A stretch of 64,000 nucleotides of DNA, taken from assembly GCA_026399375.1 (NCBI GenBank), contig JAPLRD010000035.1, positions 43,710-107,709 on the forward strand, given 5' to 3'. Both the position numbers and the translations under genes were made by a program. The DNA comes from Pseudomonadota bacterium (lineage in GTDB: Bacteria; Pseudomonadota; Gammaproteobacteria; Burkholderiales; SG8-39). Positions 1 through 64,000 of this stretch are shown here, piece after piece (positions within the stretch are counted from its first letter, which is position 1; each line of letters begins with the position of its first letter). Under the pieces are notes generated by a model. The model searched no databases, was not told the DNA's origin, and saw nothing but the letters and a program-made list of their open reading frames with translations.

Positions 1-1
1 G

Positions 2-415
2 CATTTCGACTGGGTGCACTCGGTTGCGCGCGAAAAAATCGCGCAGCGCCTCTCGCAGGCGCGCCCGGAGCAACTCGCGCCGCTCGAGATCTGCCTGCAG
101 GTTAACGTCAGCGGCGAAGCAAGCAAGAGCGGCGTGGCGCCGGAAGAGGTGCGCGCGCTGGCGGAGACCGTGCGTGCGTTGCCACGGCTCAGGCTGCGCG
201 GCCTGATGGCCGTTCCAGAGCCCAGCGACAACGTCGATCTGCAACGCGGGCGCTTTCGCAGTCTGCGCCTGCTGCAGGAGGAATTGAACGGCGCGGGCTT
301 CGGACTGGACACCCTGTCGATGGGAATGTCGCAGGATCTGGAGGCGGCGGTCATGGAAGGCGCTACCATCGTGCGCGTAGGTACCGCCATTTTCGGCGAA
401 AGGGTCAAGACGTGA
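2..415 (+). CDS. yggS: YggS-family PLP homeostasis protein, 5' truncated by window edge
   Basis: C-terminal sequence GLMAVPEPSDN...LSMGMSQDLEAAVMEGATIVRVGTAIFGER is typical of YggS/PROSC; directly upstream of proC. Confidence 0.93.
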   Translation, partial: HFDWVHSVAREKIAQRLSQARPEQLAPLEICLQVNVSGEASKSGVAPEEVRALAETVRALPRLRLRGLMAVPEPSDNVDLQRGRFRSLRLLQEELNGAGFGLDTLSMGMSQDLEAAVMEGATIVRVGTAIFGERVKT

Positions 416-1221
416 ACATTACCTTCATCGGCGGCGGGAACATGGCTGCAGCCCTGATCGGTGGGCTCGTTGCCAAGGGACACGCGGGCAGCGCTATTCG
501 AGTGGTAGAGATTCAGGCCGAGGCGCGCGAGCGACTGGCCGTCCGGCACGGTGTCGACTGCGCAGTCAGCGTCGGCGCGCCGCTCGGCGACGTGGTGGTG
601 CTGGCGGTGAAGCCGCAGCAAATGCGGGCCGCAGCGGAGTCTTTGCGAACACTGCTCGAACGCCAACTGGTGATCACCATTGCGGCAGGCATCCGCCTCG
701 TTGATTTGTCGCGCTGGCTGGGTGGCTACCGCACCTTGGTGCGCTGCATGCCGAATACTCCGGCGCTCATCGGCGCCGGGTTCAGCGGCCTGTATGCGGC
801 CGTCGAGGTCGGCGCCGACCAGCGGGCCCAGGCCGAATCGATCTTGGGCGCCGTCGGGTCCACGCTCTGGGTCGCCGAGGAGGCCATGCTGGATCCCGTC
901 ACCGCGATTTCGGGCAGCGGCCCGGCTTACGTGTTCTACTTTATCGAGGCGCTGCAGCAGTCGGCGCGTGAAATGGGCTTCTCCGCCGCCGATGCGCGCA
1001 AACTGGCGGTGGAGACTTTTCTCGGCACCGCCAGGCTCGCCGCGCAGAGTCCGGAAGACGTGAAGCTGCTGCGCGAGCGCGTCACCTCCAAGGGCGGAAC
1101 CACCGAGCGCGCGCTTGCCAGCATGGAGTCCGACCGGGTCAAGGACCTGATCGTGCGCGCGCTGCACACGGCCAACGAGCGCGCCCACGAGCTGGGCGAA
1201 CAACTGGGCAGGGAGACATAA
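412..1221 (+). CDS. proC: Pyrroline-5-carboxylate reductase
   Basis: MNITFIGGGNMAAALIGGL Rossmann start; SGSGPAYVFYFIEAL motif. Confidence 0.96.
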   Translation: MNITFIGGGNMAAALIGGLVAKGHAGSAIRVVEIQAEARERLAVRHGVDCAVSVGAPLGDVVVLAVKPQQMRAAAESLRTLLERQLVITIAAGIRLVDLSRWLGGYRTLVRCMPNTPALIGAGFSGLYAAVEVGADQRAQAESILGAVGSTLWVAEEAMLDPVTAISGSGPAYVFYFIEALQQSAREMGFSAADARKLAVETFLGTARLAAQSPEDVKLLRERVTSKGGTTERALASMESDRVKDLIVRALHTANERAHELGEQLGRET

Positions 1222-1794
1222 ATGCTCAACCAGATTCTGCGTTTTCTGCTGGACACGGTCTTCGGGTTCTTCGTCTTCGTGCTGCTGGCGCGCTTTTATC
1301 TGCAATTGCTGCGCGCGCCGTTTCGCAATCCTCTGGGCCAGTTCGTCACCGCCCTGACCAACTGGCTGGTCCTGCCGGCGCGTCGTTTCATTCCGGGCAT
1401 GTTCGGACTGGATATGGCCAGTTTTCTGCTCGCATGGCTGCTTGAAGCGCTGCTGCTGTTTCTGCTCTATTTTCTCAGGGGGGGAAGCGTGGTCGGGACC
1501 TCCGGACTGGCGGTGGGGATTTTCTTCAGCCTCGGCCTGCTCGAACTGGCGCGCTTCAGCCTGTATCTCCTGATCGGCGTTATCCTGATTCAGGCGGTGA
1601 TCAGCTGGATCAATCCTTATGCACCGCTGGCGCCGCTGTTCAATACGCTTACCGGCCCTTTCTTGCGGCCGTTCCGTCGCTTGATTCCGCCCATAGGCAA
1701 CGTGGATCTGTCGCCGCTGTTTGCGCTGGTCGCGGCGCAGCTGCTTTTGATTCCACTGGAATACGTCGCGCGCTCGGTGTCGCTGCTGCTTTGA
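1222..1794 (+). CDS. YggT family membrane protein
   Basis: Hydrophobic, two repeated YggT domains (VISWINPYAPLAPLFNTLTGPFLRPFRRLIPPIGNVDLSPL); downstream of proC. Confidence 0.92.
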   Translation: MLNQILRFLLDTVFGFFVFVLLARFYLQLLRAPFRNPLGQFVTALTNWLVLPARRFIPGMFGLDMASFLLAWLLEALLLFLLYFLRGGSVVGTSGLAVGIFFSLGLLELARFSLYLLIGVILIQAVISWINPYAPLAPLFNTLTGPFLRPFRRLIPPIGNVDLSPLFALVAAQLLLIPLEYVARSVSLLL

Positions 1795-2084
1795 GCTGGT
1801 ACAAGACCGGCGGCGACGGCGTCACCATTCAGATCCACGCCCAGCCCGGCGCGAAACGCACCGAAATTTCCGGATTGCATGGCGATTGTCTCAAGTTGCG
1901 CCTGGCCTCGCCCCCCGTGGACGGGAAAGCGAATGAATGCCTGATCGAGTTTCTTGCATCGCGCCTGGGTGTGAGGCGGGCTCAGGTGAGCATAGTTCGG
2001 GGAGCAAGCTCGCGCCGCAAGACGGTGTTCGTGGCGGTGGCGGGGCTGGACCCCGCGGTCCTGCTCGAGGTCGGCGGCGCGTAG
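1791..2084 (+). CDS. DUF167/YggU family protein
   Basis: IHAQPGAKRTEISGLHGD...LRLASPPVDGKANECLIEFLA motif. Confidence 0.9.
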   Translation: MSWYKTGGDGVTIQIHAQPGAKRTEISGLHGDCLKLRLASPPVDGKANECLIEFLASRLGVRRAQVSIVRGASSRRKTVFVAVAGLDPAVLLEVGGA

Positions 2085-2111
2085 TATTTCCGCGCCTGCT
2101 TCAGACCGTGT

Positions 2112-3302
2112 TCAGTCGGTCTTGGCGTCGTAGACGATCTGGCCCTGCACCAGCGTATAGCGCACCTTGCCTGGCAACTCGATCCCGAGAAAGGGCGTGT
2201 TCTTGCCCTGGCTTCTCAGCCCGGCTGCGCTCACCTTCCGATACTCTTCCGCATCGAATATGCAGATATCCGCCGTATGGCCGACGGACAGATGACCGCT
2301 GTCCAGGTTGAGCACCCGTGCAGCGTCATGCGTGACGCGGGCGAGCGCCTGAACCAGCGGTACCTTCATTTCAATCGCCCATTTCAACGTGAGTGGCAGC
2401 AAAAGTTCCAGACCCGTCGCACCGGCTTCCGATTCGCCGAATGGCAGCAGCTTGGAGTCCTCGTCCACGGGCGTATGGTCGGAGCAGAGCGCATCGATGG
2501 TGCCGTCCTTCAGCCCCTCGCGCAGGGCGTCGCGATCGCGCCCGCTGCGCAGCGGCGGCGACAGGTGGCAATGCGAATCGAAGTAGCCCAGGTCCATTTC
2601 CGACAGGTGCGCGTGGTGGATGCCGGCATCGCAGCTCAGCTTCAGCCCCTCGCGCTTGGCCGCGCGCACCATCGCCACGCCTTCGCGGGTCGACAGGCGG
2701 CACAGGTGGACTCGTGCGCCGGTGGCGCGCGTCACTTCGATGATGGTCGCAATGGCGATGGTCTCGGCAAAGGCGGGGATCCCCGGCAAACCCAAACGTG
2801 TCGCCACTTCACCGTCGTGCGCGACGCCGTCTTTCGACAGGTAACCGTCCTGCGGGCGCAGCCAGACGCAAAAACCGAATGTGGCGGCATATTGCAGCGC
2901 GCGCCACAGCACCTGATTGTCCTTCAGCGGCACATCGGCATGGGAGAAGCCGACGCAGCCGGCGTCGCGCAATTCCGCCATCTCGGTAAGCTGTTCGCCG
3001 GCCAGGCCGATGGTGAGCGCGCCGATCGGGTACACGTGCGCCAGATTGAGCGTCTTGGCGCGGTGCTTGAGCATTTCCACCAGCCCGGGTTCATCCAGCG
3101 GTGGGTCGGTATCGGGCGGACAGGCGAGGCTGGTTACGCCGCCCGCGACCGCGGCCAACATTTCCGATTCGAGCGTCGCTTTGTATTCGAAGCCCGGCTC
3201 GCGCAGGCGCGCCGCGAGGTCGACCGCGACATAAACGTCGGTCCTGGCGTCGATGTTGTTCTTGGGGTCGATCAGGCGACCATTCTTGATATGAATTTTC
3301 AT
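2112..3302 (-). CDS. Dihydroorotase-like protein (PyrC'/PyrX type, probably non-catalytic)
   Basis: Dihydroorotase fold sequence next to pyrB; the metal-binding HxH is absent (DLAARLREPG where active enzymes have D-H-x-H-x-REPG); about 30 aa missing near the N-terminus. Confidence 0.9.
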   Translation of the reverse strand: MKIHIKNGRLIDPKNNIDARTDVYVAVDLAARLREPGFEYKATLESEMLAAVAGGVTSLACPPDTDPPLDEPGLVEMLKHRAKTLNLAHVYPIGALTIGLAGEQLTEMAELRDAGCVGFSHADVPLKDNQVLWRALQYAATFGFCVWLRPQDGYLSKDGVAHDGEVATRLGLPGIPAFAETIAIATIIEVTRATGARVHLCRLSTREGVAMVRAAKREGLKLSCDAGIHHAHLSEMDLGYFDSHCHLSPPLRSGRDRDALREGLKDGTIDALCSDHTPVDEDSKLLPFGESEAGATGLELLLPLTLKWAIEMKVPLVQALARVTHDAARVLNLDSGHLSVGHTADICIFDAEEYRKVSAAGLRSQGKNTPFLGIELPGKVRYTLVQGQIVYDAKTD

Positions 3303-3307
3303 CTGAT

Positions 3308-4255
3308 TCAGTTCCCCGCCAGTATGCTCATCACCGCCATCCTGACGGCGATGCCGAACGTCACCTGCGACAGGATGACCGCATGCGCGCCGTCGGCGAC
3401 CGCCGAGTCGATCTCCACGCCGCGGTTCAACGGCCCCGGGTGCATGACGATGGCGTCGGGTTTGGCCAGAGCCAGTTTTTCCGGGGTCAGGCCGTAGTAT
3501 TTGAAGAATTCCTGCGCCGAAGGCAGCAGCGCGCCGCGCATGCGCTCGCTTTGCAGGCGCAGCATCACCACCACGTCGACGTCGCGCAGGCCTTTTTCAA
3601 GGTCGTGATACACCGTGACGCCCAGCTTTTCCACTCCGGACGGAATCAGGGTCATGGGTCCGATCACGCGTATATCTGGCGTGCCCATGATGGTGAGGGC
3701 GTGGATGAGTGAGCGCGCCACGCGCGAATGCAGCACGTCGCCGACGATCGCCACCGAAAGGCGCGTGAAATCCTTCTTGAAGTGGCGGATGGTGTAGAGA
3801 TCGAGCAGGCCCTGGGTCGGATGGGCGTGGCGGCCGTCGCCTGCGTTGACCACGTGCAGGTGGCTGGCAACATGGCTCGCGATCAGATGCGGCGCGCCGC
3901 TCTGCGCGTGCCGGACCACGAACATGTCCGCGTGCATCGCCGAGAGATTGTCCACCGTGTCGAGCAGGGTCTCGCCCTTGGTATGCGAGGAGATCGCGAT
4001 ATTGAGGTTGATGACGTCCGCCGACAGGCGCTTGGCGGCAATCTCGAACGTGGTGCGCGTTCGAGTCGAGTTCTCGAAGAACAGATTGAACACCGATTTT
4101 CCCCGGAGCAGCGGGACCTTCTTCACCTCGCGCGCGGTGACGCCGACGAAAGAAGTAGCGGTATCCAGAATGTGGGTAAGAGTCTCCCGCGGCAGACCTT
4201 CGATGGTAAGAAGGTGCTGCAGTTCGCCTTTTTCGTTTAATTGTGGGTTACGCAT
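3308..4255 (-). CDS. pyrB: Aspartate carbamoyltransferase catalytic subunit
   Basis: [43 protein letters not shown] motifs. Confidence 0.97.
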
Positions 4256-4745
4256 CCATTTTCAACCTGAGTTTGCCAAATTCATCCCGGTCCAGAACCA
4301 GCATGGGTCCAGGCGGAAGCTCCAGCCTGGCGCCTATGTATTGTGCGGCGACCGGCAATTCGCGCCCGCCGCGGTCGATCAGCACGGCGAGACTGATCGA
4401 CGCCGGCCGGCCGTAGTCGAACAGTTCGTTCATCGCCCCGCGCACCGTGCGGCCGGTGTAGAGCACGTCGTCGACCAGCACGATATGGCGGCCGTCGACA
4501 TCGAAAGGAATCTGCGTCGGCTTTATCTGTGGATGCAGGCCGGTCTTGTCGAAGTCGTCGCGGTAGAACGAAATATCGAGCAGGCCCAGCGGCAGCGAAA
4601 TGCCGAGCGCGGAATGCAACTCTTCGGCCAGCCAGACGCCGCCGGTATGAATGCCGACCAGCGCGGTGTCCGCGGTCACGTGCGGTTTCAACTGCTGCAC
4701 CAACGAGGCGCACAGCGTTTCGGGATCAGGAAGAGCCAGGGTCAT
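4248..4745 (-). CDS. pyrR: Bifunctional pyr operon regulator / uracil phosphoribosyltransferase
   Basis: [30 protein letters not shown] motif; pyr operon context. Confidence 0.94.
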
Positions 4746-5247
4746 CGAAATAGCTTTGTAAAATGATTTGTGCCGATATTTGGTGCGCGTGCAGCTTGTG
4801 CTTGCGCCCGCCTTTTCCGGTTGCGCGCAACGCTTCTTCCGCCGAAGCCGAACTCAGGCGCTCGTCCACCAGCCTGACCGGCAGGCTGAAGCGCGACTCC
4901 AGCTGCCGCGCAAAGCGGCGACAGCGCCGGGTCATTTCGTGTTCCGTGCCGTCCATCGACAGGGGCAGCCCCACCACCAGAAAGACGGGCTTCCATTCGG
5001 CGACGAGCGCGGCAATCTGGTCCATGCGCTGCGCTTTGCCCTCGGCCGTGATCAGCGTCAGCGGATGCGCCGCGGCTATGCTCGATTCGCCCACGGCGAC
5101 GCCGGTAAACTTTTCTCCGAAGTCAAAGGCCAGCACGGTGCCGGATACCGACTTCAAGGGAAGCAATGCGCTCCCGGAAGCTGCGTCTGGTGCAGCGATG
5201 TGCAGCGGATCCCGGTCTCTTCCTGCCCCCATATGCGCCTCAAGCAT
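4726..5247 (-). CDS. ruvX: Holliday junction resolvase-like RuvX/YqgF
   Basis: [51 protein letters not shown] motifs; start at MLEAHMG preferred over longer ORF. Confidence 0.92.
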
Positions 5248-5797
5248 GTCCCGCGTCCTCGGACAGGCTGGCGAAATCCACACCCAGCAGTTCCATCGCT
5301 GCGGGCAATTTCTCCTCGGCCGGCAAGTCGAAAATGATCTGCTCGCCCGCATCCACGCTCAGCCACGCGTTCTGCCCCAGCTCGTGCTCGAGTTGCCCCG
5401 CCGCCCAGCCGGAGTAGCCCAGAGTGACCAGCATCTTGGCCGGACCGTTGCCCTTGCCCACCGCTTCGAGTATGTCTTTGGATGTCGTGAGGCCGAGGCT
5501 GTCTCCGATCTTCAACGTCGAGTGCCAGTCCCCGACAGGCTGGTGCAGCACGAAACCCCGGTCGGTTTGAACGGGTCCGCCGAAATAGACGGGGAGATCG
5601 TGGAGTTCGTGCGGTTCCAGCTTGATATTGATGCGCTCGAACAGCGCCTGGAGGCTCAGGTCGATGGGGCGATTGATCACCACCCCCAGCGCGCCCTGAT
5701 CATTGTGTTCGCAGATAAAGGTGAGGGATTTTGCAAAATAGGGATCCACCATATTCGGCATCGCAATCAGAAAATGGTGGGTGAGATCGATCGCCAC
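5240..5797 (-). CDS. YqgE/AlgH family protein
   Basis: [52 protein letters not shown]. Confidence 0.95.
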
Positions 5798-5835
5798 TGT
5801 GCTATTTTAAACCTTCTGGCGGAACATACACAATT

Positions 5836-7281
5836 TTGGCTCACAACCGACTGCTCTACGCGAAAACCCTAGTCTGGTTCCGGCGCGATCTGCGCGCGCA
5901 CGACCATGCCGCATTTTACCACGCGCTGAAAACCGGCCGGGCCGTCTACTGCGCCTTTGTATTCGACACCGAAATCCTGCGTTTGCTGCCGCCGCAAGCC
6001 GGAAGGCGCGTGGAATTCATCTGGCAATCGGTGCGGGAACTGGCCGAAGCGCTGCGCGATGCCGGCGGCGGCCTGCTGGTCCTGCACGGTCCGGCGCGCG
6101 AAGCAATCCCGAAGCTTGCCGCGAAGCTGGGTGTGCAGGCGGTTTTTGCCAATCGCGACTACGAGCCTTCGGCGCAGGCGCGCGACGCAGCGGTCGCCGG
6201 CGCGCTCGCGGCGCAGGGCGTGGAATTTCAGACCTGCAAAGACCAAGTGATATTCGAGGGTGCGGAACTCCTCACTCAAAGCGGCAGACCGTATTCCGTG
6301 TTCACGCCCTACAAGAACGCTTGGCTGAAAAAGCTGGATTGCGCGTCCTACTCGCCCTTCGTCACGGAAAAGCATTTCGGACGCCTGGCCAGGCCGCCGA
6401 GGCAGCCCCTGCCCCCGCTCCCGGATCTCGGGTTTGCGGCAACGAATCTGGCTCAACAGCGGGCAGGTGCCGGCATGAAGGGCGCGAAGACCTTGTTGCA
6501 CAACTTCGAAAAGCGCATCGACACCTACTCGGAGACGCGGGATTTCCCCGCGCTGGACGGTTCTTCACGCCTGTCGGTGCACCTGCGCTTCGGCACCGTA
6601 TCGATTCGAAGACTGGTGGCGCTGGCGCAGGCACGGGCCAGCCGGGGCGCCGCGGCATGGCTATCCGAACTGGTCTGGCGCGACTTCTATTTCGCCATCC
6701 TCTCGCATCACCCTGGGGTGACGGTGTCGGCGTTTCATCCAGAATACGATGCGCTCGAATTCGAAAACAGGGAGGACTACTTCGCCGCCTGGTGCGCCGG
6801 CCGAACCGGATATCCGCTGGTGGATGCCGCCATGCAGCAGATCAACCAGACCGGCTTCATGCACAATCGCCTGCGCATGGTGAGCGCCTCGTTTCTGGTG
6901 AAGGATCTGGGTATCGACTGGCGATGGGGCGAAAAATACTTCGCCGACAATCTGCTCGATTACGACCTTGCCGCCAACAACGGCGGCTGGCAATGGGCGG
7001 CGTCGACCGGATGCGACGCGCAACCCTATTTCAGAATCTTCAATCCGGTGACCCAGTCGGAGAAATTCGACGCCCGGGGAAAATTCATTCGCAACCATCT
7101 GCCGCAGCTCGCTCGCGTTCCCGACCGTTTCATCCACGCGCCGTGGAAAATGGGACAAGAGGAGCAGGAAAAGGCGGGCTGCATCTTGGGCCGCGACTAT
7201 CCGTTGCCTGTCGTCGATCACGCCGCGGCGCGTGCCAGAACGCTGGAGCGCTATGGCAAGGCCAGGAGAAACAAGGCCTAG
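5836..7281 (+). CDS. phrB: Deoxyribodipyrimidine photolyase
   Basis: LVWFRRDLRAHDHAA; ELVWRDFYF; NNGGWQWAASTGCDAQPYFRIFNP; TTG start. Confidence 0.95.
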   Translation: MAHNRLLYAKTLVWFRRDLRAHDHAAFYHALKTGRAVYCAFVFDTEILRLLPPQAGRRVEFIWQSVRELAEALRDAGGGLLVLHGPAREAIPKLAAKLGVQAVFANRDYEPSAQARDAAVAGALAAQGVEFQTCKDQVIFEGAELLTQSGRPYSVFTPYKNAWLKKLDCASYSPFVTEKHFGRLARPPRQPLPPLPDLGFAATNLAQQRAGAGMKGAKTLLHNFEKRIDTYSETRDFPALDGSSRLSVHLRFGTVSIRRLVALAQARASRGAAAWLSELVWRDFYFAILSHHPGVTVSAFHPEYDALEFENREDYFAAWCAGRTGYPLVDAAMQQINQTGFMHNRLRMVSASFLVKDLGIDWRWGEKYFADNLLDYDLAANNGGWQWAASTGCDAQPYFRIFNPVTQSEKFDARGKFIRNHLPQLARVPDRFIHAPWKMGQEEQEKAGCILGRDYPLPVVDHAAARARTLERYGKARRNKA

Positions 7282-7469
7282 ATTTCCACCATCTCGAAGT
7301 CTTCCTTGCGCGCACCGCACTCGGGGCAGGTCCAGTTGATTGGCACGTCGTCCCAACGCGTGCCTGGGAGAATACCCTCCCCCGGAGAGCCCGCGGCTTC
7401 GTCGTAGATGTAGCCGCAAATCAGGCACATCCAAGTCTTGAATTCGGGGCCGGCGGATGCTGCGCTCAT
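7278..7469 (-). CDS. Rubredoxin
   Basis: 63 aa; two CxxC-type knuckles MCLICGYIYDEAAGSPGEGI...WTCPECGARKEDFEMVE. Confidence 0.95.
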   Translation of the reverse strand: MSAASAGPEFKTWMCLICGYIYDEAAGSPGEGILPGTRWDDVPINWTCPECGARKEDFEMVEI

Positions 7470-7520
7470 GTTCTGGTGCCCGGTTTGGGTTAAAATAGCG
7501 CAGCATCTTACCTTGTTGCC

Positions 7521-8381
7521 ATGTCTTGTTCCAGCATGGCGCCCACCATGCCCTCCTCCCTGCCTCCGATCGTCCTGAGCTTCGCCGGAACCGACCCCAC
7601 CGGCGGCGCCGGCATTCAAGCCGATTTGCTCACTTTGTCGAGCATGGGATGCCACGCGCTGAGCGTCGTCACCGCCATCACCGTGCAGGACACCGCGGGG
7701 GTCGAAGACATTCTTGCGATCGAAGCCGATTGGGTCATGGATCAGGCGCGGGTGCTGCTCGAAGACATGCCGGTGGCGGCGTTCAAGATCGGAATGGTGG
7801 GAAGCGTGGAGAATTGCGCCGCCATCGCCGAGGTGGTATCGGACTATCCCGACGTGCCGCTGATCCTCGATCCCGTCCTGGCTTCGGGACGCGGCGACGA
7901 GATGGCGACCGAGGACATGATCGAGGCGATGCGTGAATTGCTGATACCGCAGACCACCATCATCACGCCGAACAGCCTGGAGGCGCGGCGCCTGGCGGAC
8001 GACGGCAGCGACGAGGAGCGCTCGCTCGAGGATTGCGCCAAGCGCATTCTGGAGATGGGTTGCGAATACGTGCTGATTACCGGCACGCACGAAAATACGC
8101 CGCAGGTGGTAAACACGCTCTATGGCCAGCAAGGCGTGATCCGTAGCGACAGTTGGCAGCGTCTGCCCGGCAGCTATCACGGATCCGGCTGCACCCTGGC
8201 CTCGGCCATCGCCGCCACGCTTGCCAACGGCCTGGACATCCCCGAGGCGGTGCGCGAAGCGCAGGAATACACCTGGCAGACGCTCAACGCCGGTTTTCGA
8301 CCAGGCATGGGACAGCACATCCCCGACCGGTTCTTTTGGGCGCGCGAAGCAGAGGATGAAGAAGCGAAGCCGGAGGAATGA
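7521..8381 (+). CDS. thiD: Hydroxymethylpyrimidine/phosphomethylpyrimidine kinase
   Basis: SFAGTDPTGGAGIQADLLTLSSMG; GSGCTLASAIAA; followed by thiE. Start could be 7536 or 7551. Confidence 0.94.
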   Translation: MSCSSMAPTMPSSLPPIVLSFAGTDPTGGAGIQADLLTLSSMGCHALSVVTAITVQDTAGVEDILAIEADWVMDQARVLLEDMPVAAFKIGMVGSVENCAAIAEVVSDYPDVPLILDPVLASGRGDEMATEDMIEAMRELLIPQTTIITPNSLEARRLADDGSDEERSLEDCAKRILEMGCEYVLITGTHENTPQVVNTLYGQQGVIRSDSWQRLPGSYHGSGCTLASAIAATLANGLDIPEAVREAQEYTWQTLNAGFRPGMGQHIPDRFFWAREAEDEEAKPEE

Positions 8382-8384
8382 AGC

Positions 8385-9023
8385 GTGAAGCGCAAGCTTG
8401 CAGGTTTGTACGCAGTCACCCCGGACGAGCCCGGCACGCAAGTCCTGGTGAGCAAGGTCGGCCAGGCCTTGCGCGGCGGCGCCACTGTCGTCCAGTACCG
8501 CAACAAGACCGCGGGTCGCGAACTGCGGCTCGAGCAGGGGCGCGCGCTTGCCGCGCTGTGCCGGCAAGCGGATGCCTGCTTTATCGTCAACGACGATCTC
8601 GCGCTCGCGCTGGAACTCGATGCCGACGGCCTGCACTGGGGCGGCGAGGACGGCGACCTGGCGGCGGCGAGAAAGCAGCTGGGACCAACCAGGCTGCTAG
8701 GCGCCTCCTGCTATGACAGAATCGAACTCGCGCAGGCTGCGGTGCTGGCAAACGTGGATTACCTCGCGTTCGGCAGCGTTTTCAGTTCCCCCACGAAACC
8801 TGCCGCAGTGCGCGCGCCGCTCGCCATCTTTTCCGAGGCGCGGCGCAGATTTTCGCTGCCGCTTGTGGCAATCGGCGGCATTACGCTGCAAAATGCGCCC
8901 CAGGTGTTCGCCGCCGGGGCGGACGCAGTGGCCGTGATCAGCGACCTGTTCGATGCCGGCGACATCGCCGAGCGCGCAGCCGGTTATACCCGACTTTCTC
9001 AACAACAGCGGATGCAGCAATGA
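8385..9023 (+). CDS. thiE: Thiamine phosphate synthase
   Basis: [73 protein letters not shown]. Confidence 0.95.
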
Positions 9024-10300
9024 GCAATGAAGCCTTATTTGCCAGAGCCCAGCAATTCATTCCCGCCGGAGTCAATTCCCCGGTGCGGGCGTTTCGCGCC
9101 GTGGGCGGTGCGCCGCGCTTTATCGCGCGCGGCGAAGGCGCCTGCATGTGGGACACCGAGGGCAGGCGTTATATCGATTACATCGGCTCCTGGGGAGCGC
9201 TGGTGGCTGGTCACGCGCACCCGGATGTCGTGGCCGCATTGTGCGCGGCGGCCAAGAAAGGCCTCTCTTTTGGCGCTCCGACCGAGGCCGAAATCGAAAT
9301 GGCCGAACTGTTGTGCAAATTGCTCCCGGGCATGGAAATGGTGCGTCTGGTTAGTTCCGGCACCGAAGCAACCATGACGGCGCTGCGCCTCGCGCGCGGT
9401 TATACCGGCCGCAGCCGTTTCATCAAGTTCGAGGGCTGTTATCACGGCCACGCCGACGGATTACTGGTGAAGGCCGGCTCGGGCGCGCTCACATTCGGCC
9501 AGCCGAGTTCCTCGGGCGTTCCGCCGGAAATCGCCGCCCATACGCTGGTGCTCGACTACAACGACGCGGAGCAGCTGGCGCGCACTTTTGCCGAATGCGG
9601 CAATGATATAGCTGCGGTGATCGTGGAAACGGTCGTCGGCAACATGAACCTCATCGCACCCAAGCCCGAATTTCTGCGCGCCATGCGCGAGCTGTGCACC
9701 AAACACGGTGCAGTGCTGATATTGGACGAGGTGATGACCGGCTTTCGCGTGGGTTTGACCGGCGCACAGGGACGCTACGGGATAACGCCCGACCTGACTA
9801 CGCTGGGCAAAGTCATAGGCGGCGGGATGCCGGTGGGCGCGTTCGGCGGTCGGCGCGAAATCATGCAGAAAATTGCGCCGCTGGGTCCCGTCTACCAGGC
9901 GGGCACGCTGTCCGGCAATCCGGTGGCGGTAGCAGCCGGTTTGGCCACGCTGAAGCTGGTACAGGCTCCGGGCTTTTACGAAAAACTCGGCGCCAGTACG
10001 CGCGCACTGACCGACGGTCTGGCGGCTGCGGCAAAAAAACACGGCGTGGTATTTTCGGCACAGGCGATCGGCGGCATGTTCGGCATCTATTTCCGCGCCG
10101 GCGTTCCTCAGACCTTTGCCGAAGTCATGCAGTGCGACAAAGAGCTGTTCAACCGCTTCTTCCACGCCATGCTCGATCGCGGCGTGCACTTCGCGCCTTC
10201 GGCTTATGAAGCGGGTTTCGTCTCCGCGGCGCACAGCGAGAAGGACATTGCCGAAACCCTGAGCGCAGCAGATGCGGTGTTTGCGGCTCTGGCCAAGTAG
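9020..10300 (+). CDS. hemL: Glutamate-1-semialdehyde 2,1-aminomutase
   Basis: [62 protein letters not shown]. Confidence 0.97.
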
Positions 10301-10363
10301 CCGGGCGAAGCGAAGTTCCGCTCAGGCACGCGCGGCCGAGCTTTCCCGGCACGCAGGCCGGCG

Positions 10364-10792
10364 CTAGCGCGGTTTGAGGTTGTCGCGGATTTCGCGCAGC
10401 AGCATCACTTCTTCCGGCGGTTCGGCCGGCGCTGGGGCGGGTGCGGCGGCATCGGCGCGCTTCAGTTTGTTGATCCATCGCACCAGCAGAAAAATAATAA
10501 ACGCGAGAATGATGAAGTTGATCGAGATGGTGAGGAAGTTGCCGTAGGCGAATACGGGCACGCCGGCTTTCTTGACCGCCTCCAGCGTTGCTGCGGTGCC
10601 GGGCGGAATGTCCTTGAGCGCGACAAAGTAGTTGGAGAAATCCAACCCGCCAAGCACCCGCCCGACGACCGGCATTATCAGGTCGTTCACGACCGAATCC
10701 ACGATCTTGCCGAACGCGGCGCCGATGATCACGCCGACCGCCAGATCGATTACATTGCCCTTGATGGCGAATTCCTTGAATTCCTTTAGCAT
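10364..10792 (-). CDS. mscL: Large-conductance mechanosensitive channel
   Basis: [44 protein letters not shown]; true start lies inside the longer ORF 10364..12106. Confidence 0.97.
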
Positions 10793-10906
10793 CGCGTCAG
10801 CTCCCTTTTCAACGGCAGGCGATTGATACATTCTCGTGCCTGCATCGAGGGCAGATTCTAGCAGTCGGGGCATGATGACGGCATCTACGTACCAGGCAGC
10901 AATAAT

Positions 10907-12211
10907 ATGGACGATCAGCGTGTGAACGGCAGAGCCGGGCAGGTCGCACGCCCGCTTGAAATCTGGGCTTGGGCGATGTACGACTTCGCCAATTCGGGCT
11001 ACACGACGGTGGTGCTTACCGCGATCTTCAACGCCTATTTCGTCGCGGTCGTGGCAGGCAACACGCCCTGGGCGACCTTCGCCTGGACGGCGACCTTGTC
11101 CCTGTCGTACCTGCTGGTGCTCGTTACCGCTCCGGTCATCGGGGCCTATGCCGATCTGCGCGCCTGCAAGAAAGGGTTGCTTGCGTTCACCACCGTCGGA
11201 TGCGTGCTCGGCACCGCGGCGCTCGCCTTTGCCGGCCCTGGCGATTTCGCGATCGCCGTCGCCTGCGTGATCGTGTCCAATTTCTTCTTCTGCACAGGGT
11301 GCGATCTGGTGGCCGCCTTCCTGCCGGAACTGGCACGCGGCAGGAACCTGGGCAAGGTGTCGGGTTGGGGCTGGAGCCTGGGCTATGTCGGCGGCTTGCT
11401 CACGCTGGGCGCCTGTCTTGCGTACGTTTCTTCGGCCCAGGCCGACGGCCGTGGTGCGGCGCAGTTCGTGCCGGTGACCATGCTCATCACGGCCGCTCTG
11501 TTTGCGCTGGCGAGCCTGCCGACGTTCGTGATTCTGCGCGAACGCGCTTTGCCGCAGCCCTTGCCGCCTGGCGCGTCGCTGCTTGCGTCGGCGTTCGCGC
11601 GTTTGGCGGACACCTTGCGCCATGCGGCGCGCTATCGTGACTTGCGCCGGTTTCTCGTCTGCATCGTGTTCTACCAGGCCGGGGTGCAGACGGTGATCAC
11701 TCTTGCGGCGATCTACGCCGAGCAGGCGATGGGCTTCAGCACCCGGGACACGCTGACACTGGTGCTGGTGGTCAACGTCACAGCCGCGCTGGGAGCTTTC
11801 TTTCTCGGCAACGTGCAGGATCGCATCGGCCATGTTCCGGCAATCGCACTGACGCTCGCGGGCTGGATCGCGACCGTGCTGATCGTCTGGGCGGCGGACA
11901 CGCGGCCCTTGTTCTGGATCGCGGCCAACCTCGCCGGCTTGTGTCTGGGTGCTTCCCAGTCTGCGGGCCGCGCGCTGGTCGGCTATCTGAGTCCGAAGGC
12001 GCGCCGCGCCGAGTTTTTCGGCCTGTGGGGGTTGGCGACGAACCTGTCTTCCATCCTCGGTCCCATCACCTATGGCGCGGTGAGCTGGATATCGCATGGC
12101 AACCATCGCCTGGCGATGCTGATTACGGGCGTCTTTTTCGTTGCCGGTTTGCTGCTGCTTTACGGCGTCGACGCGCGCCGCGGCAGGCGTGCCGCGTTGA
12201 AAAACGCGTAG
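10907..12211 (+). CDS. MFS transporter, UMF1/Atg22-like family
   Basis: [53 protein letters not shown]; 12-TM hydrophobic profile. Confidence 0.9.
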
Positions 12212-12220
12212 CCCGACTGG

Positions 12221-12946
12221 CTACGGCAATTGCGCGGAAGGCATGCGCGCGCGTATGGTTTCGCTGTAGCGCTGCAGGAATTCGGAGCCGCGGTTGCGTT
12301 CGTAATACAGCGGCCGCGGCAGCATCGCCGCCAGTTGCGCCGCCTGATCGGCGCTCAGGTTGGCGGCGCTGGTGTTGTAGTAATGGCGCGCCGCCGCTTC
12401 TGCGCCAAACACGCCGCTGCCCCATTCGGCGACGTTCAAATAGATTTCCAGAATGCGTTCCTTGTCCATCAACATCTCCAGCATCCAGGTGATGACGGCT
12501 TCCTGTCCTTTGCGCCAAAGGCTCTTTTCGCCGGAGAGGAACAGATTCTTGGCCAACTGCTGGCTGATGGTGGAACCGCCGGCGACGACCTTGCCGCGCT
12601 TCTGGTTCTTTTCCATCGCCTTCTGTATGCCCTCCCAGTCGAAGCCATCGTGTTCGGAGAACTTCGCGTCCTCGGCCACGATCACCGCGCGCTTCAGCGC
12701 ATCGGAGATGCGCGCATAACTGGCCCACTGCTGCTTCAGCTTCGCGTTGGGGTCCTTTTCGCGCATGCGCTCCAGCCTCGCCTGCATGAAGCTGGTGCTC
12801 TGGGGATTGTTCTCCGCCCAGTACCAGATCTGCGCCGCGAACCAACCCTGGTAAAGCAGCAAGGCGATGAACAGGATTCCGAGCGTATAGCAGAAGGCTT
12901 TCCACACACCGACGAGGGTGCGCCTCAGCGCTCCGGCGATGCTCAC
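12221..12946 (-). CDS. mtgA: Monofunctional biosynthetic peptidoglycan transglycosylase
   Basis: VIVAEDAKFSEHDGFDWEGIQKAMEKN; GGSTISQQLAKNLFLS GT51 motifs. Confidence 0.95.
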   Translation of the reverse strand: MSIAGALRRTLVGVWKAFCYTLGILFIALLLYQGWFAAQIWYWAENNPQSTSFMQARLERMREKDPNAKLKQQWASYARISDALKRAVIVAEDAKFSEHDGFDWEGIQKAMEKNQKRGKVVAGGSTISQQLAKNLFLSGEKSLWRKGQEAVITWMLEMLMDKERILEIYLNVAEWGSGVFGAEAAARHYYNTSAANLSADQAAQLAAMLPRPLYYERNRGSEFLQRYSETIRARMPSAQLP

Positions 12947-13758
12947 ACCGCCGTCTGCCGCAGAAGTTTCAGCACCGGCGCCGTGTCCGGTCGCAGGCCG
13001 CGCCAGATGAAAAAGGATTCCGCCGCCTGCTCGACCAGCATGCCCAGGCCATCCGCGAGCGGCGCCGCGCCTTCGACCCGCGCAAATGCGAGAAAGGGCG
13101 TTTCGCCGACGCCGTACATCATGTCGTAGGCCAGTGCGCCCCCGGCGAACAGGCCGGAAGGCAGCTGCGGCAGCGCACCGGTCAGGCTGGCAGAAGTGGC
13201 ATTGACAACAATGTCAAACTGCCTGCCGGCCAACTCGGCGTACGTCGAAACTTCGAGACCGGCGCCGATTGTTTGCTGCAGCGCCTGGGCCTTGGCAAGC
13301 GTGCGGTTGGCGAGCGTCAGGCTCGCCGGTTGCTGCAGCAGCAAAGGCATGATCACGCCGCGCGCAGCACCGCCCGCGCCCAGCAGCAGCACGCGCCGAC
13401 CGGCGATGTCGCGGCCGAGATTGTGCGTGATGTCGCCTATCAGGCCGGTACCGTCTGTGTTGTCGCCGAAGACCGCATCGTCCTCGAACTTGAGCGTGTT
13501 CACCGCCTGCGCGGCGCTTGCGCGCCCGGACAGCCGGGTGGCGTAGCCGAACGCTTCCGCCTTGAACGGAAGCGTGACGTTCAGGCCGAGACCGCCGCGC
13601 GCCTGGAACGCCTTGACCGCCTCCATAAAACCGTTCGCGGGTGCGAGCAGCCGCTCATACGTCAGGTCTTGTCCGGTCTGGCGCGCGAATTCAGCGTGAA
13701 TCTGCGGCGATCTGCTGTGCGCGACGGGATTGCCGATGACGGCGTACTGGTCTGGCAT
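12943..13758 (-). CDS. aroE: Shikimate dehydrogenase
   Basis: YAVIGNPVAHSRSPQIHAEFARQTGQ; GLNVTLPFKAEAF; LLLGAGGAARGV. Confidence 0.96.
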   Translation of the reverse strand: MPDQYAVIGNPVAHSRSPQIHAEFARQTGQDLTYERLLAPANGFMEAVKAFQARGGLGLNVTLPFKAEAFGYATRLSGRASAAQAVNTLKFEDDAVFGDNTDGTGLIGDITHNLGRDIAGRRVLLLGAGGAARGVIMPLLLQQPASLTLANRTLAKAQALQQTIGAGLEVSTYAELAGRQFDIVVNATSASLTGALPQLPSGLFAGGALAYDMMYGVGETPFLAFARVEGAAPLADGLGMLVEQAAESFFIWRGLRPDTAPVLKLLRQTAV

Positions 13759-13767
13759 GGCGGCGAT

Positions 13768-14688
13768 TCACTCCCCGAACAATTTGTCGCCGGGAGCGAA
13801 AGTCCAGGTGCGGGTGATGACCAGAATGTCGGTGTCGCGCGCGATGTTGGTGGGAAAGCGCGCGTAGGGCGAGGCCATTTTTACGATGCGTTCGGCAGCG
13901 CGGTCGAGAACCTGATGACCCGAGGACCGCTTGACCTCGACCGATTCGAGATTTCCGTCCGCCTTGATCGTCACGATGAGGATCAGGCTGCCGTACACCC
14001 GGCCGCGCGCGCTTTCGGGATAGTTGAGGTTGCCGATGCGCTCGACCTTGAGGCGCCAGTCCTCTACATATTGCGCAAAGCGGAATTCCCGCGCGCGCGA
14101 GCCCACGAACTCCTTTTTCGGCCGCTTGTTGTATTCCTCGAGCTGGCGTGAAATCTGAGCTTCCATGCGCGCTATCGCGAGCGCGCTGGTGGCCAGATCC
14201 TGGCCGGTCGCCTGCGGTTGCGGCGTCTCCGTTGCGGGTGTAGCGCTTTGCTGCTCGGTGCTGGTCACGATTTTTGCGGACTGCATTTGGCTCATCATTT
14301 TCTTCTGCTGCGCCTCCAGTTCCTGCACCCGGCGCGCCGCGCGCTTGGCATCCGCGCCGGGCTCGGTTTCTTTCAGCACCGGCAGAGGAGTCTTGGCGCG
14401 GCGGTCTTCGTCGGTATTGCCGCCGCCGTCCAGATTGGCCTGCGCCTGCACTTCCGCGTCGACCGGACTCGCCTTGGTCTTGCTGTTGATGAGCACCACT
14501 TCCAGCGGTAGCGATCCATACTTGTCGCGGATGATCTCGGGCAGTTTGAAATGGATGGAGAGTGCTATTGCGTGCAGCAGGATGGATGCGCCCAGCGCCA
14601 GCGACAAGCTGCGCGACGAAGGATCCATGCCGGCCATGAATTCAGGCCAGCGCAGGGTCATGGAACCGACTGAGTGCCCGCTACGCAA
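13768..14688 (-). CDS. TonB-family energy transducer-like protein
   Basis: Single N-terminal TM, charged linker, C-terminal YPESARGRVYGSLILIVTIKADGNLESVEVKRSSGHQVLDRAAERIV. Confidence 0.85.
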   Translation of the reverse strand: MRSGHSVGSMTLRWPEFMAGMDPSSRSLSLALGASILLHAIALSIHFKLPEIIRDKYGSLPLEVVLINSKTKASPVDAEVQAQANLDGGGNTDEDRRAKTPLPVLKETEPGADAKRAARRVQELEAQQKKMMSQMQSAKIVTSTEQQSATPATETPQPQATGQDLATSALAIARMEAQISRQLEEYNKRPKKEFVGSRAREFRFAQYVEDWRLKVERIGNLNYPESARGRVYGSLILIVTIKADGNLESVEVKRSSGHQVLDRAAERIVKMASPYARFPTNIARDTDILVITRTWTFAPGDKLFGE

Positions 14689-14803
14689 TCAGACCTCAAA
14701 AATGCTTGAAATCAACGTATTTTATGCTTTTCAAGAGAAATTAGCTTAACTTTCGATGGAAGGTTTTTCCCGGAGGTTAATCGAGAATTGCTGCAATGAT
14801 CTC

Positions 14804-16651
14804 CTAGTTCTCGACCAATTCCTTGAATCTGGCTTTGACCGAATTATCAATCAAGTCTATCCCTTCAATTTCGAGCAGTACCCGGCTGCCTACCTCGAGA
14901 TCCGGCAGCGAGGGTACCCGGACGTACAGGGGAATTCCCTCGAACTTGACCAAATTATCGCGCAGCACCTGCGCTTTCGACAGTGTCACCTGCTCCTGTT
15001 GCAGCCAGCGCAGGCACCAGTAGTGCTCCATCTTTCCCTGGAAATGGTCGTAGGCCGCATACGTCAGTTCGAACTCGCGCATCGCCGCGAGCAGGTCTGC
15101 GGAATTCTTTCCGAACGGCGGCGCGGAGCCGGCGAGACAGGCGAGCAGCTGCCATTGATTCAACAGATCGATGTAGCGGCGCAGCGGCGAGCTGGCCCAG
15201 ATGTAATGCGACACGCCCAGGCCCTGGTGGGGAGAGGGCACGGTAGTCATGCGTACTTTGCCGCCGGATTGCGCGCGATAGATGGCGGGCACGCCGCGGT
15301 CGGCGAGCAGCCTGCCCCAGTTGTTGTTGGCGCTGATCATCAGTTCGGACACCAGCTTGTCGAGCGGCGCACCGCGCTTGCGCTCGACAATGCGAACACG
15401 CTCGTTCTCGACGTAGAAGTTGTAGTCGACGCGATCCTGATGCGCGGCCGGCTGCTTGCTTCGGGCCGCTTCCAGTTCGAGCGCAAGCTTCCACAGGAAG
15501 AAGAGCTCTGCCTCAAATGGCAGTTCGCCGCGCTCCTCTCCGGCGAGAAAAGCCGCGTCCAGCGCCTCCACCTGGTGATGGCGCAGATTGGCGGCGATCT
15601 TCACCCGCTCCACGCGGGTTTCCTGGCCCTCTACCAGATGCGACAGCGGATTGATGTCCAGGTACAGCGATACCGCCGGGCACTCGCGCCCCTCGGCCAG
15701 GGTGTATCGCTCGATCACTTGCGGCGGCAGCATGGTGATCTTCTGCCCGGGTATATATGCCGTGGACAGGCGTGCGCGCGCGATCTTGTCCATTGCCGAT
15801 CCGGGAGTGAAACCGAGCGCCGGAGCGGCGATGTGGATACCGACCCGATAGCGTCCGTTGGCAAGCCGCGTCAGGGAGAACGCGTCGTCGATTTCGGTGG
15901 TGGTGACATCGTCCAGGCTGAACGCAAGCACGTCGGCCAGGGGCAGGCTGGGCGGTTCGTCAACCGCGATATTCTCGAACACGCCGCTTTCGCGCGGGAA
16001 GTATTCGAACAGGAACGCGCCGAGGTGGTAGTCATGGCTGGAGGGCAGCGCGCCTGCGCGCTCGATCAGACTTGCTGCCGACAATCCGCTTGCTTCGCAG
16101 GCCAGCTCCAGTGCTTTGGTCTCGACGCGGTTGCGATCGGGTTGGTACAAAAGCTGGGGCAAAATCGCCATCAGCGCGTCGGGTACGCGGCCGCGCTGGA
16201 GTTCATCCGACCACGCCCTGATCTGTGCCTCCTGCGCGCGTTTCTTTTCAACGCCGGCAAGCGCAGCCTTGAGCGTATCTCCGGGCGCAGCGCGAAAACG
16301 TCCCTTGCCTTTGCGATAGAAGTACATCGGCGCCGATTGCAGCTTGATCAGTATGGCGGCGGCTTCCAGCGCATCGGGTGCATGGCCGCAGTATTCGCGC
16401 GCGAGATCGGCGAAACTGAACTCCGCATCGCGGCAGCATTGCCACAGGAAGTCGGTCTCCATCCCGGCCGCGAGCGCTTCGGCCTTGTCCATGAGTTCGG
16501 ACAGCGGCGGTTTTTCGAAACGCAGCAGCACGCTTGCCGCCTTGATCTTGCTCCTTTTCCCGTGCGGCGCCTCGACCTGCAGCGATGCGTCGCTCTCGGC
16601 GAGCACGGCGCCGACCTTGAAGGAGCCGGTCTCTTCGTACAGCACGTTCAT
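14804..16651 (-). CDS. RNB-domain ribonuclease (RNase II/R family)
   Basis: SLDDVTTTEIDDAFSLTRLANGRYRVGIHIAAPALGFTPGSAMDKIARARLSTAYIPGQKITMLP; RRYIDLLNQWQLLA. Confidence 0.92.
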   Translation of the reverse strand: MNVLYEETGSFKVGAVLAESDASLQVEAPHGKRSKIKAASVLLRFEKPPLSELMDKAEALAAGMETDFLWQCCRDAEFSFADLAREYCGHAPDALEAAAILIKLQSAPMYFYRKGKGRFRAAPGDTLKAALAGVEKKRAQEAQIRAWSDELQRGRVPDALMAILPQLLYQPDRNRVETKALELACEASGLSAASLIERAGALPSSHDYHLGAFLFEYFPRESGVFENIAVDEPPSLPLADVLAFSLDDVTTTEIDDAFSLTRLANGRYRVGIHIAAPALGFTPGSAMDKIARARLSTAYIPGQKITMLPPQVIERYTLAEGRECPAVSLYLDINPLSHLVEGQETRVERVKIAANLRHHQVEALDAAFLAGEERGELPFEAELFFLWKLALELEAARSKQPAAHQDRVDYNFYVENERVRIVERKRGAPLDKLVSELMISANNNWGRLLADRGVPAIYRAQSGGKVRMTTVPSPHQGLGVSHYIWASSPLRRYIDLLNQWQLLACLAGSAPPFGKNSADLLAAMREFELTYAAYDHFQGKMEHYWCLRWLQQEQVTLSKAQVLRDNLVKFEGIPLYVRVPSLPDLEVGSRVLLEIEGIDLIDNSVKARFKELVEN

Positions 16652-16894
16652 GGGATCAGGACCGAAGGGAAAAGGTTTGTCGATCGCGGCCGCGGCGCCT
16701 GGCCCACAGGCAAGGCAGATGCGTTCGATTGGCGTCCGGGTCGACGCAACGGAGCGAGATTATACGCTAGGCACGCTCCGCCGCTCCAAAGGATGGGAGC
16801 GTTCGCTCCGGCCGTTGTCGCTACTGACACCGCAGCGGTCCGGCGGGTACACTGTCGCCGGGAAAACAACGCTGTTCCGGCGAAAAGGAATGCT

Positions 16895-17836
16895 ATGAGC
16901 GCAGTCGATGTGACCATTACCGAGGTCGGCCTGCGCGACGGCTTGCAGAACACGAAGAACTTCATGCCGACCGCGGCCAAGAACGCGTGGATAGGCGCCG
17001 AGGCGGCTGCCGGCGTGCATCGGATCGAAGTCTGCTCTTTCGTTCCGGCCAAGCTGATCCCGCAGTTCGTCGATGCCGGCGAAGTGCTCGCCTACGCCAA
17101 CACCGTTTCCGGCCTGACGCCGGCGGTATTGGTGCCCAACCTGAAAGGCTGCGAGCGCGCCCTCGCGGCAGGGGCGCGCCGCATCGTCGCGCCCATATCC
17201 GTATCCGAAGCCCACAGCATGAACAACGTGCGCAAGACCACGGCGCAGGCGATCGACGACTTCGCCCGCATGGCCGGCTTGGTGAAATCGCAGGCAAATG
17301 GCGGGCGAGCGCAGCTGATCGGCGCCTGTTCCACCGCGTTCGGCTGCTCGATCCAGGGTGCGGTGGCCGAAGAAGACGTGGTGCGCGTCGCCCTTGCGTT
17401 GCGCGAGGCCGGGGCCGATGCGATCAGTCTCGCCGACACCGTGGGCTACGCCAACCCGGCGCAGGTGAAACGGCTGTTCGACAAGGTGTGCAGCGCCATA
17501 GGTGGGAACTTCCACATCGAAGCGCATTTCCATAACACCCGCGGCCTGGGACTCGCCAACGCGCTGGCGGCGTACGAGGCCGGGGTGCGCAATTTCGACA
17601 GCACCCTGGGCGGCTTGGGCGGGTGCCCCTTCGCGCCGGGTGCCTCCGGCAACGTGGTTACCGAGGATCTGGTATTCATGTTCGAATCCATGGGGGTGAA
17701 TACCGGAATCGACATCGACAAACTGATCGAGGTGCGCAAAACGGTTTTTGCGGCACTGCCCGACGCGGAACTTTATGGCCACATTTCCCGGGCCGGCCTG
17801 CCCAAGGGATTCATGCCGGGACCGCGCCGGGCATAG
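16895..17836 (+). CDS. Hydroxymethylglutaryl-CoA lyase
   Basis: VTITEVGLRDGLQNTKNFMPT; ISLADTVGYANPAQVKRL; HFHNTRGLGLANALAA; GGCPFAPGASGNVVTEDLVFM. Confidence 0.94.
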   Translation: MSAVDVTITEVGLRDGLQNTKNFMPTAAKNAWIGAEAAAGVHRIEVCSFVPAKLIPQFVDAGEVLAYANTVSGLTPAVLVPNLKGCERALAAGARRIVAPISVSEAHSMNNVRKTTAQAIDDFARMAGLVKSQANGGRAQLIGACSTAFGCSIQGAVAEEDVVRVALALREAGADAISLADTVGYANPAQVKRLFDKVCSAIGGNFHIEAHFHNTRGLGLANALAAYEAGVRNFDSTLGGLGGCPFAPGASGNVVTEDLVFMFESMGVNTGIDIDKLIEVRKTVFAALPDAELYGHISRAGLPKGFMPGPRRA

Positions 17837-17866
17837 ATCGGGACTGCTTCGCGCCCGCGACCCGCC

Positions 17867-18439
17867 TCAAGTCCGAGCAAGCTGCGCGAATTCGAGGATC
17901 AGCGGGATGTGCTCCGGAAAACTCTTCAGACTGTGGTCGCCGCCCTCGATGACGACCTGGCGCGCGCCCTGATATTTCTGCACCGCTTCGCGATAGTCGA
18001 GCAGCTCGTCCAGGGTTTCCACCAGCAGCAGATAGCGCTGCGGGTCAATGCGGGGCTGGTATAGCTCTTCCAACTGGTGCAGGTGCGCCAGCGTGAGCTC
18101 GTATTGCTCGTGGGTAAAAAGGTTTTCCTGCGCGCCCAGAAATTCGTGCAAACCACGATGCGGGTAGACCGCGGGGTTGATCAGGACGGCGCGAAGCTCA
18201 TGGCGTTCCGCAAGACAGGTGGCGTAGAAACCGCCGAGTGAGCTGCCGACGAGCGTGACAGAATCGCTCGCGTGCTTGGCGATTTCACTTTCGATGGTGG
18301 TGATCGCGCGTTCGGGCAGATGGTGCAGGGCCGGGCAGCAATATTGCCCGCCCAGGCCGTGCGCGTCCATGTAGCGCTTCAGCACCTGCGCTTTGTGCGA
18401 ACCGGGCGAACTATTGAAGCCGTGCAGGTAGATCAACAC
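17867..18439 (-). CDS. YqiA-type alpha/beta hydrolase/esterase
   Basis: MLIYLHGFNSSPGSHKAQVL; LVGSSLGGFYATCLAE; NPAVYPHRGL. Confidence 0.92.
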   Translation of the reverse strand: MLIYLHGFNSSPGSHKAQVLKRYMDAHGLGGQYCCPALHHLPERAITTIESEIAKHASDSVTLVGSSLGGFYATCLAERHELRAVLINPAVYPHRGLHEFLGAQENLFTHEQYELTLAHLHQLEELYQPRIDPQRYLLLVETLDELLDYREAVQKYQGARQVVIEGGDHSLKSFPEHIPLILEFAQLART

Positions 18440-19788
18440 TTGAATTTGAGCTTCAGCCGATCCAGCAGTTTCTGGTGAATGCCGCCAAAACCGCCGTTGG
18501 ACATGACCAAGACCTGATCACCGGGCGCGGAATCGGCGGCGATCCGGCTTACAAGCGCTTCAAGGTTGTCCTCGCAGACGGCTTTCGACCCCATGGGGGC
18601 GAGCGCCTCCGCTGGATTCCAACCGAGATTTGCGCCGAAGCAATACACCAGATCCGCTTCGGCCAGGCTGCCGGAAAGCGCGTCCTTCATTACGCCGAGC
18701 TTCATGGTGTTGGACCGGGGTTCCAGTACGGCGAGGATGCGTGCCCTGCCCACCTTGTGGCGCAGGCCGGCCACCGTGGTGGCGATGGCCGTCGGGTGAT
18801 GGGCGAAGTCGTCATATATCGCGACGCCGCTCACGGTGCCGCGGAGCTCCATGCGCCGCTTGACGCTGGCAAAGCGTCCAAGCGCTTCACAGGCCGCAGC
18901 CGGTGCTACCCCGGCATGGCGGGCGGCAGCGATGGCAGCCAGCGCGTTGGCGCGATTGTGCCGTCCGGTCAGATTCCAGCGCACCGTGCCCTGCTCTTCG
19001 CCGGCGAGGCTGACGCGAAACGTATCGGCATCCAGCGCTTCGGACTGCCAGCCGCCGCTGTTGTCGAAGTATTCGATGGGAGTCCAGCGGCCTTGAGAGA
19101 TAACACGCTCCAAGGCCTGATCCACTCCGTTCGCGACAAGCAGGCCCGACCTTGGAACTGTTCGAACGAAATGGTGAAATTGTTGCTCAATCGAAGCAAG
19201 ATCACTGAAGATATCTGCATGATCGAACTCCAAGTTGTTCAAGACGGCAGTCTTCGGGTGATAATGGACAAACTTGGAGCGCTTGTCGAAGAAAGCCGTA
19301 TCGTATTCGTCCGCTTCGATCACGAAAAACCGGGAACCGGTGAGCCTGGCAGAGACCCCGAAGTCTTGCGGCACGCCACCGATAAGAAAGCCTGGTTGCT
19401 TGCCAGCGGCCTCAAGTATCCAGGCGAGCATGGAAGAGGTGGTTGTCTTTCCATGAGTGCCGGCGACTGCAAGTACCCACTTCGATGGCAATACGTTCTC
19501 CGCCAGCCATTGGGGCCCGGAGATATAGGGCTCGCCCTGGTCCAGGATTTCCTCGATCAGGGGTGTGCCGCGGGAGACGACATTACCGACCACCCACAGG
19601 TCCGGCTTCATACTGATCTGGTCTGCGCCAAAACCTTCGATCAAATCGATACCCTGTGCCTGGAGCTGCGTGCTCATCGGCGGGTAGACGTTGGCATCAC
19701 AGCCGGTGACTCTGTGGCCCGCCTGCCTGGCGATGGCCGCAATACCGCCCATGAACGTGCCGCAGATGCCGAGAATATGGATATGCAT
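18433..19788 (-). CDS. mpl: UDP-N-acetylmuramate:L-alanyl-gamma-D-glutamyl-meso-diaminopimelate ligase
   Basis: MHIHILGICGTFMGGIAAIARQAGHRVTGCDANVYPPMST; AGTHGKTTTSSMLAWIL; YDDFAHHPTAIATTV. Confidence 0.97.
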   Translation of the reverse strand: MHIHILGICGTFMGGIAAIARQAGHRVTGCDANVYPPMSTQLQAQGIDLIEGFGADQISMKPDLWVVGNVVSRGTPLIEEILDQGEPYISGPQWLAENVLPSKWVLAVAGTHGKTTTSSMLAWILEAAGKQPGFLIGGVPQDFGVSARLTGSRFFVIEADEYDTAFFDKRSKFVHYHPKTAVLNNLEFDHADIFSDLASIEQQFHHFVRTVPRSGLLVANGVDQALERVISQGRWTPIEYFDNSGGWQSEALDADTFRVSLAGEEQGTVRWNLTGRHNRANALAAIAAARHAGVAPAAACEALGRFASVKRRMELRGTVSGVAIYDDFAHHPTAIATTVAGLRHKVGRARILAVLEPRSNTMKLGVMKDALSGSLAEADLVYCFGANLGWNPAEALAPMGSKAVCEDNLEALVSRIAADSAPGDQVLVMSNGGFGGIHQKLLDRLKLKFKC

Positions 19789-19961
19789 GAACAGTACCTT
19801 AGGTTACATCCGGGCGTGATGCTGCGCTATTCGGACGCGCACTATCAGACGCCGATTTGCCGATCATCCGCGTAAAAATGGCCTCTCTACGGAGTTTACA
19901 ACATTTCAGTTGCAGCCCCGTTGCGCTATCATTCGTTTCCGCTAGAGCGTGGAGCGCAGCA

Positions 19962-20573
19962 GTGCCCAGGGAACAGAAAGCCAAGCAACACCATATGCGC
20001 ACCCGGATCGCCGCAGCCGCGGCACGCATCATGGCGGAAGATGGTATTGAGGATTTTGCCACGGCCAAGCGCAAGGCGGCCCGCCAGTTAGGAGCTGTTG
20101 ACACCCAGTTCTTGCCAAATAACGACGAGATCGAAGCAGAACTGCGCCTTTACCAATCGCTGTACCAAGGCGAGGAGCAGCGCGACCGCCTGCGCTATCT
20201 GCGCCGCGAGGCGCTGGCGGCGATGGAGCAATTCGCAGATTTCAGGCCTTACCTGACCGGCCCGGTACTGAAGGGCACCGCCGGGCGCTACGCGGACATC
20301 GACCTGCAAGTGTTTGCGGATAGCGGCAAGGAACTGGAAATCTTCCTGCTGAACCGTAACATCGCGTACGAAACGTCGGAATCCGTCTATTACAACGGGA
20401 ATCAGGCCCGGACGGTCCCCGTGCTCTCCCTGGACTGGCGGGGCACACCGTTGCGGGTCGCGGTCTGCGAAACCGGCGACGAGCGTGGCAATGTCAAGAC
20501 CTCGCCATTGGGTAGACCTTTGGAGCGCGCGAGCCTGGAAGCGGTCAGGGCGCTGGTTGCCGAAAGTGGCTAA
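19962..20573 (+). CDS. Conserved hypothetical protein with nucleotidyltransferase-like motif
   Basis: Coherent ORF; GPVLKGTAGRYADIDLQVFAD resembles a minimal nucleotidyltransferase G..-DxD-like motif; GTG at 19962 or ATG at 19995 as start. Confidence 0.7.
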   Translation: MPREQKAKQHHMRTRIAAAAARIMAEDGIEDFATAKRKAARQLGAVDTQFLPNNDEIEAELRLYQSLYQGEEQRDRLRYLRREALAAMEQFADFRPYLTGPVLKGTAGRYADIDLQVFADSGKELEIFLLNRNIAYETSESVYYNGNQARTVPVLSLDWRGTPLRVAVCETGDERGNVKTSPLGRPLERASLEAVRALVAESG

Positions 20574-21093
20574 GCGTCTTCAGGCCGGCCTGGTGCTGGC
20601 GGTTGCCATTTTGGCCGGTGCCGCAGGGATCTATTTCGGCCGCGGGAACCTGGCCGATCCAGCAGTCGTCCGAGCAGCTGAGAAATTGCTGCAGGTGTCG
20701 CTCTCCGACCTTGGTGGCAAATCGCAATCAATGTCTCAGTGGCGCGGAAAAATACTGATAGTAAACTTTTGGGCGACATGGTGCGCGCCGTGCAGGGAGG
20801 AAATCCCAGCATTGATCAAGGTTCAAGAAAAGAATGCTGATAAAGGCGTTCAAACTGTTGGTATCGCCGTCGATAATGTGTCTAACGTACGAGATTATGC
20901 AAAAGAGATGCAGATCAACTATATCTTGTTGATGGGCGACATGGAAACCTTGGCTACAAGCAAGGAATTGGGAAATCGTTCGGGGGTTCTTCCATTTACG
21001 GCCGTGCTGGACCGCACTGGAAAAGTAATCTATACCCATGCGGGAGCGCTGACGGAGGCTTCATTGGGCGCGATACTGGCTCCACTGCTGTAA
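20566..21093 (+). CDS. TlpA-type membrane-anchored thioredoxin-like protein
   Basis: N-terminal TM; GKILIVNFWATWCAPCREEIPALIKVQEK (CxxC); GVLPFTAVLDRTGKV. Confidence 0.92.
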   Translation: MAKRLQAGLVLAVAILAGAAGIYFGRGNLADPAVVRAAEKLLQVSLSDLGGKSQSMSQWRGKILIVNFWATWCAPCREEIPALIKVQEKNADKGVQTVGIAVDNVSNVRDYAKEMQINYILLMGDMETLATSKELGNRSGVLPFTAVLDRTGKVIYTHAGALTEASLGAILAPLL

Positions 21094-21188
21094 TTCGCCA
21101 ATTGCCGAGCCAGTAAAGCAAGTTTAAATTCCCTTAACTTCCGTGAAAAACTGGACATTAAGTCTCTATTTACGGCAAACTTGCATAC

Positions 21189-21683
21189 ATGGCAAAGAAA
21201 TCTTCAAATAAGAAAGCGTCTGGGAGTTCCGAACAAGCCAGACTCGAGCCGAAGAAAATACTGGTGCTGCACGGGCCTAATCTGAATCTCTTAGGAAGCC
21301 GGGAGCCGGAGATTTATGGCCGGGAGACCCTGGCCGATATCAATCGGCGCCTGAGTGCGCTGGGCAAGGCAGCGGGTGCAGCAGTAAGCTGTTTTCAGAG
21401 CAATCATGAGGGGGCGCTCATCGACCGGGTGCAGCAATCCCGAGGCGAGCATGTCGCTTTCATCATCATCAATCCGGCCGGATTCACCCACACCAGCGTC
21501 GCCCTGCGCGATGCTCTGGCGGGAGTGGCGATTCCGTTCATTGAGGTACATCTATCCAACGTCCACGCACGCGAGCCGTTTCGACGCCATTCCTATTTTT
21601 CCGATCAGGCGATGGGAACGATTTGCGGCTTTGGCAGCCGCAGCTACGAGCTGGCGCTGCAGTTCGTATTGCAGCAGGCTTAG
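21189..21683 (+). CDS. aroQ: Type II 3-dehydroquinate dehydratase
   Basis: [73 protein letters not shown]. Confidence 0.96.
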
Positions 21684-21737
21684 CGCCCGCGGATTCCGGC
21701 GCGACGGGCGCTCGCCGCGCAGCAAGGAGGAACAGTC

Positions 21738-22178
21738 ATGGATTTGCGCAAACTGAAGAAACTGATAGATCTGGTGCAGGAATCGGGCATTTCCGAGCTG
21801 GAAGTGACCGAAGGCGAAGAAAAGGTGAAAATCGTCAAGAGCGGGGTCGCGGCCGTAGCCTATGCGGCCCCCGCCCCAGCGCCTGTTCCGGTGCCCGCGG
21901 CGGCACCCGCGCCTGCGGTGACCGCAGCTGCCCCTGTTATCCCAGGCCATGTGGTCAAGTCGCCCATGGTCGGGACGTTCTACCGTTCCCCTTCGCCAGG
22001 CGCCAAGCACTTCATTGAGGTGGGCGATACGGTCAAGTCTGGGGACACGATCTGCATTATCGAGGCGATGAAACTGCTGAACGAGATCGAGTGCGACAAG
22101 GACGGCATCGTCAAGGCGATACTCGTCGAAAACGGGCAACCGGTCGAGTATGGCGAACCGCTGGTGATCATAGATTGA
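21738..22178 (+). CDS. accB: Acetyl-CoA carboxylase biotin carboxyl carrier protein
   Basis: [32 protein letters not shown]; Ala/Pro linker; [12 protein letters not shown] biotinylation motif. Confidence 0.97.
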
Positions 22179-22316
22179 GGTTCGAAGCGGAAGGTGGGAG
22201 AAACTGCGCCGGAACCCTGTGTCCGGGCGCGTCCGCACCGGCAACGGGTGACCTCGCTTGCGGGTTCAACGAAAATTCGACAACCAAGGCCATAGACGCA
22301 GTATCTATCCTACGCG

Positions 22317-23675
<1,359 letters not shown>

Positions 23676-23679
23676 TCCG

Positions 23680-24570
23680 CTGGCCTGGGTATCGTTAGTC
23701 CTGCGTACCGACGCGCGCGTGGCCGAGGAATTGAGCGACGCGCTGATGGAGCAGGGCGCACAGTCGGTCAGCGTCGAGGACGCCAATGCCGGAACTGCGC
23801 AGGAGTCGCCGCTCTACGGCGAACCCGGCGCAGCGGTAGAGGGGGCGTGGCCGCAAAGCTTGATCAGCGCCCTGTGCGTGCATGACGCCGACCCCGTACA
23901 AGTTCTCGCAGCGGCCTGCGCACAGGTCGGGCTCGAGTCCTTGCCTGATTATCGCGTCGAGGCGGTAGAAGATGACGACTGGGTGCGGCGCAGCCAGTCG
24001 CAGTTCGAACCCATATGCATCTCGGACAAGCTGTGGATCGTGCCTTCCTGGGCAACTGCGCCCGACCCGGCGGCCGTCAACCTCGTGCTCGATCCCGGTC
24101 TCGCGTTCGGCACCGGCAGCCATCCCACCACGCGTCTGTGCCTGCAATGGCTGGAGCGCACGATACGCGGCGGCGAGCGCGTTCTGGACTACGGCTGCGG
24201 TTCGGGTATATTAGCCATTGCCGCGCAGCGCTTGGGCGCGCGCGAGGCGCTGGGGGTGGACGTCGATCCGCTGGCGCTCGTCGCGGCGCGCGCGAACGCC
24301 GCGCGCAACCAGGTCGACGCCCGCTTTATCGACACGGAGACGGCTTCCGATTTTCAGGCAGACCTCGTGGCCGCGAATATTCTTGCCAATCCGCTGATAC
24401 TGCTCGCGCCCCTGCTCGCAGGGTACCTGCGCCGGGGCGGGCGCATCGCCCTGTCCGGGATTCTGGAGACACAGGCGGACGAAGTCTTGACGGTCTACTC
24501 GCGTTGGTTCGAGATGCAGGTCGGTGGAATGGATGCGGGCTGGGCGTTGCTCGAGGGCCTGAAACGATGA
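23680..24570 (+). CDS. prmA: Ribosomal protein L11 methyltransferase; probable CTG start
   Basis: LDPGLAFGTGSHPTTRLCLQWLE; LDYGCGSGILAIAAQRLGA; ANILANPL. Conserved N-terminus (L)AWVSLVLRTDARVAEELSDALME begins at CTG 23680; first ATG/GTG/TTG in frame is GTG 23719. Confidence 0.9.
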   Translation: MAWVSLVLRTDARVAEELSDALMEQGAQSVSVEDANAGTAQESPLYGEPGAAVEGAWPQSLISALCVHDADPVQVLAAACAQVGLESLPDYRVEAVEDDDWVRRSQSQFEPICISDKLWIVPSWATAPDPAAVNLVLDPGLAFGTGSHPTTRLCLQWLERTIRGGERVLDYGCGSGILAIAAQRLGAREALGVDVDPLALVAARANAARNQVDARFIDTETASDFQADLVAANILANPLILLAPLLAGYLRRGGRIALSGILETQADEVLTVYSRWFEMQVGGMDAGWALLEGLKR

Positions 24571-25502
24571 TCACCCATTGTCCTTCCTGCCACACGCATT
24601 TTCGCGTGCACGCGGAGCAGCTCGCGGCTCGGGCCGGGCAGGTGCGCTGCGGCAAGTGCAGCCGCGTATTCAATGCGCTCGAGCACCTGATCGAGGAGGT
24701 CGTGTTCGCGCATCTGCCGCCGTCGGCGCCGGAGCCTGAAATCGAGAAGGATGAAGTTGTCGCGGCAGATTCCCTGCCCGAAACCAAACCATCGCAGGAC
24801 GAGGTTGCCGAAGCCGACATGTCGGCGACCGAAGTACCGATGCCCGCCGGTGCCGAGGCGGAGGCAATAGTTGAAACTGCAGACAAGACGACGGAAGCCC
24901 CGGCGACGGAGGTTTCGTTGCCAGAGTTCGATTCGCCCGAGCCGGCGAAGATCGAAGCTGAAGCCGGGACAGGCGCAAGTTCCTTTGATTTCGGCCCCGG
25001 CGTGAAGGCGGATACGGCAAAGCGCGGGCGTCGCTGGACTTGGCTGATGGGAGCGCTATTTTTCCTGCTCACGCTACTTGCGCAAGCCGCGTATCAATAC
25101 CGCAGCGCCATCGTCCTGCTGGTTCCCGAAGCCAAGCCTTATGCCGCTGCGTTGTGCGCAAAAATGGGATGCGACCTGCCGCTCCCGCGGCGCATCGAAC
25201 TGATGAGCATAGACGCCTCCGATCTGCAGGCGGATACGACGAATCCAAACGTGATGGTCTTGTCTGCGACGCTAAAGAACCGGGCGGTCTTCAGTCAGCA
25301 GCATCCGCTGCTCGAGTTGACGCTGACGGATGCCCAGGACCAGCCGGTCGTTCGCCGCGTGCTGGCGCCGCAGGATTACCTCGGCAAGGCTGTCAACATG
25401 CAGGCCGGCTTTGCCGCAAATGCCGATGTCGCCGTCAAGGTGTTCATCGAGGGCTCGCAGGTCAAGGCGACCGGCTACAGGCTCTATCTGTTCTATCCAT
25501 AG
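24567..25502 (+). CDS. Zinc-ribbon / DUF3426 membrane protein
   Basis: MITHCPSCHTHFRVHAEQLAARAGQVRCGKCSRVFNA zinc ribbon; one central TM; C-terminal DUF3426-like region. Confidence 0.88.
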   Translation: MITHCPSCHTHFRVHAEQLAARAGQVRCGKCSRVFNALEHLIEEVVFAHLPPSAPEPEIEKDEVVAADSLPETKPSQDEVAEADMSATEVPMPAGAEAEAIVETADKTTEAPATEVSLPEFDSPEPAKIEAEAGTGASSFDFGPGVKADTAKRGRRWTWLMGALFFLLTLLAQAAYQYRSAIVLLVPEAKPYAAALCAKMGCDLPLPRRIELMSIDASDLQADTTNPNVMVLSATLKNRAVFSQQHPLLELTLTDAQDQPVVRRVLAPQDYLGKAVNMQAGFAANADVAVKVFIEGSQVKATGYRLYLFYP

Positions 25503-25587
25503 TCCGACTTCGAGTATCCTTGGGCACTTCCCAATTCATCCCGCCACCAGCCCGTCACCGGGCACTCAACCACGGAATTCAAGAATA

Positions 25588-26523
25588 ATGCGTATTTTGC
25601 TGCTGGGCTCGATCGCGTACGACAACATCATGGTGTTCGAGGGGCGTTTTCGCGACCACATTCTGCCCGATCAGATTCACATGCTCAACGTCGCCTTTCT
25701 GGTGCCGGCGCTGCGGCGCGAATTTGGGGGTTGCGCCGCCAACATTGCCTACAACCTGAACCTTCTGGGCGGTGACCCGGTCATCATGGCCACCGTAGGC
25801 CAGGATGCCGAATCCTATTACCGCAGGCTGGATGCGCTCGGCATAGCGCGCACCCACGTGCTCGAAGTAGCCGACACTTATACCGCCCAGGCTTTCATCA
25901 CCACCGATCTGGACGACAATCAGATCACCGCTTTCCACCCCGGCGCAATGGGCCACTCCCACCTTAACCATATCGCGTCGGCAGCGGACGTGGGGCTTGC
26001 CATCGTCTCACCGGACGGTCGCGAGGGCATGCTGCAACATGCGCGCGAACTGCACGAAAAAAAGATTCCATTCATCTTCGATCCGGGTCAGGGACTGCCC
26101 ATGTTTTCCGGTGCCGAATTGCTCGATTTTGTGAGGCTGGCGCGTTATGTCGCGGTCAATTCGTACGAGGGAAAAATGCTCGAGGAACGGACCGGCAAAT
26201 CGCTGGCCGAGCTGGCCAAAGGAGTGGAGGCGCTGATCGTGACCCACGGCAGCGACGGATCCGAGATTCATACGGAAGGTCAACGTCTTGTGATTCCGTG
26301 CGTTAGTGTGGACAGCATCGTCGATCCGACCGGTTGCGGCGACGCGTATCGCGCCGGATTGCTTTATGGCATTGCCAAGGGCATGGATTGGCGCTCAACC
26401 GGACAGCTTGCATCGCTCATGGGTGCCCTCAAGATCGGGTCGCGCGGCGGGCAGAACCACCGTGCCACGCGCGCCGAGATCGAGGCGCTTTACCGCAAGC
26501 ATTTCAACGCCCAGTTAGGGTGA
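25588..26523 (+). CDS. PfkB-family carbohydrate/nucleoside kinase
   Basis: GGCAANIAYNLNLLGGDPVIMATVGQDAESYYRRL; VDPTGCGDAYRAGLLYGI. Confidence 0.9.
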   Translation: MRILLLGSIAYDNIMVFEGRFRDHILPDQIHMLNVAFLVPALRREFGGCAANIAYNLNLLGGDPVIMATVGQDAESYYRRLDALGIARTHVLEVADTYTAQAFITTDLDDNQITAFHPGAMGHSHLNHIASAADVGLAIVSPDGREGMLQHARELHEKKIPFIFDPGQGLPMFSGAELLDFVRLARYVAVNSYEGKMLEERTGKSLAELAKGVEALIVTHGSDGSEIHTEGQRLVIPCVSVDSIVDPTGCGDAYRAGLLYGIAKGMDWRSTGQLASLMGALKIGSRGGQNHRATRAEIEALYRKHFNAQLG

Positions 26524-26534
26524 AGGGAACAGGA

Positions 26535-26999
26535 ATGAGAATTTCGGCAATACTGGCAATTGCAGGCGCGATTGCTGCAACCGTTGTCGTCAGCGGCTGC
26601 GCGAGCACCAGCTCGGGCAGCGTCTATTCAGGTGCGCAGACGCGAGGAGAGCAGACGGTGCGCATGGGCGTGGTCGAGAGCGTGCGCCAGGTCACCATCG
26701 AAGGCTCCAGGAGCGGCGTAGGCACGCTCGCCGGAGGCGCTGTGGGCGGTGTGGCCGGCAGCAATATCGGCGGCGGCAGCCGGGGCAGCGCTATCGGAAC
26801 CATCCTCGGGGCGGTCGCGGGCGGCGTGGCCGGCAATGCGATTGAGCAGGGGACGAGCCAAAAGCCGGGCCTGGAGATCACGGTCAAACTGGACAACGGC
26901 GAGCTGCGCGCGATTACACAGGACGCCGATGAAGTATTCCGGGCGGGCGAGCGCGTGCGCCTGTTATCCGGCGGCGGCGTAACCCGGGTGACGCACTAG
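26535..26999 (+). CDS. Glycine-zipper 2TM-domain outer-membrane lipoprotein (SlyB-like)
   Basis: Lipobox VVVSGCAS; GVGTLAGGAVGGVAGSNIGGGSRGSAIGTILGAVAGGVAGNAIE. Confidence 0.9.
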   Translation: MRISAILAIAGAIAATVVVSGCASTSSGSVYSGAQTRGEQTVRMGVVESVRQVTIEGSRSGVGTLAGGAVGGVAGSNIGGGSRGSAIGTILGAVAGGVAGNAIEQGTSQKPGLEITVKLDNGELRAITQDADEVFRAGERVRLLSGGGVTRVTH

Positions 27000-27004
27000 C
27001 CCGG

Positions 27005-27418
27005 TCATTCCAGCGCCGCGCGCAGCTTCGCGGCATTCGCCTGCAGTTGCTCGCGCGGCGGGTTCTTCACCGGCCAGGCGAGGTCCATCCCGTCCTTCTC
27101 GTACCGCGGAACCAGGTGCAGGTGGAAGTGATAAACGGTCTGGCCCGCGGCGGCGCCATTGGCCTGGTATAACGTGACGCCCTCGGGCGAATACGCCTTC
27201 TGCACCGCCCGCGCCACGCGCGCAGCGGTTTGGAATGCCGCTGCGGCCAGCTTGTCGTCCAGGCCGAAAATATTCTCTACGTGCGGTTTCACTGCCACCA
27301 GCACGTGTCCGGGATTGACCGCCCCTATATCCATGAACGCCAGAGTCAGTTCGTCTTCGTGTACCTTGGCCGAAGGAATCTGCCCGGCGACGATCTTGCA
27401 GAACACGCAATCATTCAT
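27005..27418 (-). CDS. HIT-family protein
   Basis: CVFCKIVAGQIPSAKVHEDELTLAFMDI; YHFHLHLVPRY HxHxH motif. Confidence 0.93.
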   Translation of the reverse strand: MNDCVFCKIVAGQIPSAKVHEDELTLAFMDIGAVNPGHVLVAVKPHVENIFGLDDKLAAAAFQTAARVARAVQKAYSPEGVTLYQANGAAAGQTVYHFHLHLVPRYEKDGMDLAWPVKNPPREQLQANAAKLRAALE

Positions 27419-27477
27419 TACTACCCCTTTCGATCTTGATCAATCACATTGACCGCGGTTGTTCCCGCATGCCGGCG

Positions 27478-28299
27478 CTATGCGCCCGGCACCTGGCATT
27501 GTGCGCAGGGAACCTGGAACAGCTTTTCGTCCTCAAGGCGCACCGCGCTGAGTCGTCCGCCCCAGACGCACCCGCTGTCGAGCGCGAGCAGGTCCGGCCG
27601 CATTTTCAACCCTAGCGTGGACCAGTGTCCGCAGACGATCGTGTGACTGCGGTTCGCGCGACCGGGTGCGTCGAACCAGGGGAAAAATCCGCGCGGCGCA
27701 TTGGCGCTTTCGCCCTTGGTGCGAAGCTCTATCGTGCCATCCGCCGAGCAAAATCGCATTCGGGCCATGGCGTTGACAATAGCGCGCAGCCGATCCGCGC
27801 CGCGCAGGTTTTCATTCCAGGAGTCGGGCCTGTCGCCGTAGAGCGTCGCCAGAAATTCGCTCCAGTCCTCGCCGCGCAGCGCCGCCTCGACCTCTCGCGC
27901 CAGTTGTGCCGCCTTGCCAATGGTCCACTGCGGCAGCAGGCCGGCGTGGACCATCGCCCACTTGCCCTCTACGTGCAGCATCGGCCGCTGGCGCAGCCAT
28001 GCCAGCAGTTCCTCCCGATCCGGGGCGTCGAGCACGGCATCGAGCGTGTCGCTGCGGTGCTTCTTCGCATGGCCGGCGGCCACGGCGAGCAGGTGAAAGT
28101 CGTGATTGCCCAGCACCGTCACTGCGGCATCGCCCAGATCTCTCACCAGGCGCAGGGTCGCGAGCGAGTCGGGCCCGCGGTTTACCAGGTCGCCGACAAA
28201 CCACAGCCGGTCGCGTGCACGCTCGAAGGCGAAAGACTCGAGCAGATGATGCAGCGCGTTCGCGCATCCCTGTACGTCGCCGATGGCGTAGGTTGCCAC
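27478..28299 (-). CDS. apaH: Symmetrical bis(5'-nucleosyl)-tetraphosphatase
   Basis: ATYAIGDVQGCANALHHLLE; DRLWFVGDLVNRGPDSLATLR; VTVLGNHDFHLLAVAAG; GTG start. Confidence 0.95.
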   Translation of the reverse strand: MATYAIGDVQGCANALHHLLESFAFERARDRLWFVGDLVNRGPDSLATLRLVRDLGDAAVTVLGNHDFHLLAVAAGHAKKHRSDTLDAVLDAPDREELLAWLRQRPMLHVEGKWAMVHAGLLPQWTIGKAAQLAREVEAALRGEDWSEFLATLYGDRPDSWNENLRGADRLRAIVNAMARMRFCSADGTIELRTKGESANAPRGFFPWFDAPGRANRSHTIVCGHWSTLGLKMRPDLLALDSGCVWGGRLSAVRLEDEKLFQVPCAQCQVPGA

Positions 28300-28301
28300 G
28301 C

Positions 28302-29804
28302 CTATAGCGCCCGGTCGAGTTTGCGATATTGAATCGCTTCCGCGACATGGGCGGCGGCGATCGACTCGCTGCGGGCTAGGTCGGCGATGGTTCGCGCAAG
28401 TTTGAGCACACGGTGATACGCCCGCGCCGACAGGTTGAGCTTCGCGATGGCCTGCCTCAGCAAGCCCTCCGCCGCCGCGTCCGGCGCGCACCACCGGTCG
28501 ATTTCGCGCGTGGCGAGTTTGCTGTTGCCCTTGCCCTGGCGATCGATCTGCAATTGGTGCGCCGCGACCACCCGGTTGCGCACGGCGCTGCTGCTTTCAC
28601 CCGAAGTCTGGCGCAGCAGATCATCCTGTGCCACTGCCGGCACTTCCAGATGGATGTCGATGCGGTCAAGCAGCGGTCCCGAAATCCTGCCGCGATAACT
28701 TGCTATCCGGTCGGGCGTGCACCGGCACCTGCCGCTGTAGTGGCCCAAATAGCCGCAGGGGCAGGGGTTCATCGCTGCGACAAGCTGGAATTGCGCCGGG
28801 AATTCCGCCTGGCGCGCCGCGCGCGAAATCGCCACTCGGCCGGATTCTAGCGGCTCGCGCAACGTCTCCAGCACTTTGCGCTCGAACTCGGGCAGCTCAT
28901 CGAGGAACAGCACGCCATGATGGGCGAGCGAAATTTCGCCCGGGCGCGGATCGCTGCCGCCGCCGACCAATGCGACGCTGGAAGCCGAATGGTGCGGGTT
29001 GCGGAACGGTCGGCGACCATATCGCTCTACGCGAAATCCGCCGGAACCCAGCGATTGCAGCGCCGCAGATTCCAGCGCTTCAGCGTCGCTCATCGGTGGG
29101 AGTATCCCGGCAAAACGCGCCGCCAGCATCGATTTGCCAGCGCCGGGTGGGCCGACCATGAGCAGACTGTGTCCGCCTGCGGCGGCGATTTCCAAGGCGC
29201 GCCTGGCGTGTGCCTGGCCTTTGACGTCGGCAAGATCGGGGTATTCGAACTGCGGCTCCGTCGCCGCTTCACCGGCGTAGGGTTGCAGATTCTCCCTTTG
29301 GGCAAGGTGCGCGCATACCTCGAGCAGGTTGTTCGCCGGCAGGACTTGCGCATCGCGCACCAAACTCGCCTCCGCGGCGCTGGCGCGCGGCAGGATGAAT
29401 GCGCGGCCACGGCGATGCGCTTTGTACGTCATGGCCAGCGCACCCCGGACCGGGCGCAGCTTGCCGGTGAGCGAGAGTTCGCCGGCGAATTCGTAGTCGT
29501 CTAGCCGATTTGCCGGCAGTTGCCCAGAGGCGGCGAGTATGCCCAGAGCGATGGGCAAATCGAAGCGGCCGCTTTCCTTGGGGAGATCGGCAGGCGCCAG
29601 ATTGACCGTCAGCCGGCGCGCGGGGAATTCGAAATGCGCATTGACCAGCGCCGCGCGCACGCGGTCGCGGGCCTCCTTTACCTCGGTTTCGGGCAGACCC
29701 ACGATGGTAAAGCTTGGCAGCCCGCCGGCGAGATGGACTTCAACCGTTACTTCGGGCGCATCCATGCCGGCAAGCGCGCGGCTGTGCAGCACGGCAAGCG
29801 ACAT
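28302..29804 (-). CDS. comM: YifB/ComM family Mg-chelatase-like AAA+ ATPase
   Basis: MVGPPGAGKSMLAARFAGILPPM; GVLFLDELPEFERKVLETLREPLESG; AMNPCPCGYLGHYSGRCRCTP. Confidence 0.95.
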   Translation of the reverse strand: MSLAVLHSRALAGMDAPEVTVEVHLAGGLPSFTIVGLPETEVKEARDRVRAALVNAHFEFPARRLTVNLAPADLPKESGRFDLPIALGILAASGQLPANRLDDYEFAGELSLTGKLRPVRGALAMTYKAHRRGRAFILPRASAAEASLVRDAQVLPANNLLEVCAHLAQRENLQPYAGEAATEPQFEYPDLADVKGQAHARRALEIAAAGGHSLLMVGPPGAGKSMLAARFAGILPPMSDAEALESAALQSLGSGGFRVERYGRRPFRNPHHSASSVALVGGGSDPRPGEISLAHHGVLFLDELPEFERKVLETLREPLESGRVAISRAARQAEFPAQFQLVAAMNPCPCGYLGHYSGRCRCTPDRIASYRGRISGPLLDRIDIHLEVPAVAQDDLLRQTSGESSSAVRNRVVAAHQLQIDRQGKGNSKLATREIDRWCAPDAAAEGLLRQAIAKLNLSARAYHRVLKLARTIADLARSESIAAAHVAEAIQYRKLDRAL

Positions 29805-29809
29805 ACCGG

Positions 29810-30058
29810 TCAGGCGTTCGGCCTGGAACCCCTGGCTTCCAATTCGGCAATGCGCGTCTCCAGTGCCGTAATCTGTTCGCGCGATCGGGCCAGCAGCCTC
29901 GCCTGCACGTCGAATTCTTCGCGCGTAACCAGATCCAGCCGGGAAAAGAAGTTCGCCAGCAGCGCGCGCAGATTCTTCTCGACGTCCTTGGCCGGACCTT
30001 GCGCCAACAACGCGTTGATCTTGCCGCTCAATTCTTCGAACACACGGTTTTGCTGCAT
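29810..30058 (-). CDS. ubiK: Ubiquinone biosynthesis accessory factor UbiK (BMFP) family
   Basis: Small coiled-coil: VEKNLRALLANFFSRLDLVTREEFDVQARLLARSREQITALETRIAELE. Confidence 0.88.
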   Translation of the reverse strand: MQQNRVFEELSGKINALLAQGPAKDVEKNLRALLANFFSRLDLVTREEFDVQARLLARSREQITALETRIAELEARGSRPNA

Positions 30059-30130
30059 CTGGATCTCCTTAATTTCGTCGTTTTTTAGTCTATCACGCCC
30101 CATACAACGCGCCAGAAATCGAATCGGCTG

Positions 30131-30150
30131 ATCGCACTGCGATTGTGCGA
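30131..30150. promoter_or_regulatory. Candidate NtrC binding site
   Basis: TCGCAC-TGCGATT-GTGCGA perfect inverted repeat; GCAC-N7-GTGC core matches the NtrC enhancer arrangement; about 110 bp upstream of the candidate sigma-54 promoter. Confidence 0.6.
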
Positions 30151-30241
30151 TACAAGAATTCCACGCACCAAGATGAAGCGCTCTCTGGATGATACATGCA
30201 GCGCCTTTGTTTAATCCATTGAAACACAATAGATATCAAAC

Positions 30242-30258
30242 CTGGCACATGATGTGCT
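30242..30258 (+). promoter_or_regulatory. Candidate sigma-54 (-24/-12) promoter
   Basis: CTGGCACATGATGTGCT compared with YTGGCACGRNNNTTGCW; upstream of porin-PII-amt operon. Confidence 0.75.
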
Positions 30259-30308
30259 AACGGACTTAGCGTCAGCTAATTTTCTAAACCTCAACTAGGA
30301 GTATCGTT

Positions 30309-31683
<1,375 letters not shown>

Positions 31684-31691
31684 GGAGATGC

Positions 31692-33215
31692 ATGATGAAA
31701 AAATTGATAGCTCTACTCGCGCTGTTAGGCGCCTGCAACTTCGCGGTTACGGCCGTTGCGCAGGACAAACCGGCCGCGCCCGCGGCGGAGGCAAAGCCGG
31801 CTGAAGCAGCTCCGGCTGCGCCAGCCCCGGGTGCGCCGGTCGCCGCAACTGCGGCCCCTGCGGCAGCAACGCCCGCCGCCACCGCGACACCGGCGCCAGC
31901 GCCGGTACCGAACAAGGGCGACACAGCCTGGATGATCGTCGCCACGGTTCTGGTGATCATGATGACCATCCCCGGCCTCGCGCTTTTCTACGGCGGCCTG
32001 GTGCGGACCAAGAACATGCTGTCGGTCCTGATGCAGGTCTTCGTCACCTTCTCCCTGATCAGCGTGCTGTGGGTGCTCTACGGCTACAGCATTGCGTTCA
32101 CCGAGGGGAATGCCTTCTTCGGCGGTTTTTCGCGCCTGTTCCTTTCCGGCATAACCGGCGACTCCACTGCAGCTACCTTTAGCAAGGGCGTGGTAATTCC
32201 GGAATACATCTATGTCGTATTCCAGCTCACTTTCGCCGCCATCACGCCTTGCCTGATCATAGGCGCATTTGCCGAGCGGGTGAAATTCTCGGCGGTGCTG
32301 CTGTTCATGGTGTTGTGGTTCACATTTGCCTACCTGCCGATCGCGCACATGGTCTGGTTCTGGTCCGGTCCGGACGCGTTCACCGATGCTGCCGCGGCGG
32401 AAAAAGCCACTGCGACCGCGGGCTGGCTGTTCCAGAAAGGTGCCCTCGATTTCGCCGGCGGCACGGTGGTGCACATCAACGCCGGTATCGCGGCGCTGGT
32501 CGGCGCTTACGTGATCGGCAAGCGCATCGGCTACAACAAGGAAGCCATGACGCCGCACAGCCTTACCTTGACCATGGTGGGTGCTTCGCTGCTGTGGGTG
32601 GGCTGGTTCGGCTTCAACGTCGGTTCCAACCTCGAAGCCACGGGTACCGCCGCCATGGTGTTCGTCAACACTCTGGTTGCGACTGCGGCCGCGACCCTCT
32701 CCTGGCTGTTCTTCGAGAACATGTTCAAGGGCCGACCGTCCATGCTGGGCGCCGCCTCGGGTGCGGTCGCCGGTCTGGTCGCCATTACCCCGGCTTGCGG
32801 CTATGTCGGCCCGATGGGTTCGATCGCACTGGGCGTTCTCGCAGGCGGGCTCTGCCTCTGGGGTGTGAGCGGACTGAAGCGCATGCTGGGCGCGGACGAC
32901 TCGCTCGACGTGTTCGGCGTGCATGGCGTCGGTGGAATTCTCGGCGCCCTGGGCACCGGCGTGTTTGCCGCGCCATCGCTTGGCGGTACGGGCATCTATG
33001 ATTACGTCACCAACAAGGTTGCGCCCGACTATTCGATCATGAACCAGGTCATCATCCAGGCAACTGGCGTCCTGACCACGATCGTCTGGTCCGGCGTGGT
33101 GGCGTTCATTGCTTACAAGATCGTCGACATGGTCATCGGCCTGCGCGTGCCGGAAGAGGAAGAGCGCGAAGGCCTGGACATCACGTCTCACGGCGAGACC
33201 GCGTACCACGTGTAG
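31692..33215 (+). CDS. amt: Ammonium transporter
   Basis: DTAWMIVATVLVIMMTIPGLALFYGGLVRTKNMLSVLMQ; DFAGGTVVHINAGIAALVGAYVIG; VHGVGGILGALGTGVFA. Confidence 0.97.
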   Translation: MMKKLIALLALLGACNFAVTAVAQDKPAAPAAEAKPAEAAPAAPAPGAPVAATAAPAAATPAATATPAPAPVPNKGDTAWMIVATVLVIMMTIPGLALFYGGLVRTKNMLSVLMQVFVTFSLISVLWVLYGYSIAFTEGNAFFGGFSRLFLSGITGDSTAATFSKGVVIPEYIYVVFQLTFAAITPCLIIGAFAERVKFSAVLLFMVLWFTFAYLPIAHMVWFWSGPDAFTDAAAAEKATATAGWLFQKGALDFAGGTVVHINAGIAALVGAYVIGKRIGYNKEAMTPHSLTLTMVGASLLWVGWFGFNVGSNLEATGTAAMVFVNTLVATAAATLSWLFFENMFKGRPSMLGAASGAVAGLVAITPACGYVGPMGSIALGVLAGGLCLWGVSGLKRMLGADDSLDVFGVHGVGGILGALGTGVFAAPSLGGTGIYDYVTNKVAPDYSIMNQVIIQATGVLTTIVWSGVVAFIAYKIVDMVIGLRVPEEEEREGLDITSHGETAYHV

Positions 33216-33250
33216 GTGTTTGTCCGGAACCGCTCCTGACGGAGCGGGCC

Positions 33251-33994
33251 TTATTCGACGGGCACCCGCAAGGGTGCCCGTTTCCTTTTGGCGTTCCCTG
33301 GCGGCGTGGCGGGTTTGAATTCGCGGGTGAAATCGGCGGTGCGCCGCCGCATGGCGGTGAGCGCGGCCCGGCCTTTCGCTGTGAGAAAGGGTTCGACCAG
33401 CAGCCCGATCCCCTGGCCTACGTACTTGTCGAGGCTGAATCTGGCGCGCAGGGCCCAGTGCTTTAGCGCCCAGGCGTGGCAAAAATTGACGTACTGATAG
33501 ATCAGGAGATATTCATTGACCTCGCGCATGTGGCCGCCGGAAATGCAGGCGCGCAGGCAGCCTTGAAGCAAGCGGTTGGTCCGCGTTTCGTCCTCCTTCA
33601 CCAGCGCCCGGCGATCGGCGCGCAGCGATTTGGTCGAACGGTAGGCGAGCACGGTTGCTTCGCGCAGTCCGTCGACGATGGTGCAATACGCCCATAGGGC
33701 CATGCACAGCCGCTCGACCGGGTGCTTCACGCCTTCCAGGCGCGGCGGGATTTCCTTTTCGTACGTCTCCAGCACCAGCTTCAGCGAAAGAAACAAAATG
33801 TCGTCCTTGTCGCCGAAATACTGGTAAATCAGTCCGGTGCTGATGCCTGCTTCACGGGCAATCTGCGATATGGTGGTGGTGTAATAGCCTTCGTCGGAAA
33901 AGAGCTTCACCGCGGCGCGCAGGATCTGACCGCGCCGTTCCTCCACCAGTCTGGCGTCCGTGACTACGCTTTGCACATGTCCCGGCGGTTTCAT
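33251..33994 (-). CDS. TetR-family transcriptional regulator
   Basis: RRGQILRAAVKLFSDEGYYTTTISQIAREAGISTGLIYQYFGDKDDILFLSLKLV. Confidence 0.9.
   Translation of the reverse strand: MKPPGHVQSVVTDARLVEERRGQILRAAVKLFSDEGYYTTTISQIAREAGISTGLIYQYFGDKDDILFLSLKLVLETYEKEIPPRLEGVKHPVERLCMALWAYCTIVDGLREATVLAYRSTKSLRADRRALVKEDETRTNRLLQGCLRACISGGHMREVNEYLLIYQYVNFCHAWALKHWALRARFSLDKYVGQGIGLLVEPFLTAKGRAALTAMRRRTADFTREFKPATPPGNAKRKRAPLRVPVE
33260..33290 (+). terminator. Rho-independent terminator downstream of amt
   Basis: GGGCACCC-GCAA-GGGTGCCC-G-TTTCCTTTT; preceded by a second IR CCGCTCC-TGAC-GGAGCGG. Confidence 0.8.
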
Positions 33995-34133
33995 CGAGTC
34001 CTCTCCAGCGGCAGCATTCTTGGTCAGCTTTCGCACCCTTCTCAATCCGGCGCCACCCTGCGGATCGGCCCGCATCCGTTCAGGTGGCCGCCGGTCTTTG
34101 TTCCGGGTCTGGATCCCGGCCCCGCCCTCTGGC

Positions 34134-34952
34134 TCAATTACCCTCGAACGCGGGCTTTTGCTTGGCCACGAACGCGTTGTAGGCGCGCGTGAAATCCTTG
34201 GTCTGCATGCAGATCGCCTGCGCCTCGGCCTCGGTTTCCAATGCCTGTTCGATGGTCTGGTTCCATTCCTGATGCAGGCACTTCTTGGTCATCGAATGCG
34301 CGAACGCCGGCCCGTCGGCGATTTCCTTCGCCATGGTGTGCGCACGTTCGAGCAGCTTGTCCTTGGGCACCAGTTCGTTGTAATAGCCCCAGGCGTGGCC
34401 TTCCTGCGCCGTCATGGCGCGGCCGGTGTAAAACAACTCCGAAGCGCGGCCCTGTCCGATGATGCGGGGCAGTATGGCGCAGGCGCCCATGTCGCAACCG
34501 GCCAGGCCGACGCGCGCGAACAAGAACGCCGTCTTGCACTCCGGCGTGCCGTAGCGCAGGTCGCTCGACATCGAAATAATGGCTCCCGCTCCGGCGCAGA
34601 TGCCGTCGACCGCCGATATGATCGGTTGCGGGCAGGTACGCATTTCCTTCACCAGATTTCCAGTCATGCGGGTAAAGGCGATCAGACCGGTCATGTCCAT
34701 CTTGGTGAGCGGGCCGATGATTTCGTGCACGTCGCCGCCGGAGCAGAAGTTCCCGCCCTCGCCGGTGAAGACGACCGCTCGAACGTCCTCCGCGTATTGC
34801 AGCTTGTGGAAGGTGTCGCGCAGCTCGGCATAGCTCTCGAACGTCAGCGGATTCTTGCGTTCCGGCCGGTTTAGCGTGATCGTTCCGACACGATCCTTCA
34901 CTTCCCATTTGAAATGCTGGGGACGCCATTCGGCGGCTTTGAGTTTGTACAT
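34134..34952 (-). CDS. Enoyl-CoA hydratase/isomerase family protein
   Basis: [67 protein letters not shown]. Confidence 0.92.
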
Positions 34953-34990
34953 GCGATTCTCCGTATTGTGGACAATAAAAAGGTTTGGTG

Positions 34991-35737
34991 TCAGCCGGCA
35001 AGGACGAGCCCGCCGCTGACGCTGAGGATTTGACCGGTGACGAAGTCGGCCCGGCTACTGGCAAAGAACAGCACGGCATCGGCGATCTCCGAAGGTTTCG
35101 CCAGACGGCCCATCGGCGTCACCCGGACGAAGGCTTCGCGGTGTTTCTCCGGCACGACGGCCAGCAGCGGGGTGTCCGTCGGCCCCGGGCAGACGCAGTT
35201 CACGTTGATGTTGAACCGCGCCATCTCCCGTGCAAGCGACTTGGTGAATGCGATTGCGCCTCCCTTGGCGCCGGCATACACCGACTCGCCGAGGCTGCCT
35301 ACGCGGCCTGCGTCGCTGGAGACGGTGACGATCTTTCCGGTCTTGCGCTCTATCATGTCGTCCAGAAACGCGCGCGTCACTGCGATTGGCCCGAACAAAT
35401 TGAGGTCGATGACTTTGCGCCAGAAATCGGGAGTGTTCTTGACGAAGGGTTCGATCTTGCCCCAACCGGCGACGTTGGCGACGATGTCGACATGTCCCCG
35501 GCGCTTATATGCAGCCTGCTTGAACGCCTCGATCGAATCGAGGTCCGTCACATCGAGCCGGATGAAATCCGCGCCCCAACCCTTCGCGCGAATATCCGCC
35601 GCCACTTGTTCGCCCGCTTCCACGGCGATGTCGCCGAGCAGCACATGTGCGCCCGCCTGCGCCAGGGTTTCCGCAGTCGCACGCCCGATTCCCGAGGATG
35701 CCCCGGTGATTACCGCCGTCTTGCCGTCTAATCGCAT
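34991..35737 (-). CDS. SDR-family oxidoreductase, 2-hydroxycyclohexanecarboxyl-CoA dehydrogenase (BadH)-like
   Basis: [58 protein letters not shown]. Confidence 0.88.
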
Positions 35738-35881
35738 TTTTCGCTCCAGAACAATAAAAAATTTCCGCCTTCAAACAATCGGTCCCCAAGCCGCTCCCTG
35801 AAACCGCGTCTGCCCCGATTCAAATGGCTCGAACCGGGTCGCAGCTCACGCGCCCTTCGCCATGCCGCCGGCCGGTGCTTG

Positions 35882-35903
35882 ACTGAATGAGTATTCATTC
35901 AGT
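35882..35903. promoter_or_regulatory. Candidate TetR/FadR-type operator palindrome
   Basis: ACTGAATGA-GTAT-TCATTCAGT, perfect 9-bp arms, in the divergent SDR/FAH intergenic region. Confidence 0.7.
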
Positions 35904-36196
35904 ATGATAAAAGTAACACGTTTGATGCCGGAAATGCAACAAGCGCATGGACAACCAAGAGGAGCCCGCGGGCAATCCGACATGCCCGCTCGGCGCGGTC
36001 AATGGATTGACGACGGGTGAACCGCGCCTTTTCGACCGTCCGGTCTTACCCCGCGGGCCCGGAGCCGGTAGAATTCATTCGTATCCAATAAAATGACACG
36101 CTAGGCGCCGATAAAGGAGCGGGCCGCAGCGACGCGTTCTTCGCGCACCTTGCTTTCCACGCCGGACAGCCCGACCATTCTGAAAAGGAAACCGAA

Positions 36197-36901
36197 TTGA
36201 GTTACGCCGTCGAAATGTGGCAGCAGCCTTCCCTGCCTGTGGTTGGCTCCAATGACCGTTTTCCGGTGCGGCGCATATTCTGCGTCGGCCGCAACTATGT
36301 CGAACACCAGAAGGAAATGGGCGGCGACGGCCGCGAGCAGCCGTTCTTCTTTTGCAAGGCACCGCATGACTTGGTGGCGGTAAACGCCGGAGAGACCGGC
36401 AGGATCCACTATCCCCCCATGACCAGCAACTATCATTGGGAAACAGAAATGGTCGCGCTGATCGGCAAGGGTGGCAGAAAGATCGCCGCCGAACGCGCCA
36501 ACGAGCACGTCTGGGGCTATGCAGTCGGCCTCGACATGACACGCCGCGATTTGCAGCAGCAGGGAAAAGACAAGGGTCGGCCCTGGAGTTTCGGCAAGGA
36601 CTTCGACGAGGCGGCACCATGCGGACCGGTCACGCCGGCAAGCAAGACTGGGCATCCGTCCAAGGGCAAGCTCTGGCTCAAGGTGAACGGGGAGTTTCGC
36701 CAGCAATCGGACATCGACCAGATGATCTGGAGCGTGCCCGAGCAGATCGCGTTTCTTACCCAGTACTACACTCTCGAAGCCGGCGATGTGATTTTCACCG
36801 GCACTCCGGCGGGAGTGGGTGCGGCCAAAGCGGGCGACGAGTTGGTCGCCGGCATTGACGGACTGGGCGAGTTGCGCGTGAGCATCGTCGCGCCGCGCTG
36901 A
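36197..36901 (+). CDS. Fumarylacetoacetate hydrolase-family protein (maleylpyruvate hydrolase-like)
   Basis: RRIFCVGRNYVEHQKEMG; WETEMVALIGKGGRKIAAERANEHVWGYAVGLDMTRRDLQ; GDVIFTGTPAGVGAAKAGD; TTG start. Confidence 0.9.
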   Translation: MSYAVEMWQQPSLPVVGSNDRFPVRRIFCVGRNYVEHQKEMGGDGREQPFFFCKAPHDLVAVNAGETGRIHYPPMTSNYHWETEMVALIGKGGRKIAAERANEHVWGYAVGLDMTRRDLQQQGKDKGRPWSFGKDFDEAAPCGPVTPASKTGHPSKGKLWLKVNGEFRQQSDIDQMIWSVPEQIAFLTQYYTLEAGDVIFTGTPAGVGAAKAGDELVAGIDGLGELRVSIVAPR

Positions 36902-36919
36902 GCGGGCGCATCGCACCCC

Positions 36920-38392
36920 ATGAACGCCGCCGGATATCTGCTTGCCACCGGAGAAGCCGGCGCGATCGCGCTGGAATGCGGTGACGAACGTCTGAACTAC
37001 GACGAGCTGCGTATCGCAGTGGGACGTGCGGCGACCGCATGGCGTGCGCGCGGGCTTCTGCAAGGCGAGCGCGTGCTGGTGTTCGCGCCGGACGGCATTG
37101 CCTGGGCCATTGCCTATCTTGGCGCCATCTGGGCCGGTGGCGTCGCGGTCGGGCTCAATTCACGCTTGTTCGAGCGGGAACTGTCGGTAGTGCTTTCGGA
37201 GTCCGAAGCGCGTTTTATCTGGTGCAACGAAAGTTCCCGCGTGTTGCTGGAGCGCCTGCTCGCCGCTAATCCCAATCCGCCGCAACTGGTCATCGATGCG
37301 CAATGGAGCGCCGGCCTGCAGAAGTTCGATCCCGTCACCGCAGCCGATTTGCCCGATGATGCTCCCGCAATTTGGATCTATACCTCCGGTACGACCGGAC
37401 TACCGAAGGCGGTCATACACGCCCAGCGCACCTTCATCGCCAGCGCAGATTTCGCGCGGGGAATTATCGGCCTCACCTCAAAGGACAGGCTCTACGCCTC
37501 GTCCAAGATGTTCTTCGCCTATGCGCTCGGCAACAGTTTTATGGCGGGCTTGCGTTTGGGCGCAACGGTCATCCTCGATCCGGAATGGCCCACCGCCGAG
37601 CGCGTCGCCGAAATCGCCGAGCGGTACCGTCCGACAGCCTTGTTTTCCGTGCCCACGCTTTATCTCAAGATGCTGCAGACGAACGTCGCGCCGCGCCTGG
37701 TCGCGGCCGGTGTGCGGCATTATGTTTCGGCGGGAGAGACACTTCCTCCGGCCGTGAGGCAAGGGTGGCAGGACGCGACGGGGGTGGCGCCGGTTTCAGG
37801 TTATGGTGCCTCGGAACTCGTGGTCCTCGTTTTCTATTGCGGCGACGACAGCATGCGGCTGAAACCGGCGCCGCGGCTTGAATACGTTACACGCGATGGC
37901 GCCGAGGACGGCGCGCCACAACGTCTGTGGCTGCAGCATCCGTCGGTTGCGCTGGGCTACTGGCGCCGACCCGAGGCCGAGCGCGACAGTTTCTCCGACG
38001 GACGCTTTTCCCCCGGGGACTTGTTCCGGCAATGCGATGACGGATATCTCGAGTTCTGCGGGCGGGACGACGACATGCTGAAGATTTCAGGACAGTGGGT
38101 CAGCATCCTCCAGGTCGAGCAGGCGCTGCTGGCGGCAAGCGCTGGCTGCGTCGAAAGCCTGGCGGCGGTCGGGTTCGACAACGCCGAGGGTTTGATCTCG
38201 ATCGCCTTGTTCGCCGTCGCCGCCAAGGGGCAGGAGACGCAGGCGCGCAAATGCATAGAAGTGGGAATCGAAGCGTTGCCGAAGCTCAAGCGTCCGCGAC
38301 TCGTCAAGTGGGTGACAGAACTGCCGCTTACCGCCACCGGCAAGTTGCAGCGGCGCAAGCTGAAACAAATGCATCTAGAAGGTGCCGCCTGA
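36920..38392 (+). CDS. Benzoate-CoA ligase family acyl/aryl-CoA synthetase
   Basis: AIWIYTSGTTGLPKAVIHAQRTF AMP-binding motif; YGASELVV; GRDDDMLKISGQWVSILQVEQALLA; PLTATGKLQRRKLKQ. Confidence 0.9.
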   Translation: MNAAGYLLATGEAGAIALECGDERLNYDELRIAVGRAATAWRARGLLQGERVLVFAPDGIAWAIAYLGAIWAGGVAVGLNSRLFERELSVVLSESEARFIWCNESSRVLLERLLAANPNPPQLVIDAQWSAGLQKFDPVTAADLPDDAPAIWIYTSGTTGLPKAVIHAQRTFIASADFARGIIGLTSKDRLYASSKMFFAYALGNSFMAGLRLGATVILDPEWPTAERVAEIAERYRPTALFSVPTLYLKMLQTNVAPRLVAAGVRHYVSAGETLPPAVRQGWQDATGVAPVSGYGASELVVLVFYCGDDSMRLKPAPRLEYVTRDGAEDGAPQRLWLQHPSVALGYWRRPEAERDSFSDGRFSPGDLFRQCDDGYLEFCGRDDDMLKISGQWVSILQVEQALLAASAGCVESLAAVGFDNAEGLISIALFAVAAKGQETQARKCIEVGIEALPKLKRPRLVKWVTELPLTATGKLQRRKLKQMHLEGAA

Positions 38393-38446
38393 TACTTCAA
38401 CTTAACCAGGACGACGCTAAGAAGCCTACCAGCCGATTGGACAGAT

Positions 38447-39073
38447 ATGGCGCGCGTTAGATCCCAGGACTACGACGTAATCAAGCAGTCGATTATCGAC
38501 TGTGCGGCGAATCTATTCGCAACGAACGGATTCGCAGGAACGTCCATCAACGAGCTTGCCGAGGCCGCCGGTCTCTCCAAAGCGGGGGTCTACCATTACT
38601 TCGATTCCAAGAGCGAGATCCTTCGCGCCATGCTCACCGCGCATCTCGAGGCAGTGACAGAAATCGTGGATACCGCCCTGAACACCTCGGAGCCGCCACG
38701 AGCCAAGTTCATTACCTTTACCCGATTGATGATCGAAAACTATACGCGACCCGCGTCCAGAAACCAGCATATCGTATTGATGTCCGATATAGGCTCGCTG
38801 CCCGCAAAGGATCGCGATTTCGTCATCGCCACCGAGCGGCGGGTGGTTCGGGCAATCGAGAGGCTGCTGCAAAGCATCCATCCGCAAATTGAAGCGCATC
38901 AGCACCTGGCCAGGCCGTTGACCATGCTCTTTTTCGGCATGATCAACTGGACCGATAATTGGTACTCGGAGAAGGGCCGCATGTCGCCTTCTGAACTGGC
39001 GCTGTTGGCGGCCAATGTGTTCCTCAATGGTCTGGAGCACACAGACTATTCTGCTATTAACACACAGGGCTAG
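38447..39073 (+). CDS. TetR-family transcriptional regulator
   Basis: IIDCAANLFATNGFAGTSINELAEAAGLSKAGVYHYFDSKSEILRAML. Confidence 0.92.
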   Translation: MARVRSQDYDVIKQSIIDCAANLFATNGFAGTSINELAEAAGLSKAGVYHYFDSKSEILRAMLTAHLEAVTEIVDTALNTSEPPRAKFITFTRLMIENYTRPASRNQHIVLMSDIGSLPAKDRDFVIATERRVVRAIERLLQSIHPQIEAHQHLARPLTMLFFGMINWTDNWYSEKGRMSPSELALLAANVFLNGLEHTDYSAINTQG

Positions 39074-39143
39074 CGCCCCCGTTTGAATTGCCCGGGAAGG
39101 CGCGCGATGATCATGAGGTCACGTCAGCCCCACTAAAAAGGCG

Positions 39144-39190
39144 ATTTCAGAATTGCCGAAATGGCCCCTGATTCAGGGGAGCGGGAGGGG
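39144..39190 (+). repeat. Intergenic repeat copy A, with perfect IR CCCCTGA-T-TCAGGGG
   Basis: ATTTCAGAATTGCCGAA identical to 44765..44781, with partial similarity continuing downstream. Confidence 0.7.
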
Positions 39191-39198
39191 AGAAAGTA

Positions 39199-40548
39199 GT
39201 GGAAGCCATTCAATACGCACACCCCGCGATCGAGTGTCTCGATCGAGACGGAATTCTTGCCATTCAGGAGAGGAAACTCAAGGCGCTAGGGGAGCGCCTG
39301 CAGGGCCATCCCGAGTGGGTCCGGCATTTTCAGAAAGCGGACATGTCACCGCGAGACCTGGGGAATCTGGATGCGCTTTCTTCAGTGCCAACTCTGGACA
39401 AGGCAGACCTTCGAGCCCTTTACCCGTTTCCCATGCTGACCGCCGAACTTGCCCAAGTCCGCCGGTTCGTCGCGACGTCCGGGACGTCCGGGATGCCGGT
39501 CATGTTCGGATTGACCGACCGGGATCTGAGTCAACTGCTTCCCCATCAAATGAGCCGCATCTTGCGCGCCGCAGGTATCGTTGCCGGGGACCGGGTTTAT
39601 CAGGGGTATGGATACGGGTTGTGGTTCGGCGGACTGGGCATGGATATTGGCCTGGCCGCATGCGGCGCCGTGAATTTCCCGATCGGCCCAGGGCGCGGCG
39701 ATCTGGTCGTGAAATGGCTGTCCGATCACGCATATACGGCTTGCACCGTGTCGCCTCTGTGGCTGATGACCTTGGTCAATCTCGCCAAGAGCCAGAACAT
39801 CGATCCGCGCAAAGCTTGGAAATTGCGGGTCGGCGTATTCGGCGGCCAGTCCATTTCAGCCGCATTTCGCGACCAGTTGGAGGCAGAGATGCCTCCAGGA
39901 TTCATGGCGCAGAACAACTATGGGACGACCGAGGCCGGTGGCCCGGTGGTGGCGCAGTCATGTCCCTATTCGCATGACGTCGATGAGATGCACTTGATCA
40001 ACGAAGACACCATCATCACCGAAGTGGTCGATCCGGCCACGATGAAGCGCGTCGGTCCGGGCGAAGTTGGCGAAATCGTCGTCACCACGCTTGATCGCGA
40101 TGCCAGTCCGGTGATCCGGTGGCGAACACGCGACTTGGTGAAATTGTCGGCCAAGCCTTACGACTGCCCGTGTGGACGGGCAGGCCTGCCCAAGATCGGC
40201 CGCATCATCGGGCGCAACGACGATATGCTCAAGGTGCGAGGCGTGATCGTGTTCCCGACCCAAATCGAGGACATCATCGCGGAAACCGAGGGTGCGGTAA
40301 AAGAGGCGTGGCAGATCTATATCGACAGCGAACACCAGATCCTGGAGGAGATTACGGTCGCGGTGGAGCGGCGGGGCGGGGCTTCAAGCATCCAAGAGAA
40401 GCAGGATGTGCAGCAGCGGTTAGCACATGCCCTACACTCGCGACTCGGAATACGTGTGACGGTCGAATGCCATGACGAAGGCAGTTTGCCGCGCTATGAA
40501 GGAAAGGCGGTTCGCGTCCATCGTCGAGGCGCAAAGCCGGAAAAATAA
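39199..40548 (+). CDS. Phenylacetate-CoA ligase (PaaK) family protein
   Basis: RRFVATSGTSGMPVMFGLTDRDL; YGTTEAGGPVVAQSC; GRIIGRNDDMLKVRGVIVFPTQIEDIIAE; GTG start. Confidence 0.9.
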   Translation: MEAIQYAHPAIECLDRDGILAIQERKLKALGERLQGHPEWVRHFQKADMSPRDLGNLDALSSVPTLDKADLRALYPFPMLTAELAQVRRFVATSGTSGMPVMFGLTDRDLSQLLPHQMSRILRAAGIVAGDRVYQGYGYGLWFGGLGMDIGLAACGAVNFPIGPGRGDLVVKWLSDHAYTACTVSPLWLMTLVNLAKSQNIDPRKAWKLRVGVFGGQSISAAFRDQLEAEMPPGFMAQNNYGTTEAGGPVVAQSCPYSHDVDEMHLINEDTIITEVVDPATMKRVGPGEVGEIVVTTLDRDASPVIRWRTRDLVKLSAKPYDCPCGRAGLPKIGRIIGRNDDMLKVRGVIVFPTQIEDIIAETEGAVKEAWQIYIDSEHQILEEITVAVERRGGASSIQEKQDVQQRLAHALHSRLGIRVTVECHDEGSLPRYEGKAVRVHRRGAKPEK

Positions 40549-40607
40549 TCTGACGCCGGCGAAGCATCGAGCCTGCATCGCGCTTGCATTCGATCCGGAA
40601 GACGGAG

Positions 40608-41579
40608 TTATGACGTGATGCGTTTCAGCAGTTCATCCGCCACAGCGTACGGATCGCTGTCCCGCGCGATTACCGGATCTATCAGCGCGTCCAGCCATTG
40701 GTTTTCGTCGGAGCGCAGGCGCTTGTCCAACTGGTTCTGCAGAATCTCGCTGATCCGGTGCCGGGTCTGCTCGCGCAGTCGCGCGCGGGCAGAAGCGGAA
40801 TTGGCGGCGAAAGCCTCAAAGCATCGATCGATGTGATGCGCCAGATCGGGGACGCCTTCGCCGTCGAGCGCCCGGGTCTTCACCACGGGAGGACGCCAGG
40901 TCCTGTCAGCGTGCAGCCGTTGGCCCAGCGCGATCATCTCCTCGAGCAGGATGGCGGTGCGGCCTGCCTCGGGGTGGTCGGATTTGTTCACGACAAAGAT
41001 ATCGCCGATTTCCGTAATGCCCGCTTTCGCGGCCTGAATATCGTCGCCGCCCATCGGCGTCTGCAACAGCACGACCACCGTGGCGTGGCGCATGATGTCG
41101 GTTTCGTTCTGGCCCACTCCTACCGTCTCGACAAGGATCACGTCCCAGCGCATCGCATCCAGCACGGTGATGGCGTCTCCCGCCGCCTTGGCGAGACCGC
41201 CCAGCTGGCCGCGAGACGCCATGCTGCGAATAAACACGCCGGCGTCCCCGTGGTGGTCGGACATGCGCAAGCGGTCGCCCAGCACCGCGCCGCCGGTGAA
41301 GGGGCTGGAGGGGTCCACCGCAAGCACGGCCACGCGCAAGCCGTTGCCGCGCCAGTACCCGACCAGCTTGTTGATCAGGGTGCTCTTGCCGGCTCCCGGG
41401 GGTCCGGTAACGCCGACGATGCGGGCGTGCCCGCCCATCCGGTAAAGCGCCCTCAATATGGGAACCAACCCTTCTTCGCCGCGCTCTATCCGGCTGATGA
41501 GCTTTGTACCCGCCCGCATCTGCCCGGAGGTAATTGCGGACAACAGTGTCTCGATGTTGCGCTCGGCGTCGGCGTTCAT
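40608..41579 (-). CDS. meaB: MeaB/ArgK-family G-protein chaperone of B12-dependent mutase
   Basis: VGVTGPPGAGKSTLINKLVGYWRGNGLRVAVLAVDPSSPFTGGAVLGDRLRMSDHHGDAGVFIRSMASRGQLGGLA; divergent from mutase genes. Confidence 0.93.
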   Translation of the reverse strand: MNADAERNIETLLSAITSGQMRAGTKLISRIERGEEGLVPILRALYRMGGHARIVGVTGPPGAGKSTLINKLVGYWRGNGLRVAVLAVDPSSPFTGGAVLGDRLRMSDHHGDAGVFIRSMASRGQLGGLAKAAGDAITVLDAMRWDVILVETVGVGQNETDIMRHATVVVLLQTPMGGDDIQAAKAGITEIGDIFVVNKSDHPEAGRTAILLEEMIALGQRLHADRTWRPPVVKTRALDGEGVPDLAHHIDRCFEAFAANSASARARLREQTRHRISEILQNQLDKRLRSDENQWLDALIDPVIARDSDPYAVADELLKRITS

Positions 41580-41889
41580 GATCGGCCTGCGAAAGTCGGG
41601 GTCATTTGCTCAATACTTGCGGTCAGGCTGCCGATGGCGAACGTCCATAACGGGGGAAATTTACAGGGTGCGTACGTGCATCGGACCAATTTCATGAGAA
41701 CCACGTCTACAAACCTCCGGTAAGGATCTGCAGGTGCCAAGAGTTGCAATAAGCGTCCGCTTGGTTGCAGTATATATTGTGAATTCCTGGCGTGAAAATC
41801 ATTATTTTCCCGATCCAATAAGACTCATTCGAATTCAACATGATCCATCCTCAAATTTGTTGACCGACCATGTGGATGCTTATAGACTG

Positions 41890-41908
41890 GTAACCGTTCA
41901 CCGGTTAC
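41890..41908. promoter_or_regulatory. Candidate operator palindrome in the meaB/mutase divergent region
   Basis: GTAACCG-TTCAC-CGGTTAC, perfect 7-bp arms, about 80 bp upstream of the mutase start. Confidence 0.5.
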
Positions 41909-41988
41909 GATGACGGCACGGTACATGCGCATTCGATCTGCGCAACGTCTTTGAGCCCATTGCATCAGACTCTTACTGGAGAGTACAC

Positions 41989-43608
41989 ATGAAGCGAGAG
42001 ACCGACTACGGCTACGAAATAAAACCGGTTTATTCGCCTGAGGACATCCCGGGGTTCGATTACCAGAAGGACCTGGGCGATCCGGGCTCTTTTCCGTACA
42101 CCAGGGGCTATCACTATCAGGGCTATCGCAGCCGGATGTGGACCCAGCGCATGACCGCCGGCCTGGGAAGTTCCGCCGACGCCAACAAGGTGCTGAAGAA
42201 GTATCGCGAGATGGGGCAGATTGGCGGGATGTGCGTCATCAGCGACCGCGTCTTTTCCGATTGCATCGACCCCGATCATCCGCTCGGCCGGCGTGAGGCG
42301 GGCGTCCTGGGGTGGCCCGGGTGCTCGCTGCTCGAGTTCGAAGAACTCATGCAGGACATTCCCCTGACCGGTCAGTCGATTACCCTCCTCGGATCATGCG
42401 CCCCGACGGCGCTGAGACTGGCCTACGTCGTTGCGCTGGCGGAAAAGCGCGGCATTAATCCGAGCGAGGTCCACGGCAGCGTCATCGAATCGCCGTTCGA
42501 GAACTACTTCGGCCAGACCGACGTCCAGCCGTTTGATCTCAACCTCAAACTGTTCCTCGATGCGTCCGAATACGTGATCCGCAACAAGATCCGCATGCGC
42601 GGCAATATTTGCAGCCAGCACATTCAGGAATCGGGGGGCAACAACGCACAGGCGCTTGCGTTCGAATTGTCGATGTACAAGGAGCTCTGCGGCCTCCTGG
42701 TAAACGAGCGCGGCCTCGATTTCGACGATGTCGCCCTGGTGCCGTACGAACTGCAGACCATCGGGATGCGTTTCTTCGAGGAGATTGCGAAGGTGCGCGC
42801 ACTGCGGCGGATGTGGGCGCGCATGGCCAAGGAGCATTTCAAGGCAAAAAAGGACAAATCCTGCCAGCTGCTGATTGCGGTCCACACCTCGGGCCGGGCG
42901 ATGACCTACCAGCAACCCCTCAACAATATCGCGCGCTGCGCCATCCAGAGCCTGGCCGGTGCGATCGCCGGATGCACCGCACTGGACAACGCGACCATGG
43001 ACAACGCGTATGCCGAACCCTCCGCCCTGGCGGCAAGGATGTCGCTCAACACGCAGCACATCGTCGCGGTCGAAACGGGTGTCACCGACGTCGTGGATCC
43101 GCTGGCCGGCTCCTATTTCGTCGAACACCTGACGAACAAGGTCGAGGAAGAAGCCTACAAGATCCTGCACAAGATCGACGAACTGGGCGGAATGATCGCG
43201 GCAATCAAGAAGGGCTACATCCAGGAGTCGCTGCGGGACGAGGCCAATTTCAAGTTCCGCGAGGTGGAGAAGAAGGAGCGCTTGATCGTCGGCGTCAATC
43301 ACCTGGTCATCCCGCCGGAAGAGGATTTCGAGATTCCGATCATGGAAGTGCATGCGGGAGACTCGGAGGCGATCGCCAGGCGCATGGAGGAATGGAAGAA
43401 GACACGGGATATCCCCTTGGTGACGCAGCGCCTGGCGCAACTGTACGCGGACGCGGGCAAGGGCGAGCGCTTCAACCTGATGCCCTCGGTCATCGATGCG
43501 GTGAAGGCTTATGCGACGGCCGGAGAGGTGATGGGGGTGATACGCAAAGGACGGGGATTGAGCTACGACCCGTTCAACATGATCGATTGCCCATATGCGC
43601 TGCAATGA
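41989..43608 (+). CDS. Adenosylcobalamin-dependent acyl-CoA mutase, large (catalytic) subunit, divergent
   Basis: MCM-like TIM-barrel sequence: SRMWTQRMTAGLGSSADANK, DPDHPLGRREAGV, RGNICSQHIQESGGNNAQALAFELS, YAEPSALAARMSLNTQHIVAVETGVTDVVDPLAGSYFVEHLTN; adjacent to B12-binding subunit and meaB. Confidence 0.92.
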   Translation: MKRETDYGYEIKPVYSPEDIPGFDYQKDLGDPGSFPYTRGYHYQGYRSRMWTQRMTAGLGSSADANKVLKKYREMGQIGGMCVISDRVFSDCIDPDHPLGRREAGVLGWPGCSLLEFEELMQDIPLTGQSITLLGSCAPTALRLAYVVALAEKRGINPSEVHGSVIESPFENYFGQTDVQPFDLNLKLFLDASEYVIRNKIRMRGNICSQHIQESGGNNAQALAFELSMYKELCGLLVNERGLDFDDVALVPYELQTIGMRFFEEIAKVRALRRMWARMAKEHFKAKKDKSCQLLIAVHTSGRAMTYQQPLNNIARCAIQSLAGAIAGCTALDNATMDNAYAEPSALAARMSLNTQHIVAVETGVTDVVDPLAGSYFVEHLTNKVEEEAYKILHKIDELGGMIAAIKKGYIQESLRDEANFKFREVEKKERLIVGVNHLVIPPEEDFEIPIMEVHAGDSEAIARRMEEWKKTRDIPLVTQRLAQLYADAGKGERFNLMPSVIDAVKAYATAGEVMGVIRKGRGLSYDPFNMIDCPYALQ

Positions 43609-43659
43609 GACGCAGAGGATCGCAGGTTCGGTAAATCGGAAATCGCGGAGGTGGGCGGA

Positions 43660-44070
43660 ATGAACAAGGGAAACGGTATCAAGGTGATCGTGACCATGAT
43701 CGGACTCGACGGCCACACCACCGGCGGCGAGGTGGTCTCGATGATCCTGCGCGACGCCGGATTCGACGTGGTGTACCTGGGCGTCAACCAGACTCCGGCG
43801 ATGATCGTCGAAGCGGCGATGCAGGAGGACGTGGACGCGATCGGCATCAGTTCCCACGCATCGAACTATTCGCAGATAGAAGAGGTCATGGACCTGGTGA
43901 AGAAGAACAATCTGGAGGATGTGATCGTCGTATGCGGCGGAAACATTCCCAAGCGCCAGATCGAACTGCTGCTGGCGAAAGGCGTGGCGAAGATATTCAC
44001 GCCGGGAAGCGCAGGCAGCGAGATAGTTGACTATCTTGTAGCCAATACCAGACGCGCGGTCACGCAGTAG
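43660..44070 (+). CDS. B12-binding (small) subunit of acyl-CoA mutase
   Basis: VIVTMIGLDGHTTGGEVVSMILRDAGFDVVYLG with DxHxxG motif; GISSHASNY; VCGGNIPKRQIELL. Confidence 0.94.
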   Translation: MNKGNGIKVIVTMIGLDGHTTGGEVVSMILRDAGFDVVYLGVNQTPAMIVEAAMQEDVDAIGISSHASNYSQIEEVMDLVKKNNLEDVIVVCGGNIPKRQIELLLAKGVAKIFTPGSAGSEIVDYLVANTRRAVTQ

Positions 44071-44269
44071 CGCTGAATTGCGGCAACGCGAGATTTGCCC
44101 GAGGCGTTGTCGCGCTGCCCGAGCGCAGAACGACCGGCATGTTCCGCATGCTGGCGCCGGAAGATCCAAAACAGGTAGGCGATCGCTTTTAATAATGGCA
44201 TGATCGCAAAATTCCCATCGGGCCGACCATTAGGCCGAAAGTCGGCGCCAAATGTTTTCAGGAGGCGGC

Positions 44270-44713
44270 ATGCTACCACCACGAATCGACACCAAGGCCG
44301 TACAGGCCGCAATGGGCGAATACGCCGACAAAGACCAGACACTGGCGCAGCGCGCTGCGATCTATCAAGAGTTGCTCGGCTTCGTTCCGCCGCGCATCGA
44401 GGCACGTCTCAATGTGACCGGCGCGCTTGACCCGAAAATGCTGGAACTGCAGGAGAGCATGCGCGAACACGGCATGTATCCCAAATGCTTCGACGTAAAG
44501 ACAGCGCAGCTCATGCTGTTTGGCATGCTGCTGATGGACATGAGTGACGCGGCCCAGTTGCACGGAATTGCGGCGCGCCGTGGCGGGGCCAGTTGGGAGG
44601 AAATGCAGGCGGTGATCAACCTGTGTTTCCTGTTTCGCGGCTTGCCGGCCGCCAATCGTGGCGCGGAGATTCTCGCCAACATTGCCAAACGCGAGTCCGA
44701 GGCCGCCGTCTGA
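44270..44713 (+). CDS. Carboxymuconolactone decarboxylase (CMD/AhpD-like) family protein
   Basis: ELLGFVPPRIEARLNVTGALDPKMLELQESMREH...QLMLFGMLLMDMSDAAQLHGIAARRGGASWEEMQAVINLCFLFRGLPAANRGAEIL; GGAGG RBS. Confidence 0.75.
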   Translation: MLPPRIDTKAVQAAMGEYADKDQTLAQRAAIYQELLGFVPPRIEARLNVTGALDPKMLELQESMREHGMYPKCFDVKTAQLMLFGMLLMDMSDAAQLHGIAARRGGASWEEMQAVINLCFLFRGLPAANRGAEILANIAKRESEAAV

Positions 44714-44764
44714 CGCGGTCGCGATGTCGCCCGAATCGTGTACGATGCAAATTGCTTGGAGGCC

Positions 44765-44833
44765 ATTTCAGAATTGCCGAACAGGCTCCTGACTTAGGGG
44801 GGCATGAGGGGATGTGTTCCCTCATTTTGCAAT
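44765..44833 (+). repeat. Intergenic repeat copy B (composite of copy-A-like and hairpin-B modules)
   Basis: ATTTCAGAATTGCCGAA...CTCCTGACTTAGGGG, then GAGGGGA-TGTG-TTCCCTC hairpin and CTCATTTTGCAA tail. Confidence 0.7.
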
Positions 44834-44974
44834 AAGCGCTTCGACTGCTGCGATGCCGTCGCAGGCGACCGAATTTCGCAGCGGATAGTAAGTATTTGAA
44901 AGAAGCCCCGCCAGCAGGGACTGTTGGCATGAGCGCCGCGCACAAGGCGGCGCCAAGAAAGTGAGGAGATCATC

Positions 44975-45997
44975 ATGAAACAAATTGCCGCAATCCTGGG
45001 ACTTGCCGCGCTGTTCGGTGCGGCCCCGCTGACCCAGGCGCAGGAGATCACGCTCAAAGTGCATCATTTCCTGCCGCCGCCGTCGACCGCGCACGCCAAG
45101 TTCATCGTGCCCTGGTGCGACAAGATAAACAAGGAATCCGGCGGCAAGCTGAAGTGCCAGATTTATCCAGCGATGTCGATGGGCGGCACGCCGCCGCAAT
45201 TGTATGACCAGGCTAAGGACGGGGTCGCCGATATTGTCTGGACCGTGCTTGGTTACACTGCCGGCCGTTTTCCGCTGGTGGAAGCATTCGATCTACCGTT
45301 CATGATGCGCAAGCCGGAAGGTACTTCGCGCGCGCTGTGGGAATGGGTCCAGTCTAATGACCAGGCCGAGTTCAAGGACGTGCACCCGATCTTATTCCAT
45401 ACGCACGGACCGGGCGTATTTCACATGGTCAATAAGCCGATCAAGAGTCTGGCCGATTTCAAGGGCATGAAGCTGCGCGCGCCCACGCGCCCGACCAACA
45501 AGATGCTGGCCCTCTTTGGCGCGACCCCGGTCGGTATGCCGGTGCCGCAACTGCCCGAATCATTGTCCAAGGGCGTCGTCGAAGGCGCCGTGATTCCCTG
45601 GGAAGTGGTTCCGGCGGTGAAAGTGCAGGAATTGGTCAAGTTCCACAGCGAGACCGACCCGTCGCAGCAGGCCGTGTACACCTCGGCTTTCATTTTCGCC
45701 ATGAACAAAGGCAAGTACGAGGGCCTACCGCCGGAGCTGAAAAAGGTGATCGATGCCAATAGTGGTGCCGAGGCTTCAGCCTGGGCAGGGAAGGTGTTCG
45801 GAGAAGGTGATGTGCCTGGCAGGAAACTGTCGGAGAAGAACACCTTTAATCTAATCTCTGGAGCCGAACTTGAGAGCATGAAGAAGGCTGCACAGCCGGT
45901 GATCGATGATTGGGTCAAGGATGTGACGGCGAAAGGCGCGAATGGCAAAGCTTTGCTGGAAAGCGCTCGCGGGCTGATCGACAAATATAACAAATAG
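44975..45997 (+). CDS. TRAP transporter substrate-binding protein, DctP family
   Basis: Signal peptide; LKVHHFLPPPSTAHAKFIVPWCDKINKESGGKLKCQIYPAMSMGGTPPQLYDQAKDGVADIVWTV; LRAPTRPTNKMLALFGATPVGMPVPQLPESLSKGVVEG. Confidence 0.93.
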   Translation: MKQIAAILGLAALFGAAPLTQAQEITLKVHHFLPPPSTAHAKFIVPWCDKINKESGGKLKCQIYPAMSMGGTPPQLYDQAKDGVADIVWTVLGYTAGRFPLVEAFDLPFMMRKPEGTSRALWEWVQSNDQAEFKDVHPILFHTHGPGVFHMVNKPIKSLADFKGMKLRAPTRPTNKMLALFGATPVGMPVPQLPESLSKGVVEGAVIPWEVVPAVKVQELVKFHSETDPSQQAVYTSAFIFAMNKGKYEGLPPELKKVIDANSGAEASAWAGKVFGEGDVPGRKLSEKNTFNLISGAELESMKKAAQPVIDDWVKDVTAKGANGKALLESARGLIDKYNK

Positions 45998-46077
45998 GTT
46001 GCGCCCGATTACGGGGCCAAAGGCGAGAGAGTCGACGCATACGCGCAGGCCACATGCTGCCGCCAGCGGAAGTACGA

Positions 46078-46908
46078 ATGAACCCAGGAATCATTGCCGC
46101 AGCGGTCGTTCCTCACGTGCCAACGCTGGGACTGGCCGAAAATACGCCGGAATTCCAGCTTACGCTGGCGGAGGGCGAGAGGTCACTTGGGCGCGCGCTA
46201 CGCGCGCTCAAGCCCGACGTATTCGTGGTCAATTCCTCCCACTGGGTCTGTACTTTCGGCTGGTATGCGACTTGCCAGACTCGGCACGAAGGGGTTTGTG
46301 TCGCGGATGAAGCGCCGGATTTAATTCCAGGCATATCCTACGCACGCAAAGGCGATGCGGAATTTGCGTCGGCCTTGGTCGAGCAATGGCAGGCGCAAGG
46401 GATTCCGGGTGGCCGCAACGATACTCCGCACTACGCTTGGGACTACGGCAGCCTGGTGCCGCTCCTGTATCTGGATCCGGAAGCAGAAATCCCGGTGGTG
46501 CAGATCCCTACGGTAATCATGGCCGATCACGCTGAATGCATGCAGGTCGGCCGCGCCGTGCACGCAACGGCGAAGCGCCTCGGCAGGCGGGTCGTCTTTC
46601 TGGCCAGTTCCGCGTTTTCGCACCACCTGGTGCGGGGCCGACATTTCAAGCCCGCGCCGGAACGCGAGGCGCTGGACAGCCGCTTCATCGATCAGCTGAA
46701 AAGGGGCGCGGTGAATGAAGCTCTTGCTTGGTTTCCGGAGTACAGCCGTGCCGCTGTGGCCGAAATGAACGGCAAGCCCTTGGCCGTATTGTTGGGCATC
46801 CTCCAGGGCCTGCATGAGGACGGCACGAACCTGGTTGGCGAGCAGTTCGGGGGCTACGCGCAGTCTTCCGGCAGCGGCAACGCAAGCGTGGTGGTGTGGC
46901 GCCGATGA
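46078..46908 (+). CDS. Class III extradiol dioxygenase (LigB superfamily) protein
   Basis: IIAAAVVPHVPTLGLAE; VFVVNSSHWVCTFGWYATCQTRHEGV; VFLASSAFSHHLVRGRHF; start MNPGII. Confidence 0.82.
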   Translation: MNPGIIAAAVVPHVPTLGLAENTPEFQLTLAEGERSLGRALRALKPDVFVVNSSHWVCTFGWYATCQTRHEGVCVADEAPDLIPGISYARKGDAEFASALVEQWQAQGIPGGRNDTPHYAWDYGSLVPLLYLDPEAEIPVVQIPTVIMADHAECMQVGRAVHATAKRLGRRVVFLASSAFSHHLVRGRHFKPAPEREALDSRFIDQLKRGAVNEALAWFPEYSRAAVAEMNGKPLAVLLGILQGLHEDGTNLVGEQFGGYAQSSGSGNASVVVWRR

Positions 46909-46974
46909 GAGCTTACGAACAAAGTAACCGCCGCGAAATAAAATGAACTTTGCGGCGAGTCGATCCAGCGGAGC

Positions 46975-47006
46975 ATGAGGGGGGCAGTATCTCCTCATTT
47001 CGAAAC
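46975..47006 (+). repeat. Intergenic hairpin repeat copy C
   Basis: ATGAGGGGGGCAGTATCTCCTCATTTCGAAAC; shares CCTCATTTCG-AAC tail and ATG spacing with copy D. Confidence 0.6.
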
Positions 47007-47015
47007 GAGTTCAAA

Positions 47016-47528
47016 ATGACTGAATCACAAGAGAGCAGGGCCCAGGACTTTGTCGGCAAGTGGTTGGGAAGATTGTGCCGCTGGATGGCGGTCCTTGGCG
47101 GTGTGGTGCTCGTGGCCATAACCCTGATGTCGGTCGCGAGCATCGCCGGCCGCAGCCTGTTGGGCAGACCCGTTCCCGGCGATTTCGAGTTGGTTCAGAT
47201 TGGAACCGCCATTTGCGTGGCCGCGTTCCTTCCTTGGTGTCAAATGCAGGGAGGCAACATCATTGTTGATTTTTTCACGGCCCACGCCAGCGAACGGGCG
47301 CAGGCGTTGCTGGATGTCTTCGGGGCCCTGCTTCTGGCAGCGGTGATGCTGACGGTCGCCTGGCGCACCGGTGTTGGCGCTCTCACCGTCAAAGCCTCTG
47401 GTGAAACCTCCATGATCATGGGCTTTCCCAGCTGGATCGGCTATGCCTTCATGGTGCCGGGGTTTGCACTGACCGCGCTCGCGGGCCTCTATACCGGCTA
47501 TATCTCTTGGCGCCGGAGCAAAGCATGA
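47016..47528 (+). CDS. TRAP transporter small permease, DctQ family
   Basis: Four hydrophobic segments; SVASIAGRSLLGRPVPGDFELVQIGTAICVAAFLPWCQMQGGNIIVDFF. Confidence 0.9.
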   Translation: MTESQESRAQDFVGKWLGRLCRWMAVLGGVVLVAITLMSVASIAGRSLLGRPVPGDFELVQIGTAICVAAFLPWCQMQGGNIIVDFFTAHASERAQALLDVFGALLLAAVMLTVAWRTGVGALTVKASGETSMIMGFPSWIGYAFMVPGFALTALAGLYTGYISWRRSKA

Positions 47529-48847
47529 GCGGTCTTGGGGTGGGACTTACCATGTTTGGCGGTATGCTCGTGTTGATGGCGCTGCGCGTGCCGATCGCGA
47601 TTTCCATGTTCGTGCCGGGGGCGATCGGCTATGTCGTCCTGGGAAGCGAGGCCGCACTGCTCAATCAGTTGAAGGGCATGGCCTACGCGCGCTACTCGGT
47701 CTACGACTTGTCCGTCATACCGCTGTTCCTGCTCATGGGCGAATTCGCCACCAAGGGCGGATTGTCGCGCGCGCTGTTCAAGTTCGGCAACGCCTTGCTC
47801 GGGCATTTTCGAGGCGGCATGGCCATGGCCGCGATTCTGGCCTGCGCGGCTTTCGGCGCGGTGTGCGGATCGTCGGTCGCGACCGCGGCCACGGTGGGGC
47901 AGGTGGCTCTGCCCGAGATGCGGCGCTACAACTACTCCGGGCGGCTTGCCACCGCCACTCTGGCGGCCGGCGGGACTCTAGGCATACTCATCCCTCCCTC
48001 GGTGGTGTTGGTGGTCTACGCCATCCTCACCGAGCAGAACATTGCCAAGCTGTTCGCCGCCGCTTTCGTTCCCGGGATCATCGCAGCGATCGGCTACATT
48101 GCCGCAATAGCGATTTACGTGCGCCTTTATCCCGGCCATGGCCCGGCGCAGCCGCGCCACAGCAAGGCCGAATTGCTGTCGAGCCTGATCGATGTGTGGC
48201 CGGTGGCGGCGATTTTTTTCGTGGTCTTCGGCGGCATCTACGGCGGCATTTTCACGCCGACCGAGGGCGCGGCGGTAGGCGCGGCGAGTACCTTTCTCAC
48301 CGCGCTGGCAAAAGGCGAACTGAACGGCGACAGCATCGCCCGCTGCTGCTACGGTACCGCGCAGACCACCGGGATGATTTTCATGATTTTCCTCGGCGCC
48401 GATATGCTGAATTCGGCGCTCGCGCTGTCACAGATGCCGAACCAGCTCGCCGGCGTGGTTTCCTCACTCGGCTGGCCGCCGCTACTGATCGTAGCCGGCA
48501 TTCTCCTGTTCTATGTGCTTCTGGGCTGCGTCATGGACGAACTGTCGATGATCATCCTCACCATACCGGTGCTGTTTCCCTCGGTGATGGCCCTCGACCT
48601 GTGGGGTCTCAATCCGACCGACAAGGCGATCTGGTTCGGCATACTGGTGCTCTGCGTGGTCGAGTTCGGCCTGATCGCACCGCCCGTCGGGCTGAACGTA
48701 TACGTCATCAACAGCTTGGCGCGGGATGTTCCCATGTCCGAAACCTACCGCGGCGTGGTGCCGTTCCTGATCTCGGACGTGGTGCGCGTCACCCTGCTCA
48801 TGCTTTTTCCCATGCTGACCTTGTGGCTGGTGCACATAATCAGCTGA
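47525..48847 (+). CDS. TRAP transporter large permease, DctM family
   Basis: LRVPIAISMFVPGAIGY; LFLLMGEFATKGGLSRALF; GTLGILIPPSVVLVVYAILTEQNIAKLFAAAFVPG; FGLIAPPVGLNVYVI. Confidence 0.95.
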   Translation: MSGLGVGLTMFGGMLVLMALRVPIAISMFVPGAIGYVVLGSEAALLNQLKGMAYARYSVYDLSVIPLFLLMGEFATKGGLSRALFKFGNALLGHFRGGMAMAAILACAAFGAVCGSSVATAATVGQVALPEMRRYNYSGRLATATLAAGGTLGILIPPSVVLVVYAILTEQNIAKLFAAAFVPGIIAAIGYIAAIAIYVRLYPGHGPAQPRHSKAELLSSLIDVWPVAAIFFVVFGGIYGGIFTPTEGAAVGAASTFLTALAKGELNGDSIARCCYGTAQTTGMIFMIFLGADMLNSALALSQMPNQLAGVVSSLGWPPLLIVAGILLFYVLLGCVMDELSMIILTIPVLFPSVMALDLWGLNPTDKAIWFGILVLCVVEFGLIAPPVGLNVYVINSLARDVPMSETYRGVVPFLISDVVRVTLLMLFPMLTLWLVHIIS

Positions 48848-48882
48848 CAGGCGGATCCGAAAGAAAGAAACCACCCCGGAAA

Positions 48883-50175
48883 TCACTGCGTCTGTTGACA
48901 ATGGGTTTCGCGCACAAATACCAGCAGGACAAGCGCGGCGGCCAGCCACAGGAGCATCAGCCCGAAGCCGGCGCGGTAGGCGTCGAGATCGTAGACGCGA
49001 ACACCGTTGACGATGGTGCCGTCCCAGCGGCGATCCAGCATCCAGCCGACGATCGACGGCATGATCATGCCGCCGAGCATGTTGCCCATGTTGGTGATGC
49101 CGCCGACGGTCCCGGCCAGATTGGCCGGAACCGATTCCTTGGCGATGGCGAAGGCGAGCATCGCGCACGCCGAGGCGCAGCCGGTCAGTGCCAGCAATCC
49201 GACCAGCAGCGCGAGTGGCAGTCCTGGTATCAGCAACACCGCGCACCAGCCGGCTGTCGCGAGCAGCGAGCCGTACGCGTATATCGGCTTGCGGCGGCGC
49301 ACGCGGTCCGAGAATGCACCGGTGATCGGGGCCGCGAGCGCCCAGGACACGAGCAGCAGCGATGTGACCGTCGCCGCCTGCGCCGTCGTGAGTCCGTAGT
49401 GGGTGGTGAGAAAAGGCACGCCCCACAAGCCGCCGAAAGTCAGGGTCGGCCCGGCGACTGCTCCGGAAATCAGAAATACCAGCCAGACATTGCGTGCAGC
49501 GAAAGCCCGCCTGATGCCGGCGAATATCGATGCCCGCCGCAGAGGCGCTGTTGTCGCGTAGCTTGCGTAACCCCGTTCGGACGGGTCGTCGCGCACGACC
49601 AGCCAGATCAAAATGCCGAGCAGGCCGGTGAGCACACCGGATAGGGCGAGCACGTTGCGCCAGCCGAACGCATCGACCAGCATCCGCAGCGGCACGCCCG
49701 CCGACACCGCTCCGACCATGCCGCAGGCGAGCGCGAGGCCGGAGACCATGGCGAAGCGCGCCGGTGCGAACCAGTGGCTCGCGAGCTTGAGCATCGCCAC
49801 GAAGGCGACGCCGACCGAGCCGCCGATCAACAGGCGGCCCACGCCGGCGAGCGCATAGCTTGGCGCCAGCGCGAACATCAGCGTTCCCGCAGCGGCGATG
49901 GCGGCGCCGGCGCTGAGCACGCGCCGCGGCCCCCACAGATCGGCCAGCACGCCGGCCGGAATCTGCATTGCCACGTAGCTGTAATAGTAGAACGCGGCGA
50001 GATTGCCCAACGCTGCCGCGCCGAGCGAGAATTCGCTCATCAGTTCGTTTGTGATCACCGCGGGGGCGACCCGCTGGTAAAAGCCTATCAGGTAAAATGC
50101 CGCGCCCAAGCCCCAAACCGTGAAGGCGAGGCGTAAGGGTGGATGGCCAGCCAAGGGTGGCATCGGTGCAGACAA
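48883..50175 (-). CDS. MFS transporter
   Basis: 12-TM profile; YQRVAPAVITNELMSEFSLGAAALGNLAAFYYYSYVAMQIPAGVLADLWGPRRVLSAG. Confidence 0.92.
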   Translation of the reverse strand: MSAPMPPLAGHPPLRLAFTVWGLGAAFYLIGFYQRVAPAVITNELMSEFSLGAAALGNLAAFYYYSYVAMQIPAGVLADLWGPRRVLSAGAAIAAAGTLMFALAPSYALAGVGRLLIGGSVGVAFVAMLKLASHWFAPARFAMVSGLALACGMVGAVSAGVPLRMLVDAFGWRNVLALSGVLTGLLGILIWLVVRDDPSERGYASYATTAPLRRASIFAGIRRAFAARNVWLVFLISGAVAGPTLTFGGLWGVPFLTTHYGLTTAQAATVTSLLLVSWALAAPITGAFSDRVRRRKPIYAYGSLLATAGWCAVLLIPGLPLALLVGLLALTGCASACAMLAFAIAKESVPANLAGTVGGITNMGNMLGGMIMPSIVGWMLDRRWDGTIVNGVRVYDLDAYRAGFGLMLLWLAAALVLLVFVRETHCQQTQ

Positions 50176-50268
50176 GGTGGGTGCTTAGGGGGGTTCAGGA
50201 TCCGGAATCAGGATGCTGCGCGATCCGGCAGTTGATCAAAAGCGCGTAGTATACAGCCTCCCCGCAAA

Positions 50269-50294
50269 GGGGACGCGTTCCCTCATTTCGCAAC
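50269..50294 (+). repeat. Intergenic hairpin repeat copy D
   Basis: GGGGACGCGTTCCCTCATTTCGCAAC, near-identical to GGGGATGTGTTCCCTCATTTTGCAAT at 44808..44833. Confidence 0.7.
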
Positions 50295-50303
50295 AGAACC
50301 CAA

Positions 50304-54035
<3,732 letters not shown>

Positions 54036-54050
54036 AATGAGGAGTTCCCC

Positions 54051-54398
54051 ATGAGTATCGTTCGTCACCAACCCGCAAAAATCCTGTCCGCCGCCGTCGA
54101 AGCAAACGGTATGGTTTACCTGGCCGGCACCGTCGCCGACAAGCGACCGGCTACGGTCAAGGCGCAGACCGAGGAAATTCTCGGCACCATCGACGCGCTG
54201 CTCGCCAAGGCGGGCAGTAACAAGTCGAAGATCGTCTCGGCGCAGATCTGGCTCGCTGACATCCGCACGCGCGATGAAATGAACCAAGCCTGGCTCGCCT
54301 GGGTCGACCCGAACAACCTGCCGGCGCGCGCCTGCGTCGAGGCCAAGCTGGCGATCCCCGACATGCTGGTCGAGATCGCCGTCATCGCGGCGAAATAG
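54051..54398 (+). CDS. RidA/YjgF family protein
   Basis: AVEANGMVYLAGTVADKRPATVKAQTEEILGTIDALLAKAGSNKSKIVSAQIWLADI...ARACVEAKLAIPDMLVEIAVIA. Confidence 0.92.
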   Translation: MSIVRHQPAKILSAAVEANGMVYLAGTVADKRPATVKAQTEEILGTIDALLAKAGSNKSKIVSAQIWLADIRTRDEMNQAWLAWVDPNNLPARACVEAKLAIPDMLVEIAVIAAK

Positions 54399-54411
54399 CG
54401 CGATCTCGAAA

Positions 54412-54936
54412 TTGCGCGCCGGTGCGCTGGGTCTCGCCGTATTCTGCGCTGCACTCGCAGCCTGCGCGCCGGATCTCGACTGGCGGGAACTGTCGGTGCC
54501 CGAAGGGCGTTTTTCGGTCCTGCTGCCCGGAAAAGCGCGCAGCGAGTCGCGCACACTCATCTTGTCTTCGGCCAAGGTCGTGATGACGATGCATGCCGTC
54601 AGCCTGGAACGCGGAACCCTGGGGGTGGCCTATACCGACTTCCCTCCCGCGGCGCTCGCCGCAGAACGCACGCGCGAACAGGTGAATGCGGCGCGCGATA
54701 CCTTGTTGCGCAACATCTCGGGCAGCGTGAAATCAGAGGAGGACGTTGCCGTCGACGGGATTTCCGGCCGCCAGGTCCACGCCGAGGGAAGCGCCGGGGC
54801 GGACTATATGATCCTGAAAGCGCGCTTCGTCGTGGTCGGCAGCCGCCTGTATCAGATCGCCTATGTGGGCGCGAAAGATGGTCTGGCCATGGCCGACGTC
54901 GACATGTTCCTCACTTCGTTCAAGCTGCTGAAGTAA
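54412..54936 (+). CDS. Hypothetical lipoprotein-like secreted protein
   Basis: Hydrophobic N-terminus with LAACAP lipobox-like motif; coherent ORF in the intergenic interval; TTG start. Confidence 0.65.
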   Translation: MRAGALGLAVFCAALAACAPDLDWRELSVPEGRFSVLLPGKARSESRTLILSSAKVVMTMHAVSLERGTLGVAYTDFPPAALAAERTREQVNAARDTLLRNISGSVKSEEDVAVDGISGRQVHAEGSAGADYMILKARFVVVGSRLYQIAYVGAKDGLAMADVDMFLTSFKLLK

Positions 54937-55591
54937 GCGCAGCCGCTTTTTCGGTTGTCGCTGCTACGAGGTCGAGCAGATCCAGCGGAAATTCGCCGTT
55001 GACGGCGGTCAGCGCGCGCAGCTTCTTCGGCACCAGTGCGCGCGCATGATCGAGCAGGGCCTGCAGTTGTGACTGGGGAGCGAGGTCGGCCTTGTTGGCA
55101 ATGATGACCTCGGCCAACGCGAATTGGTCCAGGTAGATTTCGCCGGCGGCAAGTTGCCGGTCGGCGAACTGGCGCGGATCGACGATGCAGATGGTCGCGC
55201 GCGGGCTCAGCACGTCGGCGAGCCAGGGGTCGCGCAGCGTGGCAAGCACTGCCGCCGGGCGCGCAAGGGCCGAGGCCTCGATCAGAAGGCGATCCGGGCG
55301 CGCCTTGCGCAGCAGGCGCATCAGTTCTACCCGCAGACTGACCTGCGCGGTGCAGCAGATGCAGCCGCCTGCGATTTTGCTCACCGTGACGTCCTTGCCG
55401 GCGAAGCCGAGGAGGTCCGCGGGCGCGCCGCCGCTCTGGTTGAATGCGTTGACCAGCACCGCCCATCGCTCGCCCTCGGGCTTGCGCGCGAGCAGGCCGA
55501 GAATGGCAGTGGTCTTGCCGGCGCCATGGTAGCCCGTGATCAGGCTGGTCGGAATATGTTGCAGCCGCGGTTCCACGCCGGCAGGGTTCAC
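54920..55591 (-). CDS. CobW/G3E-type GTPase
   Basis: TSLITGYHGAGKTTAILGLLARK Walker A; GGCICCTAQVSLRVELMRLLRKARPDRLLIEASALARPAAVLATL; IIANKADLA. Confidence 0.88.
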   Translation of the reverse strand: MNPAGVEPRLQHIPTSLITGYHGAGKTTAILGLLARKPEGERWAVLVNAFNQSGGAPADLLGFAGKDVTVSKIAGGCICCTAQVSLRVELMRLLRKARPDRLLIEASALARPAAVLATLRDPWLADVLSPRATICIVDPRQFADRQLAAGEIYLDQFALAEVIIANKADLAPQSQLQALLDHARALVPKKLRALTAVNGEFPLDLLDLVAATTEKAAALTSAA

Positions 55592-57045
55592 TTGCGCCAG
55601 AACCCCGGCGTAAACACGACCAGCAGGGTGAAGAGTTCCAGCCGGCCCAGCAGCATCGCGATGGTGCAGATCCAGATCTGGAAACCGTTCAGGGACGCAT
55701 AGGTCGTCGCCGGTCCCACTTGATTCAAACCGGGGCCGGTGTTGTTGATGCAGGCGATCACCGCAGAGAACGAAGTGATGATGTCCAGACCCGAGGCCGC
55801 CAGCAGCATGGTCATGGCGACGAACGAAGCGACGTAAATCAGGATGAACGCGAGCACGGCGAAAATGATGTTGTTCTCGACCGGCAATCCGCCCAGCTTT
55901 ACCGGTACGATCGCCCGCGGGTGGATTATGCGCGTCATTTCGCGCACCGCCTGGCGCGCCATCAATTCTGCACGGATCATCTTGATGCCGCCCCCGGTTG
56001 AACCGGAGCAGGTGCAAAAGCCGCACAGGAACAGCATCCATACCGGCGCGAATATCGGCCACAGGTTGTAATCGGTGTTGGCAAAGCCGGTGGTGGTAGC
56101 GATTGAGACGACGTTGAAGGCGGAAAAACGCAGCGCCGTCCAGAAGCTGGGGTAGGTTTGGTTGGCGAGCAGGAAATAGGCGATGCCGAACACGCTGCCG
56201 ATGACCACCAGCAGATACAGCCCCGCCTCGGGATCGCGCAAATACGGCGCGAAACTCCAGCGCCGCCAGGCGAGAAAGTGAGTGCCGAAGTTGATGCCCG
56301 CGAGGAGCATGAAATAAATGCCCACCGCCTCGATCGCAGGCGAGTTCCAGTGGGCGAAACTGGCGTCATGCGAGGAAAATCCGCCCAGTCCCATGGTGGA
56401 GAAGGCATGCATCATGGCGTCGAGCCATGTCATGCCGGCGATTCGGTAACACAGGATGCAGGCGACAGTGATGCCGAGATACACCAGCCAGAGGCCCTTG
56501 GCCGTCTCGGCGATGCGCGGCGTCAGCTTGGTGTCTTTCATCGGCCCCGGCGTCTCTGCCTTGTAGATCTGGCTGCCGCCCACGCCCAGCAGCGGCAGGA
56601 TGGCCACCGCCAGCACGATCACACCCATGCCGCCGATCCAGACGAGAAAGGTGCGCCAGATGTTGATCGACGGCGGCAGCGCGTCCAGGCCCGAAAGTAC
56701 CGTCGCCCCGGTCGTGGTGAGTCCGGAAACTGTTTCGAAATAAGCGTTGGTGAAGGACAGTTCCGGCAGATAGAACAGCAGCGGCAGGGTGGCGAAGGCC
56801 GGCAGCACGGTCCACACCAGCGCCACCAGGAGAAAGCCGTCGCGCGGCTGCAGCTCGCGCCGGCGTTTCTTCGTCAGCGCCCAGAGCAGCGCCCCGGCGG
56901 CCGCAGTCAGGACAATGGCTTCGTCATAGGCTGTTTGCGCGTTGTCGCCCATGAAAAACGAGCAGAGCAGGGGAAAAAGAAGGCAGAGAGCGAAGATCAT
57001 GATGACCACGCTCAGCACGTGCAGGACGGCAAAGATTCGGACCAT
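55588..57045 (-). CDS. trkH: Trk system potassium uptake protein TrkH
   Basis: TTTGATVLSGLDALPPSINIWRTFLVWIGGMGVIVLAVAILPLLGVGG; SGSTGGGIKMIRAELM. Confidence 0.95.
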   Translation of the reverse strand: MVRIFAVLHVLSVVIMIFALCLLFPLLCSFFMGDNAQTAYDEAIVLTAAAGALLWALTKKRRRELQPRDGFLLVALVWTVLPAFATLPLLFYLPELSFTNAYFETVSGLTTTGATVLSGLDALPPSINIWRTFLVWIGGMGVIVLAVAILPLLGVGGSQIYKAETPGPMKDTKLTPRIAETAKGLWLVYLGITVACILCYRIAGMTWLDAMMHAFSTMGLGGFSSHDASFAHWNSPAIEAVGIYFMLLAGINFGTHFLAWRRWSFAPYLRDPEAGLYLLVVIGSVFGIAYFLLANQTYPSFWTALRFSAFNVVSIATTTGFANTDYNLWPIFAPVWMLFLCGFCTCSGSTGGGIKMIRAELMARQAVREMTRIIHPRAIVPVKLGGLPVENNIIFAVLAFILIYVASFVAMTMLLAASGLDIITSFSAVIACINNTGPGLNQVGPATTYASLNGFQIWICTIAMLLGRLELFTLLVVFTPGFWRK

Positions 57046-57071
57046 TGGAGATGGGCGCCCTAGCTCTCAGC

Positions 57072-58445
57072 CTAAAGAAAACCCGCGCTGACCTGGAACA
57101 GCTTTTCCACCTTGGGCACCATTTTCTTGTTGGTGACGAAAACGATGGCGTGATCCCCGGCCTGGATCACGAGGTCATGGTGGGCCATCAGCACTTCCGC
57201 GCCGCGTACGAGGGCGGCGATGGTCGTGCCCTTGGGCAATTCGATCTCCTCGATGCGCCTTCCCACCATGCGGCAGGACGATGCATCGCCATGCACCACG
57301 GCTTCCAGCGCTTCGGCCGCGCCTCGGCGCAGCGAGTGCACCTCGGTGATGTCACCGCGGCGCACGTGCGCCAGCAGCGTGCCAATGGTCGCCTGGGCGG
57401 GGGAAATGGCAATATCGATCTGCCCCGATTGCAACAGGTCCACGTACGAGCGACGGTTGATCAGCGCCACCACGCGGCGCGCGCCCATGCGTTTGGCGAG
57501 CAGGCAGCTCATGATGTTGTTCTCGTCGTCGTTGGTCACGGCGACGAACAGGTCCATCTCCTCTACGTTCTCGGCTTCGAGCAGCGACTCGTCGGTCACG
57601 TCGCCTTGCAGCACCAGCGCTGTATCGAGGCGGGTGGACAGTTCCTCGCAGCGGCGCTTGTTGTGCTCGACGATTTTCACCGTGTAGTCGCGTTCCAGCG
57701 CGCGCGCGAATCTCAGGCCGATGTTGCCGCCGCCGGCGATCATGACTCGGCGCACGGGCTTGTCCTGGCGGCGCAACTCCTGCATCACCTTGCGGATGTT
57801 CTGGCTGGCGGCAAGGCAGAACACCTCGTCCCCTGCCTCGACCACGGTGGTGCCCTCGGGCACGATGGGCCGGTCGCCGCGGAAAATGGCGGCGAGGCGC
57901 ACATCGACGTTGGGCATGTGCTTGCGGATATCCTGCAATTGGTGGCCCACCAGCGGTCCGCCGTCAAAGGCGCGCACGGCAACCAGGCTCGCGCGGCCGC
58001 CTGCGAATTCCAGCACCTGCAGCGCTTCTGGAAACTGCACCAGCTTGACCAGATACTCGGTGATCAACTGTTCCGGACAGATGGCGTAATCCACGGCAAA
58101 ACAGTCGGGGGCGAACAGTTGTTGATTGGCCAGAAATTCCGGTGCGCGCACGCGTGCGATGCGAGTGGGAACGTTATATTGGTGGGCCGCGATCTTGCAG
58201 GCCACGAGGTTGGTTTCGTCGCTTTGCGTGACCGCGATCAGCATGTCCGCGTCTTCGACGCCGGCTCGTACCAGGACCGAAGGATGCGCCGCGCTGCCGG
58301 TCACCGTGCGCAGGTCCAACCGGTCCTGCAGCAGGCGCAGGCGCGCGCCGTCTATGTCCACGACAGTAATGTCGTTGGCTTCGGAAACCAGGCTTTCGGC
58401 CACACTGGTACCGACTTGTCCTGCGCCGAGGATGATGATTTTCAA
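57072..58445 (-). CDS. trkA: Trk system potassium transporter TrkA
   Basis: MKIIILGAGQVGTSVAESLVSEANDITVVDID; VMIAGGGNIGLRFARALE; two RCK domains. Confidence 0.97.
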   Translation of the reverse strand: MKIIILGAGQVGTSVAESLVSEANDITVVDIDGARLRLLQDRLDLRTVTGSAAHPSVLVRAGVEDADMLIAVTQSDETNLVACKIAAHQYNVPTRIARVRAPEFLANQQLFAPDCFAVDYAICPEQLITEYLVKLVQFPEALQVLEFAGGRASLVAVRAFDGGPLVGHQLQDIRKHMPNVDVRLAAIFRGDRPIVPEGTTVVEAGDEVFCLAASQNIRKVMQELRRQDKPVRRVMIAGGGNIGLRFARALERDYTVKIVEHNKRRCEELSTRLDTALVLQGDVTDESLLEAENVEEMDLFVAVTNDDENNIMSCLLAKRMGARRVVALINRRSYVDLLQSGQIDIAISPAQATIGTLLAHVRRGDITEVHSLRRGAAEALEAVVHGDASSCRMVGRRIEEIELPKGTTIAALVRGAEVLMAHHDLVIQAGDHAIVFVTNKKMVPKVEKLFQVSAGFL

Positions 58446-58559
58446 CGTTGCTCCCCTGATTCGGGCTTGCCGCGAGTCCGGTTGCCCTGCGCCCGCCCGG
58501 GCGAGACATACCGAGTGGTGCGCATTTTATGCCTATTTGCTGCGTTGCAAAACAGAAAG

Positions 58560-59807
58560 CTACTCATCCTTCCTGCCGGCTGTGATTCCGAGGGCTTTGA
58601 GTTTTCGGTAAAGGTGGGTGCGCTCCAGGCCGCTTTTTTCGGCGACGCGCGCGATGGAGCCGTTTTCGCGCGCCAGCAATTGTTCGAAATAGGCGCGTTC
58701 GAAGGCCTCGCGCGCTTCCCGCAACGGCAGTTCGATCGGTAGCGGTACCTGCGCCGCGGTGGCCGGATGAAATTGTGCTGCAACCCTCTCAACGTCGGCG
58801 GCGCCTATTTCCTCCTCCAGCGCGGTGAGCGCCAGATTTTTCACCGCTCCCTGCAGGTCTTCCAGATTGCGCGGCCAGTGGAACTGGCGCAGGGCGTTCA
58901 GTGCGGCAGTGGAAAAATGCCGCGGCGGACATTGCTTCGCTTCCACTGTTTGCGCGAGCAAGATGCCGGCGATGTCGGGAATGTCCTCGGCATGTTCCCG
59001 CAGCGCCGGCAACACCAGCGACAACTCGGACAGGCGCGCGAGCAGGCCCGCGTCGAAACCCAGCTCCGCCACCAGCCGCGCCGGATCCTCGATCGTGAAC
59101 GAAACTACGCGAGTCCTGGATTTTTCCTGTTTGCCCAGAACAAAGGCCAGGTTCTTCTGCTGCGCCCGGCTGAGTGCCGCCAGTTCCTCGACGAAAATCA
59201 GGCCGCTCGCCGCCTGCTCGAGCAGGTCCTGCGGCGCATCGATCAGCGCCGCGTCGGCCACGACCCAGGGCGTATTGGCCTGGTGCAGGTAACGCGCAAA
59301 CAGCTGCGGCATGACCCCCGCTTCTCCGCGCAGCAGCACCGGCACCGGCAGTGCGGCGATTTGCGTTAGCCTTTTTCGCAGGTCGGCAAGTACCGCCGAG
59401 CGGCCCAGACTGAGCAGCGTGAGCCCTGCTTGCGCCTGGCCGCCGCCGTTTCGCAGCGCGCGCTTGACGGTGGCGAGCAATTTCTGCAGCGCGATCGGCT
59501 TTTCCAGAAAGTCGATGGCTCCGATGCGCGTCGCCTCGACAGCGGTTTCGATGGTGCCGTGTCCGGACATCATCACCACCGGCATGGTGAGCTGTCCGCC
59601 CGCCGCCCATTCCTTGAGCAGTGTGATGCCATCGGTATCGGGCATCCAGATGTCGAGCAGCACCAGATCCGGGCGCTCGGCGTTGCGCATCGCGCGCGCA
59701 TGGGCCGCGTCTTCCGCCACGCGCACCGTATGGCCTTCATCGGCAAGTATTTCCGACAGCAGCTCGCGGATGCCAATCTCGTCGTCGACGACCAGAATTT
59801 GTGACAT
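58560..59807 (-). CDS. NtrX-like response regulator with degenerate AAA+ domain and Fis-type HTH
   Basis: MSQILVVDDEIGIRELLSEILADEGHTVRVAEDA, LLDIWMPDTDGI receiver; degenerate Walker A; C-terminal NGSIARVAEKSGLERTHLYRKLKALGI HTH. Confidence 0.9.
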   Translation of the reverse strand: MSQILVVDDEIGIRELLSEILADEGHTVRVAEDAAHARAMRNAERPDLVLLDIWMPDTDGITLLKEWAAGGQLTMPVVMMSGHGTIETAVEATRIGAIDFLEKPIALQKLLATVKRALRNGGGQAQAGLTLLSLGRSAVLADLRKRLTQIAALPVPVLLRGEAGVMPQLFARYLHQANTPWVVADAALIDAPQDLLEQAASGLIFVEELAALSRAQQKNLAFVLGKQEKSRTRVVSFTIEDPARLVAELGFDAGLLARLSELSLVLPALREHAEDIPDIAGILLAQTVEAKQCPPRHFSTAALNALRQFHWPRNLEDLQGAVKNLALTALEEEIGAADVERVAAQFHPATAAQVPLPIELPLREAREAFERAYFEQLLARENGSIARVAEKSGLERTHLYRKLKALGITAGRKDE

Positions 59808-61918
59808 CAGGCTACCTCTTCCGATTCGTGTTGCAAGGGCAGCGTCAAGCTGACACTGGCGCCGCCTCCCGGCAGGTTCTCCACGCTGACCGCGCCGCCG
59901 TGCTCGTCGATGATCTTTTTCACGATCGCGAGCCCCAGTCCGGTGCCGCGCGGCTTGGTCGTTACGTACGGTTCGAACACGCGCGTCATGATGGCCTCGG
60001 GAAAGCCGCAACCGTTGTCGCTGATCCTGAGACGGGCGAAATTTCCCGCGCGCCCGGTCTCCACTTCTATGCGCGGATCGGCGGCACCGGTGAGGGCGTC
60101 CTGTGCGTTCTGCAGCAGATTGTGAATCACCTGCCGCAGCTGCGTCGGGTCGCCCGATGCCCGCGGCAGGTTCGCCTGCAATACGGGCTGGACCAGGGCG
60201 CCGGTGTGCTCGTACAGGCCGAGCACTTCGCGCACCAGTGCATTCAGGTCCAGCGGCTTCAGGTTGGGCGCCGGAGTGCGCGCATATTCGCCGAAGTCGT
60301 CCACCATCCCCTTCATCGCCGCCACCTGATTCACGATGGTTTCGGTGGCGCGGTTGAGCGTGGCCGCATCCTCGGGCGCGAGCTTGTTTGCGAGCTTCGC
60401 CTGCAAGCGCTCGGCAGAGAGCTGGATCGGCGTGAGTGGATTCTTTATTTCGTGCGCCAGGCGCCGCGCCACTTCGCCCCATGCCGTGGCGCGTTGCGCC
60501 TGGATCAGCTTGGTGACGTCGTCGAACACGATCACATAGCCGCCGCCGCTCGAGTACGGGAGCACTGAACCGCGTACCAGCAGCGTGCGCTCGGCCAGCT
60601 CCAGCTGCTGCTGCCAGGTTGCCGCATCGTGCTGCTTGAAGCCTTCGGCGATGGCGTGCGCCAGAGGCTGCAGCCGCGGCCAGTCGGACAGGGCCTCGCC
60701 TTTCAGGCCGTCGAATTCCTCGCGCAGTATTGCGCCGGCCCCGTGATTTACCGTGCCCAGCCGCAGCTGTTCGTCGAATACCAGGACGCCGGCGGACAGG
60801 TTGGCGAGTATGTTCTCGAGATAAGCCTTCGCCGTCTCGAGCTTGGCGCGGTGCGATTCGGCGACACTGCGCGCTTCGTCCAGCTGCTCCGTCATGCTGT
60901 TGAAGGATTGCGTGAGAATGCCCAGTTCGTCGCTGCTGGTGACTTGCGCGCGGCGGCTGTAGTCGCCGCGCGCCACGGCCTGGGTCCCGGCGGCGAGCAA
61001 GGCCAGCGGTTCCGACAGGCGCGCCGAGAGCAGGAAAGCGAGCGCGGTGGCGGAGAACAGCGTCAGCAGCAGCGTCAGCGTCAGCGTCAGGATGTAAATC
61101 TCCTTCAATCCCTGGCGCGACAGCGACAACTCCTTGTAATCGCGGTACACCTCCTGCACCGCCTCGGCATCCCGCGCCAGCGTCGGCGGCACGGGTTGCA
61201 GGAGCTGCAGCAGGCGCTCGTCTTCGGCGATGCTGAGAGCGGCCACCGGGACCAGAACGCGCAGGCTCAACCCCCTGTCGGGTGCGCCTTCGATCGCGGA
61301 GTACGCCCGGCTTTGCCGCATCTGCCGCTGTATGCTCGCATTGGGCAGGTCGGGCAGCAGCTTGCCCACACCCTTGCTCGCGCTGGCGACGACGCTGCCG
61401 CCGCTGGACAGGAGCAATGCATCCTCCACGCCCGCCTGCTCGCGCAGGCGATTGAGCAGCACCACCTGCTGCGCCTGCGACTTGTCGGAAAGTTCCAGCG
61501 CCATGCGGCGCGCTTTGTCGTTGAGTTCGGTGAGCGACAGATCGAGCGCGGTGCGGCCGAGGTTGAGTCCGCCTTCCAGCGCGTTGTCCACGCGCACGTC
61601 GAACCAGGATTCGATGCTCTTCGCCATGAACTGCAGCGAAACGACGTAGACCAGGCCGCCGGGGACGATGACCATGGGCAGAAACATGAGCAGGAAGCGC
61701 AGCGTCAGGCGCGAGCCGAACACCCGCGTGCGCAGCTTCGTGGTGAGTACCCACAACTGGTAGCCGATCAAGGCGAGCAGGGCCGCGGCCAGCGCGGCGT
61801 TCAGCCCCAGCAGCAGCGCGTAGTGGCGCGAGAATAGCGCGGTGTTGCCGCTCGCCGCCGCGAGCATGAACAGCAGGATCGCACCCAGCACCACGCTGCA
61901 GATCAGCACGTATTTCAT
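59807..61918 (-). CDS. NtrY-like sensor histidine kinase
   Basis: Multiple TMs, HAMP, PAS, REVARRLAHEIKNPLTPIQLSAERLQAKL H-box, IRISDNGCGFPEAIMTRVFEPYVTTKPRGTGLGLAIVKKIIDEHGG. Confidence 0.94.
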   Translation of the reverse strand: MKYVLICSVVLGAILLFMLAAASGNTALFSRHYALLLGLNAALAAALLALIGYQLWVLTTKLRTRVFGSRLTLRFLLMFLPMVIVPGGLVYVVSLQFMAKSIESWFDVRVDNALEGGLNLGRTALDLSLTELNDKARRMALELSDKSQAQQVVLLNRLREQAGVEDALLLSSGGSVVASASKGVGKLLPDLPNASIQRQMRQSRAYSAIEGAPDRGLSLRVLVPVAALSIAEDERLLQLLQPVPPTLARDAEAVQEVYRDYKELSLSRQGLKEIYILTLTLTLLLTLFSATALAFLLSARLSEPLALLAAGTQAVARGDYSRRAQVTSSDELGILTQSFNSMTEQLDEARSVAESHRAKLETAKAYLENILANLSAGVLVFDEQLRLGTVNHGAGAILREEFDGLKGEALSDWPRLQPLAHAIAEGFKQHDAATWQQQLELAERTLLVRGSVLPYSSGGGYVIVFDDVTKLIQAQRATAWGEVARRLAHEIKNPLTPIQLSAERLQAKLANKLAPEDAATLNRATETIVNQVAAMKGMVDDFGEYARTPAPNLKPLDLNALVREVLGLYEHTGALVQPVLQANLPRASGDPTQLRQVIHNLLQNAQDALTGAADPRIEVETGRAGNFARLRISDNGCGFPEAIMTRVFEPYVTTKPRGTGLGLAIVKKIIDEHGGAVSVENLPGGGASVSLTLPLQHESEEVA

Positions 61919-62493
61919 TGCGGCGGCTTCTCCGTCACCGGCGCCCTGATCTTGAACGGCCAGCGCCGCCAGTCGGACGCGAGGTTCCATTCCTTACTGG
62001 TGAGCGCATTCACCTGGAACGGTTTGGGCAACTGGGCCACGTCGAGCCGCATGCGCAGCGCCGCCTGGTAGTCGGCGCCGGCGCTGACCTGCCCCGGGTC
62101 CAGCACCTGCCAGGAGCGTACGCGGGACAGGACTCGGAGCGCGTCTGCCAGCGTGGAGAAGCTCTGATACAGGGCGCCGCTAGATATCCGGTATTGGCGG
62201 GTCAGCGCGTGGTAAGAAAGGCGCAGCATCAGTTGCCGGTTGACGCTGTCGTCGAACCAGTACCAGCGCTTTCGCGTCAGTTCGAATTCGACCTCGAAAT
62301 ACAAGGCGACGCCTTTGTCGATCGCATCTTCGAGCCGGGGATTGAGTTCGATCTGAAAATCCGCGTCCAGAGCGTATCCCTCTTCGTTGCCCTCGAGCGA
62401 GATGCGGCTGATCTCGATATTGCCGGCGCAGGCTCCCGAGGCCCAGCCTAATGTGAGTGCGAGCAGCAGCGAAATGAACAGCCGCAGGCTCAT
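61915..62493 (-). CDS. DUF4390-type secreted protein
   Basis: Signal peptide; LDADFQIELNPRLEDAIDKGVALYFEVEFELTRKRWYWFDDSV; conserved position between rsmB and ntrY. Confidence 0.85.
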   Translation of the reverse strand: MSLRLFISLLLALTLGWASGACAGNIEISRISLEGNEEGYALDADFQIELNPRLEDAIDKGVALYFEVEFELTRKRWYWFDDSVNRQLMLRLSYHALTRQYRISSGALYQSFSTLADALRVLSRVRSWQVLDPGQVSAGADYQAALRMRLDVAQLPKPFQVNALTSKEWNLASDWRRWPFKIRAPVTEKPPQ

Positions 62494-62496
62494 GTG

Positions 62497-63771
62497 CTAT
62501 TTCTTTTCCAGCAGCGCATAGAAGAAACCGTCGTGCTGCGCGTCGGGCAGGAGTTGTCCGTCCGCAAGTGCCGCCAGCGGCAGAAGCCGTGCGCCGCTGC
62601 TGCGTGCCAGGAAAGATTCGACGGTATGAGCGTTTTCCTGCGGGAATACCGAGCAAGTCGCATACAACAATTTACCACCCGGCGCCAACCGCTGCCACAG
62701 CGTATCCAGCATCCGGCCCTGGACCGCCGCCAGCGAGGCGATGTCGCTCTCGCGGCGCAGCCATTTGATGTCCGGATGGCGCTTGACCACGCCCGATGCC
62801 GTGCAGGGTGCATCGAGCAGGATGCGATCGAAGAGCGCGCCGTCCGACCATCCGGCCGGGGCGAGACAGTCGGCGCAGACGACGCGCGCCGCATAACCGA
62901 GACGAGCGAGGTTGTCGTCGATGCGGCGCGTGCGCGCCGGGTCGCTGTCCAGCGCCGTGAGCGCGCAATCGGCAAGCTCCAGGATATGGCCTGCCTTGCC
63001 TCCCGGCGCGGCGCAGGCATCGAGCACACGCATGCCGGGATGAACGTCGAGCAGCGGCGCGGCAAGCTGGGCGCCGGCGTCCTGTACCGAAACCTCGCCC
63101 GCGCTGAATCCGGGAAGCGACTCTATGGGCACCGGCCGCTCGATCATTATCGCCTGCGGCCCGATGGCTTCGCCGCTGATGCCGCGCTCCGCCAGTGTGG
63201 CCAGGTACTGCGCGGTGGTGATGCGGCGGCAATTGACACGCAGGGTCATGGGCGGGTGCAAATTGCCCGCATTGAGGATGGATTCCCAGTGTTGCGGCCA
63301 CGCTGCACGCACGCGGTCTATCCACCATTGCGGGTAAGAGTAGTGCGCGGGTTCCGAGTCGCAGCGGGCAACGAGGGCGTCTGCGTCGCGCAGATAATTG
63401 CGCAGCACCGCGTTGGCAAGACCCTTGGCCGCGGGTTCGGTCCGCGACACCGCGCGCACCGCCTGGTCCACCGTGGTGTGGCTGGCGCGCGGCCGCGCGC
63501 GCAACTGGTAGAGTGCGGCCAGAAGCAACGCGTACAGGGCCGGTTTGACCGGCTTATGCAGCAGCGCCGCGAGGACGGCCTCGAGCAAACCCAGATTCCG
63601 CAGCGTGCCGTAGGCGAGATCCTGCACGGCGGCGCGCATGCTGGAAGCCGGTTCCAGAGCGTCGAGCGCGTCCGAAAGGCTGCGTCCGGCGCGAACTTGC
63701 GCGATGGCATCGCCTGCAGCGGTAAGCGCTAGCTCGAGATTGGCTGATCTGGACAATGGAGTTGGTGGCAT
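62497..63771 (-). CDS. rsmB: 16S rRNA (cytosine-967-C5)-methyltransferase
   Basis: VLDACAAPGGKAGHILELA; DRILLDAPCTASGVVKRHPDIKWLRRESD; YATCSVFPQENAHTVESFL. Confidence 0.96.
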   Translation of the reverse strand: MPPTPLSRSANLELALTAAGDAIAQVRAGRSLSDALDALEPASSMRAAVQDLAYGTLRNLGLLEAVLAALLHKPVKPALYALLLAALYQLRARPRASHTTVDQAVRAVSRTEPAAKGLANAVLRNYLRDADALVARCDSEPAHYSYPQWWIDRVRAAWPQHWESILNAGNLHPPMTLRVNCRRITTAQYLATLAERGISGEAIGPQAIMIERPVPIESLPGFSAGEVSVQDAGAQLAAPLLDVHPGMRVLDACAAPGGKAGHILELADCALTALDSDPARTRRIDDNLARLGYAARVVCADCLAPAGWSDGALFDRILLDAPCTASGVVKRHPDIKWLRRESDIASLAAVQGRMLDTLWQRLAPGGKLLYATCSVFPQENAHTVESFLARSSGARLLPLAALADGQLLPDAQHDGFFYALLEKK

Positions 63772-63939
63772 CGCGGAAAGGCCCGCAGTGCCGCGACGGT
63801 TAATGACGAACCCCGCATCCTACACCGGGTGCAGAGCAGAGAGAACCCGCTTTATCGATCATGTCGCGAGTTCATGATCTGTCCGGTTCTATAGCACGAC
63901 ATCTGTCCGGTTGTCATAGTGCCCCGAAGGGGGTGGGAA

Positions 63940-64000
63940 ATGACGCCGACGCAAGTGCTGCAGGAGATACGGAAGATGAGATTCGAGGAAGCGTATGAGG
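63940..64000 (+). mobile_element. N-terminus of an IS transposase, ISNCY-like, truncated by window end
   Basis: MTPTQVLQEIRKMRFEEAYE resembles ISNCY-type transposase N-termini; preceded by paired ATCTGTCCGGTT repeats. Confidence 0.65.

Follow-up and report, generated by a model that had tools for sequence, protein, structure and literature searches.

Does the inverted repeat that lies between two divergent catabolic genes in this DNA serve as a binding site for a regulator and, if so, for which regulator and in response to which signal? The window (the whole stretch analysed, 64,000 nucleotides) reads ACTGAATGAGTATTCATTCAGT at 35882-35903, with 9-bp arms, ACTGAATGA and TCATTCAGT, on either side of the 4-nt spacer GTAT. 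As the preliminary description stated, the site falls within a 459-bp gap between the start of an SDR gene (35737, minus strand) and that of an FAH-family gene (36197, plus strand). It was also called a perfect 22-bp palindrome, which is true of the perfectly complementary arms but slightly overstates the whole; because GTAT is not self-complementary, the element is an inverted repeat with a 4-nt spacer. The core, TGAATGAN4TCATTCA, occupies 35884-35901, and the SDR start is 147 bp away from it. The features of the locus are collected in Table 1.

Table 1. Features at and around the inverted repeat, in window coordinates
Feature	Position	Strand	Evidence
TetA, TetR-family regulator, predicted cognate repressor	33251-33994	-	PF00440, PF17932; co-occurrence; orthologue alignment; model
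Enoyl-CoA hydratase family protein (ECH), PRK08258 family	34134-34952	-	NF006107, 488 bits (cut-off 330)
SDR, BadH-like dehydrogenase, first gene of SDR-ECH-TetA operon	34991-35737	-	Pfam adh_short_C2; synteny
Sigma-70-like promoter TTGACT-N18-TATGAT toward FAH operon	35879-35908	+	10/12 matches
Predicted operator ACTGAATGA-GTAT-TCATTCAGT	35882-35903		sequence; consensus of 56 sites; 4 genome copies
FAH-family hydrolase, first gene of divergent operon, TTG start	36197-36901	+	PF01557, 194 bits
Benzoate/3-hydroxybenzoate-CoA ligase-like AMP ligase	36920-38392	+	NF053567 and TIGR02262 scores
TetB, second TetR; not taken as the site's conserved partner	38447-39073	+	PF17932 C-terminal domain; distribution
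Accessory segment: TetB, PaaK-like ligase, MeaB-like GTPase, B12 acyl-CoA mutase subunits	38447-44070		gene order
Small conserved protein, directly downstream of ligase in relatives	44252-44713	+	84-88% identity, syntenic relatives
HpaD-like extradiol dioxygenase, part of ancestral divergent cluster	46054-46908	+	synteny

The symmetry and length of the repeat carry little weight, since about 0.4 repeats with 9-bp arms and a 4-nt spacer are expected per 64 kb from base composition, and palindrome length was dropped as evidence for that reason. The weight lies in the identity of the motif. The 56 distinct perfect sites from this genome and its relatives give the consensus ACTGAATGA-NYRN-TCATTCAGT, with which the window site agrees at every position. 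The site is kept in place across dozens of relatives, in sequence and in position, while the flanking intergenic DNA diverges. Such conservation, together with the ties to one regulator and to promoters described below, makes it extremely improbable that the repeat is a chance palindrome, for all that the background expectation would allow one, or a structural element such as a terminator or attenuator instead of a protein-binding site. The arms are A+T-rich, which further argues against a terminator, and a terminator scan of the window did not report 35882-35903. The comparisons indicate that the repeat is almost certainly a real repressor-binding site sitting on a promoter, with binding itself a prediction.

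A sequence-pattern search of the 5.36-Mb genome found four perfect copies of TGAATGAN4TCATTCA, compared to about 0.003 expected from composition, and no match to the reversed pattern used as a control. A relaxed pattern, applied to the whole genome, yielded no further site, merely a register shift of one of the four; a site with two mismatches lies on C355 before another ABC substrate-binding gene. All four perfect copies precede CoA-linked catabolic or ABC-uptake operons. Besides the window site, one (C178:3923) lies between a LivK-H-M transporter operon and genes for an OYE-type flavoenzyme and a CoA ligase, one (C226:11377) precedes genes for a 4HBT thioesterase and an acyl-CoA dehydrogenase, and one (C168:6848) precedes a LivHMGF-K operon that has CoA ligases. 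The genome-wide scan suggested in the preliminary description, in which random placement would speak against an operator, thus put every copy on the promoter of a catabolic or transport operon. The assembly is a MAG of 456 contigs with an estimated completeness of 86% and contamination of 7%, so the three sites outside the window could in principle be on foreign contigs. In Sterolibacterium MAGs (L140, L143), the OYE-ligase pair of C178 adjoins the TetA cluster, which supports placing C178 in the same regulon despite the 7% contamination.

Each of the four genomic sites overlaps a sigma-70-like promoter that agrees with the consensus at 10 of 12 positions, and shuffling of the flanks gave p values of 0.001-0.004 for each of them. 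Among the 56 distinct sites, 26 were overlapped by a promoter with at least 9 of 12 matches, compared to 2.1 ± 1.35 in shuffles. Two layouts recurred. In one, TTGAC stands 14 bp ahead of the site, which contains the -10 hexamer; in the other, TTGACT stands 5 bp ahead and the site lies in the 17-18-bp spacer. The window site has the second layout, with the operator filling the spacer of the FAH-directed promoter, and the C178 site shows the same TTGACT-18-TATGAT arrangement. The FAH-side promoter boxes were not kept in all same-genus relatives, and no strong promoter directed toward the SDR was recognisable at the window site (7/12). To judge from the sequence, the overlap is the anatomy of a repressor that would occlude RNA polymerase.

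The regulator most closely linked to the site is TetA, a protein of 247 residues (from MKPPGHV) whose TetR_N helix-turn-helix (HTH) places it in the TetR family (PF00440, 61.3 bits; cut-off 24). Its AlphaFold model (pLDDT 83, 11 helices) has the all-helical two-domain TetR fold; nearly all of the best PDB matches listed belong to TetR-family regulators, and the closest are PfmR, DarR, AibR, FadR and KstR2. Going by the model, these neighbours suit a CoA-ester effector, without identifying which. Acyl-CoA-responsive control had been thought plausible, and we agree; the fold is like that of acyl-CoA-responsive TetR proteins.

Orthologues of TetA (62-87% identity) were present in 24 of the 148 other genomes searched and the perfect site in 23. 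Both occurred in 21 genomes, TetA alone in 3, the site alone in 2 and neither in 122 (Fisher p=3e-20; within the family, p=4e-15), although these p-values overstate the strength of the association because the genomes are related by descent and not independent. One of the three genomes with TetA and no perfect site (G038) has a one-mismatch version, TGAATGATTGCTCAGTCA, before the SDR; in another (G075) the contig ends 5 bp before the SDR; and in the third (G004) the locus (L134) is a 3.5-kb contig whose start falls within the SDR. Perfect sites without a close TetA orthologue were found in G011 and G033. The G011 locus (L111, 9488-9954) has two perfect sites 450 bp apart that flank a 47-residue SDR remnant, with a Liv operon on one side and a second LivK-ligase pair on the other; it is possibly a rearranged or decayed TetA locus.

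Gene order gave the same picture. The loci compared were fetched by TetA homology, and in every testable one the site was upstream of an SDR-ECH-(ACAD)-TetA operon, or of ECH-TetA where the SDR was missing. This arrangement was found in many Burkholderiales and Sterolibacterium MAGs and in many betaproteobacterial genera, with the site in a one- or two-mismatch form in eight Aromatoleum/Azoarcus genomes. Rhodobacteraceae MAGs, which are alphaproteobacterial, carry the site near TetA proteins of 55-58% identity; at 42-49% identity, degenerate versions alone were seen. The HTH region is nearly invariant over 23 TetA orthologues, which matches the conserved operator. We infer from synteny and co-occurrence that TetA is the cognate regulator of the site, to which it is predicted to bind. 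On the other side of TetA, a P-II/ammonium-transporter pair (GlnK-AmtB, 31285-33215) adjoins the gene and is kept beside it in same-genus relatives.

A TetR gene lies on each side of the divergent region, and the preliminary description treated both products as candidate regulators; the left-hand one, TetA, is borne out by synteny and co-occurrence, but the right-hand one, TetB, is not. TetB is a TetR protein with a PF17932 C-terminal domain, and the promoter overlapping the site lies upstream of its gene, so that the repeat could be the operator of a regulator made from the very operon that it would control. We consider this very unlikely. TetB has no close orthologue in the 149 genomes searched (best, 37%) though 24 of them carry the site, its HTH is only weakly like that of TetA (31% over 72 residues), and its gene is part of a segment missing from syntenic relatives. 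This accessory segment separates the ligase from the 44252 gene. In same-genus relatives (L106, L107, L128, L132 and L133) these two stand almost side by side, FAH, ligase, 44252 gene and HpaD are contiguous, and the cassette is absent. TetB was set aside as the cognate regulator on distribution and synteny.

Two other motifs were considered as operators of TetB. A TGACTGACYRGTCAGTCA-like motif, which stands beside a TetB homologue in another genome (G049, L328), was absent from the window and the genome. A perfect 7-bp inverted repeat, GTAACCG-N5-CGGTTAC, at 41890-41908, between the divergently oriented MeaB-like and mutase genes, is a candidate TetB operator. The two-subunit B12-dependent acyl-CoA mutase of the accessory segment fits no named mutase equivalog, and its nearest solved relative is 2-hydroxyisobutyryl-CoA mutase (4r3u, 254 bits).

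The genes linked to TetA, in the window and in relatives, bear on the signal. Three window proteins scored below the cut-offs of the families that they resemble. The nearest named family of the SDR is BadH (TIGR03206, 263 bits; cut-off 431), the AMP ligase scored 348 bits against NF053567 (cut-off 1000) and 299 bits against TIGR02262 (cut-off 375), and the HpaD-like protein scored 102 bits against TIGR02298 (cut-off 316). The FAH-family gene is the conserved divergent neighbour in same-genus relatives. In G064 and G073 the site precedes bzdO of a bzd-type benzoyl-CoA reductase, lying 84-106 bp upstream of it in two genomes of genus g19 (L116, 8768; L118, 8761). The bzd operon is elsewhere governed by BzdR; the placement of the site suggests that in genus g19 the bzdO operon may be under TetR control. 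A Rhodobacteraceae MAG (L159) carries the site before genes for the gamma and alpha subunits of 4-hydroxybenzoyl-CoA reductase, the alpha call being above its cut-off and the gamma call just below. Two perfect sites lie there 89 bp apart (241-347), directly upstream of the subunit genes. The site is also found between a gentisate 1,2-dioxygenase gene and the SDR (L115) and, in Aromatoleum, between the SDR and a gene for the 3-hydroxybenzoate-CoA ligase HbdA (above cut-off). The Aromatoleum gene set fits the anaerobic 3-hydroxybenzoate route of A. aromaticum, which passes via a dearomatised CoA ester and a modified beta-oxidation and has uptake of the TRAP type (PMC9765128). Since clusters for benzoyl-CoA reductase, 4-hydroxybenzoyl-CoA reductase and 3-hydroxybenzoate have the site in front of them, we expect a ring-carboxyl-CoA as inducer and not a long-chain fatty acyl-CoA, and the regulon would serve aromatic/alicyclic-acid CoA catabolism rather than fatty-acid degradation.

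The Bacillus FadR operator has the consensus TGAATGAMTANTCATTCA. The window site has identical arms and the central TA, and differs in the first spacer base, which is G and not A or C; the central 4 bp of the TetA sites as a group are NYRN. The preliminary description had named it a FadR-type TetR operator. Its TetR-type appearance over divergent catabolic genes stands, and the arms match the FadR consensus quoted there. Bacillus subtilis FadR (YsiA; PDB 1vi0, 3whb, 3whc) is likewise a TetR protein similar to TetA in its HTH, sequence (45 bits) and fold, with an operator of the same length and TGAATGA/TCATTCA arms, and with acyl-CoA effector logic like that predicted for TetA. An acyl-CoA dehydrogenase and a thioesterase are among the predicted targets in this genome. 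That the site is an operator of the Bacillus type, in which long-chain fatty acyl-CoA would be the signal and fatty-acid beta-oxidation the process controlled, is nonetheless unlikely. TetA reached 52.3 bits against the Bacillus FadR equivalog model (NF053878), for which the cut-off is 200, and the targets in relatives are the ring-acid genes described above: benzoyl-CoA reductase, a gentisate dioxygenase neighbour, 4-hydroxybenzoyl-CoA reductase and the HbdA ligase.

Other CoA-responsive systems share parts of the proposed scheme. As is proposed for TetA, MbdR of Azoarcus sp. CIB (PDB 4uds) is a TetR protein that represses a CoA pathway for an aromatic acid; its operators lie over promoters, and the inducer is the first CoA thioester (PMC4424350). 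Its sequence match to TetA, however, is limited to the HTH region (30 bits), and neither strand of the site contains the MbdR operator, ATACN10GTAT (PMC4424350). BadR of Aromatoleum sp. CIB and Rhodopseudomonas palustris is a CoA-thioester-responsive repressor of an alicyclic-acid pathway containing BadH, and is of the MarR family whereas TetA is of the TetR family; its operator, CAAN4TTG (PMC9795900), is also not in the site. AibR of Myxococcus xanthus (PDB 5k7f, 5k7h, 5k7z), solved with isovaleryl-CoA and with DNA, is among the best TetA matches (47 bits, TM 0.87 by target), but identity is about 20% and its ligand is a branched-chain acyl-CoA. In other betaproteobacteria a TetR protein, FadP, serves fatty-acid degradation (PMC5343134). 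TetA would appear to work like Bacillus FadR and MbdR and, on the features tested, belongs to neither.

We propose, with a probability of roughly 0.83, that the site is the operator of TetA and that TetA represses from it, autoregulates, and is released by the CoA thioester of a ring acid. A TetA dimer bound to the site would physically block RNA polymerase, as expected of a site within or overlapping promoter elements. TetA would in this way repress the divergent FAH-ligase operon, autoregulate the SDR-ECH-TetA operon and also repress three unlinked site-bearing operons, namely the ABC transporter facing the OYE-type flavoenzyme and CoA ligase, the thioesterase with acyl-CoA dehydrogenase, and the LivHMGF-K transporter with CoA ligases. 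Once a ring acid was taken up and activated, its CoA thioester would bind TetA and cause its release. The ligand would most likely be an aryl- or cyclohexenyl-carboxyl-CoA, for example a hydroxybenzoyl-CoA. TetR proteins can activate as well as repress, and repression is the direction that we infer here.

The site appears to mark a small, previously unassigned set of genes for the breakdown of ring acids via CoA intermediates. A literature search found no paper describing the TetA regulator, the portions of a betaproteobacterial aromatic-regulon survey available to us (PMC6449761) do not list it, and a search for the motif string returned nothing relevant. On balance, we favour the view that TetA defines an undescribed regulon of several betaproteobacterial lineages and some alphaproteobacteria, in which one aryl/alicyclic-CoA signal would be coupled to ring-acid pathways both aerobic (FAH, extradiol dioxygenase) and anaerobic (bzd-type benzoyl-CoA reductase, 4-hydroxybenzoyl-CoA reductase, 3-hydroxybenzoate). 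The operator used would be all but identical to the Bacillus FadR operator, with a different signal. A motif seen by eye has become a testable assignment of regulator, operator and regulon, open to laboratory checks because TetA and the site recur beside the HbdA-scoring gene in named Aromatoleum species that can be cultured. If true, it would provide benzoyl-CoA and hydroxybenzoyl-CoA reductase operons with a candidate repressor, and would be an instance of near-identical TetR operators serving different CoA-ester signals.
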